Shown here in pieces: positions 1-64,000 of a DNA stretch of 64,000 nucleotides. A model generated the notes under the pieces. It was not told where the DNA came from. It was given only the letters and a program-made list of their open reading frames with translations, and searched no databases. Each line of letters starts with the position of its first letter. Positions within the stretch are counted from its first letter, which is position 1. The DNA is from Fidelibacterota bacterium. GTDB lineage: Bacteria; Marinisomatota; Marinisomatia; Marinisomatales; UBA1611. Location: contig PBAR01000028.1 of the NCBI GenBank assembly GCA_002718285.1, positions 1 through 64,000 on the forward strand. The letters are read 5' to 3'. A program made the position numbers and the translations under genes.

Positions 1-317
1 CCATGAATAAGTGCAAAAACTGCTATAGCAATTAGTGTCCCCATTGAAGATGCTTTTATAATATTGATCAAATCTGAAATGCTTGTGTATCTCCACATAC
101 CTCGATAAAGGCCAAATGCAGCAAATGATGTGAGCTTTGTAAATAAAAGTATAGGTATATAATGTCTAAAAAGGCCGAATACTTCAGGAGGAATTCTGAA
201 ATCAAAGCGCAGCAAGAACGCTCCAATCAATGAAATTGGAATTAATAAGATATCTACAGAAATAAATCTGATAGTAAATCTTCCGCCAGAATTAGTTTTT
301 GTTTCACCTCGGTTCAT
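1..317 (-). CDS. FlaA1/CapD-type nucleotide-sugar 4,6-dehydratase, N-terminal part (cut by window edge)
   Basis: Only the first 105 codons lie in the window; the stop is beyond position 1. Reading from the ATG at 317-315 there is no stop. The protein begins with a hydrophilic stretch, then hydrophobic segments (about residues 18-36 and 50-70), and then the motif LYRGMWRYTSISDL at residues 69-82. That motif is a hallmark of the membrane part of the FlaA1/CapD/PglF family, which dehydrates UDP-GlcNAc to a 4-keto-6-deoxy sugar. The NAD-binding catalytic domain is not visible. Being last in an operon that also holds PglE-, PglD- and PglC-like genes, it would supply the first step of a bacillosamine-type pathway. 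Family is clear; substrate is inferred. Confidence 0.85.
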   Translation of the reverse strand, partial: MNRGETKTNSGGRFTIRFISVDILLIPISLIGAFLLRFDFRIPPEVFGLFRHYIPILLFTKLTSFAAFGLYRGMWRYTSISDLINIIKASSMGTLIAIAVFALIH

Positions 318-376
318 ATAAAAATAATTATTTATTTATTTAGCTATAGTTTAATATATGCTTAGGGATATTCAAT

Positions 377-390
377 GTGATATTTATCAC
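377..390. promoter_or_regulatory. 14-bp palindrome between the glycosyltransferase-like gene and the FlaA1-like gene
   Basis: GTGATA-TT-TATCAC is an inverted repeat with 6-bp arms in the 89-bp gap 318-406. It lies about 60 bp upstream of the FlaA1-like ATG. It could be an operator half-site pair or a chance palindrome in AT-rich DNA; there is no T-tract to make it a terminator. Confidence 0.2.
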
Positions 391-406
391 TATAGAATTA
401 TAAGAT

Positions 407-1162
407 TTATCCCCTTAAATATAGTCTTAAACTATTAGGCAATTTGTTGAAAAGTATTGATCTAAATTTTTGAAATGAATAGTTGTATTCTTCTCTTAAA
501 GTCATTATTGGCCTTGATAAAACCTTATTATTCAAGTCATAATTGTTGTTTTTCTTTACAATTGATCTACGCCATTTACCTTTAATTATTCCATTTTTAT
601 ATGAAATAAAATCATTATATACAGCATAAAATCCATCATATTTATATGCTCTTTTTGACCCACTTATTTCAAAATCCCAAGCTGACTCTCCCTCTTTTAA
701 CAAATCTTTCAAAACAGATTTTTTCCAAATACATGGCATTGTTGAAGTTTTATAAGGCGTAATCTTAGGAATTTCTCCTATTAGGTCATCAAAATAATTG
801 GGTTTATTAGAAATACACAATCTCAAATAATTCGGATTATTTTGATTGACCCAATTGGATATTTGATTAAAATAATTATTAGATATTTTATTCTTTAAAA
901 ATAAATCCTCGAGTAAGATCAATATATAATCATTTTTTATATCCTTAAGCCCCCGTAATAGATTATCTGACCATGATATATCTTCGCCAACTTTTATAGT
1001 ATTTACTTGATGAGAATCATAAGATTTCTTGTTTGAAAGAAGATTTAATTTTAATGGGCAATTTGTCCATTGCTTATGAAATGATTTAAAAAAGACATCC
1101 CATACATCTGAGTAAGCATCGCAGGAAATTACTAAAATATCTAAGTTATGATTTTTAGGCAA
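407..1162 (-). CDS. Putative glycosyltransferase-like protein of unknown family
   Basis: A 251-residue soluble protein with no signal peptide. The N-terminus (residues 8-14, LDILVIS) looks like the first strand of a GT-A fold, and a hydrophobic strand followed by acidic residues (ILILLEDLF, about residues 80-88) could stand in for a metal-binding DxD region. A WDFE motif occurs near residue 163. I do not recognise a named family; the assignment rests on this fold impression and on the neighbourhood. The start is a TTG at 1162, chosen because an in-frame stop lies two codons upstream and the first predicted strand begins immediately after. It follows gmd by 7 bp, so it is probably co-translated with it. 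Confidence 0.5.
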   Translation of the reverse strand: MPKNHNLDILVISCDAYSDVWDVFFKSFHKQWTNCPLKLNLLSNKKSYDSHQVNTIKVGEDISWSDNLLRGLKDIKNDYILILLEDLFLKNKISNNYFNQISNWVNQNNPNYLRLCISNKPNYFDDLIGEIPKITPYKTSTMPCIWKKSVLKDLLKEGESAWDFEISGSKRAYKYDGFYAVYNDFISYKNGIIKGKWRRSIVKKNNNYDLNNKVLSRPIMTLREEYNYSFQKFRSILFNKLPNSLRLYLRG

Positions 1163-1169
1163 TGATTAA

Positions 1170-2147
1170 TTATTTATAAATTTTTTCCCAATGCTCAATC
1201 ATCTCATCCATGAGCATTTCAAATGTATATTCAGGTTCCCAGTTAAATGTTTTTCTCAGTTTAGTAGCGTCACCCCTCAAATACGGCAACTCTTCTGCTC
1301 TCATGAAACGTTCATCCTGAACAACATATGATTTATAGTCTAAATCTAACTTTTTGAAAACATAATCACACATTTCACGGACTGAATGAGTGATTCCTGT
1401 GGCACAAACAAAATCATCAGGCTCGGAATGATTAATAATCATATGCATTGCTCGCACATAATCCTTTGAATGCCCCCAATCCCTAGATGAATCTAGATTA
1501 CCAAGGGCAAGTTGTTTTTGTATCCCTTTTTTTATTCGTACGGCAGCTTTAACAACTTTGTTAGTGACAAAATTTGAACCTCTTCTAGGTGATTCATGGT
1601 TAAATAAGATCCCATTGACTGCAAATAAATCATAGGCATATCTATAATGTTTAACGATGTTATATCCAAATACCTTACTACAGCCATAAGGACTAGTTGG
1701 GCTCATCTTTGTTGTTTCTCTTTGATAACCATCTTGATCAACCGATCTACCAAACATCTCTGAAGAAGATGCTTGGTAAAATCTTGCCCCTGGACAATTA
1801 TTTCTATATGCTTCCAAAATATTTAGTACCCCTAGAGCATTTGTTTGAACAGTAAACTGAGGAATTTCCATGCTAATTCTAACATGGCTTTGTGCTGCAA
1901 TATTATAAATTTCATCAGGCTTTATATTTCGTATCATCCTTTCTAATGAGCTAACATCCAATAAGTCTCCATATTCAGTTTCAACTCCATTCCCAACTAA
2001 ATGATCAATTCTACTCTCCTGATGTTCAGCAATTGAGTTGCGTCGGATAATCCCATATACTTTATAATCTTTAACCAGCAAATATTCAGCAAGATAACTT
2101 CCATCTTGTCCATTTATTCCAGTTATAAATGCTTTTTTCTTATTCAT
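1170..2147 (-). CDS. gmd: GDP-mannose 4,6-dehydratase
   Basis: Converts GDP-D-mannose to GDP-4-keto-6-deoxy-D-mannose in the cytoplasm, the branch point for fucose, rhamnose, perosamine and colitose. It is an extended short-chain dehydrogenase of 325 residues, close to the usual length. The NADP-binding motif GINGQDG is at residues 10-16, the catalytic region SSSE at 127-130, and the YxxxK pair at Y154 and K158. The segment with NHESPRRG near residue 183 is typical of Gmd. ATG start at 2147, overlapping the stop of the upstream short PLP gene by 4 nt. No GDP-fucose synthase (Fcl) or Rmd follows in the window, so the fate of the keto sugar is open. Confidence 0.95.
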   Translation of the reverse strand: MNKKKAFITGINGQDGSYLAEYLLVKDYKVYGIIRRNSIAEHQESRIDHLVGNGVETEYGDLLDVSSLERMIRNIKPDEIYNIAAQSHVRISMEIPQFTVQTNALGVLNILEAYRNNCPGARFYQASSSEMFGRSVDQDGYQRETTKMSPTSPYGCSKVFGYNIVKHYRYAYDLFAVNGILFNHESPRRGSNFVTNKVVKAAVRIKKGIQKQLALGNLDSSRDWGHSKDYVRAMHMIINHSEPDDFVCATGITHSVREMCDYVFKKLDLDYKSYVVQDERFMRAEELPYLRGDATKLRKTFNWEPEYTFEMLMDEMIEHWEKIYK

Positions 2148-2734
2148 TTAAATATATCCATTTTACGAAGATCCGGCCAATCTTCCATTTTCCATTTTCG
2201 CGGCTCAGTTTCAATTGCCTCTGGTAATTTTTCGAGCCCTAGTTGAGCAGTTTCTGGCGTCATATAATAGTGATATCCAACCGTTCTAATATTTTGATCT
2301 CTCCATGGTATATTTGGCTCTCTGCCATCATATGACATACGTTTTAGTTCATCCCTAACTTTTTTTTTGTCAGTTAGAATCATACCTCCTCTACCAAGAC
2401 TTAAATGTTTTTGATACTGAAAGCTCAAACACATTAAAGTTCCAGAAATATAACTATCCCTCTTCCACAAAACAGCTGCATCAATAATGTTTGTCCCACC
2501 TAAATAATAATAATCAACCCAATTTTCATCTTTCCATTCTAAATCTATACCAATTTTATTTGCTAGGAAAGCAATTGAAAGATATGTGCGTTCTGGAATA
2601 ACAATCTTTTTTACTTCATTATATCTCAAACATAGTTCAATTGAATGAGTGCAAGAATCAACTGCAACAGCATAAGGTGAACCATAGAAATCGGCAATTG
2701 CATTTTCAAAATCTTTAATAACTTTGAAACTCAT
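2144..2734 (-). CDS. Half-length DegT/DnrJ/EryC1/StrS-type PLP protein
   Basis: A 196-residue protein that aligns by motif with the large domain of DegT-family sugar aminotransferases, which normally have about 370-400 residues. VDSCTHSIELCL (25-36) matches the phosphate-binding region, PERTYLSIAFLANKIG (47-62) the following helix, IIDAA (83-87) supplies the Asp that pairs with the pyridine nitrogen, and SFQYQKHLSLGRGG (104-117) carries the Schiff-base Lys as K109. The segment between these motifs is shortened and the C-terminal small domain is missing. Because the key residues are intact it is probably not simple decay. It overlaps gmd by 4 nt, so GDP-4-keto-6-deoxymannose is a reasonable substrate guess. 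Function unproven. Confidence 0.7.
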   Translation of the reverse strand: MSFKVIKDFENAIADFYGSPYAVAVDSCTHSIELCLRYNEVKKIVIPERTYLSIAFLANKIGIDLEWKDENWVDYYYLGGTNIIDAAVLWKRDSYISGTLMCLSFQYQKHLSLGRGGMILTDKKKVRDELKRMSYDGREPNIPWRDQNIRTVGYHYYMTPETAQLGLEKLPEAIETEPRKWKMEDWPDLRKMDIFK

Positions 2735-2746
2735 TAATAACTTTTT

Positions 2747-3178
2747 TTATTTTTCATCTAGAAGAACTTTATCATTTTTTGGCCCTTTGTAAGGACCAGT
2801 TTTATATTCATAGACTAATGTATCTTCTTTCAAAATTGTATAAGAGTGGCCTCCTGCCAATGTTATACTGCAATCTCCAACTTTCAGCACAGGCTCTTTC
2901 AATAACCTACCATCTATATCAAAAAAACTACATTTTACCATTCCTTTAATTATAACCCAAGATTCTTGTGCTATAACTTTTTTCTCTCCGTCTTTCCAAA
3001 TATGTTGATGAGGAAGAAAGGTTTTACCTTTTTGCATTTTCAGAGCTGACAATTGAATAAATTCATGTGGATCAATAATGTCTTGCCTATGTCCATCTTG
3101 AATATTATAAAATTCATTTGCTCGATGGACAATATGTAAAATCTTATTTGGCTTTATTTTAGAATATATTATTTCCAC
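2747..3178 (-). CDS. Cupin-fold protein
   Basis: 143 residues forming a single cupin domain. Motif 1 is G51-x5-H57-x-H59 ... E72-x6-G79, and motif 2 is G101-D ... GGH111, so a metal site of three His and one Glu is plausible. Related small cupins in polysaccharide loci act as sugar isomerases or epimerases, or remain uncharacterised (WbuC-like). I cannot tell which applies here. The start is GTG at 3178; it lies between the PglE-like aminotransferase and the short DegT protein with gaps of 12-13 bp, indicating the same transcript. Confidence 0.7.
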   Translation of the reverse strand: MEIIYSKIKPNKILHIVHRANEFYNIQDGHRQDIIDPHEFIQLSALKMQKGKTFLPHQHIWKDGEKKVIAQESWVIIKGMVKCSFFDIDGRLLKEPVLKVGDCSITLAGGHSYTILKEDTLVYEYKTGPYKGPKNDKVLLDEK

Positions 3179-3191
3179 AGCTCACATTACC

Positions 3192-4328
3192 CTATTTATT
3201 ATCATTTATTTCCTTATTTAAAATATCAATTATTCTATCCATATCATTATTTGTCAAACTTGATCCAGAAGGCAAACATAGACCATGTTCAAATAAATTT
3301 TTTGACAATGGATTTAAAGAACTATGACAAAATGGAGTACCAGAAAATATTGGTTGTAGATGCATTGGTTTCCAAATAGGTCTTGTTTCTATATTTTCTT
3401 TTTTAAAGGAATGAATAATCTTTTCGATTTGATCATGTGATTTATCTTTTAACAATATAACAGATAACCATCTCGATGATCTTCCATTATCAATTTCTGG
3501 CATAAAGTTAAGATTTTTAATTTTTTTGAGATTATTATAGTAATATTCAAAAATATTACGCCTTTTATCAACATAACTATTTAAACTTTTTAACTGTGCC
3601 CGTCCTATTCCAGCTAAAATATTGCTCATCCTATAGTTATACCCAATTTGTAGATGTTCATAGTGGATTGTTTGTTCTCTTGACTGCGTAGCAAGCTTTT
3701 TAGCTTTCTTAATATAGTCCTTGTTATTTGATAAAAGCATTCCCCCTCCAGAAGTCGTAATAATCTTATTACCATTAAATGAAAGAATAGACATATCGCC
3801 AAATGATCCACATTTTCTATTGCTATACTCAGCACCAAGACTTTCAGCAGCATCTTCAATTATTGGCGTGTTAAAATTATCACAAATTTTAGAAATAGAA
3901 TTATAATCTGCACTTTGACCGTATAGGTCAGTAACAATAATAGCTTTGGGATTATATTTGTCAAATGCCATCTCCAAAGATTTTGGACACATATTCCAAG
4001 ATGATTTTTCAGAATCAATAAAAACAGGTTTTGCGTCTAAATATTTTATCGCGTTTACAGTTGCAACAAATGTTAAATCTGAACAAAAAACATAATCACC
4101 ACTTTTTACTCCAAGTATTATTAATGCCAAGTGTAATGCGGCAGTTCCCGATGACAATGCTGCTGCATAATCTATACCAATGTAGTCTGATATTTCTTTT
4201 TCAAATTTATCTACATGTGGCCCCAAAGGAGCTATCCAGTTTGAATCAATTGCATCTTCAATAAATTTAATTTCTTCACCACTTAAATGAGGAGGAGATA
4301 AATAGATAGTTTGTTTTTGATTATTCAA
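3192..4328 (-). CDS. pglE: PglE-like UDP-4-keto-6-deoxy-GlcNAc aminotransferase
   Basis: A full-length (378 residue) DegT/DnrJ/EryC1/StrS aminotransferase. The N-terminal LSPPHLSGEE (10-19) followed by DSNWIAPLGP (28-37) is typical of the PglE/UDP-4-amino-4,6-dideoxy-GlcNAc branch. IIEDAAESLGA (156-166) carries the pyridine-binding D159, and SFNGNKIITTSGGG (183-196) carries the Schiff-base K188. It would transfer an amino group from glutamate to C4 of the 4-keto sugar, ahead of PglD-like N-acetylation. The start is a TTG at 4328, since no ATG fits before the conserved N-terminus. Neighbouring PglD-, PglC- and FlaA1-like genes support the role. Confidence 0.88.
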   Translation of the reverse strand: MNNQKQTIYLSPPHLSGEEIKFIEDAIDSNWIAPLGPHVDKFEKEISDYIGIDYAAALSSGTAALHLALIILGVKSGDYVFCSDLTFVATVNAIKYLDAKPVFIDSEKSSWNMCPKSLEMAFDKYNPKAIIVTDLYGQSADYNSISKICDNFNTPIIEDAAESLGAEYSNRKCGSFGDMSILSFNGNKIITTSGGGMLLSNNKDYIKKAKKLATQSREQTIHYEHLQIGYNYRMSNILAGIGRAQLKSLNSYVDKRRNIFEYYYNNLKKIKNLNFMPEIDNGRSSRWLSVILLKDKSHDQIEKIIHSFKKENIETRPIWKPMHLQPIFSGTPFCHSSLNPLSKNLFEHGLCLPSGSSLTNNDMDRIIDILNKEINDNK

Positions 4329-4342
4329 ATGCTTAACTATCC

Positions 4343-5845
4343 CTAATGAACTTTAGGATCGGTATTTATTTTTGGTTCAAATTCCATTTGATTTAAAATA
4401 TCTTTCTCAAGATCAATCCCCGTTGCTATTTCAATTAATATAACTTGACCATTTTTTATTTCAAAAACACATCGTTCTGTTATAATTATAATTTGATGTC
4501 CATGCTCTTTTTGAAGTTTTGGAGAAAAGGTAATTTCATCAACAGCTTTAACAGCTTTAATTATTTCCCCTTCATTATTGATTGATAATCCATCATTATC
4601 TATTGATATTTCAAGCCCTTTTGCTGTAAATGCGCCCACGAATAATAATTTCTTTACTCTATGACAGATATCTATGTATCCTCCGCAACCAAAATAATCA
4701 TCTCCTAGTACACTTACATTTATATTTCCTAAAGAATCAAACTGGGCAAAACTTAAAATTGCCATGTCTATATGACCTCCATTAAAACCCACAAATTGAT
4801 TATCTTGACTTAGGAATGCACTAGGGTCAAAAGCAACTCCAAAATCAGGTCTTCTCTCAGGAATACCTCCAATTACCCCTGACTCCATAAAAGTTAATAC
4901 ATCATTAAATTTTTCGGGAGATTGTCGAGCGTAAACACCAACTATTTCTGGAACTCCTTGCCCTAAAATAACATTTGATTTGGGAGATAATTCTTTTAAA
5001 GCACGTAAACCTATTTGTTGTTTATATAATGGATCATGATTACTTATTATCTCATAATTATAATCGCCATTAGATAACAAGCCTTTATGTATAGCATATT
5101 TATTTGTATGACGATGATCATTTTCTATATCATTTGTTAAAATAAAACTGTCAACTAAATGAGATGGTAGATCAATATTATTTGGAGATAGTTTGTCTTT
5201 TGAAACCTCTGATACTTGAACAAAAACTTTCCCCCCAGATGATCGCGCAGCTTGTGCCATAGATAAATATTCAGTTTTTACTGGTTCATTAATCATTGAG
5301 ATATTACCAAATTGATCAGCTATAGAACCCCTAATAAGAGTCGCTTCAACAAGTTGCGATTTATAAAACAAATATTTTACGCCATTTATTGAAATTATAT
5401 CAATAACATCTTCAGTAGTTTTACTATTAAGCTTCCCACCATTAAGTCTCGGATCAACATAGGTATTCTTTCCAACTGTTGAAATTAGACCTGGACTTCC
5501 ACGACCGATCTCTCTAAACAACAATGATAGTTGACCCTGAGGAAGTGAATAACCAGCAATCTTATTTTCTTGAACTAATTTTCTAATTTCAGGAATAGAT
5601 CCATAATAACTACCATAGGAACAAGAAAGTAAATCAGGATGAGCCAAATGATCTAACCCAGGATCTGTGGCAGAACTTGTAAACATGATAGTTAACCCAT
5701 TTGGTTCACCTGTTTTATCAAATTCTTTTCTTATAAGACGAAGCAATAATTGTGGTGTGCCAGACCAACGAAATCCAGTTACAGCAAGACTCTTAACTGG
5801 GCGAATTTGATTGCGGAATTCTTTATTAGTTATTTGCTTATTCAT
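4343..5845 (-). CDS. Family I CoA-transferase (acetate/propionate CoA-transferase-like)
   Basis: 500 residues, matching single-chain fused alpha-beta CoA-transferases of the YdiF/propionate CoA-transferase type. The alpha half begins with TGFRWSGTP (23-31). The beta half carries the catalytic glutamate motif MESGVIGG (320-327), where E321 would form the glutamyl-CoA thioester. Such enzymes move CoA between carboxylic acids in central or fermentative metabolism and are not usual in polysaccharide loci. Here it sits 14-20 bp from the PglE- and PglD-like genes on the same strand, which suggests it supplies an acyl-CoA for N-acylation of the amino sugar; that is inference. ATG start at 5845. Confidence 0.85.
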   Translation of the reverse strand: MNKQITNKEFRNQIRPVKSLAVTGFRWSGTPQLLLRLIRKEFDKTGEPNGLTIMFTSSATDPGLDHLAHPDLLSCSYGSYYGSIPEIRKLVQENKIAGYSLPQGQLSLLFREIGRGSPGLISTVGKNTYVDPRLNGGKLNSKTTEDVIDIISINGVKYLFYKSQLVEATLIRGSIADQFGNISMINEPVKTEYLSMAQAARSSGGKVFVQVSEVSKDKLSPNNIDLPSHLVDSFILTNDIENDHRHTNKYAIHKGLLSNGDYNYEIISNHDPLYKQQIGLRALKELSPKSNVILGQGVPEIVGVYARQSPEKFNDVLTFMESGVIGGIPERRPDFGVAFDPSAFLSQDNQFVGFNGGHIDMAILSFAQFDSLGNINVSVLGDDYFGCGGYIDICHRVKKLLFVGAFTAKGLEISIDNDGLSINNEGEIIKAVKAVDEITFSPKLQKEHGHQIIIITERCVFEIKNGQVILIEIATGIDLEKDILNQMEFEPKINTDPKVH

Positions 5846-5865
5846 TATTTTCGAAAGTTGAATAT

Positions 5866-6495
5866 TTATTTTATTGATTTTGCAGGTACACCAACAACTA
5901 CATCCCCTGGATCAACATCTTTTACAACTGCTGCTCCTACACCAATAACTGAACCTTCACCCAGTTTAACTCCAGGTTTTATACAGGCACCTACTCCAAT
6001 AGAGACATAATCTTCTACTACAACAGAACCTCCAAATGAAACATTTCCACCAACTAAAACATGATTCCCAATAGAATTATGGTGACCAATCAATGCATCT
6101 CCACCTAAAAAAACATTATTTCCAATAATGCTTTTCGTATGAATTGCTGTTCCCATCTCAATTATAACATTATCGCCATATGTTACTTTAGTATCAATAA
6201 GAGCCTGTGGATGAACAATTGATATCATCTCAAAGCCTTTGCCCTTTAATAACGAATACTTCTCTGAGCGAACTTTATTATTTCCAATTGATGATATTGC
6301 ATGTTTGATTCCATTCTCTTTCGCAAAGTTTAGCAGATCTTCAATCTCAAATACTGGTGATTGATCAATTAATTGACCTATTTTTTCTGAATCATCATCA
6401 CCATATGCAACTATATTTAAATCTTTATGATAACTAATTACATTTGAAATCAATGATCCAAATTCACCGGCACCATATACAATTACGTTTTTCAT
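5866..6495 (-). CDS. pglD: PglD/NeuD-type sugar O- or N-acyltransferase
   Basis: A 209-residue left-handed beta-helix acyltransferase with an N-terminal nucleotide-sugar-binding Rossmann-like domain (VIVYGAGEFG, 4-13). Hexapeptide repeats run from about residue 105 to 195; the general base is expected at H138/H139 in IGHHNSIGNH, and the protein ends with the usual VGVPAK. In the bacillosamine pathway PglD acetylates the C4 amino group made by PglE using acetyl-CoA. The neighbouring CoA-transferase raises the possibility of another acyl donor. ATG start at 6495. No frameshift or missing motif seen. Confidence 0.88.
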   Translation of the reverse strand: MKNVIVYGAGEFGSLISNVISYHKDLNIVAYGDDDSEKIGQLIDQSPVFEIEDLLNFAKENGIKHAISSIGNNKVRSEKYSLLKGKGFEMISIVHPQALIDTKVTYGDNVIIEMGTAIHTKSIIGNNVFLGGDALIGHHNSIGNHVLVGGNVSFGGSVVVEDYVSIGVGACIKPGVKLGEGSVIGVGAAVVKDVDPGDVVVGVPAKSIK

Positions 6496-6550
6496 ATAAT
6501 TAATTTATCAATAAATATTTGATTTTATAGGATTCTAATTTTGAAAGAAA

Positions 6551-7441
6551 TTAAATTTCCCAAGAAGGATTAATGCTTAAGGATAATTCAAATTGATCAA
6601 TTTGATTGGTTTGATAGCTACCCAAATACGAATTGTTAAAAAAATGTTTATGTGCATTTCGATTGAATTCATCCCATGATTCATTTTCTTTTAATGGTAG
6701 TATTGGGAAAAATAATGCATTAATATTTTGTGCAGCTTTTAAATCTCCAGGCGCGTCACCTATTATTAAAATATTATCAGATTTATATTTATTTTCAGCA
6801 ACAGCTCTAAGCATTTCAGTTTTAGTACCTAATTCTTGGCCGCCAATATATAATACATTATTATCAATATTATTTTCTGACCAGTCTCGATTGAGTGCCT
6901 CGAGCGGAGTATTAGATATTACAGCAAGATCAGCATGATCTTTCAGCAAAACAATAGCCTCGATCGCGCCTCTAAGAGGTGGTAGATTAGTTATAGTCTT
7001 TTTAACCATCTGGTTAACATCTAAGCTCCACTGAAGAACTTTTTCTAATACATGCTTTTCTTTTTGAGATATTTTTGACATATTATTAATTAACGAATCA
7101 TTACTTAGAACTTCAGACTTATCAATCCATTTTTCTAAAATTGATAAATTAGGAATTTCTAAATCAAAAATTTTTATAGAATTCATCGATCGCAAATAAT
7201 TAAATGTGATCAAAAGTGCTTTAAAACGATTTGTCCCTCTGTTCATAGAATATAGGTTCACATAATTCCAGACAAGATGAATTTCATGAGTTATTGGAGC
7301 TAAATTGAATATTCGAATTAGTGATCCTACAAAACAATCCTTGTGCTTTAATTCCATTGAATTAAAAACTGTTCCATCTGAATCGATAGCTACAAAAAAA
7401 TCTTTTTTTGGAATATGTTTTTTTAAATCTTCTAAAGTCAA
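6551..7441 (-). CDS. HAD-superfamily hydrolase
   Basis: 296 residues with all HAD motifs: motif I DSDGT (20-24; nucleophile D20, acid D22), motif II in VISNTP near residue 174, a motif III lysine in TKTEML, and motif IV GDAPGD with two Asp. The helical cap between motifs I and II is large (about 150 residues), and the C-terminus carries roughly 60 extra residues after motif IV. The substrate is probably a phosphorylated sugar or intermediate, but none can be named. The start is a TTG at 7441, placed just before the helix preceding motif I. It lies between the PglD- and PglC-like genes. Confidence 0.8.
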   Translation of the reverse strand: MTLEDLKKHIPKKDFFVAIDSDGTVFNSMELKHKDCFVGSLIRIFNLAPITHEIHLVWNYVNLYSMNRGTNRFKALLITFNYLRSMNSIKIFDLEIPNLSILEKWIDKSEVLSNDSLINNMSKISQKEKHVLEKVLQWSLDVNQMVKKTITNLPPLRGAIEAIVLLKDHADLAVISNTPLEALNRDWSENNIDNNVLYIGGQELGTKTEMLRAVAENKYKSDNILIIGDAPGDLKAAQNINALFFPILPLKENESWDEFNRNAHKHFFNNSYLGSYQTNQIDQFELSLSINPSWEI

Positions 7442-7467
7442 ATTAAATTACCTAGTCTTTAAAATAA

Positions 7468-8070
7468 TTATTTATCTTTATTATTTTTAGATCCCATAAA
7501 CTCAGGCATTATTTCTTGACTTCTCCCATCAACATTTTTGCGATATGTAACTAAAAATATTGTCTTAAATATTATCATTAAATCCAATAAGAATGTTCGC
7601 TTTCTTATATAATCAATATCATAATTGAATCTCTCATCCCATGATAAACGATTCCTGCCATTAATCTGTGCTAACCCTGTTATTCCTGGTTTGATTTTCA
7701 TCCTTTTTTTTTGAAATGAGTCAAATCTAGAAAGATATTTTACTGGGAGAGGCCTAGGACCAACCAAACTCATATCGCCTTTAATCACATTAATGAGCAC
7801 AGGTAATTCATCAATGCTTGTTTTCCTTAATAGTCGCCCCCATTTTGTTAATCTAGTGATATCATGTTCTGCGCTAATAGATTCACCATTTGACATAGTT
7901 CTAAATTTAATCATTGTAAATTTAATTTCATCTTTTCCTAAACGATCATGAAAAAAAAATAATGGCAACCCTTGAAAAAACAGACTTAATAAACATACAA
8001 TAATTAATATAGGAAACAAAATAATTAATCCTAAGATACTAACAATTATATCAAATATGGTTTTTAACAC
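7468..8070 (-). CDS. pglC: PglC-like small phosphoglycosyl transferase
   Basis: Transfers a sugar-1-phosphate from a UDP-sugar to undecaprenyl phosphate, starting repeat-unit assembly at the inner membrane. 200 residues, typical of the minimal PglC type without the N-terminal membrane domain of WcaJ. One re-entrant hydrophobic segment spans residues 7-30, followed by KFRTM (55-59), the catalytic Asp-Glu dyad D87-E88 in TSIDELP, and VGPRPLP near residue 103. With PglE, PglD and a FlaA1-like gene nearby, UDP-diacetylbacillosamine or a related acyl-amino sugar is the likely substrate. Start is GTG at 8070. Confidence 0.9.
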   Translation of the reverse strand: MLKTIFDIIVSILGLIILFPILIIVCLLSLFFQGLPLFFFHDRLGKDEIKFTMIKFRTMSNGESISAEHDITRLTKWGRLLRKTSIDELPVLINVIKGDMSLVGPRPLPVKYLSRFDSFQKKRMKIKPGITGLAQINGRNRLSWDERFNYDIDYIRKRTFLLDLMIIFKTIFLVTYRKNVDGRSQEIMPEFMGSKNNKDK

Positions 8071-8078
8071 AGTATTTT

Positions 8079-8083
8079 TCCTT
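8079..8083 (-). promoter_or_regulatory. Shine-Dalgarno site for the PglC-like gene
   Basis: AAGGA on the minus strand ends 8 nt before the GTG at 8070-8068. No ATG fits before the conserved first membrane segment, so this site decides the GTG start. Confidence 0.7.
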
Positions 8084-8087
8084 ACAA

Positions 8088-8921
8088 TTACTTTTTTTGA
8101 GCTATACCAATTAGCAGACTACCCATACCTAATGTATTTGAAATAGTATAAAGAGATTTTTGAAAAAAACTATATTCTCTGACTTGACCCCAAGTATGAT
8201 CTGTATTCCCACAAACAAAAATCATTTCTGAAGATAAGTTCAATCGTTTATATAAATAATTAATTGTTTTTTCAGTATATGCTCTTAAGTGCATAGGTGG
8301 CTGAATAAAGCCATAATCATGTGAAAGAGATGGTGATATTTTTCGCAGTTTGGCAGTGAGGCTGTTTTGATTCGGCAACTCTAGGTGAATAATGCCACCT
8401 GGTTCCAGCAACTCAGTAATTCTTTTCATAAATTTCAGTGGATCTTCAACATGTTCAATAACTTGATGAGCCATTACAACATCATATTTGTTTATAATTG
8501 AATCAATTGATTCATTAGATATCGGGACACGATTTTTTTTACCAAAGTCTTTCCAATACGAATTTATATCTGTCCCAGTCCATTCAACATTTAAATCTCT
8601 CCATGGTTTATAAAAAACTCCAGGTCCGCAGCCAACTTCTAAAACTTTTTTACAAGGTCGATTTAAGAAATCTTCATAAATTATTTTTCTTCTTGATGCA
8701 AAAGAGATAGCTAAGTCACTAGTCCTATAAAACAAATCGGACATCATCTTTATCCCCTGTAAATTAACTGGTGAAGAATCTCCTCCTATTTCTTTTTCAT
8801 TCATTTCTCCACAATAATCCAATTCACAATTATTACAATGAATAATATTATAACCCCTCCATTTTAAAGAGGTTAGTTGATCTCTATTACTACATACTGG
8901 ACAAACTGAATTATAATTCAT
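8088..8921 (-). CDS. Class I SAM-dependent methyltransferase with N-terminal zinc ribbon
   Basis: 277 residues. The N-terminus has two CxxC pairs, C7/C10 and C29/C32, forming a likely zinc ribbon. The Rossmann-like methyltransferase domain starts with motif I VLEVGCGPG (93-101), followed by an acidic motif II (TGTDIN) and a HVIEHVEDP motif typical of Methyltransf_23-type enzymes. The same layout occurs in sugar C- and O-methyltransferases of polysaccharide and antibiotic loci. It would methylate a sugar or lipid-linked intermediate in the cytoplasm. ATG at 8921, 10 bp from the GT4 stop. Substrate unknown. Confidence 0.82.
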   Translation of the reverse strand: MNYNSVCPVCSNRDQLTSLKWRGYNIIHCNNCELDYCGEMNEKEIGGDSSPVNLQGIKMMSDLFYRTSDLAISFASRRKIIYEDFLNRPCKKVLEVGCGPGVFYKPWRDLNVEWTGTDINSYWKDFGKKNRVPISNESIDSIINKYDVVMAHQVIEHVEDPLKFMKRITELLEPGGIIHLELPNQNSLTAKLRKISPSLSHDYGFIQPPMHLRAYTEKTINYLYKRLNLSSEMIFVCGNTDHTWGQVREYSFFQKSLYTISNTLGMGSLLIGIAQKK

Positions 8922-8931
8922 ATATCAATTT

Positions 8932-10116
8932 TTATAAATTAATAACATTATCAATTACTTTCTCAAATTTGGAATAATTGGTATCTATATCAAATTTATA
9001 TGCTAAATCATGAGATGCTTTAGACATTTGTTTTAATAAGTTTTTATTATTAATAATCTTATTTATTTGAAGTGCTGATTCCTTTGCATCATTAGAGGGT
9101 ATAACAAATCCACAACCCGTATTATCTATTATGTCAGCCTGCCAACCTCCATAATTAATCATTATTGGCTTGCCCGCAGCTAATCCATCAAAAAATTTAT
9201 TAGCTGAATTATTTTCCATCTCAGGTAAATTTATAAAAAAAGAGGCTGTTATCGTAGCTTGCGACAATAAAGAGGGCATTTGATCTTTTGGAACAGAATC
9301 TATACAATATAATGTTTTTTGGAAAACTCCATATTCTTTAGATTTTTGAATAATATTATCTTTATCATATCCATCACCAGCTAGTAAAAAAATCAAATTA
9401 GGATTAATTTTTTTCATCGCTTTTGAGATTTCAACTAAATAAACCATTCCATTTATTCTACCAAAAGCACCAGCATATAAAATTAAATTTTTATTGGTAG
9501 GGAAAGATATATATTTTTTTTTATTATAACTTCTGAATCCAGAAATATCAGATAGATTAGTAACGACTGTAATTTTATCTAATGAAATTTTCTTACTTAA
9601 TTCTTTTTCCATCCCTGAAGACAAACAAACAATATGATCTGAATTATAATATGTTTTTTTTTCAAGCCATTTTGCAATCTTAATAATAATTTTTGATTTT
9701 ATTGCACCTAACGCAATAGGTAATTGAGGCCACATATCTCTAACCTCGAAAACCATTCTTATTCCTTTTAAACGCTTAAGTATTATTGCTGGAAGCGCAA
9801 TCGTTAATGGAGTACTACTTGCTACAATTAAATCATAATTTACTTTTTTGCCTATAGAAAAAATATACCAAAGGAATTCTATAAAAATAAAAGCGCGTTT
9901 TAAATAGCTCATCTTGTTGCTGTAGAGAATTGGTGCCCAATAAACATGTATTCCATCTATTAATGAATATGATAGATTAGATTTATTTTGCCAATTTGTA
10001 GTGACCATATAAACAGTATCCCCTCTAGCTACCAAACGTTTAGCAAACTCATATGATCGCGTTGATCCAGGCATAGAGGGGGTATTAAAATATTGATGTA
10101 TATATAGGATTTTCAT
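8932..10116 (-). CDS. GT4-family glycosyltransferase (WbuB-like)
   Basis: 394 residues with a GT-B fold. The N-terminus MKILYIHQYFNTP with a following GSTRSYEFA segment is characteristic of the WbuB-like subgroup of GT4, retaining enzymes that use nucleotide sugars. The C-terminal donor domain has an AGDGYD glycine-rich loop and an E-rich motif around PEMENNSANKFFDGLAAGKP, corresponding to the EX7E region. WbuB transfers N-acetyl-L-fucosamine in E. coli O26; the donor here is not known. ATG start at 10116 overlaps the upstream GT2 stop by 4 nt, implying coupled translation. Confidence 0.88.
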   Translation of the reverse strand: MKILYIHQYFNTPSMPGSTRSYEFAKRLVARGDTVYMVTTNWQNKSNLSYSLIDGIHVYWAPILYSNKMSYLKRAFIFIEFLWYIFSIGKKVNYDLIVASSTPLTIALPAIILKRLKGIRMVFEVRDMWPQLPIALGAIKSKIIIKIAKWLEKKTYYNSDHIVCLSSGMEKELSKKISLDKITVVTNLSDISGFRSYNKKKYISFPTNKNLILYAGAFGRINGMVYLVEISKAMKKINPNLIFLLAGDGYDKDNIIQKSKEYGVFQKTLYCIDSVPKDQMPSLLSQATITASFFINLPEMENNSANKFFDGLAAGKPIMINYGGWQADIIDNTGCGFVIPSNDAKESALQINKIINNKNLLKQMSKASHDLAYKFDIDTNYSKFEKVIDNVINL

Positions 10117-10937
10117 CGGCTATAAGTTGATTGATAATATCGGTGGGATTTTTTTGCTAAATTAAATAAGGTACGTTTATCAATCATTTTTGTACTCTTA
10201 TGTTCATTATGAATGACTTCTAATTCAGGAAAATAAGTAATAGGAATATTTAATTTTTTTGCTATCTCAGCAATAGTTAATTCTTCGCCATACATTTCAA
10301 AATTATCGTCAAAATATCCTCCATTCAAAAAAAATGAACTTGAAAATATTATTGCACTACCATGTGCAGCATATATTTGCCTTTTTCTACTAATATTTTT
10401 TTTATTCAATCTGAATCTAAATGCACGCAAAAAATTTTTTATAAATAACATTAAACGGGAGAATGAAAATGAAATAAAATAAAGATTCCAATAAAGCCTA
10501 TCCAATCTCGATAATGGTGAAATTAAAAATGGGTTTAAATTCTCTCCTTTTGAATTAATAATATTTGGTGCAATAATTGGGTATTCTTTCACATCAATTT
10601 TCGATAATATTTTAATAAAATTACGATCTGAAAAAGTAATATCATTATTACAAACAAGTACCCAATCAGGATATGATCCTTTTATATTTTTTATGGTATT
10701 AATTACTTTTTTTGCAGCTGGCCAATAATATAAGTTTTTTATATATGAGAAAATTTTTATGTCAATTTCTGAATTATCAATAATTTTTTCCAATTCAATA
10801 TTGCTAATTTTAGTTGCCTCATTATCAGCTATACCAACTTTAACTGATTCAAAATTTTCAACTAAGGATAAAGAATCAATTAAGGATTTAGTCGGTGCAG
10901 TATCGTGAAAATTAACGGTAATTAACCACAACTGCAT
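10113..10937 (-). CDS. GT2-family glycosyltransferase
   Basis: 274 residues, GT-A fold. The first strand is LWLITVNFHD (3-12), the acidic metal site is the NNDITF segment near residue 96, and a GAHGSAIIFS-like acceptor region (AAHGSAIIFSSSFF) and a YFDDNFEMYGEE segment follow, as in rhamnosyl- and related GT2 transferases. It adds one sugar to the growing lipid-linked repeat unit on the cytoplasmic face. ATG at 10937. It overlaps the upstream polymerase gene by 26 nt and the downstream GT4 gene by 4 nt. Donor and linkage cannot be read from the sequence. Confidence 0.85.
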   Translation of the reverse strand: MQLWLITVNFHDTAPTKSLIDSLSLVENFESVKVGIADNEATKISNIELEKIIDNSEIDIKIFSYIKNLYYWPAAKKVINTIKNIKGSYPDWVLVCNNDITFSDRNFIKILSKIDVKEYPIIAPNIINSKGENLNPFLISPLSRLDRLYWNLYFISFSFSRLMLFIKNFLRAFRFRLNKKNISRKRQIYAAHGSAIIFSSSFFLNGGYFDDNFEMYGEELTIAEIAKKLNIPITYFPELEVIHNEHKSTKMIDKRTLFNLAKKSHRYYQSTYSR

Positions 10938-12177
10938 ATTTGGCTATAAATAAAATTATTAATAAAATAAACCAAGCAAATAAAATACTATTGTAATGAA
11001 AAATACTAATTAAAGGTGAATAAATTGTAAAGGCATAAAACATCGAAATAGGTATTGTGTTTACAAAAGACATAGCGGAATTATTTTGAAAAATTGATTG
11101 AATAATATAACCAATTGGAAAAGCAATAAAAATTGCTCCAGGAATAGAAAAATCTATTATTATACCTCGAAATGCAGTGAAAATATTAGTTGATATATCC
11201 TTAGCAATATAGATTGAATCATAAAAACCTAATGGTCTATCTAAAATTCCAATTAGATTAAATGGACCAGCAAAGGTAATTAATCCATTATTTAGTTTAT
11301 AATTCATATCACTTATAATCCACTTAGAAAATGCTGGAAGATAACCAAAAAAGTAGGCACGAATTCGATCAAATAATAATTCAAATATTATTGTATCCGT
11401 TCCTTGCCTAAGCCATTGAATTAAAATAAAAAACAAAGTAAATATTGTTAGGGAAGCTATACTTGATATAATAACTCTAGAATATGATTTTTTTCTATTT
11501 ATTTTATTTTTTGGGTTAACCATATAGGTGCTCAGCCATGAAGAGAAAAAAAGAACTAAACCTAAAAGCATGCTAGTTCTAGCACCTTCTATAATTCCTA
11601 ATAAAATTGATAATAATAATGGTAGAAATGAAATGATCTTAATTCTTTTTGATTGATCATTATAGCCAAATATTATTCCACCAAGTAAATTCGCAGGATA
11701 GATAAAATAGAGACTGTATTTAATTATGAAAGGATAATTCAATAAACCGCTATAACGATCCACTGATATCATGTTTGGAATAATTATCCATTCGCTAAGA
11801 TAATTACCTAAACTATATATATCAGTAGCATGTTTGATCAGTAGGAATATTCCTAATAAACTAATGCTAGAAAAAAATAGCATCGCATGAATAAGAAATT
11901 GATAGTTAAAATGAATTTTTGTGTTAAAAAAATATTTTTGATTAATCGGATTATTTGAATAAGCAACTATTGATCCAGATGCTAATGACATAGAAAAAAT
12001 AGCAATAAACCATATTGCTAAGTGATCTATTTTATAATCAGAAGCAAATAGAATTGGTACAATTGAAAAAAAAGACCAGCAAATACAAAAAAACGCGCCA
12101 GGAGAAGTCCAAGTTTTTGTAATAAATTTTGTTAATATTGAAATTATAATAAGTAAAATAATTGGTAAGATAATCAT
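10912..12177 (-). CDS. Wzy-like oligosaccharide repeat-unit polymerase
   Basis: A 421-residue integral membrane protein with about 10-12 predicted transmembrane segments and no soluble domain. A periplasmic loop with the sequence YFFGYLPAFSKWI, followed by a segment ending NGLITFAGPFNLIG, resembles the O-antigen/oligosaccharide polymerase family (EpsG/Wzy-like). It would join repeat units on the periplasmic side before chain-length control by the adjacent Wzz protein. Start ATG at 12177, 4 bp after the flippase stop. The order flippase, polymerase, transferases is typical of a Wzx/Wzy locus. Wzy families are poorly conserved, so the call rests on topology and context. Confidence 0.78.
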   Translation of the reverse strand: MIILPIILLIIISILTKFITKTWTSPGAFFCICWSFFSIVPILFASDYKIDHLAIWFIAIFSMSLASGSIVAYSNNPINQKYFFNTKIHFNYQFLIHAMLFFSSISLLGIFLLIKHATDIYSLGNYLSEWIIIPNMISVDRYSGLLNYPFIIKYSLYFIYPANLLGGIIFGYNDQSKRIKIISFLPLLLSILLGIIEGARTSMLLGLVLFFSSWLSTYMVNPKNKINRKKSYSRVIISSIASLTIFTLFFILIQWLRQGTDTIIFELLFDRIRAYFFGYLPAFSKWIISDMNYKLNNGLITFAGPFNLIGILDRPLGFYDSIYIAKDISTNIFTAFRGIIIDFSIPGAIFIAFPIGYIIQSIFQNNSAMSFVNTIPISMFYAFTIYSPLISIFHYNSILFAWFILLIILFIAKYAVVVNYR

Positions 12178-12181
12178 GGTT

Positions 12182-13447
12182 TTATAATGATTTAATTTTA
12201 TTCATTGAATAAATTGAATAAATACCAGTTATACTACAGTATATAAAAGCAGATAATAAAGAAGAGTAGGCAGTTGCACGCCCCCCTATTATTGGTAAGA
12301 AATAATAATTTCCAATTATATTTATTATTAGAGAAGGAATAATTGCCATCGTCATTAGACTTGTTTTTTCCATTAATTCTAACATTTTATGAGTTAAAAA
12401 AGATAGTTGCCATAATAATCCGCTCGCTAGCAATGGCACTATAAGTCTTCTTGATTCTGAATCAAATCCTGGAATCATAATTCCCATTAATAAAAAAGTA
12501 AAGTCATTAAACTTCCAGACAATATATAAAATAATAACACCTATAATAAAAACTAATGAAATGCTTTGATTAATTAACCGAGTAGCATCATGATAATTTG
12601 ATTTATTCCATAAACTCATAATCCTAGGATGAAGTGCCATTATAAAAGGAAATAAAGTTAAAGAGAAGAAGCGCGTTAATAGCTCTTGAGTACTAGCATA
12701 TAATCCTAAGTATTGATCTGGAAGATAAATATTAATAAAAAAACGATCTAAAAATGGCAATGCAAGTCCCACTGCAAACCACAAAGATAGTGGCGTACCG
12801 TAATAAGCCCATTTTTTTAAAAGATCATTATTTTGTTTAGCAATTAGATTTTTTATATTTCTGAATCGATAATTTTTAAATGACGTTTTAATCAAAAACA
12901 TCATACTTAATAGGAATGAAAAACTAACTCCCAATAATAAAAATTCCTTATTGGAAGAAATAATTTTCATTAAGAATAATGGAATTGCTAGCGACAAGGA
13001 AGCTTGTATACTAGTTAGAATAAAAACCTTTTTTGGTAAAATTTTTGACTGGAATAAAGTTTTAACATAATTAAAACAACCCATCATAATTATCAACATT
13101 ATTGAAAAGCAGTAAATTTTGATTGAAAGAGGTTGAAAATAAATAAAAATAGATAAAATTAATAAACAAGATACTATAGATATAAATATAGCTTTTGTCC
13201 TATTGTTATTATAGCTATTTAAAATATGATCTTTCGAATAATAACGCAATGTGGACTGATTTAGCCAGCCAAAGCCAACTGCTACAAATAAAGTACATTG
13301 AGACAAAATGAAACTATACTGACCATATTCTTCTGTACCTAAGATTCTTAAGAATATTAATACTGAAGAAAGGCCAACTATACCAGGGATTATTTTTGAA
13401 AGAATATAGAGAAAAGTTTCTTTAAATAATAAACGGTCTAATATCAG
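12182..13447 (-). CDS. wzx: Wzx-type polysaccharide flippase, probable CTG start
   Basis: Flips lipid-linked repeat units across the inner membrane. The conventional TTG at 13306 gives 374 residues and cuts off the first membrane helix. The frame stays open upstream and encodes the canonical flippase N-terminus: LLFKETFLYILSKIIPG, then LRILGTEEYGQYS. With the CTG at 13447-13445 the protein has 421 residues, a normal Wzx length with about 12 membrane segments. There is no in-frame ATG, GTG or TTG before that region. The CTG overlaps the TGA of the Wzz gene as CTGA, and AAGG lies 9 nt upstream. An ATA at 13444 is the next alternative. Confidence 0.82.
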   Translation of the reverse strand: MILDRLLFKETFLYILSKIIPGIVGLSSVLIFLRILGTEEYGQYSFILSQCTLFVAVGFGWLNQSTLRYYSKDHILNSYNNNRTKAIFISIVSCLLILSIFIYFQPLSIKIYCFSIMLIIMMGCFNYVKTLFQSKILPKKVFILTSIQASLSLAIPLFLMKIISSNKEFLLLGVSFSFLLSMMFLIKTSFKNYRFRNIKNLIAKQNNDLLKKWAYYGTPLSLWFAVGLALPFLDRFFINIYLPDQYLGLYASTQELLTRFFSLTLFPFIMALHPRIMSLWNKSNYHDATRLINQSISLVFIIGVIILYIVWKFNDFTFLLMGIMIPGFDSESRRLIVPLLASGLLWQLSFLTHKMLELMEKTSLMTMAIIPSLIINIIGNYYFLPIIGGRATAYSSLLSAFIYCSITGIYSIYSMNKIKSL

Positions 13448-14667
13448 TCTGCAGTACCTTGTATATAATTTTCACGGAAATAAATTGTAAATATGCTTGC
13501 AAAAATACCAAAAAATATTGAAAAAACAATACTCAAACCTCTTCTTGGACGGGTTAGTTTAGCTGGTATACTTGGGGCATCAATAATTTGTACCATATCA
13601 TCTCTTTCAATTTCGTCAATTTTTGCCTTTTCGTGCTGAGTTTTCAATGTTACATATAAACTATTTTGAAGATCTAATTCCCGACCCATCTCTTGTACGC
13701 GCATTGTAAGAGAAGGTGATGATGATATATTACGATTATATTCGCGGAACTCCCTTAGTTCCTGTTCCATTTTTTTCATGCCGGAAGAAACCTCTTTGAG
13801 CCTATCTTCAATAAAAAGTTTTTTTTGCGTTACTCTATTTGTTTTTAATTGACGTTGAATCTTACCTGATTTTTCAATTAACCTATTTGATAACTCAGCA
13901 GAAAATAATGGCTCAAAGGCAGAAACTTCTAACGTAACTACAGGGGAAAGGCGATCTTTAATAATATTAATCATTTTTCTTAATTCTATTATTGCTCTAT
14001 TGTTTTGGTTCTGCTCTTGATACTTTGATAGAGAATGCTCACTAATAATTATTTGCTTCAACGATTTTGTTCCGTACTTTTTTGTTTCATATTCTTCATC
14101 CAATACTTTCGATAATAAATTATTACTAATTACGATTTCAGGGTAAATCTCATCCCATGGAACAGAACCACCAATTGTAAGTGGAATATTTATTCCAAGT
14201 TGCGCTGCGACACCTGAAAAGCCACTCGAACTAGATCCATCTTCTGAAATAGGCAAAACTTTAGATACTGAAGTATAAATGGGGTCAGCAATAAAAAACA
14301 CATATATCACTGTTATTCCCATCGATACCAATGGTAATAACAAGAGTGTTTTTATATTATTTTTTATTATTTTTTTGTTTTGTTGCCAAATAAAATGTTT
14401 TGATTTATGAGGTTCATAGTTTTCGTCATTTTTTTGACTAATTGATCCACTCTGAGTAATTATAGGATTATCAAAATTTTTTGCATTTAAAACTTCTGTA
14501 GTGTATTTCATTAAATGTTTTGGTGGAATCTCTCCAGCTTTAATCCAACCAGATAGAGTTTGTGGAGTTACATTAAAATATTTTGCAACTTGATAATTGC
14601 GCCGAAACCCAAAATGGCGCATTACTTCAATTACAACCTGTTCAGCTGTTAATTCTTTATCTTTCAT
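13444..14667 (-). CDS. Wzz-family chain-length protein with an N-terminal helix-turn-helix domain
   Basis: 407 residues. Residues about 8-58 form a Cro/CI-like helix-turn-helix (YQVAKYFNVTPQTLSGWIKAG at about 25-45 is the core), followed by a polar linker (60-100). Transmembrane helix 1 spans about 105-127, then comes a Wzz periplasmic domain with a long coiled coil (about 280-350). The proline-rich IDAPSIPAKLTRPRRG motif (362-377) precedes transmembrane helix 2 (377-397). There is no tyrosine-kinase domain. The Wzz part sets polymer length together with Wzy and Wza. The HTH would face the cytoplasm and could bind DNA or a protein partner. ATG at 14667; the stop overlaps the flippase CTG. Confidence 0.88.
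   Translation of the reverse strand: MKDKELTAEQVVIEVMRHFGFRRNYQVAKYFNVTPQTLSGWIKAGEIPPKHLMKYTTEVLNAKNFDNPIITQSGSISQKNDENYEPHKSKHFIWQQNKKIIKNNIKTLLLLPLVSMGITVIYVFFIADPIYTSVSKVLPISEDGSSSSGFSGVAAQLGINIPLTIGGSVPWDEIYPEIVISNNLLSKVLDEEYETKKYGTKSLKQIIISEHSLSKYQEQNQNNRAIIELRKMINIIKDRLSPVVTLEVSAFEPLFSAELSNRLIEKSGKIQRQLKTNRVTQKKLFIEDRLKEVSSGMKKMEQELREFREYNRNISSSPSLTMRVQEMGRELDLQNSLYVTLKTQHEKAKIDEIERDDMVQIIDAPSIPAKLTRPRRGLSIVFSIFFGIFASIFTIYFRENYIQGTAD
13457..13460 (-). promoter_or_regulatory. Shine-Dalgarno-like AAGG for the flippase
   Basis: AAGG within the last codons of the Wzz gene, 9 nt before the CTG at 13447. It supports a coupled, non-ATG start for the flippase. Confidence 0.45.
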
Positions 14668-14679
14668 AACTGATTTTTA

Positions 14680-15903
14680 TTATTTAGATATTCCATCAGG
14701 ATTTGTTCCTACTAATAAAATATCAAAAAGACTTGCGCCGAATGATTTTGTAGAGCCAACAAAAACAAGATTATTATTAGAAGATTCAAATAAAGACCAA
14801 CCCCAATCATCTTCATCCATTGATCCATAAGAATTACTCCAAATTATATTTCCTGAATTATCCAATTTTGTCATGAAAGCATCATTTTTACTTTTATTAT
14901 TTGGTTGTCTAGAAGACCCTACGACTACAACACCTCCCAAATTCGTTGTAGTTGCACTAAATTGATTTCTTTGATGACTATTAGAATTAAGTCTACGCTG
15001 CCAATCAATATTTCCCGATCCATCAATTTTGATTATTGTAGGTTGAAAAACTTCAGGTGAATTGACAGAATTGACACCTGAACATAAATAATAAAATCCT
15101 TCTGCCGATTTTGAAATAGTAAATATTGATTGTGAAATTTGGCTTTCATCAAGCAATTCTTTTTCCCAAAGCAAATCTCCTTTTTCATCAATTCGTAAAA
15201 TTAGACCATTTAATGAACCTTTGCTATATCGATCTCTTGCGCCAACTAATATAAATCCCTGATCATCTAATTGAATTATATCATAGGCCCATTCATGATT
15301 AGGGAAAGCTTTATTTCCATATGCTTTCTCCCAAATTTTTTCACCATTTTGGTCGATTTTTACTAAATATATATCCGTATTACCAGAAGATATACCAGGA
15401 CTATTTGATGATCCTGCAATAATATATCCTCCCCCAATTACCTCTATAGCTGAATAGGCAACTTCCCACATACTTCCGCCGTATACCTTCTCCCATTCTT
15501 TGTTACCATGGAAGTCTGTTTTTATAACAAACATCTGCTGACTATTGCTATATGACCATGTATATCCAACAAATAAAAATCCCCCATCTGATGTGGAAAC
15601 GACATCTAAACCAGCTTCATTGTCTCCTCCGCCAAAATATTGTTCCCATTCCATAACCCCACGAGTATTGGTTTTAATAGCCCATAAATCAGATTTTCCT
15701 CCTATTTCAGGAGCTCTTTGACCAACAACAATGATTCCATCATCAAATTGCGAATATGAAGCATTCCAGCCATAATCATACCCAACAGTTCCAAAAGTTC
15801 TAGAAAATCCTGGCGGAATATTGCCCTGCCACTGATAATCTTTTCCTATATCATCACAAGCAAAAAACAATAAAATTGATATAAAAGTTATGTGTCTTTT
15901 CAA
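14680..15903 (-). CDS. Repeat-containing (beta-propeller-like) putative lipoprotein
   Basis: 407 residues. The N-terminus has a short hydrophobic signal ending at C16 (FFAC followed by DD), a lipobox-like site, though the -3 residue is Phe. The rest consists of six or seven repeats of about 50-55 residues, each with an I-K-T/I-D-x-x-G-x-x-x-W-E-K core and an x-G-G-F-I-x-V-G strand. This pattern suggests a beta-propeller. Similar repeats occur in secreted proteins of Bacteroidetes and Marinimicrobia. The start is a TTG at 15903 directly abutting the TAA of the wza gene, so the two are translated together. Role in export, perhaps as a periplasmic or surface accessory, is inferred from position only. 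Confidence 0.7.
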   Translation of the reverse strand: MKRHITFISILLFFACDDIGKDYQWQGNIPPGFSRTFGTVGYDYGWNASYSQFDDGIIVVGQRAPEIGGKSDLWAIKTNTRGVMEWEQYFGGGDNEAGLDVVSTSDGGFLFVGYTWSYSNSQQMFVIKTDFHGNKEWEKVYGGSMWEVAYSAIEVIGGGYIIAGSSNSPGISSGNTDIYLVKIDQNGEKIWEKAYGNKAFPNHEWAYDIIQLDDQGFILVGARDRYSKGSLNGLILRIDEKGDLLWEKELLDESQISQSIFTISKSAEGFYYLCSGVNSVNSPEVFQPTIIKIDGSGNIDWQRRLNSNSHQRNQFSATTTNLGGVVVVGSSRQPNNKSKNDAFMTKLDNSGNIIWSNSYGSMDEDDWGWSLFESSNNNLVFVGSTKSFGASLFDILLVGTNPDGISK

Positions 15904-17802
15904 TTACTTAGTCGTTGTGTTTGCAAGTATAGCAATAGAGACTAGAGAAGTAATAAGGCTACTAACTTGTTGAATTCGATCTGGAAAATAATTTTGTTCA
16001 GAAATTGGCTTTTCACTCACCCTAATTATACTTCCCGGCAATATAGATTCATTGCTTTTTTGATTTATTCGAGTCGCTTCACCATAAGGAGTAATATAAA
16101 CAATATGTTTTTTATCACCATAAGCCGTCAATCCTCCGGCAAATGATAAATAATTTTTTGCTGAAGCGTTTGCTCTCCATTCAAAATTACCAGGGTTATG
16201 AACTTCACCTTCTACCTTGACTGTGCCTAATGAAGGATTAGCAATAATAGTATCCCCAGGTGTTAAAGTCATTTCACCATTGCTAGAACCAAAAATGAGC
16301 GTATCTCGTTTAACAACTACATTGTTAATATTAGTTGTTTTTTGAAGTCCTCCTGCTCGAGATATAATTGAATTTATGGTTTCTTGATCTTGAATCAATG
16401 GGTAAGTACCTGGTGAATTTACTTCACCATCAACTATGACCATCCTTGAAAGTGTGAAATCTTCAAAAAGGTGAATAGAGATATGATCGTTAGGAAAAAA
16501 TAAAATTTCATTGCTATTTGCTAGGTCAAATGGAATTGGTTGATATTGATTTTTTATTCTATCACGCCTAATTAATTCTGCATCTCTTACATTATTAAAA
16601 TCAACACTCAAAATATTAAGTATTTGTTGAAAAGTTAGATTTTTAATCCATGGCATTTCAATATTAGACCTATTTGTAACAGAAATTGAAATTGATTTAA
16701 TTGGGTCATAGTTAATGGGGATAATTAAACTGTCCCCATTAATAAGCTCAGTTTTACTAAAATCTGATTTAGAAACAAATAAATTAGATGATTGAGACCT
16801 TGCTATAATTACTTGATTATTACCATTAGTTTTTTCACCACCTGCATATTTAATCAAGGTGGAAATATTATCAGTTTCTATTATTTCAAAATAAGATGGA
16901 TTTAATATGTTTCCAGTTAAAGCAACAAAATTCCCACGAGGCGGAACAACAATAATATCACTATCAAAAATTGGTATTTGATCTATAAGGCCAATCCCAG
17001 TGATTAATGGATATAAATCAAGAGTATCTACAATAACACCATTTCGCTGTAAAAAAACATTTCTTAAGGTTCCTATTTCGCTAATCCCGCCTGCTAAAAT
17101 TAAAATATTTGGTATGCTTGTTGATGGATTAACAACATAATTTCCAGGATATAAAACATGCCCAGATACTGAAATATTAATATTTTTTGTCTTACCCACA
17201 GAAAACTCTAAAAACGATAATTGAGGATCTGATTTTAATGTAGCATATATACTGGTAAATCTGTTTAATACATATTCTTTAGCTTGAGATTGATTTTTAC
17301 CACCTAGATAAAGCAAGCCCACATTATCAATAAATATTGTTCCATCACGATCAAGAATTTTTCTTTCATGTTGCTCAGCTTGACCCCATATAGAAATAAC
17401 CACTTCATCACCAAACCCAAGAATATAATTTGAGCTTACATTCGCATTATCAATAAATTGAATAGAATCTCTAAGCGAAAAATAATTGTAACCAAAATGA
17501 GATAGAGGAGGAATACTATCAGAGTCCACAAGTAGTCGATTTAATTCTTTTAAATCTTTTTGAATAACACTCATTTTTTCGCGATAATATTTAGTTAGAT
17601 CACCTGGTCTAACTAATAATCTAACTGGCCCATCTTCGGGATCTTTTTCAGCCTCAAGTCCTTTTTTGACAATTTCATTTGATTGCTGTTCAACTTTAAG
17701 CTTCCCATAAGTATCCATAAATTGCTTTAATTCTTCCGCAGTTTGGCCACTAGTTAAACTTATAGAGATAAAAAATAATAATATTCGTATTTTATTAAAC
17801 AT
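15904..17802 (-). CDS. wza: Wza-like polysaccharide export protein with several SLBB domains
   Basis: Outer-membrane/periplasmic channel for capsule or exopolysaccharide. 632 residues: signal peptide about 1-19; a Poly_export domain about 125-205 starting at YILGFGDEVVISIWG; SLBB domains near 208-245, 292-322, 460-490 and 538-570 (each with a G-x-V/I-x-x-P-G/S-x-Y/F pattern followed by an AGG turn); and a hydrophobic C-terminal segment that may be the membrane-spanning helix. E. coli Wza has 379 residues and fewer SLBB repeats, so this is a long variant. A lipobox cysteine is not evident. ATG at 17802. It lies between the Wzi gene (54-bp gap) and the lipoprotein. Confidence 0.92.
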   Translation of the reverse strand: MFNKIRILLFFISISLTSGQTAEELKQFMDTYGKLKVEQQSNEIVKKGLEAEKDPEDGPVRLLVRPGDLTKYYREKMSVIQKDLKELNRLLVDSDSIPPLSHFGYNYFSLRDSIQFIDNANVSSNYILGFGDEVVISIWGQAEQHERKILDRDGTIFIDNVGLLYLGGKNQSQAKEYVLNRFTSIYATLKSDPQLSFLEFSVGKTKNINISVSGHVLYPGNYVVNPSTSIPNILILAGGISEIGTLRNVFLQRNGVIVDTLDLYPLITGIGLIDQIPIFDSDIIVVPPRGNFVALTGNILNPSYFEIIETDNISTLIKYAGGEKTNGNNQVIIARSQSSNLFVSKSDFSKTELINGDSLIIPINYDPIKSISISVTNRSNIEMPWIKNLTFQQILNILSVDFNNVRDAELIRRDRIKNQYQPIPFDLANSNEILFFPNDHISIHLFEDFTLSRMVIVDGEVNSPGTYPLIQDQETINSIISRAGGLQKTTNINNVVVKRDTLIFGSSNGEMTLTPGDTIIANPSLGTVKVEGEVHNPGNFEWRANASAKNYLSFAGGLTAYGDKKHIVYITPYGEATRINQKSNESILPGSIIRVSEKPISEQNYFPDRIQQVSSLITSLVSIAILANTTTK

Positions 17803-17852
17803 AATTATTAATAATATTCGTGTTTAATTTAATATTATTCGAATAAATCGTA
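17777..17852. repeat. Short direct and inverted repeats upstream of and into the start of the wza gene
   Basis: The 12-mer AATAATATTCGT occurs at 17777-17788 (inside the first wza codons) and again at 17810-17821, 33 bp apart. A palindrome TTATTCGAATAA follows at about 17835-17846. The 54-bp wzi-wza gap is among the longest in the locus and is extremely AT-rich, so a promoter or operator may lie here. AT-rich chance repeats are an alternative. Confidence 0.25.
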
Positions 17853-17856
17853 AATA

Positions 17857-19398
17857 CTAAAAATTAATAATTCTCGATATTGTTAATATTAGGGTATTTG
17901 TTGCTCTAGAATTAGCTAAGTTACCTTTTGAGGCATCAATTGGGTTTCCCATATCATCTTCATAAAAATAGTCGGGAAATCCAAGAAATGCTTCTTGCTG
18001 TTTTTCATAATAAAGCCCGATCCAGGTTCCATTGTATTTATATCGTGCGTCAAGCCTTAATTCCATTTTAACTTCTGCTGGTCTGTGTGTTACGATGCCA
18101 TGCCTTTCATAATTGAGCGCAGGTATTATCATTAATCTATCTGATAAGTAACCCATATATATATACCAATCATCTGAGTCTGATCCTGAATGAGCCCCCC
18201 ATCTCCTACCATAATAGGAACTAAATTGATAGGTATTTCTTTGGTACCATGTGCCCGGACCTCCCGTCCTATGCCTTGAAGTATAGGTAATCATCAAATT
18301 TGTCCATTCAGCACCCCAAATCCAATTTTTATTTGCACCGATACCATAATCTCTAACACCGATCACAGTAGCCATGCTATGATCAGGCTGCGATAAAAAA
18401 TCTGCGAAATACATTCTATTGTCATTAAATCCAAATTCAGCGTATAATTTTAGATCTCTTTCCGGTAATGTCACATTTATATAACCAGATAGAGTTTGAT
18501 CCCAAGCATCGTGCCCACCAACCGTATATTCAGAGTCTAATAAATCACTAGTAAATAACCCTTCAAAAACAATTTTTCGAGCATCTGCCTCTTTCCATTC
18601 ATAACCAGAAAGAAGCTTTCTTCCACCTGTCAAATAATTTCTACTAAATCCAACAGAAAGAATTGCTGATCCATACCATGAAATCTGACCATTAAGTGAT
18701 GTGAAATATTTTGCGTTTTCACCAAATGATTCATTAATCTTTGAAAAACTATATAATCCATAAAGGCCAATATTCCCAAATCTAATTTCATGTATTGTAC
18801 CTATAATTTGAGAAGGAAATGGCTTAGTATTATTTGTCATCTGCAAACCTGAATGAACACCCCCACCCCACCATTTATTTCCATTGTTCCATCCAAAACC
18901 AAAACCTTTATAATGGATAAAAGCAAGAAAATTTCTAAAACCACTTGATTCAGGTCTGATACTTTCTGGGAGTTCTTTATCATTAAGAACAGAAAATGAA
19001 CCTTCACGATCAATACTATTTACAGATAAAAAATTATTGTTGATAATATATGGCTCTGCCAGAAACGTAAAATATTTACTATTCATTGCTAATGCTATTG
19101 AATTAAAACTACCCATTCCTTTTGAAAAGTATCTAACATCCATATTCTCTTGATTAGGGACATTATCATTAAAATAAAATTCATTTTTTATTTGAACCAT
19201 AAATAAAGTTGAATCTGTTTTATGAAATAATGGTCTAAACATGTTTGAATTCATAGGTTTTTCACCATCAAATTGCGATTTCTCATACAATAAAAGATGA
19301 TAAGGATCAGACGGTACATGTATTTGAGAATAAGATGATGAAACAAATGAAATATTTATAAAAAGCATTATAAAAATGTTTTGCCTAAATTTATTCAT
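17857..19398 (-). CDS. wzi: Wzi-family capsule assembly outer-membrane protein
   Basis: 513 residues. A signal peptide covers about 1-25 (ends SSSYSQ). The rest shows alternating beta-barrel strands and ends in an aromatic residue (IINF), as outer-membrane barrels do. The segment WWGGGVHSGLQMTNNTKPFP (about 176-195) is the hallmark of the capsule_assembly_Wzi family, whose members anchor or organise the capsule at the cell surface. ATG at 19398 is only 25 bp from the divergently transcribed plus-strand gene, so its promoter must overlap that gene or transcription must arrive from the WecA side. It is first in the export core Wzi-Wza-lipoprotein-Wzz. Confidence 0.88.
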   Translation of the reverse strand: MNKFRQNIFIMLFINISFVSSSYSQIHVPSDPYHLLLYEKSQFDGEKPMNSNMFRPLFHKTDSTLFMVQIKNEFYFNDNVPNQENMDVRYFSKGMGSFNSIALAMNSKYFTFLAEPYIINNNFLSVNSIDREGSFSVLNDKELPESIRPESSGFRNFLAFIHYKGFGFGWNNGNKWWGGGVHSGLQMTNNTKPFPSQIIGTIHEIRFGNIGLYGLYSFSKINESFGENAKYFTSLNGQISWYGSAILSVGFSRNYLTGGRKLLSGYEWKEADARKIVFEGLFTSDLLDSEYTVGGHDAWDQTLSGYINVTLPERDLKLYAEFGFNDNRMYFADFLSQPDHSMATVIGVRDYGIGANKNWIWGAEWTNLMITYTSRHRTGGPGTWYQRNTYQFSSYYGRRWGAHSGSDSDDWYIYMGYLSDRLMIIPALNYERHGIVTHRPAEVKMELRLDARYKYNGTWIGLYYEKQQEAFLGFPDYFYEDDMGNPIDASKGNLANSRATNTLILTISRIINF

Positions 19399-19423
19399 AT
19401 TATTTATTCATAACTTTTATTAG

Positions 19424-20005
19424 ATGAAAAGTAAATTTTTTACAATAATATTAATATCCTCAATAGTTTGGGCATCTGCCGGATATGATAATGGAACATC
19501 AACGGGAAGAGGAAAGTTTAAAATAGATATCACTTGGAACCCTTTTAAAAAATTTGATTTTGGTCAAAGTTATATTGTAATGAGCTATGGTTTCACAGAA
19601 AACTTTGATTTTCATGGATATATATCTAAGCATCCAGAGGGATTTTATACATATTATTATGGATTATTCTATCAATTTTTTGATTCAGATAAATTGGACT
19701 TAGCAACCGCAATTGGCGCTAGAAAGAATCTTCAAGATAAAAAAATAAATCATCTTTTTTTACCACAATTATTATTTACGCGTAAAGTTACTCAAAATTT
19801 AAGTTTTGGCGGAAGCATTGTTGGTGTGAGTGATTATTCAACAAAAATAAATACGGCTCTTGATATAGGGGCTACCTATAAGTTAAAATACAAATCAAAT
19901 GCTATTGAAAGTATTTCCCTTAGTTTTGGGGGCTTTCATCCAGCTACTTGGAAACCATCCTCATTTTTTTTGCCGACATATAGTATTGACATAAAATTTA
20001 ATTAG
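19424..20005 (+). CDS. Small predicted outer-membrane beta-barrel protein, unknown function
   Basis: The only plus-strand gene in the window. 193 residues; signal peptide about 1-19 (ends WASAG), then short amphipathic strands rich in Tyr, Phe and Gly, and a C-terminal SIDIKFN as in small barrels. I do not recognise a family. Its ATG is 25 bp from the Wzi start, and its last 8 bases overlap the 3' end of the WecA-family gene, so it is squeezed between two minus-strand blocks. No good ribosome-binding site is visible before the ATG. Neighbour context suggests an envelope role, possibly linked to the polysaccharide. Confidence 0.7.
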   Translation: MKSKFFTIILISSIVWASAGYDNGTSTGRGKFKIDITWNPFKKFDFGQSYIVMSYGFTENFDFHGYISKHPEGFYTYYYGLFYQFFDSDKLDLATAIGARKNLQDKKINHLFLPQLLFTRKVTQNLSFGGSIVGVSDYSTKINTALDIGATYKLKYKSNAIESISLSFGGFHPATWKPSSFFLPTYSIDIKFN

Positions 20006-21041
20006 ATATTATCCTTCTAAAAATAAATGAGATTCCAAACCAAATAGAGAAAATTGTAATACAGAACCAAAAAGAAATAGAGTATCCAATTAATGAAAGT
20101 GTAATTCCTCCTAAAACAATAAATACAACTAATAAATCAAGAGAGGAAAAATCTCGGATTAAGCAGCCATGTCTTTTTTGTAAAATAAAAATAATGTAAG
20201 ATACCGCAATTAATGATGAAAATAATCTTATACCTAGCGAGAGCTCTGTTATCCATAGACTTTCACTTATAGTCAATAAAATTGCAACCTGAAAAATGTA
20301 AGTAATAATAAGGTTTTTTCTACTAATTATAGAAATTAAGATCATTGCTAGTAATGCCCCAAAATGAAAGATATTCATTTTTTGTATAAAACTTATATCT
20401 AAAACAATAGAAAAAAATAAACATAATAATAAAACTAATATAAATAATGTCCTATAGATCAGAGGTTGTTTTTCGATTGACTCCTTCTGCCAGGAATAAA
20501 ATGGTTTTATTATTCTTTCAAGCAAAGGAACATAAGCCTGAACAGGAGGAGTTAAAATAAATAATAAGAGCAAAGACAAATGCCCTAACATTATATTGGT
20601 TGATAAAATATTTGTAAAACTATATACAGAAAAAATTACTGAAAATAACCCGATGAAATAAATTGTACCGATTGAAGTAAGATAGCTACTTATTTGCTGC
20701 AATAACAAGTGATGTAAATGGATTGTATCGGGAGTCATGGGACTTTTTTTATCAGCCAATCGTGTAAAAAATACCCTGGAAGTATCTGCAATAAGATATG
20801 ATACTAAAATAACAAAAGGAGACATAATTAATTTGCCACCATTATTAGATAAATCGAAGTATAATAACGGGAGCACAGCAGCATGATATCCTAAAAAAAG
20901 ACTCCCACTATCACCCATAAAAATTTTTGCATTTCTTTGATTAAGGATCAAAAAACCTAACAGAATTAAGGATAAAAGAATATTTATATTAGAAAAATAT
21001 GAATTTTCTATGAAACCTAATCCTGCACATAGAATAAACAT
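19998..21041 (-). CDS. WecA-family C-terminal fragment
   Basis: The first ATG after the TAA is at 21041, giving 347 residues, but this already lies past the conserved NAVNLLDGLDG motif (coded at about 21050-21085, directly upstream and in frame). If the fragment is translated separately, a useful start would have to be a near-cognate codon between 21170 and 21100. Visible motifs are MGDSGSLFLGYH (about 42-53) and HLHHLL; about ten membrane segments follow. Confidence 0.6.
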   Translation of the reverse strand: MFILCAGLGFIENSYFSNINILLSLILLGFLILNQRNAKIFMGDSGSLFLGYHAAVLPLLYFDLSNNGGKLIMSPFVILVSYLIADTSRVFFTRLADKKSPMTPDTIHLHHLLLQQISSYLTSIGTIYFIGLFSVIFSVYSFTNILSTNIMLGHLSLLLLFILTPPVQAYVPLLERIIKPFYSWQKESIEKQPLIYRTLFILVLLLCLFFSIVLDISFIQKMNIFHFGALLAMILISIISRKNLIITYIFQVAILLTISESLWITELSLGIRLFSSLIAVSYIIFILQKRHGCLIRDFSSLDLLVVFIVLGGITLSLIGYSISFWFCITIFSIWFGISFIFRRIISN

Positions 21042-21170
21042 AAATCCTGCCGCAAGACCATCTAATCCATCTAAAAGATTTACGGCGTTATATAGTCCAA
21101 TAAACCATATCAGAAATAGTAATAATAAGATATTTTTAGATAATGAAATATTTAAAGTATAAAAACTTAT

Positions 21171-21509
21171 TTAATTAATAGTTCCCCAGAATACTGTACA
21201 AATAAATAGTGCAATTAGTAATTGAATTGCTAGTTTTATTTTCCATGAAATAGTAAAAATATCATCAATAGCACCTAATATAATTGTAATTATCCCTCCA
21301 ATTATATACCAATTATTTACTAAATCAAATTCCCAACAAAAAAATAAAAAAATCGGACCGAAAATAATTCCACCAAGCTGAGGAGTATAATTCTTATGTT
21401 TTTTCCTATAATCAGGAGATGCTAAAGCATAGTTTTTACCAATTGAGGTCACTGCAAAATGGATAACAACTGAAATCATAAAAATTGCTATATAAGGAAT
21501 ATCAATCAA
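21171..21509 (-). CDS. WecA-family N-terminal fragment (112 residues)
   Basis: ATG at 21509 to the TAA at 21171. It contains YALASPDYRKKH (28-39) and PQLGG, matching the substrate-binding start of the family, and GAIDD (about 89-93). On its own it has about three membrane segments and no complete active site. Confidence 0.75.
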   Translation of the reverse strand: MIDIPYIAIFMISVVIHFAVTSIGKNYALASPDYRKKHKNYTPQLGGIIFGPIFLFFCWEFDLVNNWYIIGGIITIILGAIDDIFTISWKIKLAIQLLIALFICTVFWGTIN

Positions 21510-21521
21510 TAAATTCTCAAA

Positions 21522-22187
21522 TTAATTTTCAGGATTAAATAAAACATGATTTGGTAAACTTCTAAAACAAAATTTATATATATTAGACTTTGGGAAAATA
21601 ATCATTATAATTGTTAAAATAATTAATAATATATCTACAATAATCGATTTTTTTTTACTATACCAATATTCGAGCTCTGATTTAAATGGAACAATTTGAT
21701 TTTTATAAAAATCTTTTGGATCTTCTATTTTTGAAAAATATTTTTCTTCATCTCTAAAAATGATTGAACCTATTCCTGTTACTCCTGGTTTTAAGTTTTT
21801 TATTTTAATTAATAAGTTATCTGGGATCATATCATATTGATTTTTAACTAGGGGCCGAGGCCCAACTAAACTCATATCTCCAATTAGAACATTTAAAAAT
21901 TGAGGAAATTCATTTAACTTAGTCTTTCGTAGAATTTTTCCAAATGGAAGCACTCTTGGATCATTTTTTACTGTAATATCTCCCATCCCCATATTTGGGC
22001 TATTTTTTACCATTGTAGCAAATTTAATTAAACCAAATTCTTTACCATTTTTCCCAATTCGAATTTGTTTGTAAAAAACTTCTCCTTCTCCAGATAGATT
22101 TAATATAATGATAATTATTAGTCCAAATGGAAGAAAGCTTATAATTATCAACAAAGAAAGTAAAATATCAATTATTCTTTTCAACAC
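21522..22187 (-). CDS. Small phosphoglycosyl (bacterial sugar) transferase with an Asn-Glu dyad
   Basis: 221 residues, single N-terminal hydrophobic segment (about 8-30), then KFATM (55-59), TKLNEFPQ (89-96) and VGPRP (108-112), so it is a PglC/WcaJ catalytic-domain family member without the large membrane domain. The usual catalytic Asp-Glu dyad reads N92-E93 here. This Asn form may define a subgroup, though in PglC the Asp is the nucleophile, so activity is not assured. The start is GTG at 22187 (an in-frame stop is two codons upstream). It lies 12 bp before the broken WecA gene. Confidence 0.85.
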   Translation of the reverse strand: MLKRIIDILLSLLIIISFLPFGLIIIIILNLSGEGEVFYKQIRIGKNGKEFGLIKFATMVKNSPNMGMGDITVKNDPRVLPFGKILRKTKLNEFPQFLNVLIGDMSLVGPRPLVKNQYDMIPDNLLIKIKNLKPGVTGIGSIIFRDEEKYFSKIEDPKDFYKNQIVPFKSELEYWYSKKKSIIVDILLIILTIIMIIFPKSNIYKFCFRSLPNHVLFNPEN

Positions 22188-22190
22188 AAT

Positions 22191-23222
22191 CTAATCTCTA
22201 TATGAAAGATCTTCTGGGGGCTTAAAACCTCCACTATAAATGGGCAACCCTGATTTAAAATAATCTTTATACCATAAAACAGTTTTATTTAAGCCATCCT
22301 GCCAAGATATTTTTGGACTATAACCTAATTCACTTTTAGATTTAGATATATCTGGACATCTCTTACTTACTGACCCTGGATACGTTGATGCATTTATATA
22401 TTCTCCATTATAATCCATAATTTCACCAACAAATTTTGTTAATTCGCTAATTGTTATTTCTAAAGGGGAGCCAATATGATATATTTGCTGATTTGAATTC
22501 TCATTTTCCATTGCTAGCACAGTACCTTCTGAAGCATCAGATATATAACAAAACGCCCGAGTTTGCTCAGCGCCATAAATTTTAAATGGATTTTCTTTAT
22601 TATAGAATCTCTCAACTAAGTGGGGTATGACATGCTTAAAACCCATTCTAGGGCCAAAAATATTTTGATATCTCACAATGGTTGCTGGAAAATTATATTT
22701 TTTACCATAATTCAAAAACGCTGATTCACCTAGAATTTTGGTTACGGCATATGTAAATCTAGGATGAGCAATTTCAGATATTGTTAAAGGAACATTTTCA
22801 GAGGTCGGAACATGATAATTAAAATAATCTGTAGTCGCTGCATAACATTCACTTGATGAAGAGAACAAAACTTTCCCAATATTATTTTCACAAATCCACT
22901 TTAATGTATTTTGAATTAATGCAGTATTAATACGTATGACTTCATGAGGTTCATCTATACAACGATTAACACCAACAACTGAGGCTAACATATAAACATA
23001 ATCATATTTTTTTTCAAGTTTATTATAATTTTCAATACTTGTAAAATCACCCTCAATTATATTTATTGGATAATCAGAAGTGATTTTATTAAAATAATCA
23101 TCCTTTTGACCCAAAGAAAAAATATCAGCAATTGTAATTTCGTATTTTCTTTTTTTTGATAAGAATTTAGTTATTCCCAAACCAATAAATCCCGCTCCAC
23201 CAAGAATTAAGACTTTTTTCAT
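22191..23222 (-). CDS. NAD-dependent epimerase/dehydratase (extended SDR)
   Basis: 343 residues. The cofactor motif GGAGFIG is at 8-14, and the catalytic YAVTK is at Y158/K162, with SSSSE at 121-125. Overall organisation resembles UDP-glucuronate decarboxylase or UDP-sugar 4-epimerases (RYQNIFGPRMG near residue 188 is the substrate-proximal region). It could interconvert or decarboxylate the uronate produced by the adjacent nucleotide-sugar dehydrogenase. ATG at 23222; 48 bp separate it from the dehydrogenase, and it ends 3 bp before the sugar transferase start. Confidence 0.85.
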   Translation of the reverse strand: MKKVLILGGAGFIGLGITKFLSKKRKYEITIADIFSLGQKDDYFNKITSDYPINIIEGDFTSIENYNKLEKKYDYVYMLASVVGVNRCIDEPHEVIRINTALIQNTLKWICENNIGKVLFSSSSECYAATTDYFNYHVPTSENVPLTISEIAHPRFTYAVTKILGESAFLNYGKKYNFPATIVRYQNIFGPRMGFKHVIPHLVERFYNKENPFKIYGAEQTRAFCYISDASEGTVLAMENENSNQQIYHIGSPLEITISELTKFVGEIMDYNGEYINASTYPGSVSKRCPDISKSKSELGYSPKISWQDGLNKTVLWYKDYFKSGLPIYSGGFKPPEDLSYRD

Positions 23223-23270
23223 AGATTTTTCACTTTTTTATTTTCATTAATTTATAACTACTATTTTTGA

Positions 23271-24692
23271 TTAAATATCTCCCCTTCCCAAAACTTTAAC
23301 TTTATGTTTTGTCATTAAAACTCTAATATTTTCTGGTGATAGCAGACCTATTATATCATAAATGAACAATGGTTTTAATTTTAGAATTGCTTTAATTGTT
23401 TTATCATCTTTATAGATTGAATGACCAGCAGTAATCAAAATTAAATTTGGGGAAGAATGAAGTTGCTTCTCTAAATCTTGTTCAATAGTTAACGATTTCT
23501 CATCCCAATATTTTACATAAGGATCATGACACAAAATATTCTGACATTCATTATTTATATAATTATATAATTTTTCAACAGGCGTACTCCTTGTATCGCC
23601 TATATCTCCTCTATAAGATATACCTAGAAACAATATTTTCGATTTAGATAAATTTGAAAAATGTTTTATTAGGAATTCAAATGCAAATCTTGGCATCTGA
23701 TCATTAATATTAATCGCCATCTCGCTTTGGCCTAAAGATTCATCACTATTAAAAAGATTTTGGCGAGCCCAACTAGCAAGCAAAGCATCCTTTGTTAAAC
23801 AATATCCACCTACTCCAATACCAGGATACATTAAATTTGCATGAGTGGGACGAAGGCGAATTGCATTAATTATATCATATAGATTTACACCGGCTTCTTC
23901 CGAAAAACGAGACCATTCAACCATAAATGCAATATTCATTGCACGGTATGAGTTTTCTAAAACCTTTGCAATTTCTGTTGAGTTTGTATTGTCAAGCCTG
24001 GTTAATGGGTATTCATCCGTTCTAATAATTGTATGTAAAAATGATTCTACAGCATTTGCACTTCTTTCATCAACTCCTGAATATACACGATAAAAATTTT
24101 GAATGGAATCAATGTAGTCTGGGCCAGGCATAACTCTCTCATAAGAATGGCCAATTTTAATATTGTCTGTAGCCAAATTTCTTTCTTTTAATGAATCATA
24201 AATTATTGGCATAACAATATCACTACAAGTTCCTGGAGGAACAGTAGTTTCAATTAGTATTAATGCATCTGGTTTACATTTATTTCCAATACTTTTTATT
24301 GCATTTTTAAATGAAGAAAGATCTACATTAAATGATTTTAATGACCCAGAATCAGAATTTTCTTTTTCAACATCTAAATTTATATCTACAATAATCACAT
24401 CTGCGAAGAGGTATGCATCAGTACTAGTAGTTGCAATAAAATTTCCTTTTGAAATCGTTTTTTTATAAAACATTTCAATTTTTGGATCTTCACAATAAAG
24501 AGGAAAATTACCATTATTTAAATTTTCAACTAAATTTTCACCATGAATTGTTGGGGCCTCAACACCAATTACATTATAATCTTCATTAATTGAATTTGCA
24601 CAAACAAGGGACATTACAGAACCCACAAATCCTAAACCTTGAATAGCTACAGTTTTGTTATTATTATCTGAAAAATTCTTTAATTCATTCAT
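23271..24692 (-). CDS. UDP-glucose/UDP-ManNAc-type nucleotide-sugar dehydrogenase
   Basis: 473 residues. It performs NAD-dependent two-step oxidation of a nucleotide sugar to a uronic acid. The N-terminal Rossmann motif GLGFVG is at 19-24, ETTVPPGT at 148-155, the substrate-binding helix ENSYRAMNIAF near 246-256, and the catalytic cysteine C298 in GVGGYCLTKD. This supports the WecC/Ugd superfamily. A C-terminal UDP-binding domain follows. ATG at 24692 overlaps the upstream GT4 stop by one base (TAATG). Which uronate it makes is not decided by the sequence I can see. Confidence 0.88.
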   Translation of the reverse strand: MNELKNFSDNNNKTVAIQGLGFVGSVMSLVCANSINEDYNVIGVEAPTIHGENLVENLNNGNFPLYCEDPKIEMFYKKTISKGNFIATTSTDAYLFADVIIVDINLDVEKENSDSGSLKSFNVDLSSFKNAIKSIGNKCKPDALILIETTVPPGTCSDIVMPIIYDSLKERNLATDNIKIGHSYERVMPGPDYIDSIQNFYRVYSGVDERSANAVESFLHTIIRTDEYPLTRLDNTNSTEIAKVLENSYRAMNIAFMVEWSRFSEEAGVNLYDIINAIRLRPTHANLMYPGIGVGGYCLTKDALLASWARQNLFNSDESLGQSEMAININDQMPRFAFEFLIKHFSNLSKSKILFLGISYRGDIGDTRSTPVEKLYNYINNECQNILCHDPYVKYWDEKSLTIEQDLEKQLHSSPNLILITAGHSIYKDDKTIKAILKLKPLFIYDIIGLLSPENIRVLMTKHKVKVLGRGDI

Positions 24693-25828
24693 TAAATACC
24701 CTTATTAAAACTTTTATCAATTTCTTGAATAATTTTAGGAATAATTTTTTCAGTAGAAAAATTATTTTTTATATGCTGGCGACCAGCTTCCCCCATACGG
24801 ATCATCTTCTCCTTATTATCTATTAAATCTTTAATTTGATCAATGTATGTTTTTTTATCATATAATGGAAATAAATAACCGGTCTTTCCATTAATAACTA
24901 CATCTCTACATCCTGGCACATCTGTTGCTACTACAGGACGCCCACAAAGACCTGCTTCTAATAATGTTTTAGGTAATCCTTCTCTTAAGCTTGGCAAAAC
25001 TATTATGCTAGATTGTTTATAAACGCTTAGAATATCATTTTTTGCATTCAACCATTCAACTTCATTATCTTGATTTAAACTCAATAGATAATCTTTTGAA
25101 ATAAATGATGGATTGCCAATATCAATGGGGCCAACTAAAGCAAATTTAACATTTGGATAGGTTTTTTTAATTATTTTTGATGTATTAATAAAAAATTCAA
25201 TTCCTTTTTCTTTAATTATTCGACCAATCAAAGAAATTCTTATTTTTTTTGGAAGTGGCAATTTAGGGAAGTCTGATATATTTACTCCCGATCCAGCAAC
25301 CTGGATAATTTGAGCCTTCCTGTAACTTTTTTTTGGCATGAGTACCATTCTATCATCATTATTTTGAAAAATTATTTTTTGATACCCTAGCCTAAAAACA
25401 ATTTTATATATACATACAATAATCATTTTAAAAGATTTGGCAATTAAACCAGACTTAACAAAAACAGATCCTAAACCAGTAATAAGATTAATTGTATTCC
25501 CAACTTTAGCAAAATAGGAAGCTATAGTTCCATAAATAACTGGCTTGATTGTTGCATGAATAACCATATCTGGCTTTAATTTTAGATATAGTTTTAGAAG
25601 GCGATATATCGAAATTAGTTCAAAGAAAATAAATTTCCCTTTTCTTGAAACAGACCAATTAACAGTATTTATTTTTTTGGATATAAGTAATTTTTCTGCT
25701 TTACTATTTTTTTGCACTGCACAAATAACATTATAATTACTTGACTTAAGACCAATTAACAGTGGGATTCTATGCTTAGCAGTAAATAAGTGATCATTTA
25801 TAACTACTAAAATCATTTTTTTTCTCAT
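24692..25828 (-). CDS. GT4-family glycosyltransferase (PglA-like)
   Basis: 378 residues, GT-B fold. In the donor domain, a GSGVNISDF segment (about 179-187) is followed by SLIGRIIKEKGIEFF, then PSLREGLPKTLLEAGLCGRPVV carrying the EX7E pair, as in GT4 retaining transferases of the PglA/CapM subgroup. These typically add an N-acetylated hexosamine as the second sugar on the lipid carrier, which fits a position close to the phosphoglycosyl transferases. ATG at 25828, 2 bp from the upstream asparagine synthetase stop. Donor not known. Confidence 0.88.
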   Translation of the reverse strand: MRKKMILVVINDHLFTAKHRIPLLIGLKSSNYNVICAVQKNSKAEKLLISKKINTVNWSVSRKGKFIFFELISIYRLLKLYLKLKPDMVIHATIKPVIYGTIASYFAKVGNTINLITGLGSVFVKSGLIAKSFKMIIVCIYKIVFRLGYQKIIFQNNDDRMVLMPKKSYRKAQIIQVAGSGVNISDFPKLPLPKKIRISLIGRIIKEKGIEFFINTSKIIKKTYPNVKFALVGPIDIGNPSFISKDYLLSLNQDNEVEWLNAKNDILSVYKQSSIIVLPSLREGLPKTLLEAGLCGRPVVATDVPGCRDVVINGKTGYLFPLYDKKTYIDQIKDLIDNKEKMIRMGEAGRQHIKNNFSTEKIIPKIIQEIDKSFNKGI

Positions 25829-25830
25829 GG

Positions 25831-27798
25831 CTATTTCTTCTGAATATTATACCATGATTGAAACATTAGTATATTCCATAAATGATGCTGCCAATTATTG
25901 GTCTCTTGTTTATGCTCTTTCCACTTTTTAGCAATCGGCGAAACATTAAAAAACCCCTCGTTTTTTATTTTTGTTTCATCAAGCAAGTCTTCAGCCCAAT
26001 CTCTTAACGGACCCCGAAGCCAATAGTCAATTGGTACTCCAAATCCCATTTTTGGCCTATCAATTAAATTTTTTGGAATATATTCATTTAAAATTTTTCT
26101 CAAAACCCATTTTCCTTTCCCACCTTTTATTTTCATAGATAGGGGCAATCTCCATGAATATTCAATTATTCTATGATCTAAATATGGTATTCTAGTTTCT
26201 AATGATACACTCATTGCTGCCCGGTCCAATTTAACTAAAATATCATCGGGCAAATATTGCGTTGAATCATTAAACATCATCATAAACCTAAAATCATTAT
26301 CCAAAAACAAAGCATTATTTTGGATATTATTTATGTCTAAATCCGACTTTATCAATTTAGAAGGTTTTTGCCATTGAGAAATTAACCTATTATATATTTC
26401 GCTATAATCCTTAGCAGTCAGAACCTCAGCTAATTTATGTATTTTTTCACCTTTTCTAACTGCCTCAAGAGTACTTGGAGTCATAAAATTAAATGAGGCC
26501 ATAATTCTATCCCAAGTCATTGGTGATATTTTCTTTATTAAGGCCGCAAAGTTATTTTTCAAATAGTATGGAATTTTTTTTGTTCTTTCATGGAAATTAT
26601 TATTCCATAAATAACGATTATAGCCACCAAAAACTTCATCTCCGCCATCTCCTGATAGTGATACAGTTACATATTTCCTTGTCATTTCTGAAATAAGAAA
26701 AGTTGGAATTTGAGATGAATCGGAAAATGGCTCATCATATAAATGAGGCAGTTTGGGAATTATGTTCATAGCATCATTTGGTTCAACATATAATTCAGTA
26801 TGATCAGTTTTCAAATGATTTGCGATAGCCTTTGCATACTCTGCTTCATTAAATCCTTTTTCATGGAATCCGATTGTAAAAGTTTTTATTGATTTATTGG
26901 ATAGCTCCTGCATAATAGCTGCAATAAGAGAAGAGTCAATTCCTCCAGACAAAAAAGCACCTATAGGAACATCTGCTATCATCTGATCTTTAATTGAAAC
27001 TTTAAGCAGTTTTTTTAAATTTTTAATTGCAAGATTATTTTCTTTTATTGGATTCATTATTCCTTTTGAAGCAACATTTTCCAAAGACCAATAATTTATC
27101 GGATTTATCTTTTCATTGGGACGAAAATCTTTTTGTTTAATATTTAATTTAATAAAAGTACCTGCAGGTACTTTTGAAATCCGTTTGAAAATTGAAAAAG
27201 GGGAAGGAACATAATTATATTTCAAGTATAACGCGATTGCATCTCTATCTATTTTATTTTCGAATGATATGTGCTTTTGCAATGATTTCAATTCAGAACC
27301 AAATAAAAAAACTCCTTTTTGCCAACCATAGTAAAGAGGTTTTTCACCCATTCTATCTCTTGCCATATAAAGATGTTTTTTCTCTCTATCAAATAAGACT
27401 ATTGCAAACATACCAACACACTTTTCTAGCGTTTTTTTAAAGCCATGATTCTCTATATAAGCTAAAATAGTTTCAGTATCTGAATGTCCATTCCAATCGG
27501 GAGCGCAATTCTCTTTTTCTAATTCAGATCTAAGTGATAAATGATTATATATTTCGCCATTAAAAAGAATTACAAATCTTTTTGAAGATGAAAACATTGG
27601 TTGTTTCCCATTATCGGATAAGTCAATAATTGAAAGGCGTCGATGGGCAAAAGCAATTCCGCAATCCTGGTCAAGCCAAAACCCCGAGGAATCTGGTCCT
27701 CTATGTTTAATAGTTTCCGACATAAGTTTTAATTGATGTTTTGCACCCTCTAAACCATTAAGCCACTCTCCTCCTACATATCCCGTTATTCCACACAT
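25831..27798 (-). CDS. asnB: Asparagine-synthetase-type glutamine amidotransferase (655 aa)
   Basis: Class II glutamine amidotransferase that takes ammonia from glutamine and forms an amide on an AMP-activated carboxylate. The start was set at the ATG at 27798, not at the longer open frame reaching 27846, because the nucleophile must be Cys2 (MCGITGYVGG), as in all class II amidotransferases. The glutaminase half has RRLSIIDL (53-60) and NGEIYNH; the synthetase half has the PP-loop SGGIDS (284-289). In polysaccharide loci such paralogues often amidate uronic acids, which fits the nearby nucleotide-sugar dehydrogenase. It begins 2 bp after the stop of the fusion gene. Free asparagine synthesis remains possible. 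Confidence 0.88.
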   Translation of the reverse strand: MCGITGYVGGEWLNGLEGAKHQLKLMSETIKHRGPDSSGFWLDQDCGIAFAHRRLSIIDLSDNGKQPMFSSSKRFVILFNGEIYNHLSLRSELEKENCAPDWNGHSDTETILAYIENHGFKKTLEKCVGMFAIVLFDREKKHLYMARDRMGEKPLYYGWQKGVFLFGSELKSLQKHISFENKIDRDAIALYLKYNYVPSPFSIFKRISKVPAGTFIKLNIKQKDFRPNEKINPINYWSLENVASKGIMNPIKENNLAIKNLKKLLKVSIKDQMIADVPIGAFLSGGIDSSLIAAIMQELSNKSIKTFTIGFHEKGFNEAEYAKAIANHLKTDHTELYVEPNDAMNIIPKLPHLYDEPFSDSSQIPTFLISEMTRKYVTVSLSGDGGDEVFGGYNRYLWNNNFHERTKKIPYYLKNNFAALIKKISPMTWDRIMASFNFMTPSTLEAVRKGEKIHKLAEVLTAKDYSEIYNRLISQWQKPSKLIKSDLDINNIQNNALFLDNDFRFMMMFNDSTQYLPDDILVKLDRAAMSVSLETRIPYLDHRIIEYSWRLPLSMKIKGGKGKWVLRKILNEYIPKNLIDRPKMGFGVPIDYWLRGPLRDWAEDLLDETKIKNEGFFNVSPIAKKWKEHKQETNNWQHHLWNILMFQSWYNIQKK

Positions 27799-27800
27799 GA

Positions 27801-29621
27801 TTAAGTTTGCTTTTGTTTTTCTTTGCGTGTACCAATCGCACACCAATACGGTTCATTATTAGAGAAGATAATATTTTCTAAATCTGCACTCTCCAATAAA
27901 TTCTGAATTTCTTTTTTTGAAAATCTTTTTTCGAGTCTGGTACCAAAACGATCTAAGGCATCAGTTCTCATTGTATAAAATGAACAATTCCTATAAATGC
28001 TAAGTGGAAAATTTCTAACATTAAAACCTATTTTCTCCAATAATAAAGATGCCTTTGCCAAAGGATAATAAATTGTTAAGGCTATAATTTGTGAACAGAT
28101 ATATCTTAATGAATATGGAAGCCTAGAAATCATCATTCTTATAAAATCAGTAAATCTCCATATTAAAGAATACCATATTGGCTTATTATCAAATGAATAA
28201 TATAAATAGACTAAAAAAGGGGCACCGGGTTTAAGCTTACTCACACATGCTTTAACTGCAGACTGTGTATCAGGAATATGATGAAGGACTCCTAATGAAT
28301 AACCAAAATCCATTGATTTATCATCTAAAGGAATATTTTGAACATCATTTTTATAAAATTTACAATTATGATTATTAATTAAATTTTTTCTTGCTATTTC
28401 GATAGCTGAGCTTGGGTCAATACAATGTAATTGGGAAACTTTTGGTGCAACCAGTTTTGCCCATCTCCCGCTACCACAACCTAAATCAAATCCAATTGAT
28501 TGATTTGAAATTTTATTCCATGGAAAAATATCAAAATAATTATTGAATAGTTCTTCTTGTTCTTCAATTGATAATTTTGATTGATCAAAGCGCTCCCACT
28601 CATCTCCAAACCCTTCTACTGTAAATTCATCTATATTATTTTTATTAATCTTTGGAGTTGATTTAGACCAAGGCAACAGAAATAGTTTTTTTATACCATA
28701 AATGATACCTGAATAGTATGCTAATACTTTTGTCGCATCTATAATAATTGAAAGATAAAAAGCATGAAAAAAAGACCCCACATTCTTTTTCCACCAAAAA
28801 ATATTATTACTTTTTATAATTGGAGAAACTATACCTCTTAGAAAAAAATATATAATTATTAAAGAAAAGAAATAATCTTGATAATTATAGAATAGAGTTA
28901 CTCCAAAAATAGGAACCATCATATAGAATAATGTAGAAAATAAATTTACAAATTCTTTTGCTGTAGTAAAATTATAAATAAACCATTTTTTGATTACTCC
29001 AAAAAATGTTTCTGGAAAACCACTATAAGAAACAATAGCAGATTTACAAATTTTTTTATTATTTTGATAACTATCATATTTTTTCATCCAAAGAACATCT
29101 TCATAAGATCTCATTGTGTTATTGAATAATCCAATTTTATTAAATACTGATTTATTAAATATCGAACCTGGCAAAACTGGTTTAGATATATTCAAACCAT
29201 AAGAAATAGCGCACACCGCTTTTGTAAATGATGTATTAGCTGAAAAAAAACAATAACCATATGCACCCTGTGTATTATTACTTTTAATAAATTTATATAA
29301 ATTTTCTAACCAATAATTTTCTGGAAAAACTCCACAATCTAGAAAAGCTATCCATTCGCTTTTAGCTGATTCCAATCCTTTATTACGGCCTGTTCCGGGA
29401 AAGGCACCATTTTCTTCAAGAATAACTATTTTGAATAAATCCGTAGTATAATTTTTTAATATTTGTTTTCCCTTATCAGTTGAGCCTGCATCAACAAAAA
29501 TGACCTCCTCAGGTAAATACGTCTGACACTCAATCGATGAAAGCATTCTTTCAACAGTATTCTCTTCATTCAGAACTGGTATAACTATACTTACTGGAAC
29601 AGTTTGATTTTTATTTTTCAA
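27801..29621 (-). CDS. Fusion of a GT2 glycosyltransferase and a SAM-dependent methyltransferase
   Basis: 606 residues in one continuous frame. Part 1 (about 1-225) is a GT2 domain: VSIVIPVLNEE (10-20), the VDAGSTD loop (43-49), and FLDCG at 93-97 where DxD is replaced by DCG. Hydrophobic segments at about 231-265 and 285-310 anchor it to the membrane. Part 2 (about 335-600) is a methyltransferase with motif I FDLGCGSGRWA (378-388), the DPSSAIEIA acidic turn and SLGVLHHIPD. The joined order implies a sugar is added and then methylated, or that two steps are tethered at the membrane. Start is TTG at 29621. A chimera from a lost stop is less likely, since the linker is long and membrane-spanning. 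Confidence 0.85.
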   Translation of the reverse strand: MKNKNQTVPVSIVIPVLNEENTVERMLSSIECQTYLPEEVIFVDAGSTDKGKQILKNYTTDLFKIVILEENGAFPGTGRNKGLESAKSEWIAFLDCGVFPENYWLENLYKFIKSNNTQGAYGYCFFSANTSFTKAVCAISYGLNISKPVLPGSIFNKSVFNKIGLFNNTMRSYEDVLWMKKYDSYQNNKKICKSAIVSYSGFPETFFGVIKKWFIYNFTTAKEFVNLFSTLFYMMVPIFGVTLFYNYQDYFFSLIIIYFFLRGIVSPIIKSNNIFWWKKNVGSFFHAFYLSIIIDATKVLAYYSGIIYGIKKLFLLPWSKSTPKINKNNIDEFTVEGFGDEWERFDQSKLSIEEQEELFNNYFDIFPWNKISNQSIGFDLGCGSGRWAKLVAPKVSQLHCIDPSSAIEIARKNLINNHNCKFYKNDVQNIPLDDKSMDFGYSLGVLHHIPDTQSAVKACVSKLKPGAPFLVYLYYSFDNKPIWYSLIWRFTDFIRMMISRLPYSLRYICSQIIALTIYYPLAKASLLLEKIGFNVRNFPLSIYRNCSFYTMRTDALDRFGTRLEKRFSKKEIQNLLESADLENIIFSNNEPYWCAIGTRKEKQKQT

Positions 29622-29628
29622 GGGTAGA

Positions 29629-30594
29629 TTAAAACAAAAAATTAACTAACATTATCTCTTTGTAGTGATTTGGTATTTGATTTTTTATACTTTTTGGGAA
29701 ATCTGGCCAACGAATAATCTCTAAACCATGTTTTAGAGCAAAACTTTTTAATGGCGTTATTGAATTTTGATTGTTTATAAATGGGAAGCCCATCGGGCAA
29801 ATTTGATTAATTAAATCGTCAAACAAAGGAGTAATATTATATTTTTTTGCAATCAAATCACATTGTCTATATAACTTTCTTCTTCTTTTAATTTCATTAT
29901 CAATCGCTAAAAAATCTAATTTTATTATATCTTTAGAGGGATTTGGTTCATGTGGTATTGTATTCTCTAGATCTTCATAGATTTCATCATTTTTAAAGTA
30001 TCGAATCATATTTTTAATTAAATAATTTAAATATATGCCAAAAAAAGGAATCTTATTAATGATCCTTTTAATTTTCATATTTGGATTAAATCCCAAAGAA
30101 TTATATTTAACAGATTTATTTTTATATTTTTTATATTTTTTATTATTTACTACATAAGCTGCACCATCCTGTAAAGGTAAAGTTTTCCTAAAACTAAACA
30201 GACCTATATCACCACGAAAACCCAACCAATTACCATCATATTTACTTAAAAACCCATGTGCATTATCTTCAATAACGATTACATTAGCCTTTTTACAATA
30301 GTTTATAATGTCATCATTAACAGGAAATCCAAAATAATTAACTACTAAAACAATATCTATATCTACTAATTGTTTTGAATTAATCTCTGGCTGAAAATTC
30401 TCACTTAAGCTATAATAATAAACTTCACATTCTAATTGATTAAAAGGGGCTAGAATATCTCGGCAAATAAATTTAGGCAATAACACTTTTATCTTTTTAT
30501 TATATTCTAATTGCTTAATAAAAGATAGAAGACCATATCTAGCTAAACTAAAAAAAAATCCATTTTCATTAATTTTATGTAAAAGATTATCCAT
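29629..30594 (-). CDS. PLP-dependent enzyme of the DegT-like fold
   Basis: 321 residues, somewhat short and divergent. IVIEDNAHGF (106-115) gives D110 for the pyridine nitrogen and SFRKTLPLQDGAAYV (134-148) gives K137 as the Schiff-base lysine, so a PLP fold-type I enzyme is well supported. The N-terminal glycine-rich cofactor loop typical of DegT proteins is weak (SLARYGLLSF, 16-25). It may be an aminotransferase acting on a sugar or on a non-sugar substituent. ATG at 30594 overlaps the upstream membrane protein by 8 nt. Confidence 0.72.
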   Translation of the reverse strand: MDNLLHKINENGFFFSLARYGLLSFIKQLEYNKKIKVLLPKFICRDILAPFNQLECEVYYYSLSENFQPEINSKQLVDIDIVLVVNYFGFPVNDDIINYCKKANVIVIEDNAHGFLSKYDGNWLGFRGDIGLFSFRKTLPLQDGAAYVVNNKKYKKYKNKSVKYNSLGFNPNMKIKRIINKIPFFGIYLNYLIKNMIRYFKNDEIYEDLENTIPHEPNPSKDIIKLDFLAIDNEIKRRRKLYRQCDLIAKKYNITPLFDDLINQICPMGFPFINNQNSITPLKSFALKHGLEIIRWPDFPKSIKNQIPNHYKEIMLVNFLF

Positions 30595-31762
30595 AACTAT
30601 TTTCTGGTAAAAAATCTTTACTTATAACTGCTAACCAAGCCCAAAAAATAAATAGTGTCAATATTTGCTCATTATGCATTAATAATAATCCTAGAATTAT
30701 TAATGATTGTAATCGACCACTTCTGTTAAATAATCTAAAAATTATTACGAATAAGATGATTGTCCCAATTACTCCAAAAGAAGACAAAATCATAGATAAA
30801 AAATTTCCATTGCCATGAATTAAGCCATGACCAAAAAAAGTTGTAATTAAATCATAAGTTTCATACTTCTTTTCAACAAAAAAATTGAACCTATCAAGAA
30901 AAGATGTGTCTTCCCATAAATTAAATAGGCGCCAAATTGGACTAGATGAACCTAAAAATATTAGGTCTTTTAGAAAAATTCCTAGGTACAAAACAACCAT
31001 TGGGAAAACTATAAAAAATAATTTTCTTCTGTAAATCATAAATAAAGTTGCTATTGAAATAATTCCCCATAATGAAAATGTCATTATTACAGATAGAAAT
31101 CCAACTATTATTGGGAAATTAAGTTTTCTATTAATATGCATCCTTGATGCCAATAATATTATCATTGTTATTGAATACGCAGATGGCTCTGTAAAGAACC
31201 CAGCAGGTCGATATAATAAACTCCCACCAGCTATCGATCTTTGCATTAAGTAATCACTCTGAGATAATGCCCGGTCAGATAATATATTTACTGAATATAT
31301 TCCACTATCCATCAATATTGATAAAGGATTTATAAATACATTAAAAAGATAGTAAGAAAAAAACTGAAGGAATATGAATAAACCATGAAATAAAATAATT
31401 TTATTTATTAAGGGCTGTAATTTTTTTACATTGAAATCTATCGAATAAATAATAATAAATATGAATAGACATAGACTCAAACCTATGCCAAGCTTAAGAT
31501 TATCTAATGCACTATGCGGGCCTGTTGATACAGTGCCAGTATAACTATTCACAATACCAAGTAATGAATAACCTAGGAATAATCCCAATATTAATATTAT
31601 CAGTAAAAGATATTTTCTATTAATAAAAAATATTGGTTGATTTACCGTATGGCGTAATAAAATAATTATAAATCCAATACTTATTAAATCAAAGGGCCTA
31701 ACTCCAAACATATATATACCCCAAAAAGAAAAACATAAAAAAGAAAGTTTGATAATATTCAT
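30587..31762 (-). CDS. O-antigen polymerase/ligase-like membrane protein
   Basis: 391 residues with about 10 hydrophobic segments. A large loop contains RPAGFFTEPSAYS (about residues 186-198), the R-x-x-G-x-x-x-E/N-P pattern found in Wzy/WaaL-superfamily polymerases and ligases. It is the second polymerase candidate in the window after the one at 10912-12177. It would act on the periplasmic side. ATG at 31762. Wzy and WaaL cannot be told apart by sequence alone here. Confidence 0.75.
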   Translation of the reverse strand: MNIIKLSFLCFSFWGIYMFGVRPFDLISIGFIIILLRHTVNQPIFFINRKYLLLIILILGLFLGYSLLGIVNSYTGTVSTGPHSALDNLKLGIGLSLCLFIFIIIYSIDFNVKKLQPLINKIILFHGLFIFLQFFSYYLFNVFINPLSILMDSGIYSVNILSDRALSQSDYLMQRSIAGGSLLYRPAGFFTEPSAYSITMIILLASRMHINRKLNFPIIVGFLSVIMTFSLWGIISIATLFMIYRRKLFFIVFPMVVLYLGIFLKDLIFLGSSSPIWRLFNLWEDTSFLDRFNFFVEKKYETYDLITTFFGHGLIHGNGNFLSMILSSFGVIGTIILFVIIFRLFNRSGRLQSLIILGLLLMHNEQILTLFIFWAWLAVISKDFLPENSYG

Positions 31763-31795
31763 GATTTATCTATTTGAATTATTAAAAAACAGTAG

Positions 31796-33376
31796 TCAGA
31801 ACAAATAATCAAATCTAGGCATTAAGTAGATTAGGAGTTTTCTTATAAAATTATTTTTTGGTAAGAATTGTATCCAATGCCTTTTATCCTCATTTAATGT
31901 ATTAATATAATTTTGTATTTCAATCTTATTAAGTTTGATTAAACGATCCTCATTAGAATTATATACAATGATATTATTAAGATTTGATATAATGCCAAAT
32001 TTGGGGTCAATAAGATTATTGCCATTTACATAACAACGACTATTAATTGGAATTACGGATAAATTTTTCCCATTAATTATATTAAAAATTGCATTATTGG
32101 GCGCTGATTCTGTAAATAGTTCAATGTGTGATATAGGACCAATTTTACTATACATATTATGGGAAATTAATATTTGAGTATTTTTTTCTAATGAATTTAT
32201 TTGATCGTTTAGATGAATCTTATTCATTAATAATTTTTTATGATTTTCAAAGTTTTTCCAATGATCAGAGATTCCTAGAAATCCAAAAACAATTATAGAA
32301 AATAATATCGTGCTTAATTTTTTATTAAAAAATATACTAACTATGATCAGAGAAGATAGCAATACTCCATAGGTAGTAACACGATTACCTAGTCCAAAAC
32401 TCATATTTGGCAATAAACCTGTTAATGAATAAATAAAATATCCAATAAATAATATTGCAGTAAATGAATATAATAATTCACTTTCAATTCCATTTTTAAT
32501 GGGTTGAAAATTTTTAATAAATAAAACTATGAAGGCAATGCCTATTAATGCAGAAATCAAGGAAAGTGAACTAATAGATAATAACATTTTTAAAATAAAT
32601 GATGGACCTACCAATGAATCAATAGATGAAAATAATTGTATCATAAATTGTTTAATAATTGCAGAAAAATTAAATATACTACCAGTCCTAGTATCCATTA
32701 CGTTGAAATTAATAGAAATAATAAAGTAATAAATTATGTATATGAGCTGTGGAAAAATAAAAATAGAAAAGTTTTTATATTGTTTTTGAAATAAGAATAA
32801 TATTGATAATCCAAAAACATATGGAAGCGAGCCATAACTAAAAAATGTTCCTAGTATTAAAGAGCATACACCTATTAAATATTTATTGAAATTAATATTA
32901 TAAAAACCATACATAACTAATGCGGGAACAATTAAATAATACATAGTAATAGGCTGATAGTTTACTGCTTCGTTTATTGGATAAATGACAAAACAAAAAG
33001 AGAAAAGAATACTTTTTGCGGAGTTCATATAAATTGTTGAAAATAAATAAACAAAGTAAATAGATAAGCAAATAACTAAAATTTTAATTATATCGTATAA
33101 AAAATAATTATCATGAAAAAGATGTGCTTGAATTATTTGAAAAAATATATTTGGTGCAGAAAGAAAATAATAGCGATTAGCAAACCAACTATTAATACTT
33201 TGATTAAAATTATTATTTATTGCATCAGCCAAAAAAATATAATCATCCGTATGAATACCTGTTCCAATAGAACAATATGAAATAAATAATAATATTATTA
33301 TTGAAATATGATTTTTTGATAAAATCATCTGATTAAAAAAAATATTATTTGAAATGCTACTAAAGTATTTTTTCAA
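31796..33376 (-). CDS. Large membrane protein, GT-C-like
   Basis: 526 residues, about 11-13 membrane segments and a C-terminal soluble part of roughly 120 residues. The first loop after helix 1 carries GIHTDDYIF (about 40-48), an acidic motif in the position where GT-C transferases keep a catalytic Asp. It directly follows, with a 17-nt overlap, a GtrB-like polyprenyl-phosphate glycosyltransferase, the usual partner of a GT-C enzyme that decorates polymer in the periplasm. The start is uncertain: TTG at 33376 lies directly after an in-frame stop, and an ATG is at 33328. Confidence 0.65.
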   Translation of the reverse strand: MKKYFSSISNNIFFNQMILSKNHISIIILLFISYCSIGTGIHTDDYIFLADAINNNFNQSINSWFANRYYFLSAPNIFFQIIQAHLFHDNYFLYDIIKILVICLSIYFVYLFSTIYMNSAKSILFSFCFVIYPINEAVNYQPITMYYLIVPALVMYGFYNINFNKYLIGVCSLILGTFFSYGSLPYVFGLSILFLFQKQYKNFSIFIFPQLIYIIYYFIISINFNVMDTRTGSIFNFSAIIKQFMIQLFSSIDSLVGPSFILKMLLSISSLSLISALIGIAFIVLFIKNFQPIKNGIESELLYSFTAILFIGYFIYSLTGLLPNMSFGLGNRVTTYGVLLSSLIIVSIFFNKKLSTILFSIIVFGFLGISDHWKNFENHKKLLMNKIHLNDQINSLEKNTQILISHNMYSKIGPISHIELFTESAPNNAIFNIINGKNLSVIPINSRCYVNGNNLIDPKFGIISNLNNIIVYNSNEDRLIKLNKIEIQNYINTLNEDKRHWIQFLPKNNFIRKLLIYLMPRFDYLF

Positions 33377-34304
33377 TTATATATAACTGTCTTTTTTTAG
33401 ACTCAATAAATAATTTTCCAACGTATTCTCCAACAATACCAATACATAATAATTGTATACCGCCGATAAATAAAACAGAGACAAGAATCGAAGTCCATCC
33501 TTGTATTGCAGTATCTAAAAATAATTTTATATATAAAGCATAGATTATATAGCAAAAGCCTGTAAATGATATGAGGACACCCAAAATTGTTGCAATTCTT
33601 AGTGGCTTAATGCTAAAAGACATTATTCCATCTATAGCAAACTTTGTCATTCTACTAAAACTATATTTCGTATGACCATGTAACCTTTCATCTGCTTTAT
33701 ATTTAATTGATTTAGATTTATAACCAAGCCATCCAATAATTCCTCTTATAAATAACGTGCTTTCATTAAATTTTTTTAACTCTTCAACTACTTTTCTGTC
33801 CAATAACCTAAAATCTGACGAACCTTTTTCCAGTTTAGAACCAGATAAAAAGTTTAAAATTTTGTAATATAAATTAGAGGATATTTTTTTAAAAATGGAT
33901 ACTCCCTTTGTATCTTCTCTAGATCCAAAAACAATATCATAACCTTCTAGCCAATAGTTATAAAATTTAGGTATTAACTCAGGAGGCTGTTGTAGATCAC
34001 CATCCAAAGATATAACTGAATCACCTTTTGCTAAATCAATACCAGCTTTTAGTGCATTTTGGTGACCAAAGTTTCTTGATAACTTAATACCTTTTACTAA
34101 ATTATTTTTTTTATGAATACTATTTATAATTTCCCATGTTTTATCAAAACTTCCATCATCAATAAAGATTATTTCATATTTTATATTTAGATAATCATCA
34201 ACCTGTTTTTTTATTCTATTATATAATTCCGTAATATTCCCCTCTTCATTATAAACAGGAATTATTACAGATAATAAGTAATCGCCATTATTTATATTTT
34301 TCAT
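33360..34304 (-). CDS. GtrB/ArnC-type polyprenyl-phosphate glycosyltransferase (GT2)
   Basis: 314 residues. The GT2 domain has LSVIIPVYNEEGN (11-23), the IDDGSFDKT loop (49-57) and DGDLQQPPE (100-108), the standard DPM1/GtrB signature. KLSRNFGHQNAL precedes it, and two C-terminal transmembrane helices span about 235-260 and 270-295. Such enzymes load a sugar onto undecaprenyl phosphate, which is then flipped (GtrA) and used by a GT-C enzyme. The adjacent membrane gene fits the GT-C; a GtrA gene lies at 55.9 kb, far away in the same strand block. ATG at 34304. Confidence 0.9.
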   Translation of the reverse strand: MKNINNGDYLLSVIIPVYNEEGNITELYNRIKKQVDDYLNIKYEIIFIDDGSFDKTWEIINSIHKKNNLVKGIKLSRNFGHQNALKAGIDLAKGDSVISLDGDLQQPPELIPKFYNYWLEGYDIVFGSREDTKGVSIFKKISSNLYYKILNFLSGSKLEKGSSDFRLLDRKVVEELKKFNESTLFIRGIIGWLGYKSKSIKYKADERLHGHTKYSFSRMTKFAIDGIMSFSIKPLRIATILGVLISFTGFCYIIYALYIKLFLDTAIQGWTSILVSVLFIGGIQLLCIGIVGEYVGKLFIESKKRQLYIIEKIL

Positions 34305-34330
34305 AAAATTTTTCCTTAATTATAAAAATT

Positions 34331-35092
34331 TCAATTGAATAAGGATTGCCAATCCCAAGAACCTTTTATTTTTTGATTAAGTATTTTTTTGTTATCATGT
34401 GATAATATAACTGATCTATTTAATTCAAGTGGTTTGTTCATATTCTTATTTACAGTAGGATTGCTTGTAAAACCAAATTTATATCCTAATGATTCAGCTA
34501 CATTAATTGCTCTATAATCAAAACTCCCATGCGGATATGAAATTAATTCAACCGGCTTACCAATTAAATCTTCAATATAAGTTTTGCTGTAAAACAATTC
34601 ATTATTTATTTCTTTATCACTCAATTTTGCTAAACGTAAATGAGATGCGCCATGACTTCCTATGGTCACATTTTTTATCTTAGATAACTCCTTCAATTCT
34701 ATTTCAGTCAAGTAATTCTTTTTATTATTTAATATATAATCTTTTACTACAAATACAGTAAATGGTATCCCTGCATTACATAATATTGGAGCTGCAATAT
34801 CTAATACATTACTGAAACCATCATCAAATGTTATTGATATATAATAATTATCAAAATTTTTCAAACGTTCAATTTTTGAGAGATCTAAAAATTCATATTC
34901 TCTCATTTCATTTAACAGTTTTATATGAGATTCAAATTCATTAGGATTTATAGTAAATAGTTTCATTGGGTCATCGTAATAATTATCAGATATTGAGTGA
35001 TACATCAATATCCTTAGACCTTTTATAGGCTTCAATAAAATTGTATTTATAGTACTTGAAATCTTTTTAGATATAATGTGTTTGATTTTCAG
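34331..35092 (-). CDS. Polysaccharide deacetylase (CE4/NodB), probable CTG start
   Basis: Removes N- or O-acetyl groups from a sugar polymer. The NodB core shows TFDDG with D71/D72 and SHGASH with H128/H132 (numbered from the TTG at 35035), so the metal triad is present; RILMYHSIS precedes it. From the TTG the protein starts almost at the first strand. The frame is open 19 codons further and encodes a Lys-rich amphipathic stretch (KIKHIISKKISSTINTILLK), natural for this family. A CTG at 35092-35090 overlaps the TGA of the FemAB gene (CTGA) and has AGAGGA 5 nt upstream. That start gives 253 residues. Confidence 0.85.
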   Translation of the reverse strand: MKIKHIISKKISSTINTILLKPIKGLRILMYHSISDNYYDDPMKLFTINPNEFESHIKLLNEMREYEFLDLSKIERLKNFDNYYISITFDDGFSNVLDIAAPILCNAGIPFTVFVVKDYILNNKKNYLTEIELKELSKIKNVTIGSHGASHLRLAKLSDKEINNELFYSKTYIEDLIGKPVELISYPHGSFDYRAINVAESLGYKFGFTSNPTVNKNMNKPLELNRSVILSHDNKKILNQKIKGSWDWQSLFN

Positions 35093-36117
35093 AATGATCC
35101 TCTTTTATACTTTATTGCTTTATTTACAAAATTGCTAATTAATTTATTTTTTGACCATTCATATTCACCAAAATATTTAATGATTTCACCGCCAAATCCT
35201 TTTTTAAAATGATCAACGCCTCTTGCATCTAAATTAGAAGGATTTATACCTCCAAAATTGAACTTTTTTATACCTAATTTCTTTAAATATAAAATTGATT
35301 CATAAATCATAGCATATGAAATATTTAGCTGTCTTCCATCTGGTGTAGTAACTGCTAAATAATAAAAAGCTGTTTCACCATATATAAGTAATATACAAGA
35401 TGTGATTAATTCATCATCTTTCATTCCCGAAAAAAGAATCATTTTATTATTTAATTTACTTTTTAATAAACCAATATTTTTCGTAGTTAATGATTCACCG
35501 TGAAATTTTTTAGATTTCAACATATTATTATATGCATTGACAAATTTGGATATAGAATCATCATTAGATAAATGAATCCAATTAACATCTTCTTTCATTG
35601 ACTTTCTAACATAGTAGCGATGTTTTTTGCTCATTTGAGCTAAGATATCAGTTGAGTCTTTATCAATATCTATAATAATTGTATAACCACTATTTATTCT
35701 TACTTTTGATTTATTAATATATTTATTATTCAGATAAATTAACTTTTCAGATTGTGGTTGATGAAGATTTATTCGAAAATAATTAATATAATTATTTTCT
35801 GACAACTTTTGTGCGAGCTCATATATATACTTTTCTATCTCAATATTTTTTTCAGTATGGGCGAATGCTATTCCTCCTGGAACCCAAATTATCTGTAAAC
35901 AATTAAAATAAACTTTTTTTAATATCTGTATAGCATACTTTATTTCATTTTTATTTATATAAACTAACTTTTCAGAATTCCATCCACTTAATTCTTTATA
36001 TTCTGCCCAGTCAGAACTTTGAAACACATTTGTAAAATATAATTTTTGAATTATAATATCCCAATTTTCAGGATATTTATTTTCAGAGAAATGATTCCAC
36101 ATGTTATTATTTTTCAT
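35089..36117 (-). CDS. FemAB-like GNAT-fold protein
   Basis: 342 residues. Two GNAT-like halves are visible: an N-terminal part around FQSSDWAEYKELSGW (32-46) and a C-terminal part with SYAMIYESILYLKKLGIKKFNFGGI. HFKKGFGGEIIKYFGEYEW near the C-terminus is the FemAB/Acetyltransf_6 signature. FemAB enzymes use aminoacyl-tRNA to attach amino acids; relatives in exopolysaccharide loci (including exosortase-type clusters) have unproven roles, perhaps aminoacylating a sugar. ATG at 36117. Its neighbours are a GT2, an AsnB and a deacetylase, a set commonly seen together. Confidence 0.85.
   Translation of the reverse strand: MKNNNMWNHFSENKYPENWDIIIQKLYFTNVFQSSDWAEYKELSGWNSEKLVYINKNEIKYAIQILKKVYFNCLQIIWVPGGIAFAHTEKNIEIEKYIYELAQKLSENNYINYFRINLHQPQSEKLIYLNNKYINKSKVRINSGYTIIIDIDKDSTDILAQMSKKHRYYVRKSMKEDVNWIHLSNDDSISKFVNAYNNMLKSKKFHGESLTTKNIGLLKSKLNNKMILFSGMKDDELITSCILLIYGETAFYYLAVTTPDGRQLNISYAMIYESILYLKKLGIKKFNFGGINPSNLDARGVDHFKKGFGGEIIKYFGEYEWSKNKLISNFVNKAIKYKRGSF
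35098..35103 (-). promoter_or_regulatory. Shine-Dalgarno site for the deacetylase
   Basis: AGAGGA in the last codons of the FemAB gene, 5 nt before the CTG at 35092. It is the strongest ribosome-binding site near this junction and far from the TTG at 35035, so it favours the CTG start. Confidence 0.6.
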
Positions 36118-36131
36118 TTATAAATAGTATA

Positions 36132-36965
36132 TTAATAATTATGTTTTTTTTGATTAAAAATCAAATTAAATAAAGAATATATCCATTGTTTTGAAAAAAC
36201 AATTTTAAATAGTTTAATTATAAATAGTTTAATACCACCTTTATTTTTATGTCTTAATGCTATCCTAACTTCAGAAATAACTCTTTTATAATATGGTCTA
36301 GCAGTAATGCTATTTTTTTCTTCAATATAAGTCCCCAAGAATTCAGGAATTATTTGAAGTTTAATTATAGGAGTCAATTTTAACCAGAGATCATAATCTT
36401 GTCCATTTGGCAAAGTAGTATCAAATAAACCTACTTTTTTTAAAAGACTTTTTTTGCAGATTACAGCTGATGTTGAAAAAAAGTTTTTTTTATACAATTG
36501 TTTTGATAAAGAAAAATTCTTATTGTATTCAATTCCATGTTTTAATGATGAACTATTACTCCTATCTCTTACATATTTCTCCCAGTGTATAAAAAAGTTT
36601 TTTTCTGGAAAATCATTTATCTGTTTTTTAACAATTTCCAATTTTTGTTTATGCCAAATATCATCAGAATCTAAAAATGCTATCCAGGGGTATGTTGCAT
36701 TAAGTATTCCAGCATTCCTAGCTGCACCCGGACCTTTATGGTTATTTATTAAAATTTTTAATTTTGTGTTAGAACTTGTGAACTTCAATTCATTCTTTTT
36801 TAGTATGTTAATAGTTTTATCATCTGAGCCATCATCAGAAAAAATTATTTCATCAGCGGCTATACTTTGGTCAACTAGTGAATTTATTGTTCTTTGTATA
36901 TAATTATCAGAGTTATACGTTGGGCATACTACGGAAATACCATTTTTATGTTCAATATTATGCAT
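36132..36965 (-). CDS. GT2-family glycosyltransferase
   Basis: 277 residues from the ATG at 36965. ISVVCPTYNSDNYI (10-23) starts the GT-A fold, the FSDDGSDD loop is at 42-49, and the metal-binding FLDSDDIW at 97-104. NGQDYDLWLK further on is the acceptor-side motif of GT2 enzymes of the WcaA type. A longer frame begins with TTG at 36986, but the ATG is preferred: it overlaps the AsnB stop by only 8 nt, suited to coupled translation. Adds one sugar to a lipid-linked intermediate; donor unknown. Confidence 0.86.
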   Translation of the reverse strand: MHNIEHKNGISVVCPTYNSDNYIQRTINSLVDQSIAADEIIFSDDGSDDKTINILKKNELKFTSSNTKLKILINNHKGPGAARNAGILNATYPWIAFLDSDDIWHKQKLEIVKKQINDFPEKNFFIHWEKYVRDRSNSSSLKHGIEYNKNFSLSKQLYKKNFFSTSAVICKKSLLKKVGLFDTTLPNGQDYDLWLKLTPIIKLQIIPEFLGTYIEEKNSITARPYYKRVISEVRIALRHKNKGGIKLFIIKLFKIVFSKQWIYSLFNLIFNQKKHNY

Positions 36966-38814
36966 GAGAATCAAACCATTTATCAATTATATATAGCATG
37001 AATAATGATTCTGCAGATAAATCACGTTGCTTTTGACTGCTCCATATTTTTGAAATATTTTTTTGATTAATAATCTCATGTAATACAGGATGTTTCAAGT
37101 TATTTATACGCTCACCAATTACCTTATTACCAGATTTTATCCAATTATTTACAGGTGCATTGAATCCTGCTTTTGGCCGATTAAGTATCTCATTAGGCAA
37201 AATTCTTTCTACTGATTTTTTAAAACTCTTTTTGGAACTATAAAAATTTTCGCCAATATTAAATTTGGGTGATACAGAAAATACTTTTTCAACAAGCCTA
37301 TGATCTAATAGTGGAACTCTCGCTTCAATAGAAGCAGCCATAGAAGTTTTGTCAGTTAAGGATAGAACATTATCAAGTAAATAATTATTAATATCTGAAA
37401 TCATTCTTCCATAGTGAAAACCATATTTGTTTTCTAACAAATGCAAATCATTAAAGTTTTGCTTAGTTAATTTGAGTGCTTTAGAAAAATCTACTTTTTT
37501 GTTAATTATTCTATTAAAAAACCCTAAATGAATTCCAGAAGTTGCTATTCCAAATCCAACTCCTTTATCCCAAGCTAAATTGCTATAATGGATTAAATCA
37601 GGACTCAATAATTTGTTAAAATAATTTATTATAGATAATGGTAAAAATGAAAATTTGCCTGAAATTAAATCAATCCTGCTTTTATAATGTCTATAATACC
37701 CCCCAAATAGCTCATCACCACCAGCTCCACATAAGCCCACTACTATCCCTTCTTTTCTAGCTAGTTTTGAAATTAAATATGACGGGATAATAGCTGAATC
37801 AGCCATAGGCTCATCAATAATCGGCAACAATTCATCTAATTCAATTATGGCTTGGTTAATATTTAACTTATGCGGATGGTGCAAAGTATTGTATTTTTCT
37901 GAAACAATTTTAGCATACCTACCTTCGTTTAAATCTTTATTCTCAAAATCCATGCAAAAGGTATGAACAGGCTTTTTTGTCTGTTTGCAGTAAAGAGCTG
38001 TAACTGCGCTACTATCAAGTCCTCCACTCAAAAATGTGCCTACAGGTACATCACTTCTACTATGTAGTTTGATAGAGTCTATTAAAATATTTTCAACTTC
38101 ATTTGCGAAAGCTTCACGATCATTGACTTCATCACATATTACCGGGGATAATTCCCAGTATTTTTCAATTTTAACTTTATTATTTTCAACCATCATCCAA
38201 TGACCAGGGGGTAATTTGAAAATATTTTTCCATATTGATTTTGGGGTAGGCACATAACCAAGTGTTAATAATAATAGAAGACTATCATAATCAATTTCTT
38301 TAGTGCAGGCGGGATGATTTGTTAAAGCATCCAATGTTGATGCAAAAATAATTCCATTAGCATTTATTTGATAACAAAGGGGCTTTATTCCCAATCTATC
38401 ACGTACCAACCACAATCTTCTTTTTACTTTATCCCAAATACAAAATGCAAACATACCATTAAGGTGTTCTGCCGCATCAGTTCCATATTCTTCATATAAA
38501 TGAACTAAGACTTCTGTGTCTGTATTTGTTGAAAATCTATGACCTTTTTTTACTAAATGATTACGTAATTCAATATAATTATATATCTCTCCATTTGATA
38601 TAACATGAATTGTCTTATCTTCATTAGAGATAGGCTGTTTACCATTTGACAAATCAATAATTGACAATCTTCTCATTGCCATTCCAAAGTTATTATCAAT
38701 CAAATAACCTGAATCATCTGGGCCTCGGAGCTCCATTGCTTGATTCATATTGATTAAATCATCTTTATTTATCAAACGATCTTTAAAATTTAAAACTCCG
38801 CAAATTCCACACAT
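36958..38814 (-). CDS. asnB: Second asparagine-synthetase-type amidotransferase (618 aa)
   Basis: 618 residues, ATG at 38814. Cys2 of MCGICGVLNF is the glutaminase nucleophile, RRLSIIDLSNGKQP (48-61) and NGEIYNY (74-80) line the glutamine site, and SGGLDS (263-268) is the ATP PP-loop. Identity with the other AsnB at 25831-27798 is limited to family motifs as far as I can judge, so it is a separate paralogue and not a recent copy. The AsnB, GT2, FemAB and deacetylase order resembles exopolysaccharide clusters, where it may amidate a uronic acid. No exosortase gene is seen. Confidence 0.88.
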   Translation of the reverse strand: MCGICGVLNFKDRLINKDDLINMNQAMELRGPDDSGYLIDNNFGMAMRRLSIIDLSNGKQPISNEDKTIHVISNGEIYNYIELRNHLVKKGHRFSTNTDTEVLVHLYEEYGTDAAEHLNGMFAFCIWDKVKRRLWLVRDRLGIKPLCYQINANGIIFASTLDALTNHPACTKEIDYDSLLLLLTLGYVPTPKSIWKNIFKLPPGHWMMVENNKVKIEKYWELSPVICDEVNDREAFANEVENILIDSIKLHSRSDVPVGTFLSGGLDSSAVTALYCKQTKKPVHTFCMDFENKDLNEGRYAKIVSEKYNTLHHPHKLNINQAIIELDELLPIIDEPMADSAIIPSYLISKLARKEGIVVGLCGAGGDELFGGYYRHYKSRIDLISGKFSFLPLSIINYFNKLLSPDLIHYSNLAWDKGVGFGIATSGIHLGFFNRIINKKVDFSKALKLTKQNFNDLHLLENKYGFHYGRMISDINNYLLDNVLSLTDKTSMAASIEARVPLLDHRLVEKVFSVSPKFNIGENFYSSKKSFKKSVERILPNEILNRPKAGFNAPVNNWIKSGNKVIGERINNLKHPVLHEIINQKNISKIWSSQKQRDLSAESLFMLYIIDKWFDSHA

Positions 38815-38821
38815 AATTATA

Positions 38822-40720
38822 TTAAACCCAAATTAACTCGTAATTGATTTTTAGTGGCAGAGATACTTTTTTAGTTATTTCAAGAGTATAAATTGGTTCA
38901 CGTCTATCATATTCTATAACCTGCCAACCCAAATTATTTGATTTGTTTTCACTAAAGATCCGGCCATTTTTTTCGTTGCCCAAATCACAATTAAATAAAG
39001 CTTTTTTCCCATCCAATTCTAAAATATATATATTAGGTTTTTGTTTTTTTATAATTACTTGTTGACCAAAATGAAAATATGATTTTAAAATGAATTCTCC
39101 TGTACCTTTTATAATATCTTCAATAGTGAAACTCTTTTTATTAAAATTTAATTTTCTATTCCATAATATTCCCTTTTTGATTCTATCAAATCCATCAGAT
39201 TCAAAATTAATATTTAAATTATCTTTGGATCTATTATAATTTAATGAGGAATTATTCTCCCGATATTCTTTAGGAAATCTTTTTGAATCATCTGGATTAA
39301 CGCCATAATCGTTAAGCGTGATTGTATTATGTGATTTTGCACATGCTCCTAATGTGTTTTTGTAATCCATTCGGCCAGTATCTATAAATAGAGGCATTTT
39401 ATTGTAGTATAAACAGAAATGACCGGCATCATTATGACTATGCCCAACATGATTAATTGATTCTTTAGGATCATTATGAATAAACAGAATATATTTTTGA
39501 AAGTTAAATCTGTACCAACCACTATTTGGAAATGAATAATCTTTATCATCATGAAACTTATCTATATTTGAGTAACCAATTAATTCTGAGGTTTTCTCAT
39601 ATGGTAAAATTCTATTCCAACTATACATAGGTAAGTTCTTTGAATTATAAGTTATATTTGCTAGCCAAAGAGGAGAAAAGTCAGGAGAAATATCGCCAAA
39701 CAAAGGAAAAAATGATGCTTTACTTTTTGATTGAATTAAGAAAAAGTTGCATTTTGATAGCAATCTATTAATATGAGATTTAAGATATTTTTTAAATGAA
39801 TCATTTTTTGAAATAGATAATAATTCTATAATCCATCTACTAAACAAAAATTGATAATGTGAACTGCCTTCTCTTAGAAAGCCATCAATACTAACTAATT
39901 TTGGTAATTCATTTTTAATAATTAATTCTGCAAAATATTCCCATTCTTTACATCCAAAGAATTCTCCAGCAAAATAAATAGCACGTGCATTATTTATTAT
40001 ATGATTTCCTGTATAATCCCCAAAATATTCTAACCTTGTTATTAATAAACTTACTTGATCAATTATAGCTTGCTGAATTTTTTGAGAGGGAATTATTTTA
40101 TACTTTTTATATACTAAAATACTATTTGATATACGTTCTCCAACAGTATAACTCTCCCAATGGATTAATTTATTCAATTTATATTTTTTCAAATGTATTT
40201 CATCTTGAAATAGATCAATCCAATCTTCTTGAATATTAATTATCCAATCTTCATTAATTTTTTTTGATCCTGATGCTAACACTGTGAGCCAATTCCATCG
40301 ATGTATACTTTCATAATATTCAGGATCATCAAAAATAATTTTCCAATTGATTCTATTATTACTAAGGGAGATGTTTTTGCTAATAACTGGGATTTTCTTA
40401 GGAATAGGTAGATTTATATTTTCATTAGAAGTATTGTTTGCGTCAATTAAATTAGGCTTTACCATTCCAATTTCATCATTTATGAATTTGGTTATTTTTT
40501 TAGGATAATATTTCGAATTATATCTTGAGCTAAATACAAAGATACGTTTCTTCAATTTTTTATTAAACCATTTGATTAGCTCAATTAAAGAATTTCTAAA
40601 TAAATAAAATTTTAATAAATATTTTAACTCAGAGATTATAGTTTTTTTATTTTTTAATAAAATATGATAACAGATTATCCACCGCTTCGTTCTCCATAGC
40701 AATCCTTGTTTCTTTTGCAT
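38822..40720 (-). CDS. Heparinase II/III-family polysaccharide lyase
   Basis: About 630 residues. The C-terminal beta-sandwich region holds HVGHSHNDAGHFCLYYN followed by LFIDTGRMDY, the conserved His/Asn block of the heparinase II/III superfamily, and the helical toroid occupies the middle. Such enzymes cleave uronate-containing polymers by beta-elimination. In biosynthetic loci they may trim or clear misplaced polymer. No signal peptide is visible. The start is uncertain: the ATG at 40720 overlaps the 2-hydroxyacid dehydrogenase by 74 nt, which is long for this locus. The homologous part seems to begin around residue 25, so a near-cognate codon such as ATT 40663 is possible. Confidence 0.82.
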   Translation of the reverse strand: MQKKQGLLWRTKRWIICYHILLKNKKTIISELKYLLKFYLFRNSLIELIKWFNKKLKKRIFVFSSRYNSKYYPKKITKFINDEIGMVKPNLIDANNTSNENINLPIPKKIPVISKNISLSNNRINWKIIFDDPEYYESIHRWNWLTVLASGSKKINEDWIINIQEDWIDLFQDEIHLKKYKLNKLIHWESYTVGERISNSILVYKKYKIIPSQKIQQAIIDQVSLLITRLEYFGDYTGNHIINNARAIYFAGEFFGCKEWEYFAELIIKNELPKLVSIDGFLREGSSHYQFLFSRWIIELLSISKNDSFKKYLKSHINRLLSKCNFFLIQSKSKASFFPLFGDISPDFSPLWLANITYNSKNLPMYSWNRILPYEKTSELIGYSNIDKFHDDKDYSFPNSGWYRFNFQKYILFIHNDPKESINHVGHSHNDAGHFCLYYNKMPLFIDTGRMDYKNTLGACAKSHNTITLNDYGVNPDDSKRFPKEYRENNSSLNYNRSKDNLNINFESDGFDRIKKGILWNRKLNFNKKSFTIEDIIKGTGEFILKSYFHFGQQVIIKKQKPNIYILELDGKKALFNCDLGNEKNGRIFSENKSNNLGWQVIEYDRREPIYTLEITKKVSLPLKINYELIWV

Positions 40721-41573
40721 AAGATCCAATATGAGGAGTTGTGACTACATTGGGAAATTTCACTAGTGGTCCAACATATGGCTCTTCATTAAAGACATCA
40801 AGCCCAGCTCCACTTATTTCATTATTCTCCAATGCTTTAATTAAGCTTTCTTCATCAATTATCTCGCCGCGCGATGTGTTTATAATTATCGAATTGTTTT
40901 TCATGTTTTGAAAAATCCTATAATTAAATAAACCTTTATTTTGTTCAGTCAAATTGGCATTAATTGAAATGATATCAGAATTTTTAATTAAAAAATTAAA
41001 ATCACAAAAATTAATTTTATCATTTAAAGTTTCTTTATCATTAATTATAGGATCATGTACTAGATAATTGAGATTGAAACCACTTGATAAACTTATTAAT
41101 TCTTTACCAATATTTCCGTATCCAATTATTCCAAGTGATTTCCCACTTAAAATATTACCCATGGTTTTATTCCATTTACCTGATTTTAACAAAAAATTTT
41201 GTAGTGAAATTTTCCTCAACAAATCAATCATTAGTCCCAATATTAATTCTGCAACAGCTAATTTTGGATGAACTTTGGTTGTATATAACTTTATTTTTTG
41301 GGTTTTTACATAATCTAAATTAATATTATCAATTCCTACGCCAAGTCTTGAGATAACTTTTAACGTATTTAAGTTAGCTAACACCTTCTTCGAATAATTT
41401 TCGGTACCTGCTATAACTCCAACACAATTTGATAAAGAATCAATCATTTCATCATTATTTAATTTTTTACCTGTTTTATTTTGAATGACTTCAAACCCAT
41501 TTAAGAGCAATCTATTTATGGGATCATCATCAAATTCGCCAAAAGATGTAGTTGCAATAAAAACTCTTTTCAT
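40647..41573 (-). CDS. D-isomer-specific 2-hydroxyacid dehydrogenase
   Basis: 308 residues of the SerA/phosphoglycerate-dehydrogenase-like family. The NAD-binding motif GYGNIG is at 151-156, the catalytic Arg is R235 in NTSRGEIIDE, the Glu lies in GLDVFNEEP (258-266), and the catalytic His is H281 in TTPHIG. It would reduce an alpha-keto acid or oxidise a D-2-hydroxyacid. No C-terminal ACT domain as in full SerA. Placed next to a cyclase-family gene and a small unknown, it may help make a lactate- or glycerate-like substituent, but that is inference. ATG at 41573. Confidence 0.87.
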   Translation of the reverse strand: MKRVFIATTSFGEFDDDPINRLLLNGFEVIQNKTGKKLNNDEMIDSLSNCVGVIAGTENYSKKVLANLNTLKVISRLGVGIDNINLDYVKTQKIKLYTTKVHPKLAVAELILGLMIDLLRKISLQNFLLKSGKWNKTMGNILSGKSLGIIGYGNIGKELISLSSGFNLNYLVHDPIINDKETLNDKINFCDFNFLIKNSDIISINANLTEQNKGLFNYRIFQNMKNNSIIINTSRGEIIDEESLIKALENNEISGAGLDVFNEEPYVGPLVKFPNVVTTPHIGSYAKETRIAMENEAVDNLLSYFIKK

Positions 41574-41580
41574 AAATCAA

Positions 41581-41964
41581 TTATTTATCAATGATATTCT
41601 TTGAATAGTCATTAAAGTTTTTTCGTTTTGTAGCACCCCTATCTATTGAAGTTATTAAATCTTTTTTTCGTTCATTAATCCTTAGAATACTTTTTATCCA
41701 ATCTGTAATTGAGTTCTCAATATTGTCCGATACTGACTGGTTATAATCTTTTGCCCAATTTGGAAAAAATTCTTTTACAAAAATAATATTTCTCTTTTTT
41801 TCAAATACAAAATAATAACCATATGGTTTATAAATAAGTATGGATCGAAGTTTGAAAAGGCTACGCCTCGTGCTCCAATAAAATTGGTTTTCATTGAAAT
41901 CATACTTAGATATAATTTTCATAATATTATTCTTCTGTGATTTATCTAATAATTGATTAAACAT
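41581..41964 (-). CDS. Small protein of unknown function
   Basis: 127 residues, basic, with no signal peptide and no membrane segment. A stretch of aromatic-rich strands (residues 34-70; YKPYGYYFVFEKK and FVKEFFPNW) is followed by a helical, Lys-rich C-terminus. I do not recognise a family. The start is ATG at 41964, 32 bp after the cyclase stop, and the gene ends 7 bp before the 2-hydroxyacid dehydrogenase start, so it belongs to the same transcript. It may be a subunit or accessory of either neighbour. Confidence 0.6.
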   Translation of the reverse strand: MFNQLLDKSQKNNIMKIISKYDFNENQFYWSTRRSLFKLRSILIYKPYGYYFVFEKKRNIIFVKEFFPNWAKDYNQSVSDNIENSITDWIKSILRINERKKDLITSIDRGATKRKNFNDYSKNIIDK

Positions 41965-41996
41965 TATTTTAGTATGTTTATAATAATTGAATTTTT

Positions 41997-42653
41997 TTAT
42001 TGTAAAGCTATAATCGAAACTGGGGAACCATCACCACCAGAAAAAATTAGTGGCAAGGCTATTACTTTTTTTATTTTTATAGAAACATCAAGATCTTTTA
42101 GTGATAAATCTTCAAATAATCTAATATCTCTTCCAAGCAATTCAACATGTGCTTTTCTGCCAATTTCTCGATTTTGAAAACTACTTATTGAAATGAAATC
42201 AATACCAATTGCTTTCAAATTAGGAAAGTAATCTTTTATTATAACACCAATCTCGGATGAAAGTCCTGGCCCATTCTCCCAATAATCTGTATCTCCTCTA
42301 CAATTTTCAAAATCTGTTCTAATCAATAATAAATCATGATTGTTTTTCTTTTCAACACAATCGAAAAGTTCTTTACCAATAAGATTATTATTATTGTTTA
42401 TTTGATATTCAATTAAATAAGGACTTTCAAAAATCCAATCATTCGGATCATAAGAATCAATTTTTTTACCTTCATCAATAAAATGGTAAGGCGCATCCAC
42501 ATGTGATCCTACATGGTTAGGAAACGATAGATTATGAGAGTTGCAACTATCTCCAGATTTTTTTGATTGGTTAACATTTATTTTTATTCCCCCACTATTA
42601 CCATAAGTGGGTGTTTCATTATTTAAAAAATGTGATAACCAAATCCAGGACAT
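41997..42653 (-). CDS. Cyclase-family (kynurenine-formamidase-like) metal-dependent hydrolase
   Basis: 218 residues with the family signature H47-V-G-S-H51-V-D53-A-P-x-H57, the usual HxGTHxDxPxH metal-binding block. Family members hydrolyse formyl-kynurenine, isatin and similar ring or amide substrates; a few sit in antibiotic or polyketide clusters. It is not a common polysaccharide gene, and the substrate here is unknown. ATG at 42653, 5 bp after the SDR stop, so the two are very likely co-translated. Confidence 0.82.
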   Translation of the reverse strand: MSWIWLSHFLNNETPTYGNSGGIKINVNQSKKSGDSCNSHNLSFPNHVGSHVDAPYHFIDEGKKIDSYDPNDWIFESPYLIEYQINNNNNLIGKELFDCVEKKNNHDLLLIRTDFENCRGDTDYWENGPGLSSEIGVIIKDYFPNLKAIGIDFISISSFQNREIGRKAHVELLGRDIRLFEDLSLKDLDVSIKIKKVIALPLIFSGGDGSPVSIIALQ

Positions 42654-42658
42654 AAAAA

Positions 42659-43555
42659 TTATTCTTTAGTTATCTTCTCTTCAATCTCATTTAAAATTTC
42701 GACAAGCCCTTGTCCCAAATCACGATAATAATCAAGTGATAACTTCTTCCCTGGGCGAGGAATGTAAGAGTATGGAGAATATTTGTAATGTGCAGGTTTA
42801 CCTTCACCGTAACTAACTTTTATTTTATTACCTAAAATTTCATTTATCATCTCTAATAATTCTTTTAATCGAATTCTATGATTACCTGCAATAATTAGAG
42901 TCTCACCATTATATTTATCCTTGATAGCTTTAAGAGAAATCTCAGCAGCATCTCTTACATCAATATATTCTCTCACTTCATCACCTGTACCAATGCAATC
43001 AACAGTTCCTCTATCTAAAGATTGTGATAAATAATGATACACACTATTCGTTTTATCAGCTCCAGGTCCATATAATGTTCCATAGCGCAATATTATATAA
43101 TTTAGGTTATAACGATTAAAATATTCTTCTAGTAATAACTCACATGCATGCTTCGAAACTCTATAAAAACCTCCTGAACGACTATGAACATAAATTGAAC
43201 TGCTAAAAATTATTTTGTTAACATTTTGTTTTTTTGAAGCTTCTAATAAATTTAATGTTCCCATAAAATTGATTTTCATTGTATCTACAGGGTTATTTTT
43301 CGCTTCATCAAGATCAGCTAGTGCTGCAAAATGGAAAACTGTCTTAATTCCTTTGCATGCATCTTCTAATTGAGATAAACTATTTAAATCTCCCTTAACA
43401 TATTCAACATTAGGTAAATCAAACTTTAGAGGATTTGTATCAAGAACTCTAACTTCGTATCCATTATCTGAAAGAGTTTTTACAAGATGACTACCTAAAA
43501 AACCTGATCCTCCAGTAACCAGAATTTTATTTTCTTTTAATGTAGATTTTTTCAT
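42659..43555 (-). CDS. NAD-dependent epimerase/dehydratase (extended SDR)
   Basis: 298 residues. The cofactor loop GGSGFLG is at 15-21, SSSIYV at 118-123 and YRVSK with Y131/K135 as the catalytic pair, all in the extended SDR arrangement. Substrate-proximal LRYGTLYGPGADK (about 156-168) follows. ATG at 43555. Neighbours are a radical SAM protein upstream and a cyclase downstream. This is one of several epimerases in the window (others at 22191 and 44456), so its nucleotide sugar cannot be assigned. Confidence 0.85.
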   Translation of the reverse strand: MKKSTLKENKILVTGGSGFLGSHLVKTLSDNGYEVRVLDTNPLKFDLPNVEYVKGDLNSLSQLEDACKGIKTVFHFAALADLDEAKNNPVDTMKINFMGTLNLLEASKKQNVNKIIFSSSIYVHSRSGGFYRVSKHACELLLEEYFNRYNLNYIILRYGTLYGPGADKTNSVYHYLSQSLDRGTVDCIGTGDEVREYIDVRDAAEISLKAIKDKYNGETLIIAGNHRIRLKELLEMINEILGNKIKVSYGEGKPAHYKYSPYSYIPRPGKKLSLDYYRDLGQGLVEILNEIEEKITKE

Positions 43556-43589
43556 TAAATAAATAATATTAAATACAGAACCTGATATT

Positions 43590-44405
43590 TTACATCAAAC
43601 AGTTTTGACATATCTCAATATCAAATTTTGATTTATAGATTCTTTTTCGAAGGTTTAAATTATTTTGGTCATACCATAGATCACCCAAGTGTCTTTCCAT
43701 AATATTACCAAAAACATAATTATTATGATAATCTTGACAGCACAAAACTAAATCACCAAAAACATTAATAACAGGATAAGCCGCATATTCACAGTTTACA
43801 GGAGGAATTTTTTTCTCTTCAGTTTTTAAATCAATATCACCACCTCGATTAGCAAACATTTTTTGGTCTTCTTTCCAATCATTGTAAAAATCATTGACAA
43901 TAATATGTTTGGTTTTTTCTTCATCTGTCAGTTGTTCTAACATATCTAAACATATTTTTTTCAATTTTTTTGAATGAACTGAAATATAAAAAACATCAAC
44001 CCCAGCATTAATTAATTCATCATATTTTGCTTTACTTAAAAAGTCACCATTCGTAACAATTTTGATTCTTGCCTCGGGTAAATTTTTCCTCATGTGTTGT
44101 GTCCATTGTGTAAGTCTAGGATCACTAAGAGGCTCACCATACATGTGTGGTGATATTTGCCCTTTAAAACCAAGGTCCTTAAGTTGATCTATCAATGTAC
44201 GAAAAACTTCATCTTTCATAAAAAATGACTCATCATCACCAAATCGTTCCCAATCAACATTTGGACAATATTCACATTTGCGATTACAATAAGCTAGTGT
44301 TTCAAATTCAACTTCTTTGAAAATGGTTCTGAACGGATTCATAATTTCCATTCTTGCTAAGGATTTTTTTATTGTATCCTTTGATTTTTGCACTAAACTA
44401 TTCAT
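43590..44405 (-). CDS. Radical SAM protein with a SPASM-type C-terminal domain
   Basis: 271 residues. The Fe4S4 motif CNRKCEYC gives C40, C44 and C47 (CxxxCxxC), preceded by FETLAY as in radical SAM proteins. A C-terminal SPASM-like region begins at CEYAAYPVINVFGDLVLCCQD and ends with CQNC, providing cysteines for an auxiliary cluster. Related SPASM enzymes dehydrogenate or rearrange sugars, amino acids and peptides. No peptide precursor is visible nearby, and it lies between two SDR genes, so a sugar or sugar-linked substrate is likely. ATG at 44405. Confidence 0.87.
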   Translation of the reverse strand: MNSLVQKSKDTIKKSLARMEIMNPFRTIFKEVEFETLAYCNRKCEYCPNVDWERFGDDESFFMKDEVFRTLIDQLKDLGFKGQISPHMYGEPLSDPRLTQWTQHMRKNLPEARIKIVTNGDFLSKAKYDELINAGVDVFYISVHSKKLKKICLDMLEQLTDEEKTKHIIVNDFYNDWKEDQKMFANRGGDIDLKTEEKKIPPVNCEYAAYPVINVFGDLVLCCQDYHNNYVFGNIMERHLGDLWYDQNNLNLRKRIYKSKFDIEICQNCLM

Positions 44406-44455
44406 AATTAATTCCTGTTTTGATCTATTAAGGTCAATTTAAATATTTTTAACAA

Positions 44456-45439
44456 CTATTCTTCCATATTATAAATATGATAATTAGAAATATCATCTGA
44501 TACAGGAATTCGATTAATCCATTCAAAATAAGATTCTAATCCCTTATCAAGGGTAACTTTGGGATCCCAGTTTAAATCACTTCTTATCTTGTCAATTCGA
44601 CCATGGGTACCAAAACTATCACCGGGCGTATTTTTTTCTTCAATAATTGGATAATCCGAGTTTTTACCTGCTTTTTTTATCATTATTTTTAGTAAATCTT
44701 TAACTAAAACTTTATCTCCTCCAGATAAATTATATATCTGATTAAAAGCAGAACCATGATTTAATGATTTAGTCAATGCATTAATATTATCATCTACATA
44801 AAGAAAGTTCCGATATCGATTTACAGATCCTTTTACAATAATTGGCAAGTTACGCCATATATAACTCGCATAAATACTAACCATTCCTTTTTTTAAATAG
44901 TTCAGATTCTCTCCAGGACCATATGTATTAAAAACACGAAAAATAGTAAAATTTGATTTAGATGCACTTAGGAATTGTTTGACAAATAATTCTCCTGAAT
45001 ATTTTGATACACCATAAATAGAGTCTGGTAAAATGGGACTATTTTCATCGAAAATATTTTTATTTTTTGATGTTCCATAAACTGCAACAGTACTAGTATA
45101 TATAAATCTCTTTATTTCTTTTTCCATACAGTATTTGGCCATTAAACATGTCCCATAACTATTATTCATAATATCATATTGTGGGTTATCATAGGCTGGT
45201 TCACCTGCAGATTGTGCAGCAAGATGATAAATAGCAAAAAAATTATGATTATTTAACTCTTGATATAATTTTTTATCAGTAATATCATAATTTAGATGAA
45301 TAATATCAGTAGGGACATAAGGTATTCCACCAACACCTTTTAGCGTATCAACAATTACAATTTTATAATCATTTTTTAATTTATTTACAAGATGAGACCC
45401 TAAAAACCCAGCGCCTCCAGTAATTAATATTTTTTTCAT
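44456..45439 (-). CDS. NAD-dependent epimerase/dehydratase (extended SDR)
   Basis: 327 residues. GGAGFLG at 8-14, STVAVYG at 116-122 and YGVSK with Y142/K146 form the SDR core. FRVFNTYGPGEN (about 167-178) is typical of UDP-glucose 4-epimerase-like or UDP-glucuronate-type SDRs. ATG at 45439, 3 bp after the upstream gene of unknown function. It probably converts a UDP- or CDP-sugar, but no donor is identifiable. Confidence 0.86.
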   Translation of the reverse strand: MKKILITGGAGFLGSHLVNKLKNDYKIVIVDTLKGVGGIPYVPTDIIHLNYDITDKKLYQELNNHNFFAIYHLAAQSAGEPAYDNPQYDIMNNSYGTCLMAKYCMEKEIKRFIYTSTVAVYGTSKNKNIFDENSPILPDSIYGVSKYSGELFVKQFLSASKSNFTIFRVFNTYGPGENLNYLKKGMVSIYASYIWRNLPIIVKGSVNRYRNFLYVDDNINALTKSLNHGSAFNQIYNLSGGDKVLVKDLLKIMIKKAGKNSDYPIIEEKNTPGDSFGTHGRIDKIRSDLNWDPKVTLDKGLESYFEWINRIPVSDDISNYHIYNMEE

Positions 45440-45442
45440 ATT

Positions 45443-46912
45443 TTATAATTTTCCTGAGTTGAACAGATTATGATGGATTTTTTCTGATACATCTTTACTA
45501 TATAAACATAAATCATTGTTATTTAAATCTAAACTTTTATTTTTTTTCGATAAAATCGATAAAATTAATTCATGAAATTCATTAAATGAACTTGCTCTGA
45601 GTTCTTTTAATTCATCTCCATCAGGCAAATACTGTGTGTTCCTGTAACCCGGGTCCATGAAAACACATGGTCTATTATGGCCAATAAACTCATAACCCAT
45701 ACTACTACCATAAGTAACATTTACGCCCGATTTAAATCCTAAAGAATATGAATCTATCTTAGGGTTAATTCGTTCAATATTCGTTCCAGCGATAATTTTT
45801 TTTTCAATAGGGTCATCAATATTATTAGCATGATGTGCAATGCCAATTTTTAATTTAGGATGGGCGTCATTTAAACGGACCAACCATTCAAAATGTTCAT
45901 AGTAATCATCATAATATTTATCATAAATATTTTGAAATTCTCCCACATTATATCCAAGGCAAAGAACATCATAGGTAGGAATTTCTTCTAAAGATTTTTT
46001 TTGCTTAAAGTAATGGTATTCCATAAAGAATGATCCTATGGGAGTTACGGTCCCGAAGCGTGCTCCATATTTTTTTGGTCGCTCACCGGTTTTCTTTCCT
46101 ATTGCAAAAAAGATATCAGCATCATAATAAAATCCATTATGTCCTTGTTGATGAATATTTTTTTGAATTATTGCTGATGCTAGACCTCCCATTTTTTTAA
46201 ATAAATGATTTTTTATTGCATCTGTATGATAATGTTGATGATTGATTAAATAATTACTCTTATTTTCTTTAAATAACGAATAATTATAATAATAAGAGTT
46301 GATTATTTGTATAGAAATTCCAAACAAATTTATGCGTGACATGAGTGATGCAATTAGAATATTTATTCCTAAATGGAAAAGACCTATTAATTCATTAATT
46401 GTTAAAAAATAATTTATATAATTTGGTTTGAACTTTGTGGCTGTGCCCTTCAAATTAACTTTTTCTTGAACTGTTGTAATAACCAAAACACTATCTTTTT
46501 TAAATAAATTAATTAATTTCTTATATCTATCAAGATCACCTTGCCATTCAATATTATCAATCATTAATTCATAAGAATTTTTATCAACATTGTATTTTTT
46601 TCTTTTAAAAAAAATATATGACACAAATAAAAAATATTTGATTAGTGAACCCGGTATACTTTTTATAAAGAATTTTTTACCAAATCCTTTATTTGATAAA
46701 TAGCTAAAATTGTCAGATAAATATTTCTTGAAATAATGACATATTACTTTATTAGGTAGATCAAGTCGTTTATTTATATCATGGTACCAATTTTGAATTG
46801 CATCTAATTCACCTACATTTTCTATAAATGAATAAAGCTTGAAAACAGAATTTTCAACCTTTTCTGAGCGGTCATGATAATAATTAGATAGATTAAAACG
46901 TTTATTATTCAA
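45443..46912 (-). CDS. Protein of unknown function, possible GT-B glycosyl/polyol transferase
   Basis: 489 residues, no signal peptide, one hydrophobic stretch near 90-103 and another near 172-192. The C-terminal third includes YDVLCLGYNVGEF and GVNVTYGSSMGYEFIGHNRPCVFMD, which has the feel of a nucleotide-sugar- or CDP-alcohol-binding GT-B half (a glycine/serine-rich turn before a helix, then a hydrophobic strand). I do not know the family. The start is a TTG at 46912. It lies between an SDR epimerase and a cytidylyltransferase. Confidence 0.5.
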   Translation of the reverse strand: MNNKRFNLSNYYHDRSEKVENSVFKLYSFIENVGELDAIQNWYHDINKRLDLPNKVICHYFKKYLSDNFSYLSNKGFGKKFFIKSIPGSLIKYFLFVSYIFFKRKKYNVDKNSYELMIDNIEWQGDLDRYKKLINLFKKDSVLVITTVQEKVNLKGTATKFKPNYINYFLTINELIGLFHLGINILIASLMSRINLFGISIQIINSYYYNYSLFKENKSNYLINHQHYHTDAIKNHLFKKMGGLASAIIQKNIHQQGHNGFYYDADIFFAIGKKTGERPKKYGARFGTVTPIGSFFMEYHYFKQKKSLEEIPTYDVLCLGYNVGEFQNIYDKYYDDYYEHFEWLVRLNDAHPKLKIGIAHHANNIDDPIEKKIIAGTNIERINPKIDSYSLGFKSGVNVTYGSSMGYEFIGHNRPCVFMDPGYRNTQYLPDGDELKELRASSFNEFHELILSILSKKNKSLDLNNNDLCLYSKDVSEKIHHNLFNSGKL

Positions 46913-46929
46913 AATATGAAATATTTATT

Positions 46930-47598
46930 TTATATATTATTTTTTCTTTTTTTATATATTGATTCACAAAAATCAAAATCTTCTTGAAAATCAATGTCCC
47001 AAGAAGTAATCGTATTCAATTCATAAAGATATGGTCTATTACCAACACATGAACCCCACTTTATCATATCTTTTCTTTTTAAAATATTTATTACAAAAGA
47101 TAGTGCAAATGTTCCTTTTAAATCTTGCGATTTTGGCCAAGGATAAGCTTGAAAATTTACTGGCTTTCCATTATAAAAAATGTTTTCTTTTAATTCATAA
47201 GCACTTAATAAACAATCATGCTCTTTATTAATTTGTTCATATTTTTTTACTGCATTATCATATACCTCTGCTTCAGCTAAAGGATTGGTTACATTTATCC
47301 AAGCAATATTTTCTCCATTAATTTCTGATGCTATATATGAATAAACTTCGCTCATTGGAATATCGCTTGTCGAATATTTGGGGTCTCGCTTATGCGTATT
47401 AAATCCATAGGTTTTAGCAAGTTCAAGAACCTCAGTGCTCTCAGATGATACAAAAAAATCTGTAAAGTTTTTTGTTTTACTTAATTGCTTAAGTTTTAAC
47501 TCATATAAGTTTGTATCAGCAAATGGCCGAAGATTTTTTTGTTTAACTCGATCAGAACTACTTTTAACTGGGATTAAACCCACTATATTATTTTTCAT
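46930..47598 (-). CDS. CMP-sugar-type cytidylyltransferase (NeuA-like)
   Basis: 222 residues. The start resembles the acylneuraminate cytidylyltransferase family: LIPVKSSSDRVKQKNLRPF (8-26) matches its R-x-G-S-x-R-x-x-x-K-N pattern loosely, with SSS in place of RxGS. NVTNPLAEAEVYDNAV near residue 105 is the PTSP-like substrate loop. It would activate an acid sugar or other phosphate-free or phosphorylated acceptor with CTP. No NeuB/KdsA-type keto-sugar synthase is in the window, so the acceptor might instead be a polyol or an unusual sugar. ATG at 47598. Confidence 0.78.
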   Translation of the reverse strand: MKNNIVGLIPVKSSSDRVKQKNLRPFADTNLYELKLKQLSKTKNFTDFFVSSESTEVLELAKTYGFNTHKRDPKYSTSDIPMSEVYSYIASEINGENIAWINVTNPLAEAEVYDNAVKKYEQINKEHDCLLSAYELKENIFYNGKPVNFQAYPWPKSQDLKGTFALSFVINILKRKDMIKWGSCVGNRPYLYELNTITSWDIDFQEDFDFCESIYKKRKNNI

Positions 47599-47612
47599 AA
47601 ACCATATCCTAT

Positions 47613-48236
47613 TTAAATCAATTCAAATTTTTTAAAACTCTTTATATATCCATATCCAATATTCTTTAAAGAAGGATTATTATATCCAAAAAAGCTTATC
47701 CCATTTTTTTCAGCAGCATTATAATCATTAATGGAATCTCCAATTAAAACACATTCATCTAAAGGATAATTGCAATCTTGAATTAAATTTGCAACTAACT
47801 CTGGTTTGGGCGTAGGTGATCCATTAATTGTAAGAAAGTATCGATCTAATTCTAGTTTTTTACACAACCAGAGCAATTCTTTCTCTTCTGATCCAGAAAC
47901 TATATGTAGATCATATTTTTTATGGGTATTTTTAATAAATTCAAATGTATCAGATATAATTTTATTTGGATCAATTAAATATTTTTTCATAATTGATGAA
48001 AATTTATTAGCGTAACTATGAATTTGATGATCAGATATTTTTTTATTTAAAATTTTTTCAAAGAAATATTTAATTTTTTCAAATCTGGAAATACCACCAT
48101 TTAAATGATGATATTCTAAAAATTTTTCTACATCATTTTTTTTATGATCAGAAAAAATATCTATAAAACCAGCATCTTTAACCGATAAGGAATCCAATAT
48201 AACTCCATCAAAATCAAATAAAATTGTTTTAATAAT
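47613..48236 (-). CDS. HAD-family phosphatase, probable ATT start
   Basis: 207 residues if started at the ATT at 48236. A TTG at 48197 gives 194 residues but loses motif I. The frame upstream encodes IIKTILFDFDGVILDS, the classical HAD motif I with the nucleophile Asp (D8) and D10 of DFDGV. Motif II is HIVSGS, a motif III Lys is in TPKPELV, and motif IV is IGDSINDYNAA. No ATG, GTG or TTG exists before motif I, and AGG lies 8 nt upstream of the ATT. It lies 5 bp after the TagF-like stop and next to the cytidylyltransferase, as in KDO-8-P or polyol-phosphate pathways. Confidence 0.82.
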   Translation of the reverse strand: MIKTILFDFDGVILDSLSVKDAGFIDIFSDHKKNDVEKFLEYHHLNGGISRFEKIKYFFEKILNKKISDHQIHSYANKFSSIMKKYLIDPNKIISDTFEFIKNTHKKYDLHIVSGSEEKELLWLCKKLELDRYFLTINGSPTPKPELVANLIQDCNYPLDECVLIGDSINDYNAAEKNGISFFGYNNPSLKNIGYGYIKSFKKFELI

Positions 48237-48241
48237 TTGTA

Positions 48242-49480
48242 TTACCTACTAACTGGCAATTTATATTTTTCTTTTACGAGTCTCTTTATTTCCTTAAAAG
48301 TTCTTTCAGAGGATCTGCCATCAGTCCAATTATGAAAAAATTCTAAAGATGCGTTTCTTTTTGATTTGTATAAGTCAACATCTTTACAATAATTTTTTAT
48401 GGAATCAAATAAATCCTCTTCATTAAATACCTTTTCACCTGGAGTTATTTTTTCATCATAATAATCAAAATATAATCCTCTATCTTTTTTTATATACTCA
48501 TCTAAATCATATGGATAAAAAATTATCGGTTTTAAAGTATGTAAAAAATCCATATAACAACTTGAGTAATCAGTAATCAGAATATCAGTAATACATAATA
48601 ATTCCTGAGTATCAATCTCATCTGTTAAATAATATACATTTTTATTTATTATTATTTCTTTTAATCGTGAATAATGGTTTTTTTGAATAATTGTGATATT
48701 TAGGTCTTGCATTTTTGTTAAAATATTTTCTTTATCATTAAAAATATAATAATCTCTATCATTTTTCCTAACATCCCTTATTGTTGGTAAATATGAAATG
48801 ATTTTATTATTCCCAATTGCATCCAGTTTATATTTTTTCAAAATTGATTCACGATTAATTTTATAAAAGAAGGCATCATCTCTTGGCTGCCCTGTAGCAT
48901 AAATATTTTTATTACTAAAAGTTTCTTCCATCGGTTTTATCATAGCATCAGAAGTACAAGCAATAAAATCATAATCTTTAAAATCTACATACCCATTTAA
49001 GAATTCAATTATTTTTTGTATCAAGGATCTATTATTACGCCTTGCTATCATTTTGGGGCTAGCGTATCCAATCTTTTTTATTATCATACCATGCCAAACA
49101 TTTGCTTTAAATGTTTTTTTCTTAGAAAAATTTACTAGGTCATTATGCATATCACTTGCTACAATACATACACCAGATCTAAGAATTGTAAGAAATGCTT
49201 TCCATGTATTTGGTTTATATACATCATAACCCTGGGCTCTTATGTATTCAAGATTATACTGCGAACTTGTAATCATAGTAGTATTGATATTTGAATGATT
49301 ATCATTAATATATTTAAACAAATACCATACATTCCCTGCTAACTTAGTCCCCCCACCATCATCTAGACCGAAGACCCATTTATTATAATCTTTTCTTATT
49401 AAAAAGGATAAAATCCAAATAATATTATTGATAATAATTTTTAATAATAGGTTATAAAGTTTTTTCAAATTTGCTATCAA
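48242..49480 (-). CDS. CDP-glycerol/polyol-phosphate transferase (TagF-like)
   Basis: 412 residues of the Glyphos_transf family, GT-B fold, transferring a polyol phosphate from a CDP-alcohol. NVWHGMIIKKIGY (about 127-139) carries the conserved His, ATGQPRDDAFF and YLPTIRD follow, and the C-terminal ITDYSSCYMDF is the nucleotide-binding signature. In Gram-negative capsule loci relatives attach glycerol-, ribitol- or glucitol-phosphate to sugars. The polyol-like module near 55-60 kb and the cytidylyltransferase at 46.9 kb could feed it. The start is TTG at 49480. Confidence 0.88.
   Translation of the reverse strand: MIANLKKLYNLLLKIIINNIIWILSFLIRKDYNKWVFGLDDGGGTKLAGNVWYLFKYINDNHSNINTTMITSSQYNLEYIRAQGYDVYKPNTWKAFLTILRSGVCIVASDMHNDLVNFSKKKTFKANVWHGMIIKKIGYASPKMIARRNNRSLIQKIIEFLNGYVDFKDYDFIACTSDAMIKPMEETFSNKNIYATGQPRDDAFFYKINRESILKKYKLDAIGNNKIISYLPTIRDVRKNDRDYYIFNDKENILTKMQDLNITIIQKNHYSRLKEIIINKNVYYLTDEIDTQELLCITDILITDYSSCYMDFLHTLKPIIFYPYDLDEYIKKDRGLYFDYYDEKITPGEKVFNEEDLFDSIKNYCKDVDLYKSKRNASLEFFHNWTDGRSSERTFKEIKRLVKEKYKLPVSR
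48245..48247 (-). promoter_or_regulatory. Shine-Dalgarno-like AGG for the HAD gene
   Basis: AGG in the last sense codon of the TagF-like gene, 8 nt before the ATT at 48236. Weak on its own, but it suits the start needed to retain HAD motif I. Confidence 0.35.
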
Positions 49481-49483
49481 AAC

Positions 49484-50125
49484 TTATTTTTCTAATAAAA
49501 CACGCATTAAGACCGGATCATCATCTTTATATATTGAAAGTCCATTCTGCTCATTAAAATATTTTAACTTAAATCCAATTGATAATGCTTTTGAAATAAA
49601 CTTATTTGAATTAATAAATCTTCTATAATGGTCAGTGACAAATTCATTTTTGCCAACTTGATTGCCTTTCCCAAATAAGGGATCATTTATTGTTCGAGCT
49701 TCAATTAAAAGCATTCCATTTTTATTCATTGAATCATATATTTTTGATATTAAAGTTTTTTCATCATCATTATTAATTGCATGTAGTGTAAATCTTGAAT
49801 AAAAAACATCTATCGATCCAAATTGTGAAAAATCTTCTTTAACAAAATCACAGCTTTTTAATATAATATTTGATCTGATTGATTCAAATTTATCTAATTT
49901 ATAATCCACTTCTAATCCAATATGACTTTGGTCTAAGGCAATGACTTTATGACCTTTTGTTAAAAAGTAAAATGCATCTCTACCATTACCTGACCCTAAT
50001 TCAAGAATTGTTTTTTTGTCTTTTAGGAATCTTTTGATGCAGAATTGAGCAAAGGAGCTTGCGCTTATTAATTCTACATCTTTACCGTGATTTTTATAAT
50101 ATTTATTCCAATATTTTTTATCCAT
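49484..50125 (-). CDS. Class I SAM-dependent methyltransferase
   Basis: 213 residues. Motif I is ILELGSGNGRD (40-50), the acidic end of strand 2 is VIALDQS, and SRFTLHAIN near residue 110 is the motif around strand 4, as in TehB/Methyltransf_25-like enzymes. It may methylate the polyol or sugar substituent; TagF-like genes in other loci are sometimes accompanied by such enzymes. ATG at 50125. The TagF-like gene begins 4 bp downstream in the same frame. Confidence 0.8.
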   Translation of the reverse strand: MDKKYWNKYYKNHGKDVELISASSFAQFCIKRFLKDKKTILELGSGNGRDAFYFLTKGHKVIALDQSHIGLEVDYKLDKFESIRSNIILKSCDFVKEDFSQFGSIDVFYSRFTLHAINNDDEKTLISKIYDSMNKNGMLLIEARTINDPLFGKGNQVGKNEFVTDHYRRFINSNKFISKALSIGFKLKYFNEQNGLSIYKDDDPVLMRVLLEK

Positions 50126-50176
50126 TATATTGTCTTTCCTTTAATAAAATAATTGTAATTGTTTTTATTTATAAAA

Positions 50177-51643
50177 TTATTTTCTGACAAATGAAAGAAT
50201 TCCATCAAAATAACCTAAAATGTTTTTACTAGTAGTTAACCCTAGTAAAATTGAAATTAAAAGAAAAATCAATAATAAAAATAATTTTGATATAATTAAT
50301 AATATTGATATCTGATCATTTGATATACTAATAACAAAAGGGATGACACTAAATATCATTGCAAGACCTATTAATAAAAATAACTTTATAAAATTTATAG
50401 GTAATCTGTATACCTTTTGTCCATTATATGCATTTAATATTGCGCCCACAAGAGCTGCTAATGCGGTAGAAATACAAGCACCCATAACTCCATAAATAGG
50501 TATCAATAAAATATTTAAAAAAATATTTGTGGCAATAGATCCTATAGACCCAAAAAGAAAATATTTCATTTTTTTAGCAAATGTTATTTGCATATATCCC
50601 ATCATTCCGATAACTGAGAAGATATAAAAAAACATATAAATTGGAATATAATATGATGCATTATGAAATTCTTTGGTAGAAAGCATTATAATTGCTTCTT
50701 GACCGAAAAATGATATTATTAAACCTAAAAAAATTATTAAAAAAGATATAGCTTCAAATTTATCAATTATTTTTTGTTTAGATGTTTTATCTCCCAAAGT
50801 TGCATTTTCCAAAAAATATGGGTGCCAAACTTTATCAAGTGATGCCATAATTAGTTTTATTACTTCAGAATATTTTGCTGATAATGAATATAAACCAACA
50901 CCAGAAAAGCCAGCGTAAAAGGTCAACATTACTTTATCAAAAGATGAATAGATCTGCCCAATTATACTTCGAGGAAGGAGCGGATAAGAGTATAATATTG
51001 ATGTTTTAACATAACTTGCAGAAAAGTAGAGTTTAAATTGATCTAAAAGAAAAAAATAAGAGATAAATAAAACAATTGATATTCCTAATAACTGGCCAAG
51101 TATTATCGCATATATGTTATAATCCAAATAATTAAAGAATATTAACGAAAGTGATAACATAAATAACGGACGACAAATATTAAATACTCCATAAATTATA
51201 GATCTTTTTAAAGCTGTCAATAATAATAGATTATAATCAAGAAAATATGTTAAAACCCCAGATAGAAAAGAAAGCATTAATATATTTGTACTTAATTCAG
51301 TTTTAAAAACATAATGTATTATTAAATCTGAAAAATAATAAACAATCAAAGATCCTAATGAAAAAATTGATATTAAAAAAACAATGTTGGAAAAATTTAA
51401 TATTTTAAAATTTTCAGTTTGACTATTTTTAAATTCAAAAAAATATCTATATGTACTATGCATTAAACCTACGGATAAAAGACCTGATGCAGTTAATCCA
51501 AAAACCCCAAACATTGAAAAAACTCCATATTCATCTAAACTTAAATATCGTGTATAAATTGGTAATGATATTATTCCTATCGATTTTGCAATTATTACAG
51601 AAAGCAGATATATACTAGCATCTGCCTTAAGAGTTTTGTTCAT
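50177..51643 (-). CDS. Second Wzx-type polysaccharide flippase
   Basis: 488 residues, about 12-14 membrane segments. The N-terminus ADASIYLLSVIIAKSIGII then RYLSLDEYGVFSMFG (about 35-49) is the standard MOP-superfamily (PST/MATE-like) repeat-unit flippase signature. It is a full-length member and distinct from the flippase at 12182-13447. With its own polymerase candidate at 30587 and initiating transferase at 21522 it could serve a second repeat unit. ATG at 51643. Confidence 0.88.
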   Translation of the reverse strand: MNKTLKADASIYLLSVIIAKSIGIISLPIYTRYLSLDEYGVFSMFGVFGLTASGLLSVGLMHSTYRYFFEFKNSQTENFKILNFSNIVFLISIFSLGSLIVYYFSDLIIHYVFKTELSTNILMLSFLSGVLTYFLDYNLLLLTALKRSIIYGVFNICRPLFMLSLSLIFFNYLDYNIYAIILGQLLGISIVLFISYFFLLDQFKLYFSASYVKTSILYSYPLLPRSIIGQIYSSFDKVMLTFYAGFSGVGLYSLSAKYSEVIKLIMASLDKVWHPYFLENATLGDKTSKQKIIDKFEAISFLIIFLGLIISFFGQEAIIMLSTKEFHNASYYIPIYMFFYIFSVIGMMGYMQITFAKKMKYFLFGSIGSIATNIFLNILLIPIYGVMGACISTALAALVGAILNAYNGQKVYRLPINFIKLFLLIGLAMIFSVIPFVISISNDQISILLIISKLFLLLIFLLISILLGLTTSKNILGYFDGILSFVRK

Positions 51644-51685
51644 TTTTTTATTTCTTCAAACTTTGATTTATAAATCGAAGTTTTT

Positions 51686-53494
51686 CTATTTCAAAGCATA
51701 TGATTTTATCAATGCTTGATAAGGTCTGATCTCATTATTAATGAAAAATTTATTTATAACTTTGTCAAATCTCGAATCACCAATAATTACACTTTCTTTG
51801 ATATTGTCTAATCTATCGATAATATTTTTTGGAACTCCATCAATGATAAGTTTTTCTAAATCTTTTTTTGTTATCATAAATAGATTATCAGAGCCCTTTA
51901 ACACAAAATTTTTTGTTGCACGTTGGCTGAGCAACAAAATATCATCTGCCAGAATTCTTTGGCCTAAAACCATAGCTTGGTTTTCAGATTTCCAAAATGG
52001 TTCATTTTCATCAATTTTATAATATTCACTATTCTCGGCTTTAAAATCATTATATTTCAAAAATTTACCGGATGGATTTTTTCTATCTTCAAAAACAGCT
52101 TTTGAGCTTATATATGTTGGGTTTTTACCCAACATATATAAAATACCAATAGGAATAACAAATCTAAGAATATGCTTTTCCTTAAAATAATATAATATAT
52201 ACAAAAAACTAACTAAAGATGCGAGAAAATAAGCATGTGATTGATGATCAATGAGCCCGCCATTACGGACAAATATCCAGCCAAAAAAAGATATAAACAT
52301 GTAAATAAATAAATATTTATGTTGTTTATTTTTAAAATATAAAAAATAAAATGGAAAATAATATTTTATTATTATATAGAACATAAGAACCCCCAGAAAA
52401 ATAATTGAGCTGAATTTATTCTTTATGATTGCAATCAAACTACTTTCATTGTTTAAATCATTAACACTTAAGTCTATATTTGATTCAATTAATAATTTAA
52501 TGTTATCGGGCAACGACCAACCTTTTATTCCACTGAATGATAGTAAGTCATTTTTATTCAAGGGATTCATTAAACCAAAAGAAGTTGGCTCATTCGGCAT
52601 ATTAATAAATATCATTGAAAGTAATGATAGAAAAACAATAGAAGATGAAAAAATAGTTAAATTTGAAAATCTTATATTTTTATTATTATACCATAAATAA
52701 AATGACATACCAACTGCTATATAAAATATAGGTGCCTTTGCTGATATTAGTAAGATTGAAAAAAATAAAATCTCATTAATATTATCTTTCTTTATTGAAT
52801 GTAAAAAAATTTGGAACAGTAAAAATACATATACAAAAGATGAGACTGTCAGGTTATAGCTAATCTCTTCACCATATATAAAAAATAGAGCATAAATACC
52901 CAAACAGAAAATCCACAACTTCATCTTATTCAAATAATAAATGTTTAATAAAATATTAGATATAAAAATAATTGAAACAATATACCTTATCTCTAAACAA
53001 TACAGTAAGTTAGGTTCAAAATTCAAAAATCCAATACTAGCTATAAACCCTGCACTAAGTAAATGTGTGGATGCTAGTTCATATGGGAAATAATATGGTA
53101 CTCGAATATTCCCAAAATAATTTGCATTTAGCATTTCTACTGATGGAGAAAAATATAAAATATCATGTGATTCAACTATCCAATTCTGGTAGTGAAAAAT
53201 TCTGAAAAAATATCCAACGATTATTATTATCGGTATTATTTTTAGATCATATTGAATTCTTAAATTATTTTTTCTATAATCAATAAAAAATTTTATGACA
53301 CCTATAAAAATTAATAAAAATAATATCTCTCTAGTAAAAATAGGCGATATTCTAGCTATAGATGAGAGTATGCATCCTGCAGTAACTGAACCAGCTAAAA
53401 AAGATGATAGAAAGTCTTTATTTATTAATACTCTACCCCATAACCACATTAATAAAATTCCACTAAAAATTTCTATATATGAAAAAATATTCAC
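51686..53494 (-). CDS. Large membrane protein, possible GT-C-type transferase
   Basis: 602 residues with about 12-14 hydrophobic segments in the first 450, then a hydrophilic C-terminal domain (about 460-600). An early loop has an acidic pair (HYQNWIVESHDILYF, about 101-115) resembling the first periplasmic loop of GT-C enzymes. Family not recognised with confidence. The start is GTG at 53494. A perfect 15-bp inverted repeat lies inside the gene (52108-52141), coding for part of residues 452-463. It is downstream of a GDPD-like gene and upstream of the flippase. Confidence 0.6.
   Translation of the reverse strand: MNIFSYIEIFSGILLMWLWGRVLINKDFLSSFLAGSVTAGCILSSIARISPIFTREILFLLIFIGVIKFFIDYRKNNLRIQYDLKIIPIIIIVGYFFRIFHYQNWIVESHDILYFSPSVEMLNANYFGNIRVPYYFPYELASTHLLSAGFIASIGFLNFEPNLLYCLEIRYIVSIIFISNILLNIYYLNKMKLWIFCLGIYALFFIYGEEISYNLTVSSFVYVFLLFQIFLHSIKKDNINEILFFSILLISAKAPIFYIAVGMSFYLWYNNKNIRFSNLTIFSSSIVFLSLLSMIFINMPNEPTSFGLMNPLNKNDLLSFSGIKGWSLPDNIKLLIESNIDLSVNDLNNESSLIAIIKNKFSSIIFLGVLMFYIIIKYYFPFYFLYFKNKQHKYLFIYMFISFFGWIFVRNGGLIDHQSHAYFLASLVSFLYILYYFKEKHILRFVIPIGILYMLGKNPTYISSKAVFEDRKNPSGKFLKYNDFKAENSEYYKIDENEPFWKSENQAMVLGQRILADDILLLSQRATKNFVLKGSDNLFMITKKDLEKLIIDGVPKNIIDRLDNIKESVIIGDSRFDKVINKFFINNEIRPYQALIKSYALK
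52108..52141. repeat. Perfect 15-bp inverted repeat with a 4-nt loop inside a membrane-protein gene
   Basis: The arms TTATATATGTTGGGT and ACCCAACATATATAA are exact reverse complements separated by TTTT (52123-52126). The stem can form in DNA or in the minus-strand mRNA. No T-run follows immediately on either side, so it is not a standard terminator. Confidence 0.75.
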
Positions 53495-53502
53495 TTAGAG
53501 CA

Positions 53503-54093
53503 TTAAATCATCCATTTATTACTATTATATAATTTGTCACATACAGCATCAAGAACAAATTTTTCACCTTTTATGATATCAGTATAAACTCTTATTTCAT
53601 TTGATCTATGATGTAGTGCTGGTGAAACTATACAAATCTTAAAATTATTCTTTTTAAGAACATTATAAATATTTTTATTTAGAATAAATTTATCAAAACA
53701 ATCTAGCCATACCCATTTCACCTTACCCTTCATATTAATTATAGTTTCTATACCCTCAAAATCAGAGAGACGTATAGCAAGATTCTTTTCACCATTATTT
53801 GATAATTTATATATCATTGGGAATGAACTATCTAATAAAAAATATTTTTTAATTTTATACTTGTGGATTAATTCTAACACTTTATATTCTATTTGTTCAG
53901 ATTTTATATTTAAAATAAGGGTACCATGCTTATAAGAGCTGAGAAATTTCTCAAAATTATCTCCATCTTTGAACGGATCATGTTGGAGAACAATATTACC
54001 ATCATAATCCCTTAAATCAACTTCAACTCCATAATCCTTTGGAACCTTGAATAAATCATCTAAACGATTTATTCTATGAGCTATAAACTCCAT
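53503..54093 (-). CDS. Glycerophosphodiester phosphodiesterase-like (GDPD/PI-PLC fold) protein
   Basis: 196 residues, shorter than typical GDPD (about 240-300). The N-terminus FIAHRINR (3-10) gives H6 and R7; GVEVDLR (22-28) gives E24 and D26; and LQHDPF (36-41) gives H38. These are the conserved catalytic and metal residues of the family. GDPD cleaves glycerophosphodiesters to glycerol-3-phosphate. No signal peptide, so it is cytoplasmic. It abuts the GT2 gene (adjacent stop and ATG) and may recycle or make a glycerol/polyol phosphate for the TagF-like enzyme; that is inference. Confidence 0.78.
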   Translation of the reverse strand: MEFIAHRINRLDDLFKVPKDYGVEVDLRDYDGNIVLQHDPFKDGDNFEKFLSSYKHGTLILNIKSEQIEYKVLELIHKYKIKKYFLLDSSFPMIYKLSNNGEKNLAIRLSDFEGIETIINMKGKVKWVWLDCFDKFILNKNIYNVLKKNNFKICIVSPALHHRSNEIRVYTDIIKGEKFVLDAVCDKLYNSNKWMI

Positions 54094-54804
54094 CTATAAT
54101 TGTCTACTTAAATTGAAAATGAATTTTAATGTTCTTTGAATAACTTTAATTCTTGTAACGATACTTGATCCACCTCCACCCTTTGCTTCTCCAAATAGTC
54201 TTTCTTTAAAGTAAACAGGTAGCTCAACTATAGATAAATCATTTTTCATAGCAGTATAATAAAAATATAGATCAAGAGAAAAATCATCAGGTGATTTATT
54301 AATATAATTCAAAAATGATTTATGAAATATTTTTGGTTGAGCATTTATTTCCTTGAGATTTTTTCTTAATAAAATTGAAGATATTGTGCCCATTCCCCAA
54401 GTTAGAACAGTATCAATTAATGGTCTTTTTTTACGATATCCTTTTAAAAATGATTTTTTTACATCGGGTTGTTGGATAAAAATTTTATATCCTTTATAGA
54501 CATCTTTAATATCTGTTTGTAAATCAGCATGGGTCCAACTAATAACTTCTCCATTAGCATCGTTAACACCAGTCATGATACCATGTCCATATCCAATATT
54601 TTTATTAATATCAATTTTACGAATATTGATATTATTCAATAATTTTAATTCCTTCCTTAGCACTTTTGCTGAATTATCAGTAGATCCATTATTAACTAAA
54701 ATAATTTCTGTCCCAGATTCATAAGATTTGATTAATGCATTTAGTAACCTTGGAATATTTTCCTCTTCGTTATAACAAGGTATTACAATAGAAAGTTTTA
54801 TCAT
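54094..54804 (-). CDS. GT2-family glycosyltransferase with HxD in place of DxD
   Basis: 236 residues. LSIVIPCYNEEEN (4-16) opens the GT-A fold and the NNGSTDNS loop is at 38-45. The expected metal motif reads SWTHADLQTD (89-98), with H92-x-D94 where most DPM1-like members have DxD. It retains the HADLQTD core of a small DPM1-like subgroup, so it may be functional with altered metal use. No C-terminal membrane helices as in GtrB. The 4-nt overlap with the upstream dehydrogenase implies coupled translation. ATG at 54804. Confidence 0.82.
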   Translation of the reverse strand: MIKLSIVIPCYNEEENIPRLLNALIKSYESGTEIILVNNGSTDNSAKVLRKELKLLNNINIRKIDINKNIGYGHGIMTGVNDANGEVISWTHADLQTDIKDVYKGYKIFIQQPDVKKSFLKGYRKKRPLIDTVLTWGMGTISSILLRKNLKEINAQPKIFHKSFLNYINKSPDDFSLDLYFYYTAMKNDLSIVELPVYFKERLFGEAKGGGGSSIVTRIKVIQRTLKFIFNLSRQL

Positions 54805-55868
54805 TTAGTATTTTTAACTAAGACTTTAATTGAGTTAAAAATATTTTTCCTTGTTTTATGATCATAAAGCTTCTTTAAAATATTAGGGACTTCATCTAAA
54901 TAAATTGAATCTGTAACTAATTCGCTTGGCTTAACTCCACTATTAATTAATTCTAAAGTATATTTCCAATCATCTGGACTATGAGGCTTATATATTGAAT
55001 TCCAAGTTCCAAATATCGATAATTCTTTTCTAAGAATACTGCTAACAAGATCTTTAGGCAAAAGAAGATCATCTGTAATATTTCCCATCCAAAGAATAGA
55101 AGCTCCATGAGATGCTAATTTTATGCTGTTTCCAAACGCAACAGGATTACCTGTAGCTTCTATTACATTTTCAAAATTCAGAGAATTTAATAAGTCATCC
55201 CAATCTTTTTTATTTTTTAAATGTTTGACTTGATTCGTATACTTTAATGCTACGTCTAGTTTGAAGCTATTTCTATCAATAATTGTTAAATCTATATTTG
55301 GATGTTTAATCCGTAATATTTGAGCTGCCAAAATGCCAAGAAATCCCGCACCAATAATAACTGTTGATCCTGGGATTGGGTAACTATTATTATCAATAAT
55401 ATTAAATCGCTTCAACGCATGAACAACAACTGATAATGGCTCAATTAGAGCAGCATCTTCAAATCTAATACTATCTGGCAACTTTAGCATGTTCCATTCT
55501 GGAACATCTAAATACTCTGCATAACCACCATCGCATCTAGAACCAAAATAATTATAATTATGACATTGTGCATATATTTCTCTGTAGCAAGCTTCGCATT
55601 TAAAACATGGCAGCAGTGGAAAAATCGCAACTCTATCACCAGGATTATATTTTTTTATTTTACTTCCTACTTGTTCTACTTCACCTGAAATCTCATGACC
55701 CATTATTAATGGATAGTTATAAGCTCCATTATCATGACTTCTAGCAATATCAGAAGAGCACAATCCTACATTATGAATCTTTATTCTACAAAATGTTTCA
55801 TTCAAATCATCAAGCTCAATTTTTTCAAAACTAAGATTTTTGTTTGCTTTTAAGATTACTGCTTTCAT
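54801..55868 (-). CDS. Zinc-dependent alcohol dehydrogenase (MDR family)
   Basis: 355 residues. The catalytic zinc ligands are C37, H58 and E59 (GHEISGEVEQVG), and the structural zinc cysteines are C88, C91, C94 and C102. A Rossmann domain starts near GAGFLG. Sorbitol, ribulose-phosphate and threonine dehydrogenases belong here, as does TarJ, which reduces ribulose-5-phosphate to ribitol-5-phosphate. In this context, two MDR enzymes, an Rpe and a TagF-like transferase make polyol synthesis a reasonable reading, though the substrate is not demonstrated. ATG at 55868. Confidence 0.85.
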   Translation of the reverse strand: MKAVILKANKNLSFEKIELDDLNETFCRIKIHNVGLCSSDIARSHDNGAYNYPLIMGHEISGEVEQVGSKIKKYNPGDRVAIFPLLPCFKCEACYREIYAQCHNYNYFGSRCDGGYAEYLDVPEWNMLKLPDSIRFEDAALIEPLSVVVHALKRFNIIDNNSYPIPGSTVIIGAGFLGILAAQILRIKHPNIDLTIIDRNSFKLDVALKYTNQVKHLKNKKDWDDLLNSLNFENVIEATGNPVAFGNSIKLASHGASILWMGNITDDLLLPKDLVSSILRKELSIFGTWNSIYKPHSPDDWKYTLELINSGVKPSELVTDSIYLDEVPNILKKLYDHKTRKNIFNSIKVLVKNTK

Positions 55869-55874
55869 AAAATT

Positions 55875-56270
55875 TTATTTAAATACCAAATTCTTTATAA
55901 GAAAAAAATTCATAAATGTTGTAACTAATATACCTATAAACTGAGAAAGCAATTCTGGAACACCTATTATTTCAGTCACAGTTATTTGTGTAGTAACGTG
56001 CGCCATTAAACAAATTAGTTGAATAAATAAATACTTTATCAAACCCGTAGATACTGGGATGTTACTATTAAAAGTCCACAGACGATTGAAAATAAATCCA
56101 GTTACTGCTCCTGAAAGAAAACCAATGGCTCCAGAAATATAGTATATAAGATTTAAGCCAATTAATAAAGAATAAAAAATAAAATAGTTTATGCCTGTAT
56201 TAAGAAGTCCAACAATAAGAAATTTACTAATTTCATATTCCAATAGTCTATTTAGAATAGTATTTGACAT
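55875..56270 (-). CDS. GtrA-family membrane protein
   Basis: 131 residues from the ATG at 56270 with four hydrophobic segments; SKFLIVGLLNTGINYFIFY and FIFNRLWTF are the standard GtrA pattern. GtrA proteins are thought to flip undecaprenyl-phosphate-linked glucose or other sugars for GT-C decoration. A longer frame starts at a GTG (56303) inside the next gene, but the ATG gives the usual length and is preferred. A partner GtrB-like gene lies at 33.4 kb, in the same strand block. Confidence 0.85.
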   Translation of the reverse strand: MSNTILNRLLEYEISKFLIVGLLNTGINYFIFYSLLIGLNLIYYISGAIGFLSGAVTGFIFNRLWTFNSNIPVSTGLIKYLFIQLICLMAHVTTQITVTEIIGVPELLSQFIGILVTTFMNFFLIKNLVFK

Positions 56271-56293
56271 ATTTGTTTTTTTAATTAATAGGA

Positions 56294-57847
56294 TTAATTC
56301 CACTTTAAATAATTGTTAAAATAATTTTCCCAATATTCATAAACTTTTAATTCAAATGGATCACCAAATGAAATCCAAGCATCAACATCAAAACATACAA
56401 ACTTTTTTCCCTTCTCTAACAAAATATTTATACTATTTCCTATATAGTGTTCGCCATTAATCGTCAAATCATTTTCAATTGTATAATTTGCAGAAAAAAT
56501 AAAATCACTACCTCTCCTAAACCAAAAGGATCCTATTACCATCGGATCCTCACTAGGATTATTGCTAATTACATCTTTTTCAACAACTTCAGATACAAAT
56601 AAACTGTTTTTGTATGTTTTGCAATAAGCAAACGCTTTTGGATCTTTTGTAAGAAAACTTTTTAAACGATATGTCCAAATTGCCCCATCAATAGATTTAT
56701 CTTTTATAATTTCCTCCCATTTATCAAATGAATACAAAGTTTTATAATCACATGATGCAATAAATAAAGGATTATCTAAAGATATTTCTTTCTTTGCGAT
56801 AAGGCATGTTGCTGCTTGACCTGATGTATGCCGATTAACAGGAATAATCTTATTATTAAAAGAATTTAAAGCATCATCAATTGGATATTTTATATAATCT
56901 TTTTCTTTAGGCAAAAATACCCATTTACTTGCTGATGGAAATGATTTACAAGAAGTTAATACCATTGGTTCATTGCCTACAGGAATTAATGGCTTGCTTA
57001 ATCTATAGCCATATTGACGAAATCTTGATCCTTCCCCAGCCATAGGAATAATATTTATCTGCAAATTATTTTTTTTTATTGGACTTTGTATATTTTTATT
57101 TTTGTTAAAGTAGTTAGACCAAAATGTATATTGGTTTAAATCGTCAGGTGTGCCCCAACAAATAAAATTTTCCACTTTAAATACTTTTATTTTTAAATCA
57201 TCTTCAACCATATGATTGTAGTGCAAACTTGTATATGCTTCTTGCAAGGAATCTTTATATGTATCTAAAACAATCTTAGAATATTTTTGAAAAACTTTCC
57301 AATTGGCAAAATAATATATTCCAACAGATGCATGCTCTTTATGCCGCTTATTCGTAAAGCTTTTTTTCTCTCTTAATTTAACCAGTTCATAATTATTATT
57401 AATTTTTAAATAAGCATAATATGTATCTCCAAAAGAGGCGGGATGGAAACCTTGAAATGATGGTATTGCACCATCATAACCATGCACAGTCCTTTTAAAT
57501 AATTCATAGTCCCAATTCACTGTGAAATCACAATAACTAACAATTACTTCTTCATCATCAGGAATTTCTTCTACTTGTAATGCCGAATAAGTAGGACCAA
57601 TATTGTGAGATTTAATAACAGTTATCGTTGTTTTAGCAGAAAGACTAGCAAGATAAGTTTTTATACTAGGGTTATCTAATAATTGATCTTCATTTAATAC
57701 AAAATGAAAAGTATCTGAATAATCGAACATATTAATTACATGTTCAATCATTGGCTTGCCATCAATTGATATTAGAAATTTTGGAGTTTTTAGGCCAGCC
57801 TCTTTAAACCGTAATGAATGTCCCGCAAGAGTAATAATTACATTCAA
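56294..57847 (-). CDS. Double-domain sugar nucleotidyltransferase-like protein
   Basis: 517 residues containing two NTP-transferase (GT-A-like) domains in tandem. Domain 1 (about 1-250) begins IITLAGHSLRFKEAG and has PKFLIS and a SYCDFTV metal-site segment; the glycine signature is altered (AGHS). Domain 2 (about 262-515) begins IIPMAGEGSRFRQYG, then SKPLIPVGNEPMV and SCDYKTLYS, with a more regular G-x-G-x-R loop. Each half resembles NTP:sugar-phosphate nucleotidyltransferases of the HddC/GlmU-N class. One half may be regulatory or have another substrate. TTG start at 57847; the gene lies between a TIM-barrel isomerase and GtrA. Confidence 0.8.
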   Translation of the reverse strand: MNVIITLAGHSLRFKEAGLKTPKFLISIDGKPMIEHVINMFDYSDTFHFVLNEDQLLDNPSIKTYLASLSAKTTITVIKSHNIGPTYSALQVEEIPDDEEVIVSYCDFTVNWDYELFKRTVHGYDGAIPSFQGFHPASFGDTYYAYLKINNNYELVKLREKKSFTNKRHKEHASVGIYYFANWKVFQKYSKIVLDTYKDSLQEAYTSLHYNHMVEDDLKIKVFKVENFICWGTPDDLNQYTFWSNYFNKNKNIQSPIKKNNLQINIIPMAGEGSRFRQYGYRLSKPLIPVGNEPMVLTSCKSFPSASKWVFLPKEKDYIKYPIDDALNSFNNKIIPVNRHTSGQAATCLIAKKEISLDNPLFIASCDYKTLYSFDKWEEIIKDKSIDGAIWTYRLKSFLTKDPKAFAYCKTYKNSLFVSEVVEKDVISNNPSEDPMVIGSFWFRRGSDFIFSANYTIENDLTINGEHYIGNSINILLEKGKKFVCFDVDAWISFGDPFELKVYEYWENYFNNYLKWN

Positions 57848-57857
57848 TATTTATTTA

Positions 57858-58775
57858 CTAATTAATTATGTGAGGACGCCAATAATTAACAGATTCAACT
57901 AAATAAGGAATAACATTATTATCTGTTGGCTGCCTTTCCCTAAAACTTAATTCAAGGATTAAGTCAATATCTGATATATCATTTTTTTCTAAACTTTTGA
58001 TTATTTTATCAGCCTGAATTTTTCCTACTTTATTATATTCTTCTATAAATGGCCAGTGGCCACCTTTGTCTTTAGAACTTTGTTTAAGATGAATTTGTGC
58101 AGTGTCATCAGAAAATTCATCTATCCAAATATAAGGATTTGTATCATCAGTATTTCCCGAGCTTAAATCACCATGATCTACATCTAAACACAGTTTAAAT
58201 GGAAGAGATGATCCATTATTTACATCTTTATGCAAATTCCTACATTCTTCAATTGTTTCCCCTTGCTCTCTACTTATTGACATTGGCTCCCATGATAGAT
58301 AATCTAGCCCCTTATGAAGTGCATATTCTGAAATTAAATGCCAAGAATCAATATTTTGTTGACGTCTTTTTAAACGATCATTAGAATTATTATTGTCTTT
58401 AGCAGTAAAAATACCAAAGTGACTACCCATACTATTTGCACCTAATTTAACAGAAATATCAATAAATTTTTTAAACCAATCAATCCAATAATTTCTAATA
58501 TCACTATCTGGATGAGCAAGATGATTTACCCTAGTGAATGCGCCTGTGAAAGTACTATTAATTATTAAGTTATATTTATTGCATGAATTCACTATTCTTT
58601 CAACATTTGATTCAATTATTTTTTTTGGTAGATATGGATTAAGCATATCAGCAGTGAACTGAATATATTTTACCCCAAGCTCTTCTCCACATATTCTAGT
58701 CCACTCCTCAGGTTCACTAAATCGATTTAAAGCAAAACCGGTATTTATACCAAGTCTATACGACATTATTCTCAT
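57858..58775 (-). CDS. TIM-barrel sugar-phosphate isomerase/epimerase (AP-endonuclease-2-like)
   Basis: 305 residues with the xylose-isomerase-like TIM-barrel pattern: SMGSHFGIF around residue 114, SWEPMS near residue 161 (metal-binding Glu), CLDVDHGDL near residue 196 (metal-binding Asp/His) and a QIHLKQ strand further on. Such enzymes isomerise or epimerise keto-sugars. It overlaps ribulose-phosphate 3-epimerase by 20 nt, so both probably work on related C4-C6 keto-sugar phosphates. ATG at 58775; an ATG at 58766 is also possible. Confidence 0.8.
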   Translation of the reverse strand: MRIMSYRLGINTGFALNRFSEPEEWTRICGEELGVKYIQFTADMLNPYLPKKIIESNVERIVNSCNKYNLIINSTFTGAFTRVNHLAHPDSDIRNYWIDWFKKFIDISVKLGANSMGSHFGIFTAKDNNNSNDRLKRRQQNIDSWHLISEYALHKGLDYLSWEPMSISREQGETIEECRNLHKDVNNGSSLPFKLCLDVDHGDLSSGNTDDTNPYIWIDEFSDDTAQIHLKQSSKDKGGHWPFIEEYNKVGKIQADKIIKSLEKNDISDIDLILELSFRERQPTDNNVIPYLVESVNYWRPHIIN

Positions 58776-59460
58776 CCCTTATTTTTAAACCTAAATCTAT
58801 AGAATGATAAATCTTTTCCAGTGCTTGTGGAATAGAAATATCTTTTTTAAACAAACTACTTGATCCCAAAACTAATATATCTGCACCTGCAGCCACCATA
58901 TCTGGTATAGTTTCAGGATTAACATTTCCATCTACAGAAATTTTAATATTCAATTCTAGATCATTAATCATTTTTCTTAAATCTTTTATTTTTCTTATGG
59001 CTTTCGGGACTAAAGGCTGCCCTTTATAACCTGGATTTACTGTCATAATCAAAACTAGATCAATATCTTCAATTATATATTCAAGTGAAGTTAGAGGAGT
59101 AGCAGGAGAAAGAGCTACACCAACATTAGCTTCCATTCTCCTTATTGAAATTAAATTTCTATGTAGATTGCGACTGCTTTCTTGATGAATCGTATAATTA
59201 TCATTTTTACTTATACTAAAGGAATCAAACATCCTGTCAGGCTCTTCAACCATAAGATGATAATCAGATGGTAAATTAGAATTATCACGAAAAACATCAA
59301 TGATTGAGGACCCCATTGTAAAATCAGGAGCAAAATTTCCATCAATAATATCTATATGTAGATAATCTATATCATTATCTTGAATTTCTTTTAATTGTTG
59401 ACCAGCGTTCAACCAATCAACACACATTATTGAGGCAGATAGTTCAATATTTTTATACAT
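58756..59460 (-). CDS. rpe: Ribulose-phosphate 3-epimerase
   Basis: 234 residues, close to the usual 220-225. LHIDIIDGNFAPDFTMG (34-50) supplies H35 and D37 of the metal site and the family signature, DYHLMVEEP (66-74) supplies H68, ISVDGNVN near residue 176 supplies the second Asp, and MTVNPGYKGQ is the phosphate-loop strand. It interconverts ribulose- and xylulose-5-phosphate. Location between an MDR dehydrogenase and a TIM-barrel isomerase suggests a dedicated copy for a pentose- or polyol-derived building block. ATG at 59460, 8-nt overlap with the dehydrogenase. Confidence 0.9.
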   Translation of the reverse strand: MYKNIELSASIMCVDWLNAGQQLKEIQDNDIDYLHIDIIDGNFAPDFTMGSSIIDVFRDNSNLPSDYHLMVEEPDRMFDSFSISKNDNYTIHQESSRNLHRNLISIRRMEANVGVALSPATPLTSLEYIIEDIDLVLIMTVNPGYKGQPLVPKAIRKIKDLRKMINDLELNIKISVDGNVNPETIPDMVAAGADILVLGSSSLFKKDISIPQALEKIYHSIDLGLKIRDENNVV

Positions 59461-60523
59461 TTGGATTTACAATTACTTTAAGGCCCTTAGAAGAGCTAGC
59501 TAATGCAAAGGCATCCTTTATTTTTTCAAGGGGGAATTTATGAGTAATTAATGGCTCCAAATTAATTTTTTTATCTATAATTAATTTTAGCGCTTTTTCA
59601 TGCTGTTTAGGAGTAGAACCATGTGAGCCTGTAATATATGCTTCTTTATAATGTATTATATTTGATAAAAGATTTATTTGTTTAGCTGATTGAGGCAATC
59701 CCCCAAAAAAGTTCACTACACCTCTTTTAGCAAGAATCTGTATAGCTTGTTCATGTGTTTTTACTATTGGATTTGCAGTAAAAATCAAATCAACACCAAC
59801 ATTTTTAGTTAAAGACATAATTTTTTTAACTGGATCAATATTATTTGGGTTAATAAAAATATCGATCGGATCTATATATTTTTTTGCAAAGTCAAGCCTA
59901 TCATTAGAGGGCTCAATTAATATCAATCTCTTTTTATTATATATTGGTGCTAATAGACATAGCATTAATCCAATTGGGCCCCCACCGAAAACTACAATGG
60001 TACTTTCAGGTTTTATTAAGCTCCTTTCATAACCATTAATACAACAAGCTAAAGGTTCTGCCAACGCAACAATGTCAGGTGATAGATTATTTTTAATTAC
60101 TTGAATAGGTCCATATTTCACCATTAATGGATCTAATAACATATATTGTGAAAAACCTCCATCAAATTGATAACCTATAGCATAATTTATATCACAACAA
60201 TTTGATCTACCATTATTACAATGATCACATTTTCCGCAAGGAACATCAGCACCTATAGAAATTAAATCACCAACTTTATAATCATTTACACCATCACCAA
60301 CTTTAGCAATAATCCCAGAAATTTCATGCCCAATTATTCTAGGTGGATCTATTCTGGGATTACCATCATTAAAAATTCTTAAATCTGAACCGCATATAGC
60401 ACATGCCTCAATTTTTACCAATATTGAACCTTTTATAACTTCTGGTATTGGATGTTCTTTAACCTCTAACTTTCCTGGGCCATACCAAAAAGCAGACTTT
60501 TGTTTATTATTTGTTAATTTCAT
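59453..60523 (-). CDS. Zinc-dependent alcohol dehydrogenase (MDR family), second copy
   Basis: 356 residues. Catalytic zinc ligands are C44, H66 and E67 (GHEISGIIAKVG), structural zinc cysteines C96, C99, C102 and C110 (or C109), and the Rossmann motif is GGGPIG. The sequence resembles sorbitol/L-threonine-type MDR enzymes and differs from the copy at 54801-55868 beyond family motifs, so they probably have different substrates. It lies upstream of rpe. ATG at 60523. Confidence 0.86.
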   Translation of the reverse strand: MKLTNNKQKSAFWYGPGKLEVKEHPIPEVIKGSILVKIEACAICGSDLRIFNDGNPRIDPPRIIGHEISGIIAKVGDGVNDYKVGDLISIGADVPCGKCDHCNNGRSNCCDINYAIGYQFDGGFSQYMLLDPLMVKYGPIQVIKNNLSPDIVALAEPLACCINGYERSLIKPESTIVVFGGGPIGLMLCLLAPIYNKKRLILIEPSNDRLDFAKKYIDPIDIFINPNNIDPVKKIMSLTKNVGVDLIFTANPIVKTHEQAIQILAKRGVVNFFGGLPQSAKQINLLSNIIHYKEAYITGSHGSTPKQHEKALKLIIDKKINLEPLITHKFPLEKIKDAFALASSSKGLKVIVNPNV

Positions 60524-60540
60524 ACAAAAATTAATTTATG

Positions 60541-62415
60541 TTAGTTGCTAATTTTATAAAGTGATCCATTTGCTATTTCTAAAGAAGACTCTATAGCAAT
60601 CTCATCTGAAATTGTGTTAGTTGCAAAAATATGAGTAATAGAAAAATCTTTCAAGAATAAATTAATATCCAATTCATTATATCTATCTTTTAGATAAATA
60701 ATATATCTATCATAGTTTTCATTTGTCATTTTATATTTATGAAAAGCTAGCCAGTAACCAATGCCAGTTTTTTCTATTGATTGATTTGATAAATCTATAA
60801 TAGCACCTTTGTTTTTTTGAATCGAACCAGGTGATAGAAATTGTAATACTTTATTTATTGGCCAATTGAATATTTTACAATATAATAATAAGCCATCAAT
60901 TATTTTTTCAGATGAGATGTTATTACTGAATTTATTTATCCATATATTTTTAAAATTTCTATTAAGATCTATTGCAATCAATTGATTTTGAAATGGATTT
61001 TCATAAATAATTCCACTATCAAAGGATAATTTGTTATTTATTAATTTATAGTCTTCAATCAACTCATTAAAATATTCACTTTTTTTATTATAGTTTATTT
61101 TTCTTTGATGAGAAGACTGACCAGCGAAAATAAAGAGTAAAATAATTATTGTTGGAAGATAAATTTTTTCAAATTTATTAAATATAATATTCATCCATTT
61201 ATCAATATTCTTTAAAAATCCTGAAGATTCTATTCCATACGAATAAGTATAATTACCAGGTTTAGTTACTAAATAGATAAAAGGAATAAAATAATAAAAA
61301 TGTAGAAAAAATAATGCTATTCTATTTTGTAAAACATCTATGTCGATACTGTTAGGAAATAATAATGTTGAAATAATCAATAATAACTCAACTAACATAA
61401 GAATATATACATGAATAAACTTTGTATATAACTCATATGGATCAGCTTTTTTTACCAAAAAAACAACTATAGTTAATGAAATTGGTAAAATGAAATAAGC
61501 AAAAAAATAAAATGGCTGGATAGCATTTATTGGGTTATTAGAAATAAATCCAATATTATTAGCAGCATTATTGAAAAGCAAATTTTTTGAAGCAATAATT
61601 ACTGGCAAGAGAATTATTAAAGACAATAAAATTTGAATTAAAACAATATTTATAAATTTAGAATTCATTTTTTTTGCAGATTGCTTATAGAACTGTATTG
61701 GAAAATAGATAAACCAAAAAGTAAGCCCATATAAAGCATCAACAGAGTGAATTTGACTAAATAAACTCCACAAAATTGTAAAAAGTGTTATTTTTTTAAT
61801 ACTTAACTTTTTATTTTTTGTAGATAAATAAAAAATTAGCAAAAAAATAGGGATCGATAATGAAGGTATTGGATAATGAGCTATTTCTAATGGCTGAATA
61901 GCAACTGATTGAATATCATTAAAACCATTAATAAGATTCATTAGAAACGATCTAAATGGCCAACTAGAAAAAGCTAATATACATGTTAAACTTATTGCAA
62001 TTGACCATAATTCATTTAATTGCCTATGAAAAATTCTATAGAGCAGATAAAATGAACAGACAGGAAAAATTATTGTAGAAAAAAATATTATTCCTTTAAG
62101 ACCTATCAGGTTAACAAGAAGACCATATAACCATAAAGTTATGTACGGATAAAATAAAAATGATGAATTATCTAAATCAATATGAGGCATTTCTGGAAAT
62201 AAATTTCCATGTGAAATAGCTTTAATTAAGGGCATCCAACTATTTTGACTTTGGAATTCAGAAGAGGTGATAGATATTAGAGGAAACATTGATCCCAAAA
62301 AACTCCAACTACCTAAGAGAATAATAAGTATAGATATGATCACAAATAAAAAAATATTATTTTTAATGTAATCATTTAGATTGTACAATTTTCTGCTAAT
62401 ATAATTAGTAAACAT
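60541..62415 (-). CDS. Large membrane protein, GT-C-like
   Basis: 624 residues, about 12 hydrophobic segments, with a soluble C-terminal domain (about 460-624). The first periplasmic loop has EFQSQNSWMPLIKAISHGNLFPEMPHIDLD (cut here to its role: an acidic/aromatic region at about residues 53-82), as in GT-C enzymes. I cannot name the family or substrate. It overlaps the next gene by 11 nt. ATG at 62415. Confidence 0.6.
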   Translation of the reverse strand: MFTNYISRKLYNLNDYIKNNIFLFVIISILIILLGSWSFLGSMFPLISITSSEFQSQNSWMPLIKAISHGNLFPEMPHIDLDNSSFLFYPYITLWLYGLLVNLIGLKGIIFFSTIIFPVCSFYLLYRIFHRQLNELWSIAISLTCILAFSSWPFRSFLMNLINGFNDIQSVAIQPLEIAHYPIPSLSIPIFLLIFYLSTKNKKLSIKKITLFTILWSLFSQIHSVDALYGLTFWFIYFPIQFYKQSAKKMNSKFINIVLIQILLSLIILLPVIIASKNLLFNNAANNIGFISNNPINAIQPFYFFAYFILPISLTIVVFLVKKADPYELYTKFIHVYILMLVELLLIISTLLFPNSIDIDVLQNRIALFFLHFYYFIPFIYLVTKPGNYTYSYGIESSGFLKNIDKWMNIIFNKFEKIYLPTIIILLFIFAGQSSHQRKINYNKKSEYFNELIEDYKLINNKLSFDSGIIYENPFQNQLIAIDLNRNFKNIWINKFSNNISSEKIIDGLLLYCKIFNWPINKVLQFLSPGSIQKNKGAIIDLSNQSIEKTGIGYWLAFHKYKMTNENYDRYIIYLKDRYNELDINLFLKDFSITHIFATNTISDEIAIESSLEIANGSLYKISN

Positions 62416-64000
62416 TGAAATTTTTCTGTACTATAAAATTAGATATTTTTGATGAAGAATCTGATGAATTATTATTACAAAATTTATTATAAAGATCATA
62501 GTTATTGTTATTTATAGATGAGAACAGATCATCATAACTATTATTGTTAACTAAATCTTCAAAACAGCTAAAAAAGTCTTTGGTAGAATTAAAAACAATA
62601 AATCTCTTTTTTATCATTCTTAATACATTGGGGTTTACTTTATCTGTTTGATCGTCATGAAGAAAAATAGCATTTTTGTTTGTTGAACAAATTTCAAGTA
62701 ATGGTGAGCTCAAAGTATCAAAAATAAATAAATCAATTTTATCAATCAATTTTACAATTTGCATATTTGATCCAAAATAATTAATTCCATTATTGTTAAT
62801 TATTATTTTTTGGAAATAATCTAAATTTGATTTTTCAATATTATATCCAAGCTTAATATATAATTTGTACTTTTTATTATTAGTGCTTTTTAAATAAATA
62901 TCAATGAATTTTCGATAAATTTTGTACCTAATACACTCACTTGAAATACCAATTTTTATATGGTTATTAAGATTACTGCCAAATGGTCCGACTACATAAC
63001 ATATATTTTTTATATCTGAACTTCTATTAATAATTGGTCTTTCACGAATAGTTTTATGATAATCTGATCCTGTGGAAATAATATTAAACTTGCCTCCATT
63101 GGTAATTTTTTTGTTTTTTTCAATGTTCTCTTTAATTGCATCAGTATATACAAATAATGAATGGTTATTTCGGTCATGTTGCATATCATACATCATTTGC
63201 TTTCCTTCTATAATTCCTGCTGTCCCACCATGTAATAAATTGTAAGAAGGTAAACCTAGAATTGAAAATTGATCACAAATTAATTCACTTAATGGAAGCT
63301 CATAAGGAGAAATAAAAATATCAAATCTGTACATTTTTTGTATTTTTATAAAATTCTTATGATTGTAATAAAAAATAGGGAAATACTCTTCAAAAAATAT
63401 TTTAATATATTTAATTATTGAATTATTCAATTTTAAACCCGCATATGAAAATAGATTTTTATTAATTATGTGTTTATTTAATTCTATCAATATTTCATTA
63501 GTTGAGAGAGAAGATTGCTTTTGATATTTAGGAATTAAATCAGTCCAAAGAATTGATATGGATTTTTTTTTATTTAATTCAAAAATTGATTTATCTAATG
63601 TTTGTTTTTGATCAGTAAAAACTAAAACCTTTTTTTGTTCATCATATGAAGCATTAGGCCTGAAGGATAAATCATAAGGATATTTATTATTTAATTTCAA
63701 TAATCTTCTAATCAAATATTTTAAATAATATTTTTTTTTCTTTTTTCTTAAAATATCAAACTGGCTAACATGATCAAAAAATAATCTATCTCTTAGAAGT
63801 AATTTTTTTGATTTATCTGAAAAAATATGGAATTTTAGATTTAATACATTTTGTTTATCAATATCATTTATTATATCACTTAAGAAATCATTATCCCTTT
63901 TAACTACAAAAATTTTAGATGAAGGATATTTAGCTTCCAAAATTTTAAACTTTAGTGCTGAATTATAATGACTATAAATTATACTTCTTATATTACTAGA
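62405..64000 (-). CDS. Partial glycosyltransferase-like protein of unknown family (cut by window edge)
   Basis: At least 531 residues. A TTG at 63940 has been a possible start, but the frame stays open to 64000 and reads SIIYSHYNSALKFKILE, coding in character, so the gene almost certainly begins beyond the window. The C-terminal region has YNLLHGGTAGIIEG and LFIFDTLSSPLLEICSTNKN, reminiscent of a GT-B transferase with a nucleotide-binding turn. It resembles in spirit, though not in alignment I can prove, the unknown protein at 45443-46912. Repeated Asn/Ser/Asp-rich tail near the C-terminus (about residues 470-510) is low complexity. Confidence 0.55.
   Translation of the reverse strand, partial: SSNIRSIIYSHYNSALKFKILEAKYPSSKIFVVKRDNDFLSDIINDIDKQNVLNLKFHIFSDKSKKLLLRDRLFFDHVSQFDILRKKKKKYYLKYLIRRLLKLNNKYPYDLSFRPNASYDEQKKVLVFTDQKQTLDKSIFELNKKKSISILWTDLIPKYQKQSSLSTNEILIELNKHIINKNLFSYAGLKLNNSIIKYIKIFFEEYFPIFYYNHKNFIKIQKMYRFDIFISPYELPLSELICDQFSILGLPSYNLLHGGTAGIIEGKQMMYDMQHDRNNHSLFVYTDAIKENIEKNKKITNGGKFNIISTGSDYHKTIRERPIINRSSDIKNICYVVGPFGSNLNNHIKIGISSECIRYKIYRKFIDIYLKSTNNKKYKLYIKLGYNIEKSNLDYFQKIIINNNGINYFGSNMQIVKLIDKIDLFIFDTLSSPLLEICSTNKNAIFLHDDQTDKVNPNVLRMIKKRFIVFNSTKDFFSCFEDLVNNNSYDDLFSSINNNNYDLYNKFCNNNSSDSSSKISNFIVQKNFNVY

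Follow-up and report, generated by a model that had tools for sequence, protein, structure and literature searches.

Polysaccharide co-polymerases of the Wzc (PCP-2a), WzzE (PCP-1) and KpsE (PCP-3) type reach only a short way into the cytoplasm with their N-terminus or else bear a kinase at the C-terminus, and their periplasmic domain is known to work together with Wzx, Wzy and Wza. If they are thought to report on their state at all, this is usually believed to happen via a tyrosine kinase, and to our knowledge the reporting of assembly or activity of surface-polymer export machines at the level of the genes is poorly known. Transmembrane transcription regulators (TTRs) are a known and widespread kind of protein, including members with two or more membrane helices and members with associated partners such as ToxS, TcpH and VtrC, as described in the relevant passages of a survey (PMC10269533).

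We describe a protein, HTH-Wzz, which we interpret as a Wzz-type co-polymerase that doubles as a TTR, giving this reading a probability of roughly 0.6. Its gene (13444..14667; this and all following genes are on the minus strand unless stated otherwise) lies in the window, by which the whole analysed stretch of 64,000 nucleotides is meant, and is an open reading frame of 407 codons with Pfam similarities to Wzz, GNVR and HTH_17. According to the AF2 models, it encodes a helix-turn-helix of four helices (HTH, residues 8–64; 14476..14646), a disordered cytoplasmic linker (residues 67–93; 14389..14469; pLDDT below 50 at residues 67–91 of the whole model), a first membrane helix (residues 105–126; 14290..14355), a periplasmic co-polymerase domain (residues 130–372; 13552..14280) with two long helices (residues 253–310 and 318–353) and a second membrane helix (residues 376–402; 13462..13542), so that two membrane helices flank the periplasmic fold. 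The Wzz domain passed its curated Pfam cut-off (33.7 versus 25.5 bits), and the best Foldseek matches of the whole model were Wzc (E 5.0e-12), KpsE (3.1e-10) and WzzE (9.0e-10), which in most of the top rows start at residue 92–98, shortly before the first membrane helix. Sequence profiles and model together confirm the predicted product as a complete Wzz-type co-polymerase without a kinase to which an N-terminal HTH has been added. A DNA-binding-type domain, its HTH_17 similarity being below the curated cut-off, and membrane helices are predicted to be present in one chain.

The chain stops five residues after the second membrane helix in the model. With neither a C-terminal tyrosine kinase nor an adjacent kinase-like gene, the protein is not a BY-kinase co-polymerase of the Wzc type, and a Walker A pattern scan of all window frames of at least 100 amino acids revealed no kinase-like P-loop, the only two matches being in the putative lipoprotein encoded next to HTH-wzz and, by reading, in an apparent 2-hydroxyacid dehydrogenase. 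The missing kinase would fit a different role for the HTH, namely that of a protein-binding module which docks a cytosolic assembly factor or a glycosyltransferase in place of the absent tyrosine-kinase partner and makes no contact with DNA.

Since Foldseek of the whole model reported the co-polymerase part only, the HTH was modelled separately from the remainder of the protein (mean pLDDT 86.6). Phage N15 Cro, including its DNA complex, and 186 CI were among the best matches of the isolated domain, with E-values of 0.05–0.35 and probabilities of 0.99 and 0.96. The identity of the HTH is about 31–33% to N15 Cro and 20% to 186 CI, and N15 Cro was also found by sequence alone (E 0.0043, residues 14–51). 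The predicted fold is confidently placed nearest to N15 Cro, despite the weak structural E-values. The original prediction, an HTH-like domain ahead of the first membrane helix of a Wzz protein, is hence confirmed with respect to both the fusion and the fold. Two observations count against a DNA-binding function: The HTH of the window stays below the curated Pfam cut-offs (HTH_17 24.4 of 27, Phage_CI_repr 13.4 of 22 and P22_Cro 15.0 of 30.2 bits), as does the HTH of the related locus L001, and the net charge of residues 8–60 is only about +3 by hand count.

Searching 5.8 billion proteins yielded 196 relatives at E ≤ 0.001; the listing covers 120, all but four of them (116) having at least 370 amino acids. 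Four of the 120 carried an organism name, all of them Candidatus Marinimicrobia, and no relatives were found among viral contigs. Among the matches listed, the residues PQTLSGW (P35–W41) of the predicted recognition helix (residues 35–44, PQTLSGWIKA; 14536..14565) are invariant in 116 of 116 homologues, and the basic residues R22, R23, K43, K50 and K54, on whose conservation the original prediction partly hinged, are retained in 113–115 of them. In detail, the mean column entropy for 68 representatives below 80% identity was lowest in the recognition helix (0.22 bits), followed by the HTH (0.61), the periplasmic part (0.94) and the linker (3.27). The mean pairwise identity of the same representatives was 79% for the HTH, 69.5% for the periplasmic domain and 13.7% for the linker, and the HTH identity exceeded the periplasmic one in 2077 of 2278 pairs.

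This conservation contradicts the view that the head is a functionless passenger domain or an artefact of assembly or gene calling. Some relatives are indeed head-less, as this view would have it, but the 116 aligned full-length homologues, a set gathered via words shared with the query and thus under-representing head-less relatives, keep the head and keep it at 79% identity as compared to 13.7% for the linker, and we give the view almost no credence. The invariant surface residues of the HTH would equally be expected from an invariant protein partner, which counts against a regulator and in favour of the protein-binding module. The linker, disordered and free to vary, would fit a protease-accessible tether from which regulated proteolysis releases the head as a soluble regulator. 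Membrane regulators may come under proteolytic control; a title cited within PMC8546550 names an FtsH-regulated transcription factor bound to the membrane. However, residues 61–95 contain no invariant residue and therefore no conserved cleavage motif, and we consider such a release to be very unlikely.

With the HTH alone as the query, matches were obtained in 25 of 199 genomes from the phylum. The 37 rows comprised seven HTH-Wzz proteins of the window type (from six genomes), one CI-like HTH-Wzz and 29 others, of which 20 are open frames of 234–261 amino acids; the eleven of these whose sequences were inspected all read as an HTH followed by a helical stretch and a PAS-like domain. The heads of these HTH-PAS proteins are 39–44% identical to the window HTH (six aligned), and the sole protein tested with Pfam (L046) passed Phage_CI_repr (23.0 bits, cut-off 22) and remained below PAS_9 (19.9 bits, cut-off 27). 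No membrane helix was seen in those that were read, and their divergent neighbour genes are, by eye, unlike polysaccharide genes. In their sequence the HTH-PAS proteins look like ordinary regulators, which argues against the protein-binding module. Upstream of 8 of 11 non-duplicate HTH-PAS genes (L026, L030–L033, L035, L046 and L047), a set restricted to genes with the exact TPQALS motif, there is a TACTTGAATA-N22-TATTCAAGTA-like inverted repeat with fixed spacing. Shuffled sequences gave a mean of 0.23 and a maximum of 2 such cases, a comparison to be read with the motif being derived from the same sequences and the genomes being related. The repeat is a possible operator, and together with the HTH-PAS relatives it supports, without proof, the suggestion that the window-type head reads DNA.

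The architecture noted in the original prediction recurs across genomes. A profile of the whole fusion matched 90 of 130 genomes of the order, and 60 regions picked among the matches listed were fetched and considered together with loci L001–L007 and L050–L055. An N-terminal HTH or winged helix, in four sequence kinds, was found in 55 of the 69 co-polymerase ORFs of these fetched loci, mainly from one Neomarinimicrobiota order: 42 winged helix, six window type (two pairs being identical or nearly so), six CI-like and one HTH_3, with 14 head-less; the counts describe the fetched loci and not the phylum, and the classes were set by sequence patterns and by the length ahead of the first membrane helix. 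Cro, CI and HTH_3 heads are members of a single broad superfamily, so no more than two different head folds can be counted with certainty. Ten proteins were compared with Pfam, eight of them headed co-polymerases, of which three pass an HTH cut-off, namely the HTH_3 head (35.1 bits, cut-off 23), one of three winged-helix heads (HTH_Mga, 24.6 versus 23) and one of three CI-like heads (L081, Phage_CI_repr, 23.7 versus 22). The two other winged-helix and the two other CI-like representatives pass none, which counts against DNA binding. The genome bin G001 contains two co-polymerases with different head kinds, the second of them (L055:3534–4700) being the one with the HTH_3 head.

In the winged-helix kind, 14 of 22 invariant columns lie within residues 1–45 (15 proteins), which is its best-kept part. 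Within the phylum, 245 genomes were searched with the winged-helix Wzz profile, and at least 59 of them contained, counted by eye, a total of at least 60 places starting at model positions 1–3. Two outgroup searches, covering the winged-helix head only, matched 116 of 124 genomes in the phylum of L009's genome (Cloacimonadota) and 50 of 199 in that of L010's genome (Brocadiaceae), and none of the matches listed starts before position 48 and position 55, respectively. In a co-polymerase-only tree, the window type forms one clade (100/100) within a clade of 24 rows (99/99) that also holds six CI-like and eleven head-less rows. The head labels require seven changes on this tree, the least possible being four and the shuffled mean 26.2, with gain and loss of a head inseparable on it, and the winged-helix kind may have had a single origin. 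The eleven head-less rows so close to the window type indicate that the head is dispensable for the machine, which counts against a regulator. In four loci with a head-less co-polymerase, a separate gene lies ahead of wza (L085:2583–3392, L088:10908–11693, L089:3016–3822 and L094:7456–8247). The proteins of about 265 amino acids have an N-terminal stretch that is weakly DUF6538-like (14.0–20.9 bits, cut-off 27); those of L085 and L089, which were read completely, seem to cross the membrane once and have a further domain at the C-terminus. They are possibly separate membrane-bound DNA-binding proteins.

Heads of several families, a winged helix among them, occupy the same place on the co-polymerase and would have DNA as their simplest common target, and the recognition helix is best kept in both kinds examined for conservation. 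We regard the protein-binding module, with the missing kinase and the surface invariance on its side, as unlikely in view of these points. The membrane-tethered regulator suggested in the original prediction, there with a putative link to polymer length or assembly state, stands as the best reading, because DNA-binding-type heads recur on co-polymerases in the phylum and because soluble HTH-PAS proteins begin with a relative of the window HTH.

The genes around HTH-wzz provide the context of a Wzz machine, in which a presumed ring-shaped oligomer would work with Wzy and Wza, with wza, wzi-like and wzx genes adjacent. Directly upstream lies the gene of a putative lipoprotein (14680..15903) with, by reading, an FFAC-DD signal and a weak beta-propeller/PQQ_2 similarity (PQQ_2 23.8 bits, cut-off 27.6), preceded by a Wza-type SLBB polysaccharide export gene (15904..17802; SLBB, SLBB_2 and Poly_export) and a Wzi-like outer-membrane gene (17857..19398; Caps_assemb_Wzi 27.0 bits, below the cut-off of 30.1). 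Downstream follow a Wzx-type flippase (MatE; 12182..13306 as called by the ORF finder) and a multi-spanning protein without a Pfam match, which we name a probable Wzy polymerase (10912..12177) and which comes after wzx as in L001, L002 and L003. Because the wzx frame is open upstream to the end of HTH-wzz (13307–13443), as in L001, translation of wzx probably begins at a codon other than ATG close to 13443, with the 137 bp in between being coding. Nearly all genes between 407 and 63940 are on the minus strand (most ORFs judged by eye), a clear exception being a small outer-membrane-like ORF on the plus strand (19424–20005), and this part of the window looks like a single, very long stretch of surface-polysaccharide genes.

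The gene order, with names in the compared loci given by reading and not by Pfam, is wza, lipoprotein, HTH-wzz, wzx, wzy-like and glycosyltransferases in L001 and L002, and wzi-like, wza, lipoprotein and HTH-wzz in L007, while L003 and L005 keep the order from the lipoprotein onward. A lipoprotein homologue lies directly upstream of HTH-wzz in all six window-type loci that reach that far (L001, L002, L003, L004, L005 and L007, of which L003 and L004 carry identical co-polymerases). No match was found in the other 67 of the 73 loci searched, a number that includes L006, where the sequence begins within HTH-wzz and the place of the lipoprotein gene is not covered. This linkage makes the lipoprotein a possible periplasmic partner of HTH-Wzz. 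By the E. coli rule, which may differ in this phylum, a C-D-D signal suggests inner-membrane retention, and this would presumably apply to the lipoprotein.

The original prediction also named the DNA near 17803–17856 and 318–406 as regions where binding of the isolated head might be looked for, and a site near 17803–17856 is not supported. The direct repeat CGAATAATATT / CGAATATTATT (offset 21), located within the 54 bp before wza, was equalled by 180 of 1000 dinucleotide shuffles and the inverted repeat in 17803–17856 by 719 of 1000, and both were rejected as operators. Neither the sequence ahead of wza in four loci (the window, L001, L002 and L007) nor that ahead of the window's wzi yielded the inverted repeat of the HTH-PAS genes; the best candidates had 5–6 mismatches in total out of 20, or there were none. 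The exact 8-mer of its arm occurs at eight separate places in the window, seven of which are inside genes and one (35053) intergenic. The failed search for a site before wza and wzi counts against a regulator and would also be expected of a protein-binding module. Rfam gave nothing over cut-off in the window.

In a further reading, a DNA-binding head may mainly tether the polysaccharide locus to the membrane, a form of transertion in which synthesis and insertion of the machine take place at the site of its transcription, with no switching of transcription. For tethering it is enough that DNA is bound at the membrane, the genes flanking the fusion keep their order in the loci examined, and PMC9977878 proposes transertion for a secretion system of Vibrio. 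However, no site was found near the locus, and a linked lipoprotein is not called for by tethering, so that we consider tethering as the main function to be rather improbable.

In loci of the winged-helix type (L096, L099–L104, L107, L111 and L114–L116), wza follows a conserved leader some 180 nt long, GGGC..GCCCGGGC ... GGAATACTATCGATATAAACTGCGCCCAGTTTA..AAAGGCAA, which is absent from the window. Among 12 aligned sequences eight pairs were predicted, with a compensatory change in none, and the eight loci searched had no Rfam match over cut-off; the leader is a candidate structured RNA.

For HTH-Wzz as a membrane-tethered regulator we suggest the following mechanism. The periplasmic domain would assemble with the Wzx/Wzy/Wza machine like that of other co-polymerases, and the cytoplasmic N-terminus would bind DNA as a flexibly linked domain of the Cro/CI type. 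Once the co-polymerase has oligomerised, several HTH heads would come to lie together beneath one complex, and the occupancy of an operator, and hence transcription, would depend on the assembly or load of the export complex, with the lipoprotein encoded just upstream possibly serving as a ToxS- or VtrC-like periplasmic co-sensor. The targets would most likely be found in the own locus; like these, the DNA binding, the oligomeric state, the signal and the sign of regulation are parts that we infer. Tentatively, and with somewhat less than even odds, we extend this to the phylum: Neomarinimicrobiota may repeatedly have made the co-polymerase a regulator by placing different heads (Cro/CI, HTH_3 and winged helix) at the same position, so that a multi-headed membrane complex would write its own assembly or load onto promoters, with a lipoprotein co-sensor in the window subtype.

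If this is true, the DNA-binding head would constitute a one-protein route from the export machine to the genes, by which the structure of the machine feeds back on them directly. The same scaffold with different heads in related genomes makes the idea testable, head-less relatives being natural controls. In addition, a function is suggested for a protein that is conserved in uncultured marine bacteria and goes by the name of hypothetical or exopolysaccharide protein in databases.

Like Wzc, WzzE and KpsE, HTH-Wzz has two membrane helices and a periplasmic fold with long helices, and differs from them by the presence of the N-terminal HTH and the absence of a kinase. N15 Cro and 186 CI are soluble phage repressors, whereas the HTH-Wzz head would be attached to the membrane; the HTH-PAS proteins share a homologous HTH, which is followed by a PAS-like domain instead. 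The nearest functional precedent we know of is streptococcal CpsA, a LytR-CpsA-Psr protein for which DNA binding was reportedly described by Hanson et al. in 2011. CpsA is a membrane protein of a capsule locus and would share its reported DNA binding with HTH-Wzz, but has another fold and belongs to another enzyme class.

The open papers searched contained no report of an HTH-co-polymerase architecture or of a co-polymerase as the sensor of a TTR. The text of the TTR survey lacks the word Wzz, and its relevant passages name no co-polymerases (PMC10269533); the one paper found to name both Wzz and helix-turn-helix refers to separate genes, and the term DNA-binding is missing from the main text of a review on the chain length of capsules from 2025. 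ToxR, TcpP, CadC and VtrA/VtrC resemble HTH-Wzz in combining a cytoplasmic DNA-binding-type domain, a membrane helix and a periplasmic sensor, often with a partner protein. Unlike the OmpR/PhoB-type heads of these ToxR-type regulators, the head of HTH-Wzz is of the Cro/CI type, and an entire co-polymerase, with its two membrane helices and presumably still in its structural role, serves as the putative sensor. Since TTRs are known and a co-polymerase sensor was not found in the open papers searched, we judge HTH-Wzz to be a probable TTR, a kind already known, in which the co-polymerase as a sensor would be new.
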